DNA of 64,000 bases from Bugulina stolonifera (Eukaryota > Bryozoa > Gymnolaemata > Cheilostomatida > Bugulidae). Below the pieces are notes generated by a model. The model saw only the letters and a program-made list of their open reading frames with translations, did no database searches and was not told the DNA's origin. This document shows positions 1 to 64,000 of the stretch, one piece after another (position 1 is the first letter of the stretch; each line of letters opens with the position of its first letter). Position numbers and translations under genes: made by a program. Where the stretch lies: contig OW285194.1 in the NCBI GenBank assembly GCA_935421135.1, positions 3,281,501-3,345,500 on the forward strand. The letters run 5' to 3'.

Positions 1-1097
1 ACAGTACATATACAGTAGATATACAGTACATAATATACAGTACATATACAGTACCCATACAGTACATACACAGTACATGTACAGTACATACACAGTACAT
101 ACACAGTACATATACAGTACACATACAGTACAGTCATATACAGTACATATAGAGTACACATACAGTACATAATATACAGTACATATACAGTACATATACA
201 GTACATATACAGTACATAATATACAGTACATATACAGTACATGTACAGTACACATACAGTACATATACAGTACATAAAGAGTACACATACAGTACATAAT
301 ATACAGTACATATACAGTACATATACAGTACATATACAGTACATATACAGTACATATACAGTACATATACAGTACATATACAGTACATATACAGTACGTA
401 TACAGTACGTATGCAGTACATATACAGTACATATACAGTACATACACAGTACATAATTATACAGTACATATAAAGTACATATACAGTACATATACAGTAC
501 ATATACAGTACATATACAGTAGATATACAGTACATAATATACAGTACATATACAGTACCATACAGTACATACACAGTACATGTACAGTACATACACAGTA
601 CATACACAGTACATATACAGTACACATACAGTACAGTCATATACAGTACATATAGAGTACACATACAGTACATAATATACAGTACATATACAGTACATAT
701 ACAGTACATATACAGTACATATACAGTACATAATATACAGTACATATACAGTACCCATACAGTACATACACAGTACATATACAGTACATATACAGTACAT
801 ATACAGTACATATACAGTACATATACAGTACATAAAAATATACAGCACATATACAGTACATATACATGGTACATATACAGTACATATACAGTACATATAC
901 AGTACATATACAGTACATATACAGTGCATATACAGTACATATACAGTACATGTACAGTACACATACAGTACATAAACAGTATATATACAGTATACATACA
1001 GTTCATATACAGTACATTATACAGTACATACAGTGCATACACAGTACATATACAGTACATATACTATACATTTACAGTACATACACACAGTATGTTG
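1..1097. repeat. 11-bp tandem repeat array (acagtacatat), truncated by window start
   Basis: Almost the whole stretch consists of 11-bp units of the type acagtacatat, with variants such as acagtacacat and acagtacataa. A higher-order pattern is visible: a segment with the distinctive order accatacag, acacagtac, catgtacag, cagtcatat, atagagtac starts near 52 and again near 556, so the larger period is about 500 bp. Long open frames on both strands (Tyr/Cys/Thr/Val-rich) are by-products of the repeat and are not genes. Confidence 0.95.
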
Positions 1098-1878
1098 TAT
1101 ACTTTTGAACATGTGTTCAGGAGGTGCTACAAAAACTAGCACTGATATACTGTAATGTGGCCCTGGGCAAGAAAAATATTACTGCTGTACCACTGTAGTG
1201 CTGCTACACTGTCAATAAGACATACATGTACATTATACTTCTTGCTGTGTCCATTTTTCTTTCAGGTTACACCAAATTTGAATAATACGTTCTAGTTCAC
1301 AAAAATCATGAGTGACATGAAGTATTAAGCTAACTTTGTAGAATGTTGGGAGGGTGAGCTTGTTAGCCGTACTATTAGAGCTAAAGTACACCACTGGTGA
1401 AAGAGGAGGATGGATATGTCTCTTCGCTATGGAGTTTTAACAGACAGGAGCACCAGACTTAGTAATAATATTATCTGCTTGTAATAGCTAATTGATCTCT
1501 GAAAGAATGGAAAATTTCAAGGCGGTTCCATTATTTCCATCACCACTGTAGTAGCTAATAATTTAGCTCTTGTTTAAATTGAGGACGGGTGTCTTACTAA
1601 CTAGGGGAGCCAGTGCCTCCGCCCGATGGAGCTTTGACAAACAGGACACCAGGAACACAGGTAGCAATTAACTAATAGCTAATTGGCTAATAATTTAGCT
1701 TTGTTTATATTTTCAAGCACCGGCAACCAGTATAGAAAATTTTATTGGTTACAAAAACATTTTTTGGCTTTGTTGTATAACAGAAGAGTGGCTGCACATT
1801 GACCCATAGAAGGCTATAGTGCTGCTCTGAATAGAGTCAAACATTGCAAGTACAAAAAAAAGTTATGCAAACAACTCG
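1098..1878. other. Intergenic, nothing recognised
   Basis: AT-rich unique-looking DNA between the tandem array and the large TIR element. I see no exon-like frame with splice signals, no RNA gene and no clear repeat. Confidence 0.5.
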
Positions 1879-1884
1879 ACTGTT
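1879..1884 (+). repeat. Target-site duplication ACTGTT, left copy
   Basis: Identical to 11265-11270, directly abutting the outer end of the inverted repeat on each side. Confidence 0.85.
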
Positions 1885-3127
1885 AGTAGTATAGTCAGTG
1901 CACTTCTAGACAGACACGCACTCATTGACCCCTGTTTTCAACCAATCACAAGCCGGTATTTCCGATTTCAACCAATCACAGAAGAGCACAAAAATTTTGC
2001 ACACGACCTTGCCAAGGTCACCCCAAAATCCCCCCTTCTGATTGGTCGAAAAAACATTTGCACACTTGACCCCAAACCCGGCCACGACCCCTTCCCTTCC
2101 TCCTTCCCACCCTCCTCCCCTCCCCCTCCCCCACCTCCCACTCCTCCCTCCTCCCCGCCACCGCCCTCGTCCCGTCCTCACCACCGCCACCGCCGCCGCC
2201 GCCACCACCGCCCTCACCACCGCCACCGCCGCCGCCGCCACCACCGCCCTCACCACCGCCGCCGCCACCGCCGCCACCGCCACCGCTGCCACCACCACCA
2301 CCGCCGCCACCACCGCCACCACCACCGCCGCCGCCACCACCACCACTGCCGCCGCCATCACCGTCATCACCGCCACCCCTCCTCCACCGCCGCCCACCCT
2401 CCCCCCCGCAACCCCCACTCACCCGAACGACCGATCGTTTGAGGCGGTCAAGCCGCGTCCGCCCACGTTGCGTGCGGCGCCGACCGTACACGTGGAGGCG
2501 ACGCCGGTGCCCCGTATCCACCGGGCCAAGCGACTAGGCAGCGGCCCGCCGCTTCTCCTGCGCCCTCCACTCGGAAAGCTTGTGATCTAAACGAGCGAAT
2601 TCGGCTGCGCTTCGCCTATAGCTCTCATTAGCGATAAGAAGAAGTACTACGGAAGGCTTGGTTTCAGCGATAAGAAGAAGTACTACGGAAGGCTTGGTTT
2701 ATGATGTGCATTGCATTGTTAATAATGTGTAAAGTCTTGGCTATAAATATACTGATGGGAAGAAGGGTTGTTTCTATAATATACATTGTATTGACAACAA
2801 AGAACCGTGTGCATGTGTTAAGTCAGCATATATAATGCATTAAATAAACTTTTCACAATGGTGACAATAGAATGAATAAAAGATTGTGTACACGTGTTAA
2901 AACACAATTGAAAGAATAAAAGACACATATTTAAAAGAGTATGTCATATCTGTTATTAGCAAGGAAGTCTGTGTGCATGTGTTAAGACAGTGTATATTAT
3001 ACATTAGATAAACTTTTCACAATAGTAGCAATAGAATAAATAAAAGGTTGTGTGCATGTGTTAAGTCAGCATTATGTAATATATTAAATAAACTTTTCAC
3101 AATAGTAGCAATAGAATAAATAAAAGA
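1885..3127 (+). repeat. Left long terminal inverted repeat
   Basis: It matches the reverse complement of 10054-11264 with only scattered differences. From the outside inward it holds three CCAAT-type boxes (near 1940, 1972 and 2038), a GC-rich CpG block with a CCACCGCC-type microsatellite (about 2090-2580), and an AT-rich tract of imperfect repeats rich in AATAAA on the plus strand (2840-3127, continuing to about 3530). A 36-bp direct duplication (gcgataagaagaagtac..., starts 2631 and 2667) is present here but single in the right TIR. The long Pro/Thr/Ala or Gly-rich open frames lack ATG starts and arise from the microsatellite. Confidence 0.9.
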
Positions 3128-3560
3128 TTGAGTGTATGTGTTAAGTCAGCATTATGTAATACATTAAATACACTTTTTACAACACTAGCAATAGAATGAA
3201 TAAAAAAGCTACATATGTAAAGGAGTATGTCATAGCTATTGTTAGCAAGAAAAGTCTGTGTACATGTGTTAAGGGCAGCATATATAATACATTAAATAAA
3301 CTTTTCACAATAGTAGCAATAGAATAAATAAAGATTGTGTACACATGTTGAAATATCATTGTAATATGATTTAAACACAATTGAAAGAATAAAAGACACA
3401 TATGTAAAGGAGTATGTCATAGCTATTATAGCAAGAGACAGCTGTGTGCATGTGTTAAGTCAGCACATATAATACATTAAATAAACTTTTTACAAAAGTA
3501 GCAATAGAATGTATAAAAGGATGTGTATAAGTGTTAGAATACCATTATATAATAATTTAA
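3128..3560 (+). repeat. Imperfect AT-rich repeats extending inward from the left TIR
   Basis: This continues the TIR's internal repeat (agcaatagaat, aataaactttt, gtgtgcatgtgttaag) for roughly three further diverged copies of about 130-140 bp that are absent on the right side. AATAAA motifs lie on the plus strand in most copies. No gene. Confidence 0.75.
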
Positions 3561-3732
3561 AAAAATAATTTAAAAAAAAAAATCCTCACTGATTTGCTAT
3601 CACATAAAAGTAAATGCAGAGGGAATGAGACACTACAGAGAGAGAGAGTGGGAGAAAGAGAGTGGGAGAAAAAAGAAAAAAAACTAAAGAAAAGATGATT
3701 AGAGCTTTTCTTCACTGACTCGAAGGTAAGCT

Positions 3733-6195
3733 TCAGCTTGTGCTATTACCTCTCTGTGAAGAAAAGAGTGGGGGAAAAGAAGCAGTAGAAGGAGTGGTAG
3801 TAATGGTAGTAGTAATAGTAGTAGTTGCAAGAGAAGAAGTAGAGGTGGTAATGTCTCCATTAGTAAGAGAGTTACTGATGGAAGAAGCATCTGAATCAAA
3901 ATGATGGTGAGAAGGGAGAGGAAATTGTGAAGAGCACACCCCAGACTTTACAGATATTTCAGGAGAATGAGAGGGTGAATGTGAAGAAAAGAGTGGAGGA
4001 AAAGAAGTAGTAGAAGGAGTAGTAGTAATAGTAGTAGTTGTAAGAGAAGAAGTAGAGATGGTAATGTCTCCATTAGTAAGAGAGTTACTGATGGAAGAAG
4101 CATCTGAATCAAAATGATGGTGAGAAGGGAGAGGAAATTGTGAAGAGCACACCCCAGACTTTAAAGAGAATGGAGTAGTAGACATCCCCTTAAAGAAGGG
4201 AGGGTATACTACCCCACCAACAGTTGTTGGAGTGTATGCGGGGATGAGTATTTTGGAAGGTGGAGAGTGACCAGTGACCCTTTGCAAAAAGGATATGGTC
4301 TTTTTTAATGAATAGATATCTGTTAGAAAGCGTGTGTTGAATGAGATGTGTCGGTAACAGGGCTTTCCATCAATATGATGATTAGATGGAAAGTTGTAGT
4401 GTCTATTCATCCCCTCATCATCTACTGTTATGTGATAGCAAAACCAGATTCGGAGCAAAAAATGTTGTTGAATGTGGACACCTCGTCGGTGCCCAACATT
4501 CTTATTGCATAAAAAGCAGGGGTCATCCGATTCAAATGGCTTTGTTAGTGACATCTCCAGTCTTCTTTTTGTCTCATCACTAACAAAGACATAGAATCTT
4601 AGACCCCCCTTACATATCGGCTTTGCTCTGAGTCCTAAAAAAGAAAGAAAATAACAAGAATAAGTGAGAGAGAACATATGACTTACTTGTAAATCAGAAA
4701 AAAAAAGATTCTAAATATACAAATAGATACTAGATCATTCTTACCTATCTCGAACCCATCTACTCCCCCACATTGTTCAAATAAAGCAATTTCTTCTTCC
4801 CCTAGTTCTGTTTCTTTTTCATTCTATAATGTAAATAAAATGTGCAGAGACTAATTAACAAGCTACATTAACATAGTTATTTGTAATATATGGTTTTTGA
4901 AGAATTTAATGAAAAAACTAGCACTCTAAGTACTAAGCAAGTCTACTAAAGCCTGTCTATTTACTCACATAAAGAGAAATACATCATTAACATAAGAAAA
5001 CCAGTTGTAATTTATGTTATATTTTTTCACATAAGAAAAGAAAAAAAAGTGTCTTATTGATAAAAATAATACATAAGAAAGAAAGTGCAATACTTATAAT
5101 AAAAATATCACTAATCTTTAACATCTTAGACATGGTAAGAGACTTATAGAATTAGAGAAAATCATACTATGGCTAATTAACATCTGGTTTTAAAAAGGAA
5201 GTAGTCTCTTTTGACATTCTAGACATGGTAAGAGGCTTATAGTATAAAAAAGTACATCATCATTATGTGTAACTAACATGTACTTCTGAAGAAATGTCAG
5301 TAATCTCCTTTGACATCTTAGAAACCCAACACCATAGTGGATTGAAGGTGTAATGCATGTGTGAACAAATAAGATAATATACTAACCATTTCTGGAGATG
5401 GGATTCTTTTCCTCGAGATTCGTCTTCTGTCTTCCGAATCGTACGTAATCATATACTTCATACCTTTTTTTGATGTTTTAATTTTTCTTATATATTTCTT
5501 TCTTTGATATTTAGATGTAGAAGCCTGTAAGTATATGTAGAGTAATAAACATATACCAAAGCATGAGTCAAGTAGATGGAACTACTAATGCAACATAGTT
5601 ACTAAAGAAAGAAACACTACAGTGGTATAACCACTTATAATAAAGTTTCTAAGCTCTGATCACACTGATTGCAGTATAGACAGAGCAGATCTCTACACAC
5701 ATGCTCTCATGTTGAGAATCAAAACAGTTTAATATATAAGCTTACAACGTTTTTAAGCCCCGGACATACCAAGGGAGAATTATACCACTACTAAAATACA
5801 ATTAGCCCCAATGTTAACTCAAATGAGTAAGTTCATATTAAAATACATATTAAAATAGCTAGGATGTACTAGTATAGCCACTACAAGTGGTAATAAACTG
5901 TTTTGATACTTATTACACTACTAGTGGTATAACTACTCATATTGAAAATAAATCTCACCACATATAAAGCTTCTAAGCTCCGGTCACACAAATTGTAGTA
6001 TAGACAGATCAGATCTCTACATACTTGCTCTCATGTTGAGAATCAAAACAGTTTAATACATAAGCTTACAAAGTTTCTAAGCTCTGGTCATACCAAGGGA
6101 GTATTATATCACTACTAAAATGGAATTAGTCCCAATGTTAACTCAAATGAGTAAATTCATACTAAAATACATATTAAAATAAGTTTACTCACCAT
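3733..6195 (-). CDS. Cargo gene A of the TIR element: unrecognised 373-residue protein, four coding exons
   Basis: Exons on the minus strand: 6195-6193 (the ATG alone), 5524-5387, 4823-4745 and 4634-3733. All junctions are GT-AG and the frame is continuous for 374 codons including the stop. Upstream on the minus strand lie a TATA-like CATAAAAG (6303-6312) and an inverted CCAAT box (6322-6329). Residues 2-47 are strongly basic (Lys/Arg-rich, nuclear-signal-like). Residues about 48-73 are acidic. Residues 80-230 look folded and contain C113, C116, H122, H127 and H131, a possible zinc-binding cluster. The rest is Ser/Thr/Pro-rich and includes an in-frame 213-bp (71-codon) duplication. I do not recognise the family. 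Nuclear location is inferred from charge alone. Confidence 0.7.
5090..5320. repeat. Diverged direct repeats in intron 3 side of gene A
   Basis: The motif tagacatggtaagag-cttatag occurs twice about 110 bp apart, preceded each time by a variant of tctt-gacat-ct. A third partial copy lies near 5310. This is the intron between exons 5524-5387 and 4823-4745. Confidence 0.6.
5640..6185. repeat. About 322-bp tandem duplication in intron 1 of gene A
   Basis: The block beginning tctaagctctgatcacac (about 5647) is repeated from about 5970. The order of shared segments is the same in both (agatctctaca, gctctcatgttgagaatc, accaagggag, aactcaaatgagtaa). The copies differ at roughly one base in ten. Confidence 0.85.
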
Positions 6196-6302
6196 ATTAA
6201 TTGTTGAGTGATGTTTATTCAGAGAAATCAGTAAATATCCACAGAGTTGCAAGTCTTTACTAGGTGGTTGAGTGGTAATGATAAAAATCCTCTCTCACGC
6301 TT

Positions 6303-6329
6303 GCTTTTATGGAAATCTCTGTCCAATCA
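6303..6329 (-). promoter_or_regulatory. Putative TATA and CCAAT boxes of gene A
   Basis: Read on the minus strand, CTGATTGG is followed by CATAAAAGC, about 110 bases upstream of the ATG at 6195. The same CCAATCAG and TATA pair stands upstream of the divergent gene on the other side of the minisatellite. Confidence 0.5.
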
Positions 6330-6359
6330 GAAGTGATGTGCCTTTTTTTAGTCTGATTT

Positions 6360-8450
6360 ATTGCATCCCGATGTGATTCGATGTAACCCGATGTAACCCG
6401 ATGTAACCCGATGTGTTTTCGACCTCCCCCGATGTGTTTTCGACCTCCCCCGATGTGATTCGATGTGTCTCGATGTGTTTTCGACCTCCCCCGATGTGAT
6501 TCGATGTGTCCCGATGTGTTTTCGACCTTCCCCGATGTGACCCGATGTAACCCGATGTAACCCGATGTAACCCGATGTGTTTTTTACCTCCCCCGATGTG
6601 TTTTCGACCTCCCCCGATGTGATTCGATGTGTCTCGATGTGTTTTCGACCTTCCCCGATGTAACCCGATGTAACCCGATGTGTTTTTGACCTCCCCCGAT
6701 GTGATTCGATGTGTCCCGATGTGTTTTCGACCTCCCCCGATGTGATTCGATGTGTTTTCGACCTCCCCCGATGTGATTCGATGTGTCCCGATGTGTTTTC
6801 GACCTCCCCCGATGTGATTCGATGTGTTTTCGACCTCCCCCGATGTGATTCGATGTGTTTTCGACCTCCCCCGATGTGATTCGATGTGTTTTCGACCTCC
6901 CCCGATGTGATTCGATGTGTTTTCGACCTCCCCCGATGTGATTCGATGTGTTTTCGACCTCCCCCGATGTGATTAGATGTGTCCCGATGTGTTTTCGACC
7001 ACCCCCGATGTGTTTTCGACCTCCCCCGATGTGATTCAATGTGATTTCGACCTCCCCCGATGTGATTCGATGTGTTTTCGACCTCCCCCGATGTGATTCG
7101 ATGTGTTTTCGACCTCCCCCGATGTGATTCGATGTGTTTTCGACCTCCCCCGATGTGATTAGATGTGTCCCGATGTGTTTTCGACCACCCCCGATGTGTT
7201 TTCGACCTCCCCCGATGTGATTCAATGTGATTTCGACCACCCCCGATGTGTTTTCGACCTCCCCCGATGTGATTCAATGTGATTTCGACCTCCCCCGATG
7301 TGATTCAATGTGTTTCCGCCCTCCCCCGATGTGATTCGATGTGTCCCGATGTGTTTTCGACCTCGCCCGATGTGATTCGATGTGTTTTCGACCTCCCCCG
7401 ATGTGATTCGATGTGTTTTCGACCTCCCCCGATGTGTTTTCGACCTCCCCCGATGTGATTCGATGTGTTTTCGACCTCCCCCGATGTGATTCGATGTGTT
7501 TTCGACCTCCCCCGATGTGATTCGATGTGTTTTCGACCTCCCCCGATGTGATTCGATGTGTTTTCGACCTCCTCCGATGTGTTTTCGACCTCCCCCGATG
7601 TGATTCGATGTGTTTTCGACCTCCCCCGATGTGATTCGATGTGTTTTCGACCTCCCCCGATGTGATTCGATGTGTTTTCGACCTCCCCCGATGTGTTTTC
7701 GACCTCCCCCGATGTGATTCGATGTGTTTTCGACCTCCCCCGATGTGATTCGATGTGTTTTCGACCTCCCCCGATGTGTTTTCGACCTCCCCCGATGTGA
7801 TTCGATGTGTTTTCGACCTCCCCCGATGTGATTCGATGTGTTTTCGACCTCCCCCGATGTGATTCGATGTGTTTTCGACCTCCCCCGATGTGTTTTCGAC
7901 CTCCCCCGATGTGATTCGATGTGTTTTCGACCTCCCCCGATGTGATTCAATGTGATTTCGACCTCCCCCGATGTGATTCGATGCGTTTTCGACCTCCCCC
8001 GATGTGATTCGATGTGTCCCGATGTGTTTTCGACCTCCCCCGATGTGATTCGATGTGTCCCGATGTGTTTCCGACCTCCCCCGATGTGTTTTCGACCTCC
8101 CCCGATGTGATTCGATGTGTTTTCGACCTCCCCCGATGTGAATCGATGTGTTTTCGACCTCCCCCGATGTGATTCGATGAGTTTTCGGCCTCCCCCGATG
8201 TGTCCCGATGTGTTTTCGACCTCCCCCGATGTGATTCGATGTGACCCGATGTGTTTTCGACCTCCCCCGATGTGATTCGATGTGTCCTGATGTGTTTTCG
8301 ACCTCCCCCGATGTGATTCGATGTGTCCCGATGTGTTTTCGACCTCCCCCGATGTGTTATCGACCTTTCCCGATGTGTTTCGATGTTTCCCTATGTGTTT
8401 TTGATCTTTCCCGATGTGATTCGATGCACTCTGATGTGTTTCCAATGCGC
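6360..8450. repeat. 2.1-kb minisatellite between the two cargo genes
   Basis: Built from about 10-, 11- and 21-bp modules, chiefly cgatgtgatt, cgatgtgtttt and cgacctccccc, assembled into frequent 31-bp units and longer patterns. A large part repeats in identical order (compare about 6960-7060 with 7150-7290). The long open frames (His/Gly/Arg/Ser-rich) exist because the modules lack stop codons. There is no start context or splice structure supporting a gene. Confidence 0.95.
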
Positions 8451-8470
8451 TCCAATGTATATGCTGTTAG

Positions 8471-8510
8471 CCAATCAGCTTTATTTGTATCTTTTTATTC
8501 ACTATATAAA
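8471..8510 (+). promoter_or_regulatory. CCAAT and TATA boxes of the IkB-like gene
   Basis: CCAATCAG at 8471-8478 and TATATAAA at 8503-8510 stand about 90 bases before the ATG at 8597, immediately outside the minisatellite. Confidence 0.6.
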
Positions 8511-8596
8511 GAGAGGTGGAAACAGTAGTTTAGTTAACTCTTTCTAGCTCCAGTCTGTTCTTAATAGAAATTAAAGAAGGTTAGCACACAAATAGC

Positions 8597-10037
8597 ATGG
8601 AAAGTGGATATGGATCAAGCGAGTATAGCAACAAGCTAATGACTCCTATAAACCAAGAGCTGATGAAGGTAACAGTGGAAAGATGTACAGAACAAAGCAA
8701 GTATGAGAATAAAGACTTATTTGAGGGGGTGTCTGAGCTCTTTCTCCAAAAAAGCTTACCTCTAGACTGGCAGAAATGGGATCCTTTAACCGATATCCGT
8801 AATAAGCTTAGCACACAGTTACTAGAAGAAATTCGTTCTATCTTTTGGGAGCAAGATGGAAAGGATGAAGAGTTGTAAGTTATACATACTTCCAACTATT
8901 TTTTTTTGTTTCGTATTGTCTTTTATGATCAAAATGAAATATGATAGACAAATTTCCCATATAACTACCTCTCAACTATGTGAAAAACAAATATCATGCT
9001 AAATGATGTAGTGAGGTACTAGAAGCAGCCCGAGATAGAGATGAGAGAGCCGTTGCACTCGCGGTATTTGTTGCGAGGAGTCACAAACAACTGAATACAA
9101 AGAATGCGAATCGGCAGACGTTACTTCACCTAACTGTACAGTCTTATTGTTCGGATTCACTAATTCGCCTCATCATCACAAGGGGAGCGGATGGAGCAAT
9201 AGCCGATGCTTGGGGTTAGTGTTTTATAGCACCAATGTTTGCATGCATTGCTTGTTAAAAAATATAGTGTTGCAAAACTTGTAACAATTCGGTACTTATC
9301 TATATTGCTAATGTTTATTTGGAAGGTGACACCCCCCTTCACATTGCTGCACGTCTGGGTAGAGCTAAGGTTATTCATGCTCTAACCACAAGTTTGACCA
9401 GAGTAGAAGTAAAGCATCCATACTTCAGAGTTCCTTACAAATCACTTCCCCAAGACAATGTACAGAGCTACAATCATGATGGAAGGAGTGTAGTCCACCT
9501 CATTGTTGAAACAGCGCATAGCAGCAAGCATAGAGAGGCACTAAAGGTACTAAAAAAAAATACTCGGGCTGACTTAGATATGAGGGTAAGTGAATACATT
9601 ACAGTGGAATAAAAGTAGAGTAGATCGAATTGATAAGTTAGATGGGGAGTTTAATTCTATTCTCTTGTTTGATATTATAGCGAATGGGAGATGGATACGC
9701 CCCATCTCACATTGCCATAGAGAATGAAGACTACGAATGTCTACATACATGTCTAAGATTGGGAGCTGATTCTGAAGTTCGTAACTACAAAAGTGAAACT
9801 CCTCAACAACTAGCTCACCTCTACAAATCAGCAGATATGGTAAGGGACCAACAACATAAAGAAGTATAGATTTCTTGCTTTGTCCACCTTGAGTGATATT
9901 CGTCTGAGTAAAAAACTAAAATCATCTTGTAGGTAAGACTGTGTCAAGAGTTTGGAGCTGGAGCATATCAATTAGAGTATGCTGAGACCGAAGTCGTAAA
10001 CATTATAGCTCCTACGACTTCTGATGAAGATGAGTAA
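8597..10037 (+). CDS. Cargo gene B of the TIR element: IkB-like ankyrin-repeat protein, 334 residues, five exons
   Basis: Exons 8597-8874, 9012-9214, 9326-9585, 9681-9839 and 9933-10037 join in frame with GT-AG junctions to 335 codons. Ankyrin signatures are seen at about 127-160 (TLLHL), 161-190 (DTPLHIAA), 205-240 (VVHLI) and 252-290 (HIAIENEDY), plus a weaker one to about 315. The N-terminus has ESGYGS at residues 2-7, which fits the D/E-S-G-hydrophobic-x-S phosphodegron of IkB proteins. The C-terminus is short and acidic (ends SDEDE). Overall size and layout match IkB/Cactus proteins, which hold Rel/NF-kB factors in the cytoplasm. A role in altering host NF-kB signalling is inference; another ankyrin function is possible. 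The stop codon lies 17 bases from the inner edge of the right TIR. No disabling mutation is visible. Confidence 0.8.
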
Positions 10038-10053
10038 TAAGTACCTAAACTCC

Positions 10054-11264
10054 TCTTTTATTTATTCTATTGCTACTATTGTGAAAAGTTTATTTAATAT
10101 ATTACATAATGCTGACTTAACACATGCACACAACCTTTTATTTATTCTATTGCTACTATTGTGAAAAGTTTATCTAATGTATAATATACACTGTCTTAAC
10201 ACATGCACACAGACTTTCTTGCTAACAATAGATATGACATACTCTTTTAAATATGTGTCTTTTATTCTTTCAATTGTGTTTTAACATGTGTACACAATCT
10301 TTTATTCATTCTATTGTCACCATTGTGGAAAGTTTATTTAATGTATTATATATGCTGACTTAACACATGCACACGTTTCTTTATTGTCAATACAATGTAT
10401 ATCATAGAACCAACCCTTCTTCCCATCAGTGTATTTATAGCCAAGACTTTACACATTTCTTTATTAACAATGCAATGCACATCATAAACCAAGCCTTCCG
10501 TAGTACTTCTTCTTATCGCTAATGAGAGCTATAGGCGAAGCGCAGCCGAATTCGCTCGTTTAGATCACAAGCTTTTCGAGTGGGGGCGCAGGAGAAGCGG
10601 CGGGCCGCTGCCTAGTCGCTTGGCCCGGTGGATACGGGGCACCGGCGTCGCCTCCACGTGTACGGTCGGCGCCGCACGCAACGTGGGCGGACGCGGCTTG
10701 ACCGCCTCAAACGATCGGTCGTTCGGGTGAGTGGGGGTTGCGGGGGGGAGGGTGGGCGGCGGTGGAGGAGGGGTGGCGGTGATGACGGTGATGGCGGCGG
10801 CGGTGGTGGCGGCGGCGGTGGTGGTGGTGGCGGCGGTGGTGGCGGCGGTGGTGGTGGTGGCGGCGGTGGCGGTGGCGGCGGTGGCGGCGGCGGTGGTGAG
10901 GGCGGTGGTGGCGGCGGCGGCGGTGGCGGTGGTGAGGGCGGTGGTGGCGGCGGCGGCAGTGGCGGTGGTGAGGACGAGACGAGGGCAGTGGCGGGGAGGA
11001 GGGAGGAGTGGGAGGTGGGGGAGGGGGAGGGGAGGAGGGTGGGAAGGAGGAAGGGAAGGGGTCGTGGCCGGGTTTGGGGTCAAGTGTGCAAATGTTTTTT
11101 CGACCAATCAGAAGGGGGGATTTTGGGGTGACCTTGGCAAGGTCGTGTGCAAAATTTTTGTGCTCTTCTGTGATTGGTTGAAATCGGAAATACCGGCTTG
11201 TGATTGGTTGAAAACAGGGGTCAATGAGTGCGTGTCTGTCTAGAAGTGCACTGACTATACTACT
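10054..11264 (-). repeat. Right long terminal inverted repeat
   Basis: Reverse complement of 1885-3127 with the same order of CCAAT boxes, GC-rich microsatellite block and AT-rich AATAAA tract, here read on the minus strand. It lacks the 36-bp duplication of the left copy and has small length differences in the GC-rich microsatellite. High similarity of the two arms suggests recent insertion or gene conversion. Confidence 0.9.
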
Positions 11265-11270
11265 ACTGTT
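11265..11270 (+). repeat. Target-site duplication ACTGTT, right copy
   Basis: Perfect copy of 1879-1884 at the outer edge of the right inverted repeat. Confidence 0.85.
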
Positions 11271-11553
11271 TCTATGCAACACAAAGTTCACAAATAACAC
11301 AACAGTCTGTTTAAGAGTAGCACAGTAATGCAGTCATATGTTTAATTGTATTGTATGTTATCATAAGCTACAACAATATTGAAGGACATGTGGAAGTGTT
11401 CACTGATATTTCAAGATTTTTGTCAGTATTAAAAATCATGTTTTGGCTCATAAAGTAGAGAAGGATAGTATTAAAAATACAACTGTAATGTGATATCTAC
11501 TCACATACAAGTTTTAAGACAGTCAGCTATGAAAATGTGCAGACAATTTATAT

Positions 11554-11632
11554 TACTATACTATTACTATACTATTACTATACTATTACTATACTATTAC
11601 TATACTATTACTATACTATTACTATACTTACT
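11554..11632. repeat. 11-bp tandem repeat (ctatactatta)
   Basis: About seven near-perfect units. Confidence 0.9.
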
Positions 11633-12140
11633 ATTACATGTATGTATGTTATTACTGTAACTACAGTACATGTAGTTACAGTAATGCGTGTTATTTACTA
11701 TTTACATGTATATGACAGTCTACATGTACAATACTTTTCACAGGACAAGGTAACAATATACTGCTCCTAGCAGCTAAAACTCATTACATGCATAAAATTT
11801 AAAACTTTTCCTGTCATTGAAAAGTTTTTGCATTTGAAGATCAGTGTTCCACAATATGATAGAATAGTCAGTACATTCTAAGACTGCAAATAATTACTTT
11901 TTTCACAAACAATAATCTCTTTCTTAATCTTTCACAATAACTAATTGCAGCAAACATCAGATAACATTGCAACAATAGTTCGCTCTAGGTAAGGGTTAAC
12001 TGATACTTGGAATTGGTTTTAAGCAATATTTGTGACCAATATTGTATTCATCATCTGCAGATAGATCTCGTTGACTACATTGTACATGTACAAGCAAATA
12101 TTCATCTTACAGTTTAAAATATACATTGTCGCAACAAATA

Positions 12141-12226
12141 AATTGAATGTTCTTATATTCACTTAATTTCAACAATATTATATATAATAATATTGTAAAA
12201 TTAAGTGAATATAACAACATTCAATT
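12141..12226. repeat. Long hairpin (inverted repeat), MITE-like
   Basis: Arms of about 38 bases (start aattgaatgttcttatattc; end gaatataacaacattcaatt) face each other around a roughly 10-base AT spacer with few mismatches. It could be a minimal foldback element. No target duplication could be assigned. Confidence 0.75.
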
Positions 12227-13560
12227 CATCTTAAAATTGAACATTGGAGCTGGGCATGTTTACAGACAGGATATATGATCTAAGAACGAACTTACACCTT
12301 GGAAATTATTTATTGCTACAATGCATAAATGTTTTTACAATATTGTATTTTGTGACTACAGGTATTCCCTTTTATTGCAAACAACCTTGGTTCCTCCAGG
12401 TAAGCTGTCGACTCTGAGGCACTGCTTTAAGAAGTACAGCCTCTTAAGCTGCATGTACACTGCACCGAATCTGTTCAGATTTGTCCACTCCCGACAAGCT
12501 CAGATAGCGCAACTCCCTTGTCAACGGATGAACAGAAAATAGAGCCGATTATAAATGTGCGGGCTGTGACGTTGTTGTAAGCTAATTGGTCAAGTTAAAG
12601 CTAAGGTTCTTTACAAAGCTTGAGGATCACAGCTATGAATAATTGAGTTCTTCTGCGTAGCCCTAGGAGATCATTATTTTTCTACGTCCATGTGGCCAAA
12701 GCTTACCTAATTTATTTATTAATTTATTTTTGGAATGGCTTGCAATAATAAACGATTAATAGCAGCCGCAGCCTACATTGCATTTTATTCTGAGGAAGAG
12801 GAAGATAAGAGTCAAAGGAGATGGTGGGTCGGTCCACAGTGTGCCGAAAGAGCTAGTGAAGGTTAGAGCTACAAAGTTTTTTGCCCAGCTAAGAGCTTGA
12901 GCTTGCTGCAAAGTACAATATATAATATATAATATTATTATAATTAATATTTCCATTATTATAGTTTTATTTTACCTCATAGTTTTGTTTAATGTACATG
13001 TATGACAAAAGTCATAGATGAACGTAAAGCATAGGGATAGGGCCTTAATTTAATAATAATAAAATATAATTATATTATTTTTATTTTATAATATAATTAT
13101 AGTAGTAAATAGCCAACATCTGAATCTGTTGTCACTCACTCATTGCTAGAAGTTCTATTAATTTACATGTATTAAGAAATTCAAATTATTATTATTATAT
13201 CCCATTTCCATTAGGCCTACTTAGGAAATCTTCATCTTGAACTCCAATATCAGAGTTATGTTCAATGCCAATATACAGTTAGAATTACATAATTACATAC
13301 TCAACAATGTGTATAGTATTCACTCCCCAGCATAGCAGCCCTTAAGGGCACTTCTACATTGTATTTAGAGGAAATTTTAGTTAGGTTGCTAACAAAGCAA
13401 ACAGTACAGTTAACAAAAGAAAAGTCTAACATACTGATACTAGCAAAGAATTTCATACTATTAAACTGGCTATGAAAACCCTCAGCTCTCCACTTAATCA
13501 TTTAGCTTTTACTGGTGATTTACGCATCATTATTATAGCCTACTTCTGCATCTAGGTGCC

Positions 13561-15383
13561 ATGAATACTACTGTACCTCGACTGTTGCAAGATGGTCATC
13601 CAAGAAGAGTAGGTACATTCATCCACTACTTCAGAATGCCCGAGGAACTGTTTGCAGACCTGTGTCAGAAACTGGCACCTATCATACAAAAAGCTGACAC
13701 TAACATGAGACCAGCTGTAGATGTCAAAACCAGATTGGGTTGCACGCTAAGATATTATTTTGGCTACAGGATGCACAATGGCTGACCTCCACTATGACTT
13801 TCGTCTTGGTAAGCAAATATATTGAATTCTTAATTAAATAACACACCATCGATGGGCTTTACTTGACAAGTAGACTAGTCTATTTATATTGTATGTTCTT
13901 ATAATTGCAGGAGTAAAAACTATCTCAAACATAATTCATGAAACATGTGCAGCCCTATATGAGGTCTTGCAACCGCAGCACCTTTGCATGCCTAGCTCAG
14001 CAGAGGAATGGAGAGCAGTGGCAGATGAGTACTTGGCTCGGTGGAATTACCCTCATTGCCTTGGCTCTCTAGATGGCAAACACATCGTAAGTGATGATAT
14101 TATTATTATGCCTACTAGGCATTAAAACAAACATTGCTCAAATTACAACATTCATGCATAGTGATTGTTATTTGTATGTACATGTACATGTATGTATGAA
14201 TTTTATATTTCAAGCTTGTGCAGTTATGGAATAATTTGTAATATAAATTTCTTTAGAGAATTACTAAGCCTAAAGGAGCTGGGTCAGAGTACCACAACTA
14301 CAAAGGGTTCGAGAGTCTAGTGCTCATGGCCATAAGCGATGCTCGGCAAAGGTATGTCGTGTAAACTAACATCCATATTACTAATTATGTCAGCTCAGTA
14401 CTGTTAGCTTAAAGGGGTTATGCCATGTGTTTTATGCCCATCTTCAAACCAGCTGCTATTATTCAGGTTACTAAGAATTGGCTTGGAAGTCACGGAGTTG
14501 TGCTCTCTTGGCTACATTTAAGAAGCCAAGACTTAAACAAAATACTGGATAGCTTGTTACTAAGTAATTAATCATTAATACGGATTTCAGGTTTATATAT
14601 GTCAGTGTTGGAACAAATGGCCGTAGTTCAGATGCAGCCATATGGAAAGACTCTGATTTGCAGAGGAGGTTAGAAAATGGAAGCATTGGTGCACCCCCAC
14701 CAACACCACTCCCTCTCACGACTGATGCTGTGCCTTATCACTTCATTGGAGATGAGGCTTTTCCTCTCAAATTATACTTAATGAAGCCCTATCCCAGAGC
14801 AACGCAGCAGCTACATCATGATCGCCTTGTCTACAACTATAGGCTTAGTCGAGCAAGAAGGATAGTAGGTATGCATCTAACCGACGTATTTATATATATT
14901 ATTTTGCAATTCTAAGGGCATGTAGTGAACAAAGTTATGTTTGTACACTGTAGGAAAACAACTTTAAAAGAGCGCTTTGAAAGAATAATTACATTATATG
15001 CTATTTCACTAGTTGCCCTATATATTATAGAGAATGCATTTGGAAGACTAGCAGCAATGTGGAGAATCTTTCACAGGCCAATCGACCTTAATCCTACTAA
15101 AGTTGACAGTCTGGTGCTTGCTTGCTGTTGCCTACACAACTACTTGTTGGACCACAATGTAACGGCCTACACAACAGATGTAGATGCCTATGTCAGCAAC
15201 GGTAGTTGGAGGGAAGAAGTGGATGGGGAACTTTTACCTCTTCAAAGAAGGTTGAGTGGCAATAATCCCTCACGAACTGCTAAACAGATGCAAGAAACTT
15301 TAACTAAATGGTTTAATAATGTAGGAAGCGTGGAGTGGCAAGACAGGATGGTTGCTGTTGGCCAGGGTGTGCCATATAACTAA
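13561..15383 (+). pseudogene. PIF/Harbinger DDE transposase, five exons, frameshifted in exon 1
   Basis: Exons about 13561-13808, 13911-14086, 14257-14351, 14591-14868 and 15031-15383. The Harbinger catalytic blocks are present: SLDGKHI (first Asp, end of exon 2), IGDEAFPL (second Asp, exon 4) and VENAFGRL (Glu, exon 4/5 junction). In exon 1 the frame breaks near 13752-13759: an apparent 4-base duplication (tatt) sends the frame into a stop at 13783. The next frame continues the expected protein (ATGCTMADL...) to the splice site. The ATG at 13561 starts a plausible N-terminus, and an untranslated or missed upstream exon is possible. The enzyme would cut and paste the element with help from the MADF protein. 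Confidence 0.88.
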
Positions 15384-15448
15384 TTAATAGCTGTAGTCCT
15401 GCTCCATTCACTCTTTCATAATCATTTATTCGACAGAATGACATGTAT

Positions 15449-16713
15449 TTAGAATTTGGAATTAAGAAGTTCTACATATGATAAATTGTTAGATGGTTCT
15501 TGCTCTTGTAGAATAGCATCTACCACCTGTTCTGTCAGCCTGGACATTAGTCTTCTTTTGGTCTGTGAAAAATATGAAAAGAAGTGACGTATCATAATTA
15601 TGAATAACTTATAGCTTTTGTGATATAAATATGTACTATGTACTTTGATTTTGTAAATGTCAGATATGTACATGTATCTCATATTTATACTCTACTTACA
15701 GCCATGCTCCTTATTGAACGAATATCACAGGCTAGACCCATGGCCCAATGGTGTACAGCGTCTTCTGAATCACACTCCTTGTTTAAAATCTCCAATGCTC
15801 TTTGTTTTAGTGGATCATTTGTCCCTGATTTTCTCTGGAAGAGAAATATTTAACATTATGCAAATTAATGTGCAATTATTGACAATAACATTAACCCTTA
15901 TTTGTTGTAAATTTATTCATATCCCAATGTTAATAGAACTTGAAACTGTCATATTACAACATGTACCTTTCTGTTCGTGGAAGTCGGTGTGTAATTTGTA
16001 GGCGTGGACGTGGATGTGCTGGGTATACAGGCTGCAGAGGCACTAGGCATGCAGGCTGCAGAGGCACTAGGCATGCAGGCTGCAGAGGCACTGGGCATGC
16101 AGGTTGTAGTGGCACTAGGCGTGTAGGCTGCAGAAGCACCAGGCATGCAACCTACAGAGGCACCAGGCATGCAACCTACAGAAGCACCAGGCATGCAACC
16201 TACAGAGGCACTAGGCATGCAGCCTGCTGCAGAAGGAAATAAATTAGTGGTAGTCTTTCTGGCTCTCACTGTAGGCATAAGAAATAACAGCTGCTCAAAA
16301 TATTGATATGATTTCATGCTTCTCCCTGGAGCACCTGAACCAGATGGCTGCTCAAATCTGTGGTTGTATTCCTGAATAATAATAAAACACACATGATACA
16401 GAACTACCCCTGTTAAGAATAAATACTTCATTTAACTCCTATTTACCCATGAAAAAATAATTTAGCAGAAATTCTACATGTAGTTACAAAATTTTTTTAT
16501 ACTTACTTCTTTAAAGTACTTCCTGTGTGTATTGTACATTTTTTTAACTTCCTCACAAGTCAGCCCTGTCAGCTCCCCTAAAGTTGTTAATGCAGTTTGC
16601 TTAGCTTGTTTATTGCTAAATAATGGGAGTCTGCTATCCCATATTGCAGGAAATTGTTCTAAATTATTAATAAATAAATTAATTTGCTCAACTGATGCAT
16701 TAACTCTGGCCAT
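15449..16713 (-). CDS. Harbinger-associated MADF/Myb-like DNA-binding protein, 286 residues, four exons
   Basis: Minus-strand exons 16713-16507, 16371-15967, 15834-15700 and 15562-15449 join in frame to 287 codons with GT-AG introns. Residues 1-69 form a MADF-like helical domain (start MARVNASVEQINLF, with a WDSRLPLFSN-type block). The middle contains eight or nine copies of an 8-residue repeat (CMPSASAA type) made by a 24-bp DNA repeat. The C-terminal part (residues about 205-286) is charged and BESS-like. In Harbinger elements such a protein binds transposon ends and brings transposase into the nucleus. The frame is intact, unlike its transposase partner. Confidence 0.85.
16030..16226. repeat. 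24-bp coding minisatellite in the MADF gene
   Basis: Roughly eight tandem units of ggcatgcaggctgcagaggcacta lie within exon 2 of the MADF gene and keep its frame. Confidence 0.9.
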
Positions 16714-17001
16714 TATTATTGTACTAATTTTAATTAATTGAAAGAAAAATCTAAGTAGGAGGCTTGGCGGAAGTGCAAATGTTTACGTCTTCTTCTGCAA
16801 ACTTTCTTTAAAGTGGAATCGCTAGTTGCGGATTTCTGATTGGTCAATTGCTCCAGTCTGTCGGAACTTTTTTGAATTGAATCAATCTGCCTAATCGGCA
16901 AGTATTCTGTCTGAAACCTGTCTGAAATGACGTCATTGATAATCTGTTTGTCGGGAGCAGATGAATCTGAAGTGATTCGGTGCCGTGTACATGCAGCTTT
17001 A

Positions 17002-18015
17002 GATACACTGCAAAACTCTACCAACCCCAATATTGTGTACATGTAGATTTTCAAGGTTTACATGTATTTATTTTGGTTGGAATAAAAAATACTACAATAT
17101 AACTTGCGTGTGGGCGCCGGTTCAAAAAATGTCACTTTCATGTAGGTGTAGACCAAGATAGTATAAACAGTAGGTAGAGGAATGGCATTACCTCTACAAG
17201 ATATCTACAAGGGTGACAACTGCTAATCAGTACATTACTGTCATGCTAGCGGCTCTTCACTGACTGCAGGCTGTGCTTGGAGAATGGGCACCACAACTTG
17301 CCCGCTGGTAGCTACAGGTCTATTTCAATGAGTGCATTTCTGTAGAGTTTTATAATTGTTATCAGCTCCTTCCCATCTCCAGGTTTCACAAGCTAACAAT
17401 CAGTTAAATGTAATAAGCTGTGTTCTCGATGCAAGCAGAGTGGTTGTAGAATATGAAGACCAACTTGCCTCCTAGTTTGCCAGTATTTGCTAATAAAATG
17501 AATAATGCAGCACAATTGTGCTAGACCTGATGAGTGGGAACACCTGCCTCCAGGTACCTGCAGGTACCCTGCTGTAGTAGCACAGGCTGACTGATGGGGA
17601 AAGCTTAGGAAGTGGAAATCATGGCAACCCAGGTTGCCTCCAGGTAAAACCTGCTGGGTGGAAACCAAACTTTAGTCGCCGGGAGTTTGAAATTGTTCAA
17701 CTTGTCTTTGGTTTCCACACCGCAGGCCGTATTCTACCGGTCAACCGGCTGAGTGCAAGCCTAACTTGTGTGTAGTTGAGTAGATTATCGATCCAGTAAA
17801 ATCCGTTTGCATAGGTGATGAAAAAGGTATATAATATTATTATAGCAGGAATAGCACTATTGGACAACTCAATGCTTATGTATTACTGCATATTCTATCA
17901 ACACTAAACGTTAATATTCACAACTAATCATGGGAACTATATACTGGATCCAAAATCAATCACTAACTCATCTATACACAAGTATGTATAAGTAACGCTG
18001 TCTACAATAATACAC
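17002..18015. other. Intergenic, repeat-like, no gene seen
   Basis: Contains a short inverted pair ggtggaaaccaaac (about 17656) and tttggtttccaca (about 17707). From about 17935 it holds a block (tactggatccaaaatcaat) that recurs at about 19222 beyond the next transposon. No exon structure was found. Confidence 0.5.
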
Positions 18016-18025
18016 ATGTAAATAT

Positions 18026-19173
18026 CGGTGCCGGAAAAACACCGAACCACCGAACAGCGGAATGGAATTCACCGAACAGCGGATGAATTTAACAGAATAG
18101 AATTTCTTTGTATGCCTTACTTATAGCATGATATTAGGCCATTGTAACCAGCATTTTACTGTTATGAACTCATAAAACTCTTGTACAATTCAACTATGTC
18201 ATTTATAATTATAAAAAATTAATTATAAATTTTTATTCAGACGAGCAATAAATAAGTGAGTGAGTAGAATCTAAACATCTCGACTCTCAAATATCTAGCC
18301 CACAATGTTCCTGAGCTGAGTGGCAATAAACATAGTATTTTGTGCAAAAAATATTTTACTAACCTATTTAATAAGTTGTAGGCTAAATCACAATGACAAT
18401 GAACAGCTTTAGCAATAAGAGGCAACTTATGCATTGATGAACGGCGAGTGTTCCTGAGAAATAGTAATGAATATAATGAGTTCCAAATTTTATTAGCTCA
18501 AGATTTTTATTGCAGCTCAAGAAATTTCGACTAAGTTCAGATTTGCCATTTCTTCACTAGAACTACACAGTTCGGAAAATAAACAGATAATCAGATAAAG
18601 ATCAGCGGCGCAATGTGCGTTTGCTGAAAAGGGTACTTTTCTTTTGTGTGGATGGTAGCAAAATGTGACTTCGCTTTTTGGAATTCCCAACTGTGCCGTG
18701 GTTATGGTAATTTACAATCAATGAGCTATTGACTTTAATTTTTATTTTAAGTTTTAGCAGAACAAACCCATCATACTAATTATTAGTAGTAGTTTGGAAG
18801 GTTAAGAAATGATTATTTTATTTTAATTTGTTGTTTCAGCACTATGAAAATTCATATGGAACTTCTGCACAGTAGAATATGAACCCATTGATATAAAATA
18901 AATTAATGTAAATTAATAAATAAATATAATGTCAATGAGATAAGTATTGTTATATACAATACACATGGTATTTTTATTTAATTGGTATTTTATTTGTTGT
19001 GATAATGATTATTGTTATTGTCTAACACAGTTGATATATTAATATTGTTTATTATTGATCAATTTTATGAAAGATGGGCGATTTTATATTAGGTCGACCT
19101 GTCTTTATACTGGCTCGATCTGTTCGGTGATTTCCATTCCGCTGTTCGGTGGTTCGGTGTTTTTCCGGCACCG
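18026..19173. mobile_element. 1.15-kb non-autonomous TIR transposon with 10-bp TSD
   Basis: 54-bp inverted repeats (18026-18079 and 19120-19173) begin CGGTGCCGGAAAAACACCG and contain three CCGAAC motifs. They differ at about one position. The flanks are ATGTAAATAT on both sides (18016-18025 and 19174-19183). A 9-10-bp duplication points to the MULE/MuDR type, although 8-bp hAT-like insertion within a repeat is conceivable. The interior is AT-rich with no transposase frame. Confidence 0.88.
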
Positions 19174-19183
19174 ATGTAAATAT

Positions 19184-21590
19184 ACCTCTGTTATCACCCA
19201 TTCAAAGGAACTACATGTATGCTGGATCCAAAATCAATAACAGAGTCTACTACATTGTATGTACAAGTTTGCATAAGTAATACTGAAAGAAGGGGAACCC
19301 CCTGCCACACATGAATAGCCTGTGCTGTAATCAATTCCTAATGTGGGTTTGGGTTTGTTTTTCAATATTACATGTTATATTCTGCGTATTTTCACTTGGT
19401 ATTTTATTCAAAAGTCAGGGGAATCTTTATAAAATGAAGATGTGTATCATTGTATTGCAGTGATACCATTGATTTAGCATTAATCCAATGGTATTATATA
19501 AAGTCAGTAGTTAGGCTTGTAATTAGGTTAAATGTGTAATGTGATTCCTCTACAATTTGACCCAAGCATCGCTACCGCTGCCGCTATCGCTATTTCTATT
19601 GTTATCAACGCCATAACTTGTTTATGATAATCATGTTGTACGCTAATTTAACTGTTGCTGTGAGGTTATCTCCCCTGATCATACTAAAGATGAGTGTCAC
19701 ACGTACATGCAGGTGAAGTAGTGCATAGTTTGTCTATCAACTAACAATCATACAATAATATCCACTTCTTTCAAGATTGCATACTAATACATGTATGCCA
19801 TCTACCACATGAATTCAGAGTTATTCTCTCTTGCTCATCAATATGACAAGGAGAGACAACTCATAAATATAATTCATCATTTCAGTCATGATAATGTAAC
19901 AGTATATGTTTTAAGGTTTCATTTAGGATATTGTTGTACAATCATGTAAGTTACGCTGTAAAGGCTGGGCTACTCATTGTAGCAAATCACCCGACATCAC
20001 GGAGTGCTGCTGTAATTGTTTACTATTATACATATATGTAATACAAATTTGCCTCTTGTACAAGGGGGAAAAAAAACTATTATTTATAGGTTTGCCGGCA
20101 AAGTTATCTCTCACATTGGAATGGTGCCCAATGTACTCAAAACAAATAATCTCACAAAGGGTTCTATATGCAAGGCAGCTTAGTTCAACAGACAATGAAA
20201 CCAACAATCCAGTTCACTTGCATATTGTGAGCAACAACTTAAAGCATGCAGAATGAAGCTAGTTGCTAGAATTAAAGTTATTGTAACCATGTGCATAATT
20301 ATAGAAAGATATTACATAACATAATTGCTAGATGTGTTTGGTTGTAGAATATTACTATTTGTATTTGCAACTCATACTTTTAATCTAGGATCACTTGTTT
20401 CTACAAGTATCATTTATGAGCAGCAAACTAATAAACTTTTACTGGAAGTTGAGAGTAATTTGAAAGAATCATAACTATGCTGCTTGCAGTTATTTTGGAT
20501 GTTTTAGTGAGATCTAGGATCCCAATGGATATTTCTATTTAAGGAAAGAGCCGTTTAAACTTTAACACATTTATAACAACTATATTTTAAACCGTAAGAT
20601 ATTAAATTTGCAATAAAATACTATTTCTACACATTTTGTACAAAAATAAGAGAGAAGTCCTACAGTAAAAATTGCTTAACTAAGAAAAAGTATAAGTGCA
20701 AAATTTCCACGTTTAAAATGTAATACAATGTAACTTGCCTTTTTATAAAGTAGACCTTAGTCCAAGAGACTAGTATACAAAAGATAGTTGTATTGGTTGC
20801 TCAGTGAGCGAATGGCGAGGAACAAAGTTTTTTGCTCAGTTTTATACATGTATACTATACATAGCTGCTAAAAATAGCTTGGTGTTGTGATTGGACCATT
20901 TGGTGCCGAAAAACCGGCAAAACAGCATAAATACAGATTTAGGTGTGTTCCGCTAAAGGTGACATAAATTATGAAGTTCACAGAGATTATGGATCAAGGT
21001 GGTGCTTGGTGTATTAATTAAAAAAAACAATATGAATAACTAGTTAAATGTGGTTTCATGTCTAGGCTTGACGTAAAGTAAAGCGGTCACATCGGTCAAC
21101 TGAGGGCAACAATAATTATTAATATGCAAGTCTATCTCCTGGTGTGAGCATGGAATCGATGATAATTGTTATAATAAATGTCTAGGCTTGATTCCCCAGT
21201 TAGTTGCACATATAGTTCCTGGTACAGAGGATGGGTGATGATTCACAGTAGTGAGTAAGTGTTAGTTTATCAATCAGTGGTCTCAGTGTATAAGCAGCAG
21301 GTAACACTGTCACTCTCGCTATTGAAGGCAGCAGCTGACACAAGGAATAGACCTTTGCTAACTGATGGGATAATCTCCAAGTACTTCATTTAAGAAGGGT
21401 GAGTTACATGTGAAGCCTTAGAGTGCACAAATTTAGTACATGTAAAGTGAACAGTTGTTGTATCACTATCAATATTCACTATTTGGAGCTGTACATGTAG
21501 ATTTGTGTTTGACATAAAGATATTTTAAAATATACATGTACATGACTGTTAGCTAAGTAATGCTGTAGTAATAAAATGTACACTGTACAT
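19184..21590. other. Intergenic, no gene seen
   Basis: After the second copy of the ggatccaaaatcaat block (19222-19285) I see no supported exon. A gtctaggcttga motif occurs at about 21059 and 21179. Several small open frames lack splice or coding features. Confidence 0.5.
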
Positions 21591-21594
21591 GCAG

Positions 21595-22070
21595 TTACTT
21601 ACCAAGGCAGTACTTACCAAGGCAGTACTTACTAAGGTAGTACTTACCAAGGCAGTACTTACTAAGGTAGTACTTACCAAGGTAGTACTTACCAAGGCAG
21701 TACTTACTAAGGCAGTACTTACCAAGGTAGTACTTACCAAGGCAGTACTTACTAAGGTAGTACTTACCAAGGCAGTACTTACTAAGGCAGTACTTACCAA
21801 GGTAGTACTTACTAAGGCAGTACTTACCAAGGCAGTACTTACCAAGGCAGTACTTACCAAAGCAGTACTTACCAAGGTAGTACTTACTAAGGCAGTACTT
21901 ACTAAGGTAGTACTTACCAAGGCAGTACTTACCAAGGCAGTACTTTGTGAGGTAGTACTTACCAAGGCAGTACTTACCAAGGTAGTACTTACTAAGGCAG
22001 TACTTACCAAGGCAGTACTTACCAAGGCAGTACTTACCAAGGCAGTACTTTGTGAGGTGGCACTTACCAA
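21595..22070. repeat. 15-bp minisatellite (accaaggcagtactt)
   Basis: About 31 units. Most variation is C/T at two positions (accaag/actaag; ggcag/ggtag). Two units near 21948 and 22048 are altered to tttgtgag. Open frames on both strands (for example a five-residue STALV repeat) are artefacts of the 15-bp period. Confidence 0.97.
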
Positions 22071-22189
22071 GTAATTCAGTTTGTAAAATAATGTTGCTGA
22101 CTGCCATTTGTGCTGAACTACGAGGTGCGATTGGTGAGTTCCAAGACAAGTTTTATTAGAGGAGCACAAAAGCACTTACATAAAATTAT

Positions 22190-22600
22190 TCTACATGTAC
22201 ATGTATATCACTTTCAAAGTAGTCCCCTTGCCTATCTACACACCACTGGAGATGAGCTTTCCATGAAGCCATGCACTCTTTGAACTAGATTTCTGGAATC
22301 CGCTTCAGTACGTCCGCCGTTGTCTTTTTTACTGCACTGAGAGTGTCAAAGTGACTGCCTATCAACTTTTTTTTCAACTTTGGGGATAAGAAGACATTGT
22401 TTAGTGCCAGATCTAAAGAATAGTAAAGGTTGGAACATTTTTGAGTTGAAATTTTAGCCATAAATTCAGTTACTTTTACGGCTGTGTGTGCTGGCGCATT
22501 GTCCTGGTGAATGGTGGAGTCTTGCTTTCTCCATCTCTCCGGTCTTCTGCGACGATATTGAGTTTCTCAGGTTCATCAAAACTTCCAAATAGATACATGT
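22190..22600 (-). pseudogene. Decayed mariner-family transposase fragment
   Basis: The minus strand encodes HQDNAPAHTA (mariner second catalytic Asp), a degenerate YYSLDLAL in place of YSPDLAP, then FLSPKLKKKL and, after an in-frame TAG, a tail of the type WCVDRQGDYFE. This order and spacing match the C-terminal half of mariner transposases. The in-frame stop and the missing N-terminal half show that it is dead. Diverged upstream parts may extend to about 22900. TIRs were not identified. Confidence 0.85.
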
Positions 22601-23764
22601 GGTTGTTGGATAATTATCTGACCTTGTTGGATAACTGTTTGAGCATGCTGGGTAAATGTTTAACCTTGTGGCATCCACTATTGGTGAACCAGTTGGTCAT
22701 TTTCAACAGAAATTTGCCTTCCAGCTCGCGAGTCTTCTTCAACCTCATCTGCCCTCTTTGAACCTTTTGTACTACACAAAAAACTTTTCCTTCACTTAGA
22801 TGACCTTTACTTTTCTCACATTTTAAAAAAAATTTCAGCACTAGAAAGCAGTGCTGTTGTAAAGTGATTAAAAAGATGCAGAGCATTGACCATGTAAATT
22901 TTTATCAAGAAAAGACAACTGCAACTATGTTGGCAGCACCAGTCCTGGAACTTACCGGTCGCCCTTCGTATATCTGCTATTAGCTGAGAAAAGTCAGTCT
23001 ATTATGTACGGTACAGGATACACTGTAAATGAAATAAATTTTGTGAATTTTGTAACAAAGTTGATATTTGTAAATTGTTTTTGCTGACGCTGTAATAGCA
23101 GAGTCTCATTACTCATAACCCACATGTACAAATTGTGACTAAATATTTAAATATACATAGCTAGTAGCATCACCAAAACAAGGATGGGTTGATTTTTCAC
23201 AGACAATAATGTAATGGGCAGTCGCTGCCTGAAATCTACACCAGCCTGATAGGTCCTCTGTTTATGGCACTTATCATTGCAATAACTCATACAGAATTAC
23301 AATTCAATGTACAATGCTTAGGGTGAACTCTATTTCATGAGCTAAACAGTTTAGGATGTTTTTATTTGCTGCAGAAACAAGGAAGCTGATAATTAGGACC
23401 TTCTTCGAACCTCTATTGGAGGGTACAGTTACAGTTAAATGTACAGCTGTACATAATATATTAATATAGCAGCCCCGATAGAAGGATACCAATCAAATCT
23501 ATGTTGTTGTAATAAATTGTCCTGCTATAGTTTATCTGATCAGTTAATGCAATCTGTTCAGTAGGAATGGTTAGTAGGAGAGACCAGGAATTGTCTAGTT
23601 GTTTGTGAAACATGTACATGTACATGTACATTGTAGTATGTAGCCAGCTAAGTGGGTACTAAGCCACTTGAATTTACATTCAAATTTTTCTACTGTTCAA
23701 AAATTTCAGTTACATGTAGAAGCATAACAAACCCTTCAGTGGCACTGGCAATTTCTTCACTCCA

Positions 23765-24240
23765 CAATGTGTTGTAACAGTAGCAATAACATCGTGTATA
23801 AATGCAGAGATAGACCGAGTTTCCAGTCTAGTAGACTTACCTGCATGAAATAGTCTAAGTTGTTTTGTTACATACACTTATATTATGTGATCTGGGAGTC
23901 TATGTCTGACTTGGAAATTGAATTGTGGGCAGGGCCGAGGAGTGATTATTTGGTATCAAATGTATTAGCGGGTAATGAGATTTTTTCCATGCTGTAGTCG
24001 ACATGTATTTATAAAAAAACCCTGATACTAGTATTTGTTTGCAATTCTGAGACCTTGTGTACTTCCGATAGTTTATCATACCTTTTATGCATTGCACAAC
24101 ATTTTGCTGGAAACGGATGTAGTATAAAGAGGAGAGGTGTTCTGCTGCTGATGGTCACTTGTTCTTGAGACTGTAATAAAGTTACTGTCTTCTATTACTG
24201 GATAGTGGTTTGTGTGTTGTCTACTAACTCTCAGTGGAAG
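23765..24240 (+). mobile_element. Possible solo LTR or promoter-polyA unit
   Basis: TATAAAGAG (about 24124) is followed about 50 bases later by GTAATAAAG and a T/G-rich tail, the R-U5 arrangement of an LTR. A possible start TGTGTTGTAAC lies near 23767. No second copy, target duplication or gag/pol was seen, so this is weak. Confidence 0.3.
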
Positions 24241-25689
24241 CTCCCCTGGCAACCAGCGTCATAGTACCCATGCAAAACACTAAATAGACGGTCTACTTCG
24301 ACCTAAGGGTCACCTGATAAAGAACCAGTATTAAATGCTAGTCATACCTATCCTTTCCACTCAGTACATGTCATTGGCAAGGTTGACAGACCAATCACAA
24401 CCACCTGTTATTACCTGTCACACCATTTGACTGAAGCTGTCATTTACAGTGTATCTTTGAAGCAAAATATTCAGCTCTACTAGTTTGAAGTAATGGTGGG
24501 AAGTATCTACTATGTACGTATCTTGATAAAATGTCACTAGAGTACACATCGAGTACATGTACACTCAGTGGAACTCTCTCTTTACAGCCTCATTGAGATG
24601 CATGTAAATAGGCTATATGAAATATTTCATATTATTTAGAAAGATTTGCTAATCATTGTAGAAGCTACTTTGTTGAACTACACAATCATGGTGTGCAATA
24701 ATAAGTTAACGTGAATGGTATTATATTGTATTTTAGAAGTGTTTGCTAGGGTCAGTGATAATCAAATTCTGGGTTGATATCACACAGTCTCATCGTTGAC
24801 TTGTCAGTGGAAAACAAGACAACGAATAGAATTAGGTAAGTTACAATCTCTGAATCAATTGCATCTGATTGTACGAACTCAATAATACACATGTCCGAGT
24901 AAAAACATATTTACTAATGCAGAACTTTTGGAGTGTACGACGGAAATATTCACAGGGAAAAGAGCAGACTTTAGCAGATGTTCTTCAATCCAAACCATAT
25001 TGAAGACGACGAAATAGTGTTAGTTGTGAATATATCCTTCACCTTCAATCAAACATTTTAGCAAAAGAGTCTTTTAAAAAGAGTTAATATTATAAGTTCC
25101 TGGATGTGTCCATTTGTTGAAACGAAACGACATTTCACAGATATTTGATTGGTTGATATACAGTCTATAAATAACTTATTAATCAGAATGCTGATTTATT
25201 AGCCAATATTTCGTTGGACAGTAAAATAGTTGCTGGGTGTCAAACACAGCATAAGTTGTTCTGCTAGTTTACTTTGCATAAAGTTACATAACCATGCTTT
25301 AAGTTTACAGGTTTTTATTCTAAAAAAACATGTGGGTGCATAGTTTTAGTTTTAGCATTATCAATGTAAAAATCAGAAACTGCTAAAATATAAAATACAT
25401 GTAATAGAGTCAACAAAGTGCTCAGCATTCAAACGTTCTAGAAAATTCCAGCTTAAAAATAAACGTGCAAAATCACCTAGTATTATGTTGTGTAATAATT
25501 TGTGAAATCTCTGGTATCGGAAATAGTTTGAACTCTTTAGTGACGAGCATGTAGAATTATTTAGCTAAGTGAATGTTATTACCTACTCACTGCTCAACTA
25601 CACATACATGTATTATTTTGTTGGACTGTACAAATAGACACCAACAAGGTCTTGTGTCTCCAGAGATACTGGCTGATTGCCTACATATA

Positions 25690-25870
25690 CAATGTATATA
25701 TTATACACGTACAATAGTAGATGACTCTATAATACTTGTAGATACTAGTTGATTACCTATAGTGTAGATAGTAATTATTGACTCTATAGATACTGTTTAG
25801 TCACCTATAGTGTAGATAGTGGTTGACTTTACTAAAATAGATACTGTTTAGTCACTTATTAGTATAGCTG
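25690..25870. repeat. Degenerate about 55-bp tandem repeat
   Basis: Three to four copies share actctatagatactg, ttagtcacctatagtgtagatag and variants. Confidence 0.7.
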
Positions 25871-26164
25871 GTGAGTGAAATAGACATCTGCATATGGATG
25901 TAGATCTGAAGAAAAAGTATTGGAGCACATTTTGTGCAGACCAACAAGTATTTGAAATATGAAAATCGAAATGAGGTCTTTAAATAAAAGCCTTTTCCCA
26001 AAGACAAGAGCGGTGCCACTATAATAATGTGTTCTATAACATGTACATTGTATGTAGTTTTATGTACAACAATACACCAGAACCTCTATCACTATGTTTA
26101 TATCCATCAGGTGAAGTTGATCAACTAAATTACCACTGGACTGAAACCACACGACGTATTCATT

Positions 26165-27160
26165 ATGGCTGAGAGTATAGAAGCTTTGGGTGCTGGCGAT
26201 CTCATGGAAATAGTTGCTGGAGGTGGTCTCTGTGTAACTGGGGGAAGAAGGGAAGAAGTTGGAGAGATTCTTAAAGTACAACAATAATTTCGGAAACCTT
26301 TGAAAAGATTCCTGGGAGTCATTTGTTTTTGTTACGTTGTTTTCTCCATTGTTCAAATTGTTCTTGAAGCGATTTCTTTCCATACCTGCAGTACTGCACC
26401 AGGAGTGGTGTATGGGACAGGATTGTACATGTGGTTAGTATCTCTTATAGTGATCACAAGTGTTGTGATACCCATAGAGATGTGGCTGATGCCATATTTC
26501 ATTAGCAAGAAGCCAAGTTGCTGGGATAGGTGTGTCGCTGAGAATACAGATCCGTACTGTCTCTGCAACGAATCGTCTAGCCACTGTATAAATAGCAACG
26601 TTTGTAATATGAGAGTAGCTGTGTATCTGTTTATGCTGTTAGATAGTGTTTCACACATGGTGCTTTCTTCAGGGAAAATATTATTTGCTGAGGATGAAAA
26701 CGAAGCCAATGGTGTCGCATTCAGAAGTGTTTCTAACAGTTTGGCAATTGCGATACTAGGATGTATTGAAACGGTTGCTTTTTATGTTCGCTGGGCCCAG
26801 TTGGGTGTTCAACTCCAACATTTGAGAAGAAACTGCTCTTCCGCTGCATTCCGTCATATGTTTGTCTTCAAGTTTATTCCATTTTTCACATCTTTGCTTC
26901 GTTGGGCAATGGCTATTGCAAGTGCTGTTACTGTTTCTGGGTTGACATATAAGAAACAGGAGAAACATCCCCGATACAACTATGATGTGACAAGTACAAC
27001 TCCAAATTCTGTTCTAACACCTGAATCATCACTGTCTGGCTTACCTCCAAGCCTGAGTATTTTATTTACTATCGGTATGTATTCTGGGGTAGTACTAGGG
27101 TATTCATGCCTACTAGTTTGTTGTGCTTGTTTTCGTGCATGGTGTAAAAAAGATCACTAA
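26165..27160 (+). pseudogene. Multi-pass membrane protein gene split by one in-frame TAA
   Basis: From ATG 26165 the frame runs 40 codons to TAA at 26285-26287. It then continues in the same frame, without a nearby ATG, for another 290 codons to TAA 27158-27160. There are no other stops and no intron that would bypass the stop in phase. The downstream part has about six hydrophobic segments (for example FLGVICFCYVVFSIV and LVSLIVITSVVIPIEM) and a cysteine-rich loop (CWDRCVAENTDPYCLC). This is the pattern of a plasma- or organelle-membrane protein. I do not recognise the family. The long intact remainder suggests recent inactivation, an allele, stop readthrough or a sequencing error. An AATAAA at about 27413 could be its polyadenylation signal. 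Confidence 0.6.
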
Positions 27161-27619
27161 GTGTTGACAGATTGAAGGATTTGTGCTACCAGAGATAGAG
27201 AGGCTTATTATGCTTCTCATCTTATTGAAACTATTTTATTTTATTACAATATTCACATACATGACGTTGTACAATTATAACTGTTGGGTCAAACATTCAT
27301 TAAAACCCTGACGGATGTTTCCAAGTTTTTACATTTTAATAATTAAAACATACAGCAAGAACAATTACTATTTCTCCGGATCAGAAATGTAACCTAGTGA
27401 ATGGAATGACCGAATAAAAAATTATCGATCATCGTTTACGATCATACATTTTTTCGGCTTTGGTGCTGTTATATTCTGTATCTTGTATCGTATTAGAATA
27501 TTATGGAAGTTTTTCTCTATATTATTCATGGATTTGTAGGTTAGAATTACTCAAATTTAGCTGAGGTCAAATTTGTCAAATCTTAATTTTTCGTTAGAAG
27601 TAATGTTACCTTTATCTTA

Positions 27620-27935
27620 GAGATACATTTATATGTTATATCAGTTAATACTTAGGGATACATGTATATGTTATATCAGTTTATACTTAGAGGTACATGT
27701 ATATGTTATATCAGTTTATACTTAGATATACATGTACATGTATATGTTATATCAGTTTATACTTAGAGATACATGTATATGTTATATCAGTTTATCTTAG
27801 ATATACATGTACATGTTATATCAGTTTATACTTAGAGGTACATGTATATGTTATATCAGTTTATCTTAGATATACATGTACATGTTATATCCGTTTATAC
27901 TCAGAGATACATGTATATGTTATATCAGTTAATAC
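27620..27935. repeat. About 35-bp minisatellite (acatgtatatgttatatcag)
   Basis: Eight to nine units of about 30-40 bp. Each has tatatgttatatcagttta, then cttaga(g/t), then a tacatgta variant. Length differences come from loss of 'tac' and extra acatgt. Confidence 0.93.
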
Positions 27936-28820
27936 TCCCTTTGAAATAAAATTGTACTAAAATAATTGGTTCAGATTAGTTTCCTTTTAATAAACATATA
28001 AGTCTAGTTTAAATTGATGAGGGATTTTTAATTCAATAGATATGGATCAATTAAACTGTATTCATTAAATAGTTTCACATTTTTAATGTGAACACAACTC
28101 CTAATTATGCAGTGAACGTGAAAAACCACGATTAGAGGAGCTTTGAATGGCCTCATTGTTATTAATATTGCAGTGCTGCATGTGCATTCGATGTGGTTAA
28201 TATTTCACCCACACTTGTATGTAGGGGAAGGCAATCGTGAATGAATGTTCAATATCCAAAATCGCGTGTTACACCAACTTAGTTTGATTATTAATACATG
28301 ATTGTATGTACAAAAACAACTGTGTATGGGGAACTGTTTGGCCCGACACCTTGCTTCATGCACTGTTATAGTGTGTTAATTAGGTAATCACAATCAGTGA
28401 TCGAATAAACTCAGTACTTTGATGACAGGCAATTTACACTAATACTATTATATACATGTTTTTCTTTTAAGATAATTGTATAATCATGCTTTTGGTTACA
28501 GTTTTGTATGACTTGTAGCAACTGAGTCTACCAGCATTGACACTGTGTCTTGTCCTCTTTTATTGGATAAGAGCAAACGTTTCTCTGACTACAGATGGCG
28601 TGGCTTTATTGGCAAGATGGCAGATTATATATTATCTTTAAACATACACGTACATGTATTTATTATTTATTTGTTCCAACAATGATCAGTGAGGTGCAGC
28701 CCATTCCCTAGATTCATACACTGGGTTCCCATGGTTAGAACCCACTGCAGTTTAACCTCGGTTCAGCCATAGAATGACTCAGCTCGCACTGATTTAGCAA
28801 ACTCAGTCAGTGCATACTCT

Positions 28821-28844
28821 CAGCTCGCATGTACATGCGAGCTG
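28821..28844. repeat. 24-bp perfect palindrome
   Basis: Two 12-base arms, CAGCTCGCATGT and its exact complement, meet without a spacer. GCTCGCA/TGCGAGC words also occur nearby (28791 and 28864). Confidence 0.8.
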
Positions 28845-31044
28845 GTTATATGCCAACGCTTAGTGCGAGCTATTAATAGTTCATGGGATGGCTTAATACT
28901 GTAGTATCTATGCACCACTGGCCAAGGCTGGGCCTGCACAGGCACTACTGGCTTGTGAGAGAGAGCGACAATAACTCTGTGTGTATGATTATTGGCTACC
29001 TGTTAGCAATACAGGTGGGGCACCCTAGCTTTGTCTCCCAGTACCTACATGTAGTTACCACCCTAAGTAGGGACTGGGTGTGCTGCTATCCTAGTTACAC
29101 CTTGATCGATCCCTCATTAGTTTGGTAGAGTATGTAGAAATAGTGTATTACATAAAACTATCCTATTTAGGTATAAGATTGACTGCACTGTACAACAGAA
29201 CTGCCTCTCTTTTATAGTACTGCAAACAAGAGGCTAAATTACATGTACATTTGAGATTGGCTAATTGGTAAGAAGACTGCGCGGCGTCTGACCAACTACT
29301 AACAGCTCACTGTCGGGTTAAACCCACAAGTAAACAACATAATAGGTGAGTACAATATAATATTAATGTACTATATAAAGTTATCAAAGGATAATGTAAT
29401 TGCTAATAATGCATGACGATTGAGTCAATGCTAATATGTATGTGTAGTAATAAGTGATACGACTGGAGCTGGCTAGCCACAACCTGGCCGCCTGATTGTC
29501 CTAGCAGTTGATGTTGGTAGCTGTACGGCCGTCCGCCCGGGTAGTTGCATGGCCATGACTGGGAAGCTGTCTATCACACTACGCACTGCAAACCACAGCT
29601 GTTACTAGTGCGAGCTGTAAGCTAGTTTGAACAACAAAAATCCAATGATGGGACATCTAATTTGTCAATTAAGTCAGAAGTCAAGCATTCTTCAGTTGCA
29701 ATGCTTAAAATAATGAGCGCCTGGGAAGTGACTCAACACTATAATTAGGATTTGTGTGGTCGATATACGTGTACATGTAATGCTATTATGGCATCATGTT
29801 ATGTCAAAGTGCCCTAATTTAGGAGCACAACGCATTGATCCGCTGGGCCAATACAATTATTACAACTTTATATTGATAATATTATATTCCTGGCTGAAGT
29901 AACACCTTTTTTGGAATAAACCCTGTAATACATCATAGTACAACGTACACTGTAGTTGCCCTCTTAATGCATCACTAAATGTACTACAAAATGTAAACAA
30001 TAAATTTTACAACACTGCAAATAACTACATCAAACTAAACTCTGGATAAGAGAGACATGTTGCTATCTACAGGGATAAGCTAAACAGTTATAGGTCAACT
30101 CAAACTGCATAATGCAATTAATACTACTGCATCATAATTGATAGCCATAATATATCATCCTTCTGTAAATTACATGAACAGTTCACTATCATTAATTTGT
30201 TACTATCAAGCAGAGCAATAATATGATAGTGCAACTCCAAGTAAATAGTTTTGAGTCTACATGTTGTGTTTGCAACTAACCATCATCATCATCAGCACCG
30301 TCTCGTTAGTTACGTACTCATACATGTATATCTGTGAGAAAACAGTAGTCAACAATCCCCTGGTAACCCTGGTAAGTCTGGAATGACAGAGTAATTCTTG
30401 CAATTACTGTAATTGTAATATTATTGATATTTTTAGTCTGGGTTAATAACTTTATGATAAATAATGAAACCAGACAAATTTTTAGATTTTTGAATTCATT
30501 GTTTCAACACCAGTCCTCTCCACGCGTCATCATCAGAGGAATAGTACATTGCTAGAAAACGAAGGGGCTACTTTTATAATATACATGTACTAGATAAATG
30601 AAAATAATAAGTGTAACTTCGTTTGAAGCCTTTTCTACACATATACAATGTGCGTGTGAAAAACGCTTAGCAGAATATAAAGTATACAGTGTAGAAAATT
30701 TGGGCTATGCCCAGCTGATATGATCAGTGTTACATGACTTGTATTACACATGACTGTATTTCATAGTGGAGCTATAAACAACCACTTAATGCTAGGACGT
30801 TACCACCAAATCTCTCAAATAGTAATTTATTAGGAGAGATAAAATTGGTGGTAGCTGTCTACTTTTGTTCAATTCAGTGTCTCTGGGTGAACAACTCCAA
30901 AAGATATTGAAGTTTATTATATTCTTGAAAAACAATAATGAATATTTATGTATTACTTTTATATAACTTTGTAGTGAATTGTATTATTTACATGTTTAAT
31001 CATGACAAGCAATATTTTGCACTTTTTTGTCTTAATGAACCAGT

Positions 31045-34000
31045 CTAATTCCGCTGACTACCGGAGACCAGCGCTTTAAGCTCATCCATATAGTGACTAG
31101 TGAATGGCTTTAGTTTTGAAAATTCTTTTGAGGATCGTGGAGACGTGTTAAATATTGTTGTGTCTGTCATCGCAGTTGTAGCATTATTATGCTGCCCGGC
31201 TTGAACCATCAGCTTTCGAGCGGTTAGTGCAGAGATCTTCAGCAATGAAGATTCAGTATACAGATTGACTAACCCATCAAAGGTGTCATCATCAAACTTG
31301 AATCGCCTTCTAAGCTTTTCCTTATTTCGGAGTGAGCCATTGGTCAAAGACAGAGCCAAGGCAAATGTTCTACAAAATATGAGGTGCTATACCATGTCAG
31401 TCATTACACATGAAAGTACAGGTAGCAATATATTTTTGCTCTATTACATGTACTATTCTACACGTACTGTTTTAGGGTGTATGACTGGGGTTAGAACTAC
31501 CAGCCGTATTTTTTAGGATTTTCCAGGGTAATATGATGGAACAGAACAGTGAGACTTATGCACTGTTATTACAACTGCAACTGTTCAATATTTAGAACTC
31601 ACATTACCAGCTTGCACTTATTCCAAGCCTACCTCAGCAACCAGATCTTGGTCATCCTTGGCAGACGTCTATATTGTCCTCGCCGTACTTTAGCTCTCTG
31701 CACTCTGCTGAGTCCATTCCCAGTATCATAGAAATATGTGGCAAAAAACTAAAGTAGAAAATATACAACAGAGTTTGACACTACTAGCTACTTGTACATT
31801 GATTAGCAAGATATACTAAAGCGGGTGATAGAAACAGCTAGTTGTATTCACCGACTTTGAAGGCCAGTATTTAATAATATCACTACACAAATCTTGATAC
31901 TGCACTGTCTTGCATTGAAAAAAAAAGATTTTTATAGCAATGACATTCCGATATGCAATTATGATAGTGCGATAATTGAGGGTGAGGTTTTCTTACTTCG
32001 AACATAGCTTCCTCATCAGGTGGAGCGGTAGATGCCTGAAGCACCGTCTCAGCCACTAGCGTTGCCTCGTAGAGCCGTTCAGTTTGGAGACTCAACCTCT
32101 TGAGTACCAACGTAGATAAATTCTCACAAGGTATATTCAGTAAGAATGGATCAGCACTGCAATGTCAATGATGGAATAATATTATTATTTTGAGTTACAT
32201 TAGGTGGTATTTACATGTATGCTCTTATTCAATGCAGCCTCTCTTATTCAATCGAGCCTATTTTTAACTAGCCTGTTGCTGCAAAATCTTTCCAAAACCA
32301 GCAACAAATGATGAGCAATTGCACGAAAAAGTGTTTATTTTTTGCTTAAAATATAATGCTCACCTCCAAAATTATGTTATTGCACAATATGTAATTACAT
32401 GTAGTTCACTGGACAGTTTTAATTGCATTACGGATCTAAATTTTGTAATTCAAATATTTTTTCTAGAATGACTTTGAAATGAAAACTTCAGTCGCAGTTG
32501 GAGCTTTAGTCACAGGGTGTGTACTACTTTGTATGTTCTCATGAATAAATTAATTTAGCACTTCAATTGTTGGAGAAAAATAATTACTTTACTGAATTAC
32601 AATGCAAGTTTGAATTCTAGGTGAAGATACATGCATAATAGCAGCACCCAACATCTTTGTATTATTGCTACATAATATACATAAATTATTGTTCACATTG
32701 ACTACTATGCATTGCTAGTTACTATTATGACTAGCTACTAGTTTCCTACCGTCGTTACCATTACTTTTTGTCCGAAATCCACCAGTCTGCAATGTGTCAT
32801 CATGTACAAGTGCATTTTACGTGTAAGCAGTTGAAAAAAATTCTAATTCGGTTTTTATTTGACTTTCACTCAACAGAATAGACTCCTGCATAAACTTAAC
32901 ACAATTTCGATTGATCTTACAATAATTAATGTATTTATATCTAACAGGCTGACTACTGTTTCAGAAAAGTTGCACGTCTAGAAATTGGTCACATATCAGT
33001 GTGATACCACTCCTATAGCAAAGTGATTCCATGTCAATCCCAAAGTTGTTTACCATAGAATCATCATCATCATCATCCACAGTAAAATATAACCAATGAT
33101 GGTACTTACTTTGATCATTACCAATCACATCCCGAGTTTAAATTAAATTTACTTGTAACAATCTATCACAGAAACTTTGAATAGTTTCTCATCTTTCGAA
33201 TTAAATAAAGTATAGCATTTCTATACACTACAAGTACAAAAAATATTAATTTAAACTAGAACACTGTTGTGGGAAATAAATAGTAACTAGACATGCTTAA
33301 TGTTACCATGTTAATACACTAACCTTTGCCCAGCAGATGATCCCTTTATGGTCTTTGTGAGGCTGAGTGTTGCTGTGAACTCAACCTGAGCGTCACTCTC
33401 TACTAATTTACTCGCTGCACTGTTGTTTTGAGCTTGTATCGCACAGTGCATCGGGCTATTAACTGAAACAAAGTCAGAATGTTAGTTTAATTTGTAGTTC
33501 GAGATTTTAAAATGTCTGAAAGTATATTAAATGAGTTGATTCTTGAAACATGTAATAGTCGGTATTAATTGGAAGAATATTTACACGAATAATATTTATC
33601 CTTAAACCCATGTTTATACACAAAATAGCGAACTTCTGCAATTAATTACGTGTATAATTTGGTAACAATGCTTAAATTCTCAATCAGACTTCATGAAAAT
33701 GGCTTTTATCAGCAAAAAATAATAAACATACTTTGGTGACAAACACACTGTTCCTCCATTGTAGATGTTACATGTGGGGGGTTGGCCATATTTTTATGGC
33801 CGAACACTGAACTGGTGTATAGTGGTAGCGTGTTCTGTTCACCGCGGTAGGCAACTAGATGCCGTAAAGGCCCTGGGCTCAAACCCTAGTCAGGGACTGG
33901 TATTTTCATGGATTTGAAACAAGTCTCTGACATTTCAAAATAATTTCACTGTTGTGTAAATGAATACGCTCATGAAAAGTTGAATTTCAAAGTTAGACAT

Positions 34001-37000
34001 AGACCATTTTCAAAAAATTGGGGTTGACTTCCAATGCTATTCATCACCGTACAGAGTTGCATATGGACCAAGATATTATTTTCAAAATCCTGCATAACCA
34101 CAGTAATACCATTGGAAATACCAGTAAACTTTTCCAAAATGAGATATACCCATGATTGTTGAATTCCAAAATGAGACAAATCCTTTTGTCCAATGACAAT
34201 GTGTGTTCTTCAGCTGATCAGCCAATCAGTATCAACCTAGTATTTCATGCAGAACTCAATAGTGGCTTCAATATACAACCCTGCTGGTTTTGATTCCTTG
34301 GATGAAAAAAACCTCTCCTAATAGTAGCAGCAAAAAAGACCAAACAAAGAGGCTCACCAACAAACTATTAGAAAAAAGCTCTTCATAGTGGAGGAGTGAC
34401 AATGTCAGCATAACATAATATAGCCAATTTGATTCATTTCTTAATTTTTGTGAAAACATGCATGCACATAATAATGTTTAGATTGCTGTCAGAGATTGTG
34501 ACAGGGGTTTCATTGTTTACTTTGAATTATTGACTAATTTAGTACAAGCTGTTATATGAAAATAGTAACATTCAACTATTTTATTCAGTTGTATACATGA
34601 ATCAGTGTCAAAGTGAGACATATCCGAGGATATGTCTCACTTTGGAAAGTGGTGTGAAATTCAAAAGACTGTAGCCCGGCCACATTACTCATATGATTTT
34701 CATAAAATATCCCACCGATTAGGCCTAAGTCAAACATGTTGAAATGCAGAAAGCTTTGTGGTCTGTTGTACAAAGCCTTGCTGTGAAAATTGTTTCGCAA
34801 ATAATTATCTGAAATTGGAGAAAATGGATATGTCTCATTTTGGAATTCAGCTCTTCACATGTACATGTAGTTCAAAGTGAACATAATACTTACTGGACAA
34901 GTACTCGGCGGGATGGCTAATGCTTGCTCCCTGTCCAATCAGAGTGTTTTGCATTTCTATAGAATGGTGAGTAATGGCCGCCATTAACGGCGTTCTCCTT
35001 GCATTATCAAGGCTATTTAAATTTGCCTGAAATTTCAAAGATGTTTGCTTGATGCTGGTGGAAAATTTCTTGACTAAACGGGTTTGTTCCAAAACTTATA
35101 TGTTGGAGCTGGCTTACATGTATTATCCAAATTATCAAATACAATTTGTACTTCAAATTACCTGTGCAAATTTCCTCTTGCCACAAAAGCGGCCAACTTT
35201 TTAACCAGTGATCTAGAAAAAGTCTCAGTAAAGCTATAAGGCTGATTCATTTCATTTTCAGCTTCAGGTTTAAAGAGCAGAGATTTATATCTTAGCATAA
35301 TAATTCAAAAACTATCTTCAAGTTTTGCAGAGCAAAGTTGCTGTTTAAGTTTGACTTGTGATATAAATTGGTCAGCTTATTTAGCTGATCTGAAATATTA
35401 TTATAATTTTAATTGTATTACCAAATCAAAACTAGATCTATACTTTTAACATGGCAACATGCCAATTGCTGGTCTTTGGATATACATGTACATGTAGCTA
35501 TAGCCAAACTGCAATTCAAGTTATCATTTTTAGATGCCTAACACATGAGTAAACCTAATGGGCAACAATTTTATCTGAGTCACACTCAAGTGTGAGTAAG
35601 TAGCTCAAGTGTGATTATTTGTCTACAAAAAATATATAATTTACACAGCGTAGGCTAGGATTATGACTTGACAAAAAGCACTACTCTACCAAGGTGAAGA
35701 TAGATAACCCCAGAAAACAAAATGTTTGACACCATGGAAATTTATATAATCTCACCTTGGCCTCTATGAACCAATGGAGCATTTTTTCATTGTAGTTACT
35801 AGCAAGCATATGTAATGGAGTCTCCCCATTGATATTACCTTGGTTAAGATGGTCAGGGAAACATTGATGAAACTTCATACAGACCTTCAACCTGAGAAAG
35901 ATAGCAAAAGCAGTAGTCTACAGTTATCGGTAGTCTGACGTGGTTTGTATCCATCCGTCTAATGTTGGACTTAGGCTTCGAAATAATTAATTAATTGACT
36001 ATGATGGTTTCATGTACGTGCACAGGATTATAATATTACTTTGTATAATACATGTACATGATTGTATAATGCAACGTATCCCACTCGCTATTAACTATAT
36101 GTGTAAAAAGCGTGATACAATACTTGTAAATGTAAACAAATAAATTGATATCTAGATATACACACACATGGTAATGCAGAATGTCATCGAAATATTGACG
36201 AAAGTCCTTAATACTAGTACAGCCCTGCTAAGTACACGTAAATATTCAGTAGCTTAATATGTAAGTAAAACAAGGATTCATCAATAAAATACATGGGTGT
36301 GATTGTAAGCAAGAATAGTATTGTTGACATGTGATGTTCAGAGATGTGTTTGATCGCATGCTTACTAGGAATATTGCTTATCATAGCACAAAATAAAGTA
36401 TTTTTTTAAAGTAGTTTCCATAATTCTACTAAATGTAAATATATGGGAGTTATATTTACGCCTTATTCTTTACGCATTCGTGTACGACGCTCTGTCCAGT
36501 TTCATTATCAGCACTGCTCGTGTAGTCAAAATCTTTATGACTCATGATAAGTTCAGCTATAGCCTCTTCTTCATCTACCGCTGCTAAATGCAGCAGCGTG
36601 TACCCTCTCTAAAATTATTCCATTATCAGTCTTAATTGGGATGCTGGTGTATGTACATTGCATTTTATAGTACAGTTTGTTTGCATTGGAGTTTACAATT
36701 TAGTATTACCTATGCACCTGTACATTGTAAACTGTTATAGCTTTACAATTACATGTCAAACAATTTAAAAAAAGCGAAAATGTGGGCAAATTGATAAATC
36801 AATTATATGGACGTATATATTGTACTAATGCACTTTTTGAAAAGCACGTCACTGTGTAGAGTAGTGCTCATCATAAGAAGATACAAATAATCAGCAGTAC
36901 CAACATTTTACTTTCAATCAGGATATCACTGTATGAATATTTTTTACGAAAATTTTAATGGCAAAGGAACTAACCTCGTCTCTAACATTCACCGATGTGT

Positions 37001-37115
37001 TCTTTAGCAATTGTTTAAATGTATCAACATTGTTGTAAGTGATAGATTGAAACAACCGATGTATCTTTGTGCGATTATCTTCTTCCACTGCTGGTGACTG
37101 CCCTCCAGATGCCAT
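31045..37115 (-). CDS. Ankyrin-repeat protein, 432 residues, eight exons
   Basis: Minus-strand exons 37115-36975, 36608-36460, 35891-35756, 35026-34894, 33462-33324, 32156-31997, 31748-31633 and 31369-31045 join in frame with GT-AG junctions to 433 codons. The N-terminus (MASGGQSPAVEEDN) leads into ankyrin units: exon 2 (YTLLHLAAVDEE), exon 3 (GETPLHMLAS), exon 4 (RRTPLMAAITHH) and exon 5 (NSPMHCAIQAQN). The C-terminal 200 residues are helical-looking and Leu-rich (LKRLSLQTERLYE; KLRRRFKFDDDTFDGL) and not recognised. A SOCS-box-like reading was considered but not supported. A TTTATT on the plus strand at 30913-30918 gives AATAAA for this gene. Ankyrin proteins serve as binding scaffolds; the partner is unknown. 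Confidence 0.85.
33775..33935 (+). mobile_element. tRNA-derived SINE in an intron of the ankyrin gene
   Basis: An A-box-like tgtatagtggtagcgtg, a spacer and a B-box-like GGGCTCAAACC (33875-33886) are followed by a tail tggatttgaaacaagtctc. Related pieces occur at 40600-40690 (minus) and 40850-40970 (plus). Confidence 0.65.
33960..34860. repeat. Intronic region with repeated aattccaaaatgagacatatcc motif
   Basis: The motif (c)caaaatgagacatatcc appears in several diverged copies in both orientations (about 34130, 34165, 34609, 34632 and 34825). It includes a perfect 36-base palindrome at 34609-34644 with 17-base arms. This is probably a foldback or composite element; boundaries could not be fixed. 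Confidence 0.55.
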
Positions 37116-38910
37116 GTTTAAAATTTTAGTGAAGTAGTATATTTCTTGCTTATTATTTTTGACTTTGATAAAAATTTACAAGTTTTTTTTCGAAACTTTA
37201 TTCAATCAATAATCGTTAAAGCTGTCTAAAATTTGAAGTATGTGAATAATTTAGATTGTTAGATAATATAAAATATTTCAGTGAAAGTAATAAGGCAAAC
37301 ATATCATTACATGCAAGTAGTAACTACAGTTTTTCATAGACTGTGTCGGGTAGTTTATAGTCAGTGACAAAGATTGTTTAGCATCTCACACGATATCCGG
37401 CCCTTTCCATATACCGCACTTAGGATTAATGACTGAAACAACATGCTGAATATTGCATCAGGGAGGCCAAACCTAAACACAACTAGCGTACGTCAAATCA
37501 CAATCTGAGACAATTCCCACGATGGGCAAAAGACATCTAAAACTCCACTAGAACTGGATGATATGGAAAAAGATACAGTTACAATAGCTGATGGGTGACT
37601 GCTACCGCAATATTTGATGGTAGCGGTAAAAGACGTGAGAGTAACATTAGAGATAATTAATAATGTGAGGACAAAAGAAGACAACTCCAACTAAAGTGAC
37701 CAACATTACAATACCTACTCTGGGGTGGAGCTAGCTCCAAAGCCCAATCCTCATTATCAAAAGCTTTAGCTCCTCCTGGCATAGGTATTCTAACGTTAGT
37801 TAGAGTTGTCTTCACGCTCTCACTTTTTTTATCTGCCACATCACGCTCATATAACGATATAACAATACAAATTGGTGAATTATTCCACCAAACATAACCG
37901 TGATTGCTTACTTCCAAACAGTATTTTTATTCAGCCCCTTCTTAGTTGATACCTGTATACCAACTCATACACATTTATATATTTCTACTATAACGTATGT
38001 AACCATACAGTAGAATATGACACAAACCCAAGAAACAGCCTAATTATCGGTATTCTATTATAACGTACATGTAAAGTTGGCTCTCATATAGACGTAGTAC
38101 ATAATATTGCAACAGCCATGTTGTAACAATTTATCCGTTCCAATATAAAATGTAATGTATGCCACAGCAATAACCCGACAATCACAGAGCATCTGCCAGA
38201 TGTTGTCATGTCTCAACAGTAAGCTCCTAAGTATGACATTATATTTTGATATACAATGTATGTCATGACTATCTACATGTATTTGACTTGTTGCATGGTA
38301 TTTTAAACTATACTGTACACATCATAACACAATTGGCCTTAGTGGAATTTCCAGAGAAATCCTAAAGACTAAATTCTAAAAATGTACACATGTACTGTAA
38401 ATAATTATACAATGTACATAATATAGTTTGTTAAACATTCATCTATTTATCGTGGTGTAAGCTTGCTTAATATGTGGTACAGAATACATGTATGTCTGCC
38501 AAGTTTATGCAACATATACGTGAATGTATAGCTCATGGCAGTACATGGGCACCAATGTTTGTTCCAGACCTACTATCTAACAATGATGGTATAATTCATA
38601 GTCAATCACCTCAGCTACCCACAGTAAAGGCAATTAGATTCACTTTTTATATCTAGTAAAATATCAAAGATGTAAACGAACTTAACTTTGAAGTTGTCTT
38701 CTCTTTATAAACAAATCTTAAATTATTGTATAAGATGACTGTATAATAATAGTATAAGTTTGGGTTGGCATCTAGTCTATTTAATGACGTCTGCATACAG
38801 TAATTTGCCACAAAAAATTTGGCCATTGTCCAATAGAAACTCTCTGTGCATCAAATGCTTTGTAAAAGTACATTGTAAATCGATATTGGAATGAAATTCT
38901 GGCCTGTGAA
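37116..38910. other. Intergenic, possible gene fragment
   Basis: The minus strand has two adjoining open frames (37917-37657 and 37690-37493) without ATG-led or spliced structure. A portion (agcgtgaagacaact...gttagaatacctat, 37775-37830) has a diverged relative in the CTHRC-like gene's intron near 56915-56975, so this is more likely dispersed repeat than a gene. Confidence 0.35.
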
Positions 38911-38914
38911 ATGT

Positions 38915-39165
38915 CTACATACTTGTATGTATGCATAGGTACACCTACATATATAAGACCTGTGCATAAGTATGTCTACCTGTACCCATACTCAAGTACA
39001 CCTACGTGTACCCATGCACAAATGCGCCTACATGTACTTACATTGTATGCATAAGTACACTTACCTGTACCTATACTGAAGTACACCTACGTGTACCTAT
39101 GAACAAGTACCCCTATGCGTATCTATCATAGGTGTACCTGTCTATAATGCACAAGTACACCTATA
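38915..39165. repeat. Degenerate minisatellite (tacacctacgtgtacc)
   Basis: About ten irregular units of 22-30 bp of the type gtacacctac-tgtacc-atgcacaa. The following element is inserted in it: similar words (gcgcacctatgcgtacctatg) resume at 45453. Confidence 0.7.
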
Positions 39166-40599
39166 CGGGTGAGACGACAGTTGCGGGGACATCTGACCCA
39201 AGTGCGTATTCCGGGGACCACCACTTCTAGAAGGGCTAGGAGCTTGTTTATTGGCTCATTGAAAAGACAACTTCTCACCAACCAAGAAAACCAGTTTCAT
39301 ATAATTTCATTTTAGCAATTGTGGCCACAATACTTCAAAACAGTTGTGGGGTCCAGGCAACGCACTTTCATAATATTTTGCAGATGATATAACAGTTGCG
39401 GGCACCGTGCAAAAAGTGTCATCTGCTAGAAATCCACAAAGTGGGGACCGCATAACCATCTGCATTTCTGAATAAAAGCGGGGTCCGCTAGTTGCACACA
39501 TAGCTGTGTGTGTGCGAAATGGTCCCCAAAAAGAAGTCATGCACACGCCAAGAGAAGACAATTCAGAGGGGTTTCTAGAAAATTGTCAGAGGGATGGCAA
39601 AGTAAACATGCCAGGGGTCCAGAGCGCCGCCAAGGCACCCTGGAGAGGTCCAGAACAGCAATCCAGCCTATCTACATATATAAGACCAAATTGTGGTCTT
39701 TCAAAAAGCTCTTTCTTGGATGTTGGTGAAAAATATTGTTGAATTGGATGAGGAATCCTTGTCAGCCATGGTAGTTGCCAGAGACTGGAGTCTTCAAGTG
39801 GGAAGGAATAGACACACATGTAAATGTTATGTCAAGTCTTATGGCAAGTCTTTTCACTGGTATCGCTTAGCATAAAGCTGTGTTGCTCACCAAACATAAG
39901 GTTGCAATGGTAATATAAAGTCTTAGCAAGGCGTTGTTAACCATTGCATGGCCATAGGGAGAATATTCTTTGCCTCGAGCAAATTTGCAAGAACCGTAGC
40001 GCTTGTTTATGTTTTGACAGAGCAAAATTCACCCCATTGTAAAGCTTTTGCTGGTAAAGAAGCATTCCATAAATGTTAAAAACAAGGTGTTTCAAAAACA
40101 TTAGTTCGCGTTTGGGGTTGAGAATTGGGGTTCAAATGTTTTCAGGACGTCCTGGTTCTAACTAAAATATTCGAACAGTGGCAAATTCTTTTTGTCTACA
40201 CACCTATCAGTGATATTGTGGCAACGTATTTTGGAATTTTAGTACTAGGAATGCCCTCTGGCCTTTGGATTTGTGAGAAGTTTTCTGCAATTTGCTTCAA
40301 TGCCTATGAGCCTTGCATGGCATGGCGTTGTTAGGTAGGGAAATGACTTAGGGATTTTTGGTGGGTGTTCTGGCTGTTTCCCAGAGGGTCAATATAAGCT
40401 CTCTTCCCATGACCTCTTGTTAAAAGGATAAGCACTCTCCTATCCCACTTCCCTTTAATTTTTATAAGCATGACCTTAATGAAACTACTTCACAAGGATA
40501 GGGTGTTGGGGGGGGGGGGGTGGCCATTTCTGCACATAATGTATTTTTACGGAAGAAATTTATCTTTGAGTATTCGGAAACAGCTTTTTAAAATCAATA

Positions 40600-40690
40600 A
40601 AAATTTAGCCCCTGACTGGTGCCTTCACGGAACCGAATCGCCAGCGCAGTGAACAGAACATGCCACCACTACACCACCTAAACAGCCTTA
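40600..40690 (-). mobile_element. SINE fragment (minus orientation)
   Basis: On the minus strand, gtggtgtagtggtggcatgt followed by tctgttcac matches the A-box half of the SINE at 33775. Confidence 0.5.
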
Positions 40691-40849
40691 AAAAAGAAGC
40701 TTCACCAGTGAACAATAGACATGCTCTGAGCGATCTTCACGCAATACACCACTCTTACTACGGCCACCTTGCTATGTATATATAAGATGTTAGGGTGTTT
40801 GGCCATCTTTTATAATATATTATTGCAAGGAAAGTTATTTTTGAGCGGT

Positions 40850-40970
40850 TTCAAATCACTGTGCTAGGCTACTACCTATCATAGACGCCTCGGATTCAAC
40901 CCACAGTTGGGGGGTGGCATTTTAATGGACTTGAAACAAGTCTCCCGCCGCTCAAAAGTAAATTTCTTTG
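40850..40970 (+). mobile_element. SINE fragment with B box and conserved tail
   Basis: GGATTCAACCC is followed by tggacttgaaacaagtctc, matching the tail of the copy at 33775-33935. Confidence 0.5.
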
Positions 40971-41284
40971 CCTAAAAATACATTATCACTAATAGACATA
41001 TACACGTACAAAAATGTATAGGTGTGAGCGATATTATCTAATTTATTTAGTTATATCATGACCACTTTCAAGCCTAATCTAACTTTCGTACGTGAAACAC
41101 AAGTTATGCTAAAACTTAAACACTCTCCAGATGCTGGTTTTACTTTAAGAATGAAGAGTTGCAAGAGAAAGAGAATATCGTATAAATATATAACATGACT
41201 GACCACTAAGCGATCCTGCAATAACTACATGCACTAAATAAAGTATTCTAAGCGTGCAGTCAATAAGACATAACTGGACTGTGA

Positions 41285-43785
41285 GTGGTCCCCACAAGTA
41301 CTCTGATAGAGAGTATCACATGCACACACTCAATATAATATAGTTAGACTGCTAGCGGTCCCGCAAGTACTCTTATAGAAAGTATCACATGCACACAGTT
41401 TATATAATATAGTTAGACTGCTAGCGGACCCCACAAGTACTGCCATAGAAATCATGTCATGCACACAGCGAATACAATAACTTTAGTCGGATGGTGGTCC
41501 CCACAATGACCATCAATAGGAGTATCACACACACACAGCCAATATAACATAGTAGGACTGCTAGCGATCCCCACAAGTACTCTTTTAGAAAGTGACACAT
41601 GTACACAGTCAATATTATATAGTTAGACTGTTAGCGGTCCCCACAAGTGCTCTTATAGAAAGTGTGACATGCACACAGCCAATATAATATAGTTTGACAG
41701 GTAGCGGACCCCACAAGTGCTCTTATAGAAAGTGACACATGCACACAGTCAATATAATATAGTTAGCGGTCCCCACAGGTGTTCTAATAGAAAGTGTCAC
41801 ATGCACACAGTCAATATAATATAGTTGGCGGTCCCCACAGGTGTTCTAATAGAAAGTGTCACATGCACACAGTCAATATAATATAGTTAGACAGGTAGCG
41901 GACCCCACAAGTGCTCTTATAGAAAGTGTCACATGCACACAGTCAATATAATATAGTTTGACAGGTAGCGGTCCCCACAAGTGCTCTTATAGAAAGTTAC
42001 ACATGCACACAGTCAATATAATATAGTTTGACAGGTAGCGGACCCCACAAGTACTCTTATAGAAAGTGTCACATGCACACAGTCAATATAATATAGTTTG
42101 ACAGGTAGCGGACCCCACAAGTGATCTTATAGAAAGTTACACATGCACACAGTCAATATAATATAGTTTGACAGGTAGCGGACCCCACAAGTACTCTTAT
42201 AAAAAGTGTCACATGCACACAGTCAATATAATATAGTTTGACAGTTAGTGGTCCCCACAAGTGCTCTTATAGAAAATGTCACATGCACACAGCCAATATA
42301 ATATAGTTTGACAGGTAGCGGACCCCACAAGTGCTCTTATAGAAAGTTACACATGCACACAGTCAATATAATATAGTTTGACAGGTAGCGGACCCCACAA
42401 GTGATCTTATAGAAAGTTACACATGCACACAGTCAATATAATATAGTTTGACAGGTAGCGGACCCCACAAGTACTCTTATAAAAAGTGTCACATGCACAC
42501 AGTCAATATAATATAGTTTGACAGTTAGTGGTCCCCACAAGTGCTCTTATAGAAAATGTCACATGCACACAGCCAATATAATATAGTTTGACAGGTAGCG
42601 GACCCCACAAGTGCTCTTATAGAAAGTGACACATGCACACAGTCAATATAATATAGTTAGCGGTCCCCACAGGTGTTCTAATAGAAAGTGTCACATGCAC
42701 ACAGTCAATATAATATAGTTAGCGGTCCCCACAGGTGTTCTAATAGAAAGTGTCACATGCACACAGTCAATATAATATAGTTATACAGGTAGCGGACCCC
42801 ACAAGTACTCTTATAGAAAGTGTCACATGCACACAGTCAATATAATATAGTTTGACAGGTAGCGGACCCCACAAGTACTCTTATAGAAAGTGACACATGC
42901 ACACAGTCAGTATAATATAGTTAGCGGTCCCCACAAGTACTCTCATAGAAAGTTACACATGCACACAGTCAATATAATATAGTTAGACAGGTAGCGGACC
43001 CCACAAGTACTCTTATAGAAAGTGTCACATGCACACAGTCAATATAATATAGTTAGACAGGTAGCGGACCCCACAAGTGCTCTTATAGAAAGTGTCACAT
43101 GCACACAGTCAATATAATATAGTTTGACAGGTAGCGGACCCCACAAGTACTCTTATAGAAAGTGTCACATGCACACAGTCAATATAATATAGTTTGACAG
43201 GTAGCGGACCCCACAAGTGATCTTATAGAAAGTTACACATGCACATAGTCAATATAATATAGTTTGACAGGTAGCGGACCCCACAAGTACTCTTATAAAA
43301 AGTGTCACATGCACACAGTCAATATAATATAGTTTGACAGTTAGTGGTCCCCACAAGTGCTCTTATAGAAAATGTCACATGCACACAGTCGATATAATAT
43401 AGTTAGACAAGTAGCGGACCCCACAAGTACTCATATAGAAAGTGTCACATGCACACAGTCAATATTATATAGTTAGACGGTTAGCGGTCCCCACAAGTGC
43501 TGTTATAGAAAGTATCACACGCAGACAGTCAATATAATATAGTTAGAATACTAGCGGACCCCACAAGTACTCTTATAGAAAGTTACACATGCACACAGTC
43601 AATATAATATAGTTTGACAGGTAGCGGTCCCCACAAGTGCTCTCATAGAAACTGTCACATGCACACAGTCAATATAATATAGGGCCTAGTTAGACGGTTT
43701 GTGGACCCCACAAGTACTTTTATAGAGAGTATCACTTGCACACAATCAATATAATATAGTTAGACAGTTAATACTATGAGTCCTC
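41285..43785. repeat. 2.5-kb satellite-like array of about 70-bp and 60-bp units
   Basis: About 36 units of agtcaatataatatag, (tttgacagg), tagcggaccccacaag, tgctcttatagaaag, tgtcacatgcacac. A shorter class of about 60 bp lacks the 'tttgacagg' segment. Blocks of several units recur in the same order (for example 42000-42300 and 42340-42600), showing higher-order duplication. Degenerate units continue at about 44680-45020. Confidence 0.95.
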
Positions 43786-44680
43786 AGCGCGTTCCTATGT
43801 GGCAGACTGTGTGGTTTTGACCATTTTCCCTACTTTCCATCAACATTTTAATCACACTAATCCTTGATGTACCTATACAAATTATGTATCAAAGTGAAGC
43901 TTAACACCTGCAGAACTATTAATAGAAACAGACCTGAGCCATCATGCATAGCCATTAGATGACAGCGAGATAGGCAAAACCTATTTTTATCATTCTGCTA
44001 AAAACTCAATACTAAAATAGTATTATTTACCAAGCAAGTACTCTATTTCCTATCAAAATTTAGTTAACATCATGCTAAAATTAGCTAAACATACTTGGAT
44101 CAGTGTTTGAACCAAGTTCTGGCCCCTCACAGCCAATAATTTGATCAATCAAACAGACAGCATCGAACCTACTGAAGGAGGCCATTTTTACTCTAAACAG
44201 CAAGTGCCAGGCCAGAGGATATACTATAGGTGTTTTCACAAATAAAAATCACAAGATGGCCATCCAGCTCAGCTCCGAAGGGCTATTGGCCTGCGATTTT
44301 GGTTGGCCGGACGAAACCATTCTTAGCTCATCGGCACACCTGATTTCTTCGCGCGAAAATGAGGACTTTGCGACCCTGTGACAGGTGTGTGCCAGAAAAT
44401 ATTTTTGTAGATCGACCTAGGTCTGAAGTTTAGTTCACAAAGACATTTAATGTAGTTGTTTTCATCACCCAATTAAATCCTTTGTATTAGCGCTAGAATC
44501 CTGGAGATTATGTGTCAACGCAAAAAAGTATGCTCTCACTAAATATTGCTTTACTTATACCACAAACCCAATAGTTTTGCTGTTATGAATAAAAGACTGC
44601 AACTGTGAGTATGCTCCTCTTCAGGCCCCTGTTAAAAACATAGCTGCGAGTATACTCGTCCTCATGGCTGAAAGTGTTAG
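43786..44680. other. Interior of the GCGGTCCCCAC element, no gene seen
   Basis: No exon-like frame. AT-rich DNA with a more GC-rich patch at 44240-44400. Confidence 0.4.
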
Positions 44681-45459
44681 CGGTCCCCACAATAACTCTT
44701 CTTGATAGTAACACATGCACATAATCAATATAACATAGCTACACAGTAAGCGGTCCCCACAAGAACTATAACACAATGTATCACATGCACACAGAGGTCC
44801 CAATATACAATGTAGTTATACTGTTCATGGTCCCCACAATAACTATTATTGAAAGCATCACATGCACGCAGTCAATATAGTATCATTATGCAGTAGGCGG
44901 TCCCCACAAGAACCTTTACATAACGAGTCACATGCACACATTCAATATAATATCAATAAACGGTTAACGGTCCCCACAATGACTTTTATGGAAAGTAACA
45001 GATGCACACAGTCAACACGATGTTTTTTCTTTCTAACATACAAGAGCACTTCCTGTCAAGCGGTACCCGCAACTGCATTTCCATGCGCAATGGGGAGACC
45101 TGCAGGAGATTATCAAAGTGGGGACCGCCACCTGCCAACCGTCATTAAAGTGGGGTCCGCGTTTTTGCTTGACTCAAGACATACAGTGTGGGGTCCAGGC
45201 CATGCACACGCCTATGCACACACCGTCTGCGCACTGTTGTTATCTCCCCAATATTTGTGCAAAAGCGCGTGCATCAAAAATGGTCATTGTGGGGACCGAC
45301 CCAAAACTAGGTATATATCTGCTCAGAATGAAATTTCCTTTCAACTGAGCCTGTTGCAGTTGTGGGGACCGGGCCGGACCCCGCAAGTCAAACTGGTCCC
45401 CACTTGTCGGGTGTGCGTGCAGACGAATGTCCCCGCAACTGTCGCCTGAGCTGCGCACC

Positions 45460-46265
45460 TATGCGTACCTATGTACAACATTATGGAGTCGTGGATAGTG
45501 GCAGGTACCTCTGAATTCATCACATAGTTGAATCAAGTCATCACTGTATAGCTGGTCCTATTCCACATGTAACTGCTTTCAAAACAATAGTTAAGACTAG
45601 GGGTGAAACTAAATGAGTCTCGGTTTTTAGGATTCAAGTAAAATTTCTTAAACATGTTTTCAACTTTTATATTTGCAATTTAAAATTTCAATAGTATCAA
45701 TGTTACTCTGTATCATGATTATGCATTTCAATCAATTTTGAGCAGTAGGGTAGTAGCCTTATGTAGCTATATGGGATCCACCATACACTCATGTGTGTGC
45801 TCGCGTAATTGACAACTGGTAGGGAGTTACAGTGTATGTTTCTATCACTGAGATAGTCCCAAGTGTAGGCAACCTTTAGCATGTATCGCTGATGCATCAC
45901 ATCTCATAATGGGGAGCTGAATGAGATGTTCTGCTATGTAGTGGTGAACTATTAGAAGCTGGCTGCGTTGTTATTAAAATATTCTGGAAAAGAAGTACAT
46001 TGTTAGAAAATAGAAAGTCTGACAGAGTAATCATTTTCCTCTTATAGATTTTTTGCTGATTAACTATTGTAATTATTATAAACTTTATCATACATAATTA
46101 TTGATAACAAAATACTATCAATGCTTATTGATTATCTAGTCTCAAATACTAATTACCATTCGAGAGAAGACAACTCAAAGTGATACTCTAGATTCGCCGA
46201 GTATCGTTCTACCTCTTGTTCACACTATGCTTGGTTCATCTAATTACATCCAACGCTATAAAGTG
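45460..46265. other. Intergenic, nothing recognised
   Basis: Unique-looking AT-rich DNA with no supported exon or repeat. Confidence 0.5.
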
Positions 46266-46267
46266 TA

Positions 46268-47083
46268 AAGGGTATGCTACACGGACGCAAACTTTATGCG
46301 AATCGCATAACTTTTGCGTTTTGCGATTACTGATGTTGAACTTTTGCGAAATCGCATGTTTATTGCATGCTATAAATTTTTAACGTTACAAATAATGCGA
46401 ATCGAGTGTTGATTGGCTACAGCTAACTTAAGATGCTTTGACAAGGTGCTAGCAGTTGAGTTTAGCTTTTAGGATAATAAAATAAAACCATTGAATAAAT
46501 TAAAATTAATTTAATAATTTAATTTAAATTTGTGCTATACTCTACTGACCGCAAAATGGACGAAAGCTGTAAAGCTATGTTGTTTAAAGTAATCCAACAA
46601 AAGATCAGCGTTGTGGGAGAAGTTCAATTCTTATTATAAACACAAGGTAAATAAATTAAATCAACAGTCAAGCTATCGTGTGCATCCTAAACCATAAATT
46701 AATTCAAGTCAAGCCTCTCAGGTGCTCGCTACGTATAGGTAACATTTAGTTGAACTTAGTTTTCACCAAGCAGAAATATTTCAACCTGCGTGTTCCGATA
46801 TATTGCTAAAATAGTGGAGGTTTTAATTTCAGCTACAATATGGAGGGGCTAATCCTAAAGAGATTGAATGTAAATGTATCACAACCCCCAATTATCATTT
46901 TGCAGGTTCACAGGTTACAATAATTCCTTAGATTTATCTACTCTTGCCTTCAGTTAAATTAATGAGTAGACAACTTCTTTTATTTACAATAAAAACGCAA
47001 CTTCTGTGTAGCACCTAACAATGCTTTCCGTTGTTTAAACTGACGATATTCGCAGAAGTTGTGCGTCCATGTAGCATACCCTT
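46268..47083. mobile_element. 0.8-kb TIR element (AAGGGTATGCTAC), TA flanks
   Basis: Ends AAGGGTATGCTACACGGACG (46268) and CGTCCATGTAGCATACCCTT (to 47083) are inverted repeats that extend into AACTT. TA dinucleotides flank both sides. A short frame near 46557 starts with an ATG but ends after 27 codons. This is a non-autonomous element, perhaps derived from a Harbinger-type or mariner-type transposon; the superfamily is unclear. Confidence 0.75.
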
Positions 47084-47489
47084 TATACGATGATACAGCA
47101 GCACGCAGCTGGGAATAATATCATACAGTGTGCCATATGCATCCAATAGGATGTCCATTGGTGTTGAGTAATATAGCAATTAATACTGTTAGATCAATTC
47201 AAATAGAAGTTCTACATTGGGAGGCACATCGTAAATTACATAAATCAGTGTTCATGCTCATGCATTATCAGTTCTGTTTTCCACCTGTCAATATATCGCC
47301 CTTGGTAAACTGAAATTAAATAGTTTCGTTTGTACTTCAAGTTCATATACAGTGTTTTCTGGGCTGCATCAAAAAACAAAAGACAAAAATGGTCTACGGT
47401 ATACGGTTAATGGCTAACGATCTATGGTCTGCTATCCTCCAATCAGATTTGGGGGTCAAAAATTGGGACAATTCATATAATTTATGTTG

Positions 47490-47915
47490 CAATGCTGCCG
47501 GTCAAGACCTCGTCTCAGGGTGGTGCTAGGACCTTGGGACCGGATCTCCCTGCATCGTTGCTGGAGTGGGTCCCTAGCCTTAGGCCCTCAGACCCTACCT
47601 AAGTCGGGTGGGTACATAACCCCCACTTGCCAAAAAAGTGTTGGAACTCGGGCTATATTGGCAGCAAAGCTCCTTCTGGATCTGTGGCTCATATGTTGCA
47701 TTCCTGCCGGTGAGGATCTTGGTTCCGGGTGGTGCTAGGACCTTGGGATCGGGTCCCAGGCATCGCTGCTGTGGAGGGGCCATAGCCTTAGTCTCTCAAC
47801 TCTGACCAAGGTCGGAGTGAGTACCAGACCCCTGCCCAATATACTGGTGTTGGATCTCAGACTATGGAGCTGTCTCCTTAGTGCAAAGAAGCACAACTCA
47901 TCATGGAATCCCTGC
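47490..47915. repeat. Dimeric repeat, about 210-bp period
   Basis: Two diverged head-to-tail copies share ctgccggt, ggtggtgctaggaccttggga (47518 and 47728), tagccttag, ctctca/cctcag and ggtcgg/agtcgg. It is GC-richer than its surroundings. This resembles a dimeric SINE or processed repeat; no polyA tail was assigned. Confidence 0.75.
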
Positions 47916-47999
47916 CAAATACCTGCGCCACCAGAAATCAAGCGCATGCATGACCAGAGTGTACATGAACACAAGCTGTTATTACTGCGAGCGAAGCAA

Positions 48000-48985
48000 G
48001 CAAATATTGCAGTGGGACTTTGTGCTTGTTCCCTCAAAATAAGAGTTATCAAGGAGACAAAAGGTGCATTCAGAAATTGTACTGGTTAAAGTTAGACTGC
48101 AGTTAATAATTGAATGCATTATGAGCATTCAGGTGCGACTGCTACTTGCCCTGAGACTGAGTGTTATAGCATGTGCTGTATATTTCACTGAATATAATAA
48201 ATTGTTTTTGCTGCATATTGTTATTTATGTGCAACATCCGCATATATGCCTAATAGTTATAATTAATACGTGTTGACTAACACTACCCTGTCATATACTA
48301 CAGTGTCTATTTATTGTATTAAAATTAAATAGTAACACGATAATAAATTATATTTTATAACTAAGTACATGTATGTGAATTATGCAACTTAACTGGCAGA
48401 TGTGGATGGGATGTTTTACAAATAAGCGAATCTGTAATGTACACATAGAATGCATTTGTCAAAATATATTGGAAGTCATGTAGAATTCCGTGCATTAATG
48501 TATACATTAATATAAGGACAAATTGAATCTCAAGATGGAATCTATATGCTAGCACAATCATAGTGAATACTACACTGCCTGCATGTAGTACTTGCATGTA
48601 ATGTGTTACTCTTGACATAAGCAATACCTACCTTCCTACAATGGTTTAAAGTCAGGTGTTCTAAAACCTTCTAAGAACACAAATACAATCTTGTAATCAG
48701 TTGATTATATTGATCATTAATTTAATCTTTAAGCATTTGGTCGAAATACAAATTCCCTAAATTATTGCCCCATATTATGCTACCATTCATGGCACAGGTG
48801 TACATTGTACGACTTTGTATTATGCATAGTATTGTGATGGTACGCACAGTCGTCTCTTATCACTTAACACTCATTATTATGTGTGCTTATATGTATATAC
48901 CTGCTTGCATTCTACATTGCTTAGCTACTAGGTTATTGTACATGTATGTACTTGTATGATAGTTACTAAGTCTTTGGTACCCTTA
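48000..48985. other. Intergenic, nothing recognised
   Basis: AT-rich with no supported exon. Confidence 0.4.
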
Positions 48986-49505
48986 TACCCATGTAAAGAG
49001 GCCCGACCTCTCAGAATCCTTTAATATTCATTTTGTGCATGGATTGGATGATTATAGGCAACTTTTGTATAACCTGACCTATTTTGGGTCGGTCGGCTGT
49101 CGGGCTTCCGGCGGCCATGTTGTTGCGCAACTTCCGGACGACCTTATGTCGTCTTTTCCCGACACTACGTCGGGCGGAAGTCCTTATACTATATAAAGGA
49201 CCATGTTTTATCATTCGTTGTCTCAGTCTTCACTTGGCTTTCAATAAAGACACATCTATACTTGATACAGAGACTTTCACTTCCTTTTGTCAGGTCATTC
49301 GCTTAGCGAACCGCCTACTAGGTCGGATCACTCTCTTTCAACGTATAGTCTGAAGGTCAGACTTGAGACCAGATGGGTCGTCTCTGGTAGTTATTGGACT
49401 ACTGAGACCGCTCGATCTTTCATGTAATGAGAAGGCCTAGCACCACTCATAGGCACTTTAGTTTTGGGTCGGTAGTCGTCCAAGGACGGCCGCACGGAAT
49501 ACCAG
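48986..49505 (+). mobile_element. LTR-like repeat unit with TATA and polyA signals
   Basis: It begins tatacccatgtaaagagg. It contains a GC-rich cgacctta.gtcg / cgacactacgtcgg block, TATATAAAGG at about 49191 and TTCAATAAAG at about 49232, the layout of an LTR. A second, truncated copy is at 63161-63345. There are no gag/pol or target duplications. Confidence 0.5.
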
Positions 49506-49771
49506 AAACCATTACAGTATTATACATAATATTATGCATGCTAGTACTATTATATACTATATTCTGTTCAGTATTATAAATAATTTCTTTAGAATATTAG
49601 AAAATATCAATATACACGTAAATGTGTGAACTTGTTCTGCAATTAATAATTATTTTATAGATCATGTGTGGCTACTTCATAAAATATTAATAAGTGTGGC
49701 CAGTATAAACTTTCAGTTAGAAGTAAACATACTTTCATACGTTTATTGTGTTGATGGCCCTTTAATTTATC

Positions 49772-52700
49772 ATGAATTATTTAAACCATTTGCTGTATAA
49801 AAAGTCAGTTCCAACCACCGTTGACAGCATTCCTACAAACGTGGAAGAACTGCCCATACCTTTGCTGAAAGAGGATCCAGCCAGAAACGACAGTAAGATA
49901 ATTTAGTTGACACTAATTCTAAGCACAATTTACATGTAGATTAGAATGATAGACTGCTATGTTTATTTAAATCACAATTACAATGTGTACATTGTACACG
50001 CACAGGTACAGGTACATGTACATGTAGATGGAAATAATGTAATAATATACTATAACTGACTTCTGTTGTTCGTATATAGCAGCTGAAAGACACATTTTAT
50101 TTCTGAATTTTTACTTTTTATTAAAATTTTGACGTGAAATGCAATAATAATAAGTGTATATTTTAAACACAGTTTTCCAGGTAAAAGGTTAGATATTTCC
50201 ATCTCAATGGCTTTGATAGCCAAACTGGCATGTCTACTCTTGCTTGTGCTGGGCGGTGTGGATGCCATTAGCAGCATTTTGGGTATGTATAATGGCATTT
50301 ATAGCAGGTGTCTTGGTATGTATGATGACATTAATAGTAGGTGTCATGGGTATGTATAATGACATTATTAGTAGGTGTCTTGGGTATGTATGATGTCATT
50401 TATAGCAGGTGTCTTGGGTGTGTATAATGATATTAATAGCAGGTGTTTTGGGTGTTCACGATGATAGGTAAAGTAAGCATGGCTTTACGTAATCTATTTT
50501 CTGGATAGTAATCATGGCCTTATGAGTTATGATGCCTATTTGCACAAGTCAGGATTTTCATAATCAATTTCTTAGATTAAATTTTACACCATACACTGAT
50601 AATATGTATTATGTGTTACATAAATTGTTCGGGTGATCACACAGCAATAGTACACATGTAGTATGTAAGTGAATTGTCTTCTCTTTTGCCAGATTTGCCG
50701 CAGTGCAATGCAGCTGCTGTAGTTAAAGACATAAAGATATCCCCTCAAAACCCATTAATAACAAAGACGTCAGAAAGCAGGTCACCCGTTGAATGCGCTG
50801 TGAACTGTATGAGGTCATTTCCTGTTAAGTGTAACAGTGTTCTTCGAGATGAAACAAGTAAGTACAGCCACAGTATACAAATTGTAAACATAAATAGCAG
50901 TTAACTAGAGAAAAACATACTCGTACATGTAGGTAGCATTATTCTGAGAAACTGATGCTGCTCAGCACTGTGAGATGTACATTACATGTAAATTATAAAG
51001 TGTAGTGAAAATAGAATACTAATCATGTAAATCGTAACAAATGGCACAGATTTTCATATGGCTGGGGCACATACAAGTCATGCGCAATATTAAACACGGA
51101 GATTCCCACATAACTTGTATATATGAGGTTCAAATTTCGTTAATAAACTGTTGCACAGCGTAAATTCTGTATTTCTCATTATTTAAATTGATATGACACA
51201 GTATAGCTACTCTGTACCTACACTATCAATTATGCTGGTAGAAAAATTTCCAATTCTTAATCTAAATTATGTTAAAAGTATTATAATCTCATAATAATAG
51301 TCAAATTGTGAATACCATGACAGCTCTGTAGTTATTGAATGTTCATCAGTACCACTTTAATTGCTACTGAACAGCATTGTGAGTCCATTATGAATAATTT
51401 TGCCAAGTCAACCTTTATGCTACATGTACATGTAAGTTATCAAATAGGTGTGAATTATTCAATAAAATGACTAATATGAGCATTGCATTGAAGAAGGTAG
51501 AGTTAGGGAGTTTTTTTACAATTATATACAAATGTACATGTATTCGACACAAAGCATGATATTGTGATCTCAAAATCAAATTGTCAGTTTGATGGCCACT
51601 TTAGGTGCCAAGCATGAATCAGTGTCAATTTAATGACTGCTCAACAGCATACTATGTCCTGCACCATTCTGAAACATTGAAGTGAATTTTTATGCTACAT
51701 GTAAGTTATCAAATAAGTGTGACTACTCCAATAAAATGATTAGTATGACGAGCATTGTATTGAACAATATGCTGTTTTGAAGGTTTCTACAACAATGGAG
51801 AAAATTCACACTTACCATTTTAGCAGCCAAGTATTTGTGTGACACAACTTTGTAGGTATACAAGCAAATGTACATGTACCATGCACATGTACATGTGCAT
51901 GTACATGTACCATGTACATGCACATGTTTGTGTATACTACATCATGTACTTCAAGTTGGGTAGAGCATCTACAAGTAGATAAACAAATAGAACATCTTCA
52001 CTAAAGACGACAATAATAATATTATGTTGGTTATGTGTTAGCTACGGGCACTTGAGCTAGGTTGAGACCCTCGGTATTTGTGAAAACTAATAGCAAATCA
52101 ATTAAGTAAAATGAAATAAGCAGTGGATGAATTTGACTCTAGTATGCTGTGTCAACATAGGTAAGTCTCTCTTAAACACAGTCACTGTTGGAGTGTATAT
52201 CTATTTCACCCTCAAGGCATATCTCTGTCAATATTCAATGGAATGACAATCATGTATTTATTATGCAAATAGGAATAATATAATATGTACAATGTAGAAA
52301 GAGCGTTTAAAAACTAGTATTTATCACCATCTGAACAATTACTTGTGATATTAATTAAAAATTATAATGATCACATCTCTGATGTTGCAACACATTTATC
52401 ATGGAGTTATCTCCACATTTTTAAGTCATGCATAACCTACATGTAGCTGCAGCAGTGAACATTTATCAAAACAGCTATATTGTGGTTGAGGTTTGGGAGT
52501 AAAAGCAGCCAACATACAAAATTGAACTAGATGCAACGACCATGTAGTAAGCACTCACCACATTATGCATGTACATGTACATACAGTGTAATATTATACA
52601 TACATGTGTATGATGACTCTTGCTATGAATTTAGTGAAGATCAATGCCTCCTTGTAGACTACTATTTCCACCAAACACATATAGCATTGTCTTGCAATAC

Positions 52701-55700
52701 CTTAACGTAAATTTTTGAGCCATCAATATTCCCAGCAATATTATACACATACTATGTAGGTTGACTTAGTTTGCACATTTATGAGCTATAATGCATTATT
52801 ATATACAGATATTATGCAACATTTAAAATATTGTTTTGAATAGAAAGTCAGTTCAGCTACTGCAGTTCATCGTACAATTCCACATAATTATACATAACAA
52901 TAAAATTGAAAATGTTCTTTGGCGGAATATAATTATTAAAAAGTCATTGCAACTTACTATAACCTAAGCCCACACTAACTTATGGAGCTTCTAAAACAGT
53001 TCAAATAGTGTAATTAGACTGCTGGCTGGCTCTGTGCTGGTGTAAACTAAATATAAAGTAGGAGCAGCACTAGTGACAAAATCATGCTGGTACTAACTGA
53101 AATAGTTTTTGGATTTTTTAAATTCTGCTGTATCAGGTATAGAACAAAGAATTGGGTATCATCAGGCTAAAAATACTATCTTCTATTCTGTCATGCTCCT
53201 AAACTGATCCAGATAACTAAACTACCCAGGAGCTTAGTGGGGTAGTTAATAATAATGAAGCTCTGCCGTTGCTTTCTGATTATTACAGACCTCATGTTCT
53301 CTGCAGATGCAAATTTTGAACAAAATCGGACAAAAAAATTAAATTGAATTTTAATTTGTAATTTTAAAATGACTCACATAGTGACTGTTTGGTTTATAAT
53401 ACACTCAGGTGGTCAGTGCTACGAATTGACTGGAGACCCCACAGGAACTGAAGTGAGTGCAAATAAAACGTATTTAGAAGGATGCTATATGGAGTTCATG
53501 ACTCAAGGAGAGGTAGTATAATAGCATGATAACTAACATGTACATTGTGTAGCATGATAACTAACATGTACATTGTGTAGCATGGTAATTAAAGTGTGCA
53601 TGCATTTAATGCTGGCATCAATCACTAAAATGTAATAGCCAATATTAATAATAATATGTGAATAATGCATTACATAATAATGTATCTCTGATTGTCTTTA
53701 TCAATATACTTATCTCATAACATGACACATTATGGGACTGGGTGTATAAACACATCACCGTGCATTTTGATTCAACACTTTCTTGCAAAGTTTAAAATGT
53801 GTGTGAAATTTGTGATGCAGCGACGCAGCAAAAAAACTGATCACATGGAGGTGTACAAAGACCACACAATCCTAGAACAAAAATTGGTGAATGTCGTTTT
53901 GTTCAATGAAATGACAAGTTTTGTGTTTAAATTCATAGTCAATGAATCCATTTTAAATTTAAATATCACCAACATAGTTACTGTTCAACTAATGCATTCA
54001 CACAGACATATTACTTGAGTTATTCGTCACAGTCTCATCATTGTACATTACATAGCATGAGAACTGCAACGGGAGAACGTGTAGAAATAATGAGGTATGT
54101 ATGAAGAGCTGCGTCGATGGGGAACCCAATAGCCCCATTTGTTTGGGTGAGTAATTGCTTACAGAGAATAATATTGTATCTACAAAACTATTGTCTATCA
54201 ATGGTAAAGTAACCGATACCAAGGAATATAATGCGAATCAGTTAAATAACGTTTTCACTTGACACAGGTGACTAGTACATTTTAGTGTGATGAAACAAAA
54301 CAATAGGCATTTTCAGAAACTGCACCAGTTTATATGAGACTGTTTTCAATATCCGAACACAGCTTTAGCATTCAGAAGCTACTAATGCTTGATTTGAAGG
54401 GGACTGTCCCTTGTTAACAAAAAATATTACAAGTGTATTACCAGGCACGCCTAACCTAGTGTTATAGCTAGCGCTATATTATTGAATAAAATAAATTGTT
54501 GTTGCTGCAGATTGCTATTTATGAAGCTGGAAGGTGCACTATTCGAATAAACCAAATGTCCCACTTGTCTAGCATGACCAGTGAGATGATGACTACGCGT
54601 AGAATGTATTACTTCAGTTTTTTTATGCTTACTGAGACTTAAAGTAATTTGCAAAGTTGATGCTACTAAAGAACTGACAGTTTACCTGCCTATCTGAGGC
54701 AAAATCTTTCAAATCAGGTGCCTACCTCATTCCGACATCATAATGTATTTTCTTTAGCTGATCAAAGTGATGAGTGTAGTGCCACTAGACAAAATACAAA
54801 TCTAAGATACTACTGGAGTGATGTACTCTCTCAAGCTAAAGAATCAGGGGTGCTTTTGGTAAGTGTATTACAGTAGCCGTAGTAATAATGTTAACTTGGC
54901 TCTAAAATTATATTACATGTATGTAGTCACTACCATGCAGCAGCCTAGCTGCATGATTTTATTGATAAAATAGTTATTCATTAGGTTACATGTACTGTAG
55001 ATACAATGTAGCTGGATTCTTGGTTGACTAACCATTTAGCTGGTTGGCTTCTTGCTGGTTGACCGGTTGGCCGGTTGGTACATGTTTAGTCTCTGATTGC
55101 TTCAATTTCTAGCAATATAATACTTTCTCATGAAAACCAGAGTCGTTTAATACTTTAACATGAATCTATCAAAACTGCTATTTAGAGCAAACATTGAGAG
55201 GGTAAAACTTGCTTTCAAAGATCAATTTTGACAAGCAATGGCTACCAAACAGCTATCTAATATTTAGGTAACATGCTATGGTGTCCATTAGGCGTATTCG
55301 GAAACTGGTACTGGTTCATATAGCACTGGTCTAGCTATCAGAATACAACTTGAGCGTTCAGGCGTGACTAGTGCTTGCTCTGAAGGGAAATCCCCTCGCT
55401 AAGTGAATATACTTTATATTATTATTGCCAGGCACGGCTTGCCTTGCGTTATAGCTAGCGCTATATTATTGAATAAAATATATTGTTATTGCCGCAGATT
55501 GCTATTTATAAGCTTGCACGGTGCAATATCCGAATACGCCTATTATGTTCAGTATGTTTATTCTTAATATTCTACTCTGTGAGCATGTGAGTCAGTTCCA
55601 GGCATAAAAGATTCGGAACCTCCCATTTTTGACTGTCTAAAATATTGATGCCCTTCTTTAAGAGTCTTTGGTCATACCTTTAATTTAATAACAAGTCAAG

Positions 55701-58700
55701 TTGCATGCCTTATTATTTATAGCTAGCAATATAATACTGTTAACTATAATTATGGTTACTTGAGTTGCCTGAAAAGTGGACCCTGACTTTCTACTTGAAA
55801 TATCTCAAATTCTCATTGCAGATGATCACCTATCCAAAAAGTCGAAATGAATCTGGTTTGCGTGTAGTCATGCAAATGGTAATAGCCCCACACCGGAATG
55901 AGGCGCAGCGCTGCAGCCTTTGGTACATGACGTTTGATGGGAAAAAATGTGGAAATCCTGGAAGCATAGAATATCTAGATTACAATGAAGTTGCTGTGAA
56001 TGAATTCCGACCAATGAATAGTGAGTGTTTCTCCTATTCACTAGTCTGACCACAAACAACCATATCTAATATTTCCCTACATTTATTGCTAAATGGTGAT
56101 TGTCTGGTGACCTTCCAGTGACCTCCAATGTTCTACACATATACGTGTATGATGCTGTTTATGCAAATAATCTGTCTTTTGCAGTCTGAGACTTCTTTTT
56201 ATATGAACATCTATAACAGCACTCGTCCCGGAATGGGGTTTGAACCTGGGACTTCTAAATTGGGCCACCAGGGCATCTAATCACCTAACTAAGTGAATAA
56301 AATGAGAACAAACAATTGTACCCCCAACATTCCTAAATGTGTATTTCACGGCCTGTGGGGGACTGAATATAAAGGTATAATAATATATTATTGCATTTTA
56401 TGTTGTGTTTTCCAGTTGATGGGACTTGCTATGACTTGGGCGTAGGAGAAATCAAAATAGAGTTAGTAGTAACAGCCTGCCAGGGATTTGCCAATTCAGA
56501 TACCAATACAGGATGGAACTCTGCCAGGACAATGGTGGTCATGGAAGTACTACCTCTACCTTCATCAGGTGGTATGTATTTGTTAGAGAAGGCTGTCAAT
56601 GCCAATAGACCATAATACACATAAATATGTTAGCACATGTTATAACATGTATCAATATATACAATGTGTTTACAGGTATGTTGAATGACTGCCCGCTGCT
56701 GAATAATTTTAATTATAAATACCAGATTTGGAATGAGGTGGACGAGGTCACCTTTGATCTGAAACAAGGGGGACGTCTGCTGAAGGTAACATTTCGAGGC
56801 TACTGATTAAGTCAGATAATATATTAATGACATCACTTCCTGCTAACAATGACTAAGACTGTTGAAATGGTACACTGAAAAGTTTTGACATCCTAAACGG
56901 TGATAGTAGAAGATAGGTATTCTAACTTGAGTTGAAGTTGTCTTCATTCTCTCACACCGTCCACCTCTTATGTCATGCTCATGTCTTTTACTGCTACCCT
57001 ATTCTAAACTATTTAGTATGAACTTGATAACGCAATCTCTCTTTAAAATTTACTTGCAAAACACGCAGATGCTAAGCAAATGTCACGTAGTTCATGTGTG
57101 ATTATCCAAAGCACTTTTTTTATAAAATAATACTGTTTGCAGTCAGTGACTTATGACAAGTTGGCTGACGATACGAGTTTACACATCAAGTACAGTGCCG
57201 TAGCATCTGTAGTCATTTCAGACTCCTCTTTAATTCACTGTGCAAGGTGGTAAGTATGATTGTAAGTTCTACAAAACTTGAAACCACCAGCCAGTGTGAA
57301 AGAATTAGCTTCCAGTGCTAATACGATAGCTTCAACAACTTCTGGAGAATTGCAATTTGAAAAGAATGGAAATAAAACATGGAAATGAATTGCGAACTAC
57401 AACTGAATATATCATTGTGGGAATGATTAATCTGATTACTGTACAACATGTTATTATATCAGTGCACAGCACTGAGATTGTTGATGCAATATTCTCACAT
57501 TCTAGTGAAACATGTGTGAGCTTTTGCTCAGTCTCGGTGCTTGTGTGTACATCATGCTTAACTCCTGATGACACATCTGCACCTGCATGCTTAACTCATG
57601 AGTCAGCAAATGATGTTAAGACATACAGAATGTCGCATGACAATATAACAATACAATTAAAGTTTACTGGCATTTACATGTACAATGTGTAGGTATGTGA
57701 CAGTAGATGGTGTAGAGTGCTCACCTCAACTAGACTTTGTACTCAGTCAGTTCAGCACAAACCGTTATCTGTACTGGAGGCACCACCGTAGAACACGGAC
57801 AGGTGAGATCTACCACAGCAAAGAAATTTATACAAGACAATATTGTAAGCTCTTGCTGAAATGCTGCTTTTAGGTTAAATTAGTTAATAAATCTAATGCC
57901 AAACTAATTACCTTTTACTGCAGAGTAGCTTTAGTGATGTAATTAATTGGGTATATCGAGACTTCAGACACACGCAAAAATTTCGTTGGTGCACATGCTC
58001 TGAAATGAATGTATGCGTCTACGAGTACATGCATAAGTATATGTGACTAAAATTTGTTGTACAGAATATAATTAAGAGCTAGTCGTTGCGGCAAAGGCGA
58101 AGAGTAACAGTGAGAAGAAAAGCTGTGTAATACTAAGTCGAATTTATAATTATGGTTGATTTATCATCCTTTCATTTGGCGGGCTTCACCATGAAATTAC
58201 GGAAAACATCCAGTGCATACAACTAAATAAAATGCAATATTATTATTCTTCATCATATTTTCGAACAACATAGATTATTTAAACCTAATAATTTGTTTTC
58301 GGGGGATACTAGTATGATAAACCTTGTCAATAATCGATACTTTGAAACCTTGTGCAGGCAGAGAAATGATGTACTAGGATATTTTTATGAATTGTTCAAA
58401 ACAGTCGGAATTAAATGTTACAGCTGAAGGCATATGTGACAATTCTCTTAACGCTGGAACTCATACTATAAGCATATTTGTTGGTGAATGTGAGGGGGTG
58501 TCCGGTCATCAGCCTACCAAAGTCATTACTGGAGGGTATAACTCTCCTTCGCGTCTGCATGTAACAGAAGTGAGGAGGGATCATGCTGTAGACGGAGGTA
58601 AGGACAAAGTAAATTTCTAGTGATTATCTAAGTATCTTTCAGTTCCAGGAGGAAGCACTCTTGAAATGATCTCTAGTAGTTCACAGCCCCACATTGGCTA

Positions 58701-60853
58701 AATCGTCGTCAATATACATGAACATTGTATAATATTGTAAGCTTTACTAAAGACAAAAATCATACATGATCAGTTTTACTTTTCTTTATTAATCTCAGGT
58801 GCAAAAGTACTGAACGAAAGAAATCTGCAGGTTTTATAACTTGGTATTTACACAAAGTGATAGATTTTGCATTATATGTTAGCCATACACCATGTAGTAC
58901 TATGTCAATGAGATTGATTATTCGCTCTGCATCTGTAACATTGTGTCATACCTTCACGACGGAGTTCCCTGTCTAGCCATTTCATTCATAAAATCAGAGC
59001 TGTAGTAAACGGACCCCAAAATTACTATGGACCATAATGTAACTTGAAAAACATTTCATAGACCTTCCCAATTTTTTTCTTATGCCTTTCCAGGTAGTAA
59101 TGCCTATATAGTGTTAAAAGGAATTTTATTTTTGAGAACCCCAGTTACATAACCTTAAAAGACTGCTTTCAGAAGTTTTCTTGCTTTTTCCAACAAAACC
59201 AACAAACTTTACCAGAATCAAAAGTTTACATGAAAGTTCAGAGCTCTAATAATTTAACCGGAACAGTTAAAAACAGGAAATAAAATCAAGAAAGTTTAGT
59301 TTTAAAATGTTGTGGACGATTTGATCATGTGTACTAATGAATAAAATATTAGTATGATATGCTAGCGCAGGCCTTACCTCAACGAGGCGATTCCATGGTA
59401 GTAATTTCACATACTATAAATGCTACTTCAGAGTGATTTTTAATGCAGTGAAGACTAGAGATGAAATGTACAGAAGTCACAGTGGAAACATCGAGAGATA
59501 TCATTGGTGGAAGCCAGATAGCGAAGAGGACAATGGGGACTTATTCTCCATTACTTATGTGAAAGAGTATTCGGACACGGGACTTAGAATGACAGCAAGT
59601 GGAACCCACAAAATATATGTCACTTCTGGATATTCCAATTGTGGGCGATGGTTAGTATATTCTTGGGCAAATATATTACAATGCACTACAATGGATTTAT
59701 AAATGGACTTTTGAGACCACATTATTGTCTGTAGTTTATCTCTTACAGTAGAATGATGAGAAATGTGCAATAGTAAACTACATGTATTGCATGTATATCA
59801 TTTTCAAGACTAATATTTACATTACACTAGTTGAATGCCTTTTTATAGGTTGTACTAGAGCTATGAAATTTACAACGTACTTGTAGCTGTTTATGCGGCA
59901 ATGTCATAAACTCCGAAACACCTTCTGAACATATTAAGTTGTTAATTCAGAGATATGAGACCTTTTTAAGATATTGTACACATGTTGAACACAGACATTT
60001 TTACTGGGTTATGTATGCCATATTGACAAATTGTTAATTCATAAAAAATATGTCCACGTTTATGGCAATAACACACTTAAGGACACTCCGGCCACTTGAA
60101 CCATTCATTACTTCAAACCATGTCTCAATATGCGTGTTAGTATCCTTTTAGTGACATGTTCTTTGTTTCAGGTATTTCAAGATTGATGATCAGGAATGCT
60201 CAAATCCTGGGAAGATTGAAGGTTTAATCTATTTTGATAAACTAACTCACTACTACAGCCCAATGCAAGGTACTAAGAATCACGTGGTAATTACAGACAC
60301 CTTAATATACATGTGCATGTACATGTATAACTGAATGATGTCACTAGAATCTACTTGTACTTACAAACACGTGGCGCGGAGATTATAAATGCATATAACA
60401 AAAAATGAGAATCAAGCAGTGATGATCCATATTATAATGCCCCTTTCCATGTATGCTACATCCAGCATGTATGCAATAGTAAAGAATGGTCATGTTTCTA
60501 CCCGCCAATATTCTACTTTTAATGAGATCTTAAACTCGCAAGGTGCATTGACTAGCACTAGCAGGTTCTACAGTTGTCACAACTGTCACCTATAAATTGC
60601 ATCACCTCCTATCATATAGTCATGCATGTGGGATTATCATGTGGTCTTGACTGCTATTACAGTTAGTGGGATGTGTCAGGGTGTCACAGCTGGCACTCAC
60701 ACGGTTGTCTATGCAGTCGGAGTATGTGATGGCTATGGAGTTACTGAGGCTCGGACAGGTTGGACTTCATCTTTCCACGTAATCATTGAAGAACTCAGAT
60801 TTGACCTTGTCAAGACCTGTAGCACTAGTAATCCAATCACCTGTGGCATGTAG
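49772..60853 (+). CDS. Protein with membrane anchor, PAN-like region and three CTHRC1-type domains, 676 residues, fifteen exons
   Basis: Exons 49772-49892, 50181-50282, 50693-50857, 53409-53512, 54056-54146, 54758-54858, 55822-56020, 56416-56571, 56676-56785, 57143-57249, 57693-57802, 58424-58597, 59449-59650, 60172-60269 and 60663-60853 give 677 codons in frame, all with GT-AG introns. Residues about 50-70 are hydrophobic (LIAKLACLLLLVLGG). With the first ATG this is a type II anchor; with ATG 50207 it is a signal peptide. A cysteine-spaced PAN/apple-like and small EGF-like region follows. Then come three copies of the C-terminal domain of collagen-triple-helix-repeat protein 1. Its hallmarks repeat: (R)WY-F--DG-EC, then G-C-G--AGTH, then TGW-S---VIIEEL. 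No collagen repeat is seen. Likely extracellular matrix or cell-surface role. AATAAA at 60989-60994. Confidence 0.85.
50283..50460 (+). repeat. 34-bp tandem repeat directly after a splice donor
   Basis: Five units of gtatgtataatgacattaat followed by agcaggtgtcttgg begin exactly at the intron's 5' end, so each unit contains another GTATGT donor-like site. Confidence 0.85.
51360..51770. repeat. Diverged tandem duplication in an intron, about 270-bp period
   Basis: Shared in order: actgaacagcat/gctcaacagcat, ttttatgctacatgta, agttatcaaataggtgtga, caataaaatga, gagcattg. Confidence 0.7.
54306..54553 (+). mobile_element. MITE copy 1 in an intron of the CTHRC-like gene
   Basis: Flanked by TA on the left. 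It shares with copy 2 the internal word ttatagctagcgctatatta and the flanking text on both sides. Its ends are degenerate (ggcattttcagaaactg ... attcgaataaacc). Confidence 0.75.
55291..55540 (+). mobile_element. MITE copy 2, 250 bp, TA target duplication
   Basis: Ends GGCGTATTCGGA and TCCGAATACGCC are perfect inverted repeats flanked by TA on both sides. Same orientation as the copy at 54306 in the preceding intron. Confidence 0.85.
56215..56300 (-). mobile_element. tRNA-derived SINE fragment
   Basis: Minus strand reads a B-box-like GGTTCAAACCCC preceded by gatgccctggtggcccaa. It lies in an intron of the CTHRC-like gene, antisense to it. Confidence 0.5.
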
Positions 60854-63160
60854 CTTTGATTTGATGTGATGATAAATAATGAAGCAAGACACATTCTGAT
60901 AGTGCTTGTCGAAGCACCATCAATAGAAGAGAAGAAATAATCAGATTGAGTTTTGCTTCTTTATTTATCAAAAATAGATTGTGGTTGTAATAAATTATTT
61001 TCTATTTTCTTGGTATGAATGTGTGAATAACATTAATAGATATCGCAATAACTCTCTTCTTTTGCCCAAAAAACCATTAATATTTTTGGAATTACAATAA
61101 TTATATTACCTACAAATTCAATGAGAGTTTTAATACATTAACATTTACATGCATGTATTAAGATTATACTGCTGCCTTTCACTAATTGGAATCAGTTTCT
61201 AAACCCGCAACTTTCCTTCAAAAAGCAAAGAAAAACGTGGCTATTGACAATCATGGTGAGATATAAACAGTGTGGACATATTATTCTCATACTACAGTGT
61301 ATTGTTATTTTATTGCTGTCCTGTGAAAATCCTCATTTTATTCATTGTTTAATTTTGTGTTGACTTTACTTGGCGAGCCATATTAAATATATAAATAATG
61401 CGAACTGATTATAGTATTTTAAAATAAATGTGGCACTGATGAAAATTCTACAGTCTTTGATGCACTTTATAGTTATTGAAATGCATTTTGCTACACAATG
61501 CAATGCAAACGTAAATGCAATATTGTGACTAATAAATAGTATAATGTGCCACAAACAAAACTGTCATTACAATATTATTACTATTTTAAGCACAATTCCA
61601 GTGCCATAACACATTAAATATGTATATAATCTCACTGGACTACCTGAAATTGATACAATATTACATAATATGTATGAGGTAAAATAAGTACAATATATAG
61701 ATTGGTGCTTTAGATGGAAATTTTCTGTGACTCTTGTTTGCGTAAATTTCAAACATCCTGCAGCGTAGTTGTCAATTGTCAATGTTTCCCAAGAATAAAA
61801 TGTAATGTATAATATAATAAATGTCAATAGAACTGGCAGTAGCGGGTACTAATAAACATGTATAATACGGCAGCAAAAGGGTTAAGTTACTAAATGCCTA
61901 AATATGTCATGGTCTTAGCAGAGCTGAACTAGTATACTGGTAGACAACCTGTCCTACATTGTACACTGTATGTATATTGAGTATTATGCTCAATGTATAA
62001 ATGTACTTACCTGTATCTATACATGTATAATTACAATGTATGTACAATATATATTTTGTATTTGAATATGCAAATAATGTATAATGATATAATGATATAC
62101 ACATGTATGATAATGTCTAGTGGTGAACCAGAACTGCAATTGTTTGTACAGTCAGAAAGCAAGCAGACCCTCTCCTAACGTCACTTGGACTACAGGCACA
62201 TGCTTAGGACAATCATCAACCAGGAAAAAGCTAGCACTATTAATAGTCATGTTGATTAAGTTAATTTACATGCGTGTGTGTGTAATAATCCTGAATTGTC
62301 CTCTTCTTTCTGTTCTACCCTCATGTTAGTCCCTCAAATCTGTGAGTTTCTTGGGGAGGTGCTGCCTGTCTCAGGGTTTTATGTCAGATTTGTCCTCCCT
62401 GTGAAGTAGCACAGGAGCATTAGAAAGTAGGATGCCCTTCCTAACTCAACCAATTACCTTAATAGGATTTGAATATGGGACACTAAAGTCAAAGTCCAGA
62501 GACCAGTGCGCACTGGAAGACGTTGGTAATTGACAATATACATAATTATTATGCATCCACGTTTGTGAGATACATGTAGTGCAATGTTTTCCAGTTTATG
62601 AAAGTGGTACTGTCATAATACATGTACATAATTATATGTACAGTGTATATATCCCGAGAAATCATCTATGTATGAAACCATAAGACATACACTAATTATA
62701 TAATACTGCATGTTTCATAGCATGTGCCAACTAAATTCATTGAATTTCTGGCATAACTATTGACTTAACAATACGTGTTCTGAAAAACAATGCATTGTCT
62801 ACATACTTATTAAAAAATTTATTTTGCGAACTAAATCGTCAGATTCACGAATTGGAACTTAAGAGGTGGACTACTCAGCACTTCAACTCTGACGCTGGTA
62901 ATGCAATTCATATATTACATTGTACATCTAGAATACTGGTCAGGACATTTGCCTATACGACCTCAGCTGGCCTGACGGACCTTATAGCACCTTAAGTGCC
63001 TAGTAGTTGCCACAGCTCTACTTGTCTAGTCTCTGATATTCTGCACTTAGTTACCTGGTAACTCATACCTACATTGTTATGCATGTTTTGACCATACATT
63101 TGTACTTACATACCACTTATATACTTAAAATATGCATTACTGAGTAATTATGTCTTTTTT
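60854..63160. other. Downstream intergenic DNA, no gene seen
   Basis: After the polyadenylation signal of the CTHRC-like gene the sequence is AT-rich with no supported exon. 62340-62530 has a weak tRNA-SINE-like patch (aggatttgaatatgggacac). Confidence 0.5.
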
Positions 63161-63345
63161 ATACCCATGTAAAGAGGGCCGACCTCTCAGATTTGCCTGA
63201 TATTGATTTTGTACATGAATTAGACGATTTTAAGCGTCCTTTGTTGAACCCAACCTTTTTTGAGTCAGCCATCGTGCTTTCGGCCGCCATATTTTTGCGC
63301 AATCTCTGGACGACACTAGGTCGTCTTTTTCCGACATTACGTCGG
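63161..63345 (+). mobile_element. Truncated second copy of the LTR-like repeat
   Basis: Matches 48986-49175 over tatacccatgtaaagag, ccgacctctcag, ggccgccat, ttgcgcaa and acgacactaggtcgtcttt, then diverges before the TATA box. Confidence 0.75.
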
Positions 63346-63693
63346 CACAACTCCCCAAGAACTATTACAATACACATTGTTACTTACGCATTTTGAAATA
63401 ATTTGTAGAACCAGTAGGTATCACTAAATTAGTAGCACACTTAAATAAAATGTTTATTCAAATGTTAAAAGAAATGTCAGTAACTCTGCCACTTCCACCT
63501 TGTAAATGAATTAAGAACACATCAATACCATTCGCATCTGTATAATTGTAACAGGTCAGTCTAGTGACCACAAGGTCATTGGAAGCAATTAAACAGACAT
63601 CTCAAAGATGTTTATTCTTCAATGGTTATCGAGTCAGCTATTAAAAGAGATGAATGAAAACTAACTTAAGCTTCATTTAGATTTTCATCATAG

Positions 63694-63737
63694 ACATACA
63701 CATACACATGCACATGGCCATACACATGCGCATGTGC

Positions 63738-63810
<73 letters not shown>

Positions 63811-63866
63811 TACACCTTATACACCTACACCTTATACACATACACCTTATACACATGCACATACAC
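63694..63866. repeat. Hexanucleotide repeat (acacat)n
   Basis: Near-perfect catacacatacaca run with interruptions cttatacac and acatgcacatg. Confidence 0.95.
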
Positions 63867-64000
63867 AAATGTTCCTGAGTTTTCCTTCAACATTTATTGT
63901 TGTACTCTAATAACAAAATGTTTATATTAGAATAATTAGATTGTGATGGACTAAGGACCTAGTCTATGTTTAATGGAACAAAAATTCGTGTTATGAATAT

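Follow-up and report, generated by a model that had tools for sequence, protein, structure and literature searches.

The genome of the bryozoan Bugulina stolonifera contains a mobile element that has the ends of a Polinton and carries between them two spliced genes, one of which is a relative of IκB/Cactus. The element was found in a window of 64,000 nucleotides of chromosome 8. We consider it probable, at about 80%, that elements of this kind (class A) are non-autonomous, being mobilized by the integrase of same-ended relatives (class B) and by a PolB acting in trans, with their IκB directed against the NF-κB of the host.

The element of the window occupies positions 1885..11264 (9,380 bp, no strand assigned), as delimited by its inverted repeats, its ends and the genome-wide occurrence of its terminal 30-mers. 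An earlier note had described inverted repeats of ~1.2 kb, AG...CT ends and a perfect ACTGTT duplication around 9.38 kb, all of which were recovered on re-measurement. In a gapped alignment the left arm (1885..3127, + strand) and right arm (10054..11264, - strand) are 94.9% identical over 1,243 and 1,211 nt with three gap openings; the ungapped blocks measure 682 nt (99% identity) and 404 nt (97%). The outer ~668 bp of the left arm are common to class B. The ACTGTT copies lie at 1879..1884 and 11265..11270 (both unstranded). A perfect 6-bp duplication is present in 22 of 22 elements in which two ends were read (that of the window by eye, and 21 others); three of these have identical flanks and are one duplicated locus, so that 20 separate loci are represented. 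When the two flanks of the window's element were joined and used as a query, the filled locus alone was matched, and no fetched locus spanned the joined site for the 16 elements tried.

The termini of the element, AGTAGTATAG...CTATACTACT, provide the AGTAGT...ACTACT ends that are the published (AGT)2//(ACT)2 motif of vertebrate Mavericks, for which a role in jumping back is described (excerpts of PMC8097293). The Polinton/Maverick character of the ends noted earlier is thus upheld, and the likeness extends to the 6-bp duplications and to the length of the inverted repeats, which falls within the published range of 46-1,447 bp (same excerpts). The interior is different. Reading the open reading frames of the window's element by eye and comparing its two gene products with Pfam revealed no recognizable gene for an integrase, a polymerase or a capsid, in agreement with the earlier note, so that class A differs from Polintons in the core genes recognized. 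Moreover its genes have introns, whereas those of intact vertebrate Mavericks are intronless (excerpts of PMC8097293). A history in which viral genes were replaced by cargo is possible for class A.

How abundant is the element? Searching the assembly with the ends, as had been proposed, placed the terminal 30-mer at 552 forward and 552 reverse positions in the 235-Mb genome (up to three mismatches), while its reversed control gave 0 and 0. This contrasts with a median of eight copies for vertebrate Mavericks, the highest number named being 287 (excerpts of PMC8097293). End pairing was examined in the first 100 listed places, giving 50 pairs, every one of which contains a marker: 22 are class A, 26 class B and two class C, with median sizes of 9.5 kb for class A and 10.7 kb for class B. 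On C1 and C2 some markers lie outside the listed pairs (IκB 2 of 22 places, the second cargo gene U 3 of 25, integrase 5 of 30). Genome-wide the markers number 141-150 for class A and 199 for class B, and those of class C occupy 86 places, corresponding to about 40 elements. Some 160 of the 552 end pairs are left over after these counts, and could represent another class, or copies whose ends or markers have changed. Class C is filled with repeats, with no genes in the parts read, and measures 8.4-8.6 kb in two copies.

The two genes of the window's element are divergent, and are separated by a CGATG-type minisatellite (6367..8426, unstranded); weakly similar arrays are found in classes B and C. 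That both genes have multiple exons, as first proposed, is borne out by GT..AG splice sites, which delimit five exons in the IκB gene and four in gene U, with splice sites kept in other class A copies. The IκB gene, assigned by splice analysis and homology, lies on the + strand with exons at 8597..8874, 9012..9214, 9326..9585, 9681..9839 and 9933..10037, the last including the stop codon, with a second stop in the next 3 nt. Its product is 71% identical to Bugula neritina cact (E = 1.7e-132) and 60% identical to a Watersipora 'NF-kappa-B inhibitor alpha-like' protein (E = 1.8e-107); it has ankyrin repeats (Ank_2, E = 5.6e-13), and its best matches are IκB proteins. On this homology the gene is an IκB/Cactus relative, which gives a more precise form to the earlier suggestion of host-like cargo. 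The bryozoan relatives of the protein are longer at both termini. The N-terminal signal-response motif of IκB is DSGxxS; the class A N-terminus is MESGYGSS, and the relatives have DSGFMS, MDSGLGS or MESGYES (P0043). With the Bugula protein as query, none of the 104 candidates scored (of 895) was recognized as a separate host gene for IκB, and the best three candidates, judged by eye, all adjoin a class A marker (the listed places having ~68-76% identity). A separate host gene may have been missed by the search, or may be absent.

Gene U is encoded on the - strand. Exon 1 comprises the ATG only and is placed by inference at 6193..6195, followed by exon 2 (5387..5524), exon 3 (4745..4823) and exon 4 (3733..4634), which encodes a Ser/Thr-rich, partly duplicated tail. 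Among ~5.8 billion proteins there were 145 candidate relatives, none with E of 0.001 or better; no NCBIfam model matches, and a PLAT match in Pfam falls below the cut-off (E = 0.0033).

Are these genes of use to the element? Non-autonomous families are common, and class A could be such a family travelling passively, having arisen by deletion and acquired host DNA by accident, with genes that do nothing for it. Part of the IκB gene is gone in two of seven class A copies, and class C spreads without genes, both of which would be expected of such a passenger. The closest copies do not decide the matter, giving no significant pN/pS test: for U the window copy gives p = 0.33, 0.23 and 0.46 against e1, e5 and e7, and for IκB against e5 p = 0.23 (the pair e7-e27 gives p = 0.054). 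Between diverged copies, however, the differences are mostly silent in both genes. For IκB pN/pS is 0.04 for e1-e7 (p = 2e-4) and 0.27 for e1-e27 (p = 0.0012), and for U it is 0.30 for e1-e27 (p = 3e-5), the pairs compared having common ancestry. By these values both cargo genes are under purifying selection between diverged copies. The conserved splice sites, the indels in U of copy e27, which are multiples of three, and the 141-150 marker copies also argue against a passenger, and we regard that explanation as unlikely.

The earlier note had proposed looking for a longer relative with the same ends encoding both an integrase and PolB. Class B supplies the first of these together with a capsid fold; PolB was not found there, being matched by none of the ten scanned ORFs, all of which are uninterrupted frames. 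The integrase contains rve (E = 2e-11) and Chromo (E = 1.2e-6) domains and also matches retroviral and Ty3-type integrase chains. There is a packaging ATPase of Pox_A32 type (E = 1.4e-6), and a protease match at E = 0.1 only. The predicted structure of the capsid protein (mean pLDDT 81.5) has a double-jelly-roll fold, and structure comparison matches it to the capsid proteins of PBCV-1, Sputnik and mavirus (E = 1e-16 to 1e-13). By sequence its profile found no related chain in the PDB, and viral contigs scanned with the protein, alone and as an alignment, gave no relative. Two class B ORFs resemble what we take to be 'minor capsid' and 'core' proteins, a likeness not used as evidence. The ten genes taken together have pN/pS of 0.17 for both e2-e22 and e2-e29 (p below 1e-15); the pairs e2-e11 (p = 0.052) and e2-e21 (p = 0.2) are not significant, and in some genes taken singly, among them the protease and a 195-residue ORF, silent changes are not in excess when e2 is compared with e29.

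The integrase, ATPase and capsid protein are features that class B shares with Polintons/Mavericks (excerpts of PMC8097293), from which it differs in having no detected PolB. Adintoviruses similarly have an rve integrase with a C-terminal chromodomain and adenovirus-like virion genes, yet PolB is part of their definition, and class A lacks all such genes (excerpts of PMC11071296). Tlr1 and the PolB-less Polinton-like viruses likewise have an integrase or capsid without the standard PolB; unlike class B, they have another replication protein or lack the integrase too (excerpts of PMC11071308 and PMC11071296). No alternative replication protein was recognized in class B.

Since 6-bp duplications alone are not decisive, class A might instead belong to another superfamily that generates them, namely IS3EU, GingerRoot or Dada, and the core of the class B integrase does resemble IS481 (E = 2e-14) and IS3 transposase models, below the cut-offs of those families. 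Against this, IS3EU and GingerRoot have mostly TA..TA ends (excerpts of PMC10045372) in place of AGTAGT...ACTACT, and class B combines a chromodomain integrase with an ATPase and a capsid-fold protein. Relatives encoding a transposase of another superfamily, for example IS3EU or Dada, had been named as the case that would count against a Polinton origin; the integrase found is of retroviral type, and we consider another superfamily very improbable.

Where, then, would the polymerase come from? A separate PolB-carrying family has six copies of ~15 kb, with ends paired in five and single in one, all beginning with the same AGTAGTATA as class A. These first 9-10 nt are all that the family has in common with the ends of classes A and B. 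A short ORF of the PolB element looks integrase-like by eye, with no Pfam match. In the six of ten PolB loci that were read, no PolB was found with class A, B or C ends, and the five PolB loci on C1 and C2 lie inside none of the 50 listed end pairs; the replication step is consequently one that we infer. On the non-autonomous reading, class A DNA would be inserted by the class B integrase, which would act with a 6-bp stagger. At the termini the AGT-AGT repeat would serve as the start point for protein-primed copying by a PolB that acts in trans and most likely comes from the six-copy family, and class A may be packaged in the class B capsid. By analogy with the shortened IκB relatives of polydnaviruses (vankyrins), the element's IκB would restrain host NF-κB during replication. 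Like the class A gene, vankyrins are IκB relatives on a mobile or viral carrier, though a different one. They lack the region through which IκB degradation is normally regulated, and they block NF-κB signalling in flies (excerpts of PMC3757122).

Classes A and B could also complement each other within a single divided (multipartite) Polinton-type virus, with B providing integrase and virion genes and A the host-acting genes in the same kind of capsid, and with PolB either borrowed or located on a third molecule. The two classes have identical ends, similar sizes and similar copy numbers (150 and 199 markers), and their gene sets do not overlap while both are under selection. The gene-less, repeat-filled class C would fit a minimum packaging size, its 8.4-8.6 kb being taken from two copies only. 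There is a precedent in the bidnaviruses, which took a Polinton PolB and have a divided genome of up to twelve segments (excerpts of PMC11071296). Yet a satellite merely using class B would look identical, there is no sign of mutual dependence between A and B, and no part was found that combines PolB with the shared ~670-bp repeat. We regard this arrangement as possible, though rather improbable. Stated in full, and equally tentatively, it would be a divided Polinton system comprising an integrase and virion part, a part with spliced host-derived regulators including IκB, a gene-less repeat-filled part about as long, and a PolB supplied by a distant Polinton whose termini are the same, in hundreds of copies with genes kept by selection. 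Under nearly all wordings no paper on divided or satellite Polintons was found in the open-licence literature, nor was one linking 'bryozoan' with 'polinton', a search that would miss texts saying only 'Bryozoa'.

Polintons are widely seen as integrated viruses, and cargo genes in them are already known from nematodes. The nematode Mavericks that carry wosp proteases and krma kinases resemble class A in their host-type cargo; those carriers encode integrase, polymerase and capsid, whereas class A consists of ends and two cargo genes (excerpts of PMC10680173). Here an element with Polinton ends alone disseminates a spliced IκB relative that is still intact, and coexists with same-ended relatives in which the integrase and capsid genes reside. 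Its copies differ little, and both an assembly and RNA data have been published for the species, so each step can be tested. The bryozoan elements would provide a concrete example of the use of a captured immune brake by a mobile element of an animal, and of mobilization in trans between Polinton families by means of shared ends, possibly within a divided Polinton genome.

The element at 1885-11264 of the window (9,380 bp) is bounded by inverted-repeat arms that measure 1,243 and 1,211 nt and align at 94.9% identity; its termini read AGTAGTATAG...CTATACTACT, and ACTGTT is duplicated perfectly on either side of it. The 1.2-kb inverted repeats and perfect duplication described in the earlier note are thus borne out, as are the two multi-exon genes it placed inside. 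These diverge from either side of a CGATG minisatellite. The gene on the plus strand is built from five exons; its 334-residue product contains ankyrin repeats (Ank_2, E 5.6e-13). Its best relative is Bugula neritina 'cact' (71% over 87%), followed by Watersipora subatra 'NF-kappa-B inhibitor alpha-like' (60% over 85%); the element's IκB is shorter than both of these at both ends, and its N-terminus MESGYGSS has as counterparts in relatives DSGFMS, MDSGLGS or MESGYES. Gene U, on the minus strand, is made up of four exons, of which the first consists of the ATG only, and has no known relative at E 0.001 or better among about 5.8 billion proteins. When the bryozoan's own genome was searched with the Bugula neritina IκB/cact protein (P0041), no IκB gene among the matches listed was clearly closer to that protein than the element copies; a separate host IκB gene may have been missed or may be absent.

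The surroundings hold further repeats. An 11-bp tandem array at 1-1087 adjoins the insertion and a 70-bp array lies at 41290-43767, while a DDE_Tnp_4 transposase fragment, which we take to be Harbinger-type, is found at 14925-15383 (E 2.9e-7). A further inverted-repeat arm that belongs to the element's family and is 93% alike sits just outside the window, ~5.5 kb ahead of its start (G000:C8:3274897-3276047).

How extensive is the family? The earlier note had proposed looking for other copies by their ends, and these are numerous: the terminal 30-mer (≤3 mismatches) occurs at 552 places in each orientation in the 234,951,659 bases searched, and its reversed control at 0. The first 100 end places form 50 pairs of mean length 10.4 kb, which extrapolated to 552 gives ~5.8 Mb. 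Perfect 6-bp duplications flank the window element and 21 others read at both ends, three of these 22 having common flanks and counting as one duplicated locus. The three are elements of class B at G000:C1:14200014, 14298523 and 14359530; their flanks are 99.5-99.75% alike and their duplication is identical, so that they were copied along with their surroundings. The family is large and young; in some copies of class A, the type of the window element, the coding parts compared are identical (the IκB gene of copy e1 against e35 and e10).

All 50 listed end pairs carry class markers: 22 are class A (two via U alone), 26 class B, which has the same ends around an integrase, an ATPase and a capsid-fold protein, and two class C. 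Genome-wide, the IκB marker occurs at 150 places, U at 141 and the class B integrase at 199. The class C marker occurs at 86, mostly in opposed pairs ~1 kb apart (four within one element), and hence there are about 40 class C elements. Classes A and B have ~668 bp of repeat in common, 94% alike in the pairs compared. In the 2.7 kb read from one class C element and the 5.0 kb read from another, repeats alone were seen. The class C elements at G000:C1:17537468-17546033 and C3:2413203-2421575 span 8.4-8.6 kb; the stretches read are gene-less and contain AT-rich repeats and CGATG minisatellites in inverted orientation.

Class B is Polinton-like. Among ten ORFs scanned for domains, one is an integrase (rve E 2e-11, Chromo E 1.2e-6) that also resembles the IS481 and IS3 models, at scores short of the family cut-offs, another matches an ATPase (Pox_A32 E 1.4e-6), and a third weakly matches adenovirus protease (E 0.1, below cut-off). 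For a frame of 461 residues, sequence collections contain 40 relatives, one identical, and the frame's predicted fold (mean pLDDT 81.5) matches capsid proteins of PBCV-1, Sputnik and mavirus; in a viral library its top fold match is a bracovirus-associated protein at 25% identity and a TM-score of only 0.36. In a 17-kb class B copy, ORFs at L056:2208-4881 look hAT-type transposase-like by eye and are probably a nested insertion.

The genes of both classes are kept, to judge by sequence comparison, with differences that are mainly silent between diverged copies. In seven class A copies splice sites are intact in all complete exons; the IκB frame is complete in five, the last two exons being absent from e35 and part of exon 4 lost in e10. 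U shows no stop in any of the seven over the aligned parts, which take in its 3′ end in one copy. For IκB pN/pS is 0.04 (e1-e7) and 0.27 (e1-e27), and for U 0.30 (e1-e27); in several closer pairs the silent excess is not significant. In class B 55 of 60 ORFs are unbroken (ten in each of six copies), the exceptions being two e25 genes and two e29 genes interrupted by stops, and one e29 gene with a 2-nt gap. Pooled, the ten genes give 0.17-0.37 in five diverged pairs; taken singly, the protease and a 195-residue ORF show no excess of silent change. In neither class are the compared pairs independent of one another.

The earlier note had looked to a same-ended relative with both integrase and PolB. 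The integrase is there, as the class B rve, and PolB, at the loci whose ends were read, belongs to a separate family. PF03175 (PolB) gives 11 matches at 10 loci, and none of the five on C1 and C2 lies inside the listed class A, B or C end pairs. The PolB element C1:4278024-4293072 (15,049 bp) has repeats of 513 bp that are 99.6% alike, a TAATAT duplication flanking it and an ATPase (E 1.1e-11). A variant end is found as a pair at four further PolB loci (14.8-15.1 kb) and singly at a fifth. All six PolB elements whose ends were read, from ten loci, begin AGTAGTATA, as classes A, B and C do over their first 9 nt, and in two the match extends to 10 nt; the remaining loci are G000:C1:22080281, C7:13185903, C4:2175281 and C10:9729434. 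An excerpt of PMC8097293 gives (AGT)2//(ACT)2 as common termini of vertebrate Mavericks, and says that a repeated end motif permits jumping-back in protein-primed replication. From this role and the common start it is reasonable to infer that PolB is supplied in trans.

Because class A lacks several of the traits that mark a Polinton proper, it is here classed as a non-autonomous element that has Polinton ends. The two genes it carries could just as well form one part of a divided virus, with class B as the other. Polinton-family elements with cargo are an already known kind, as in nematode Mavericks (excerpt of PMC10680173); searches of open-licence literature turned up no report of a core-less spliced-IκB carrier beside a PolB-less integrase/capsid partner. 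For a non-autonomous class A, most likely the class B integrase would bind the common ends and insert elements of class A, class C and its own class through cuts staggered by 6 bp, while the PolB of the other Polinton family may copy all three classes and the class B capsid may carry them. Relatives of IκB from polydnaviruses that lack the degradation region restrain NF-κB in flies (excerpt of PMC3757122), and by analogy the element's IκB may restrain NF-κB of its host.
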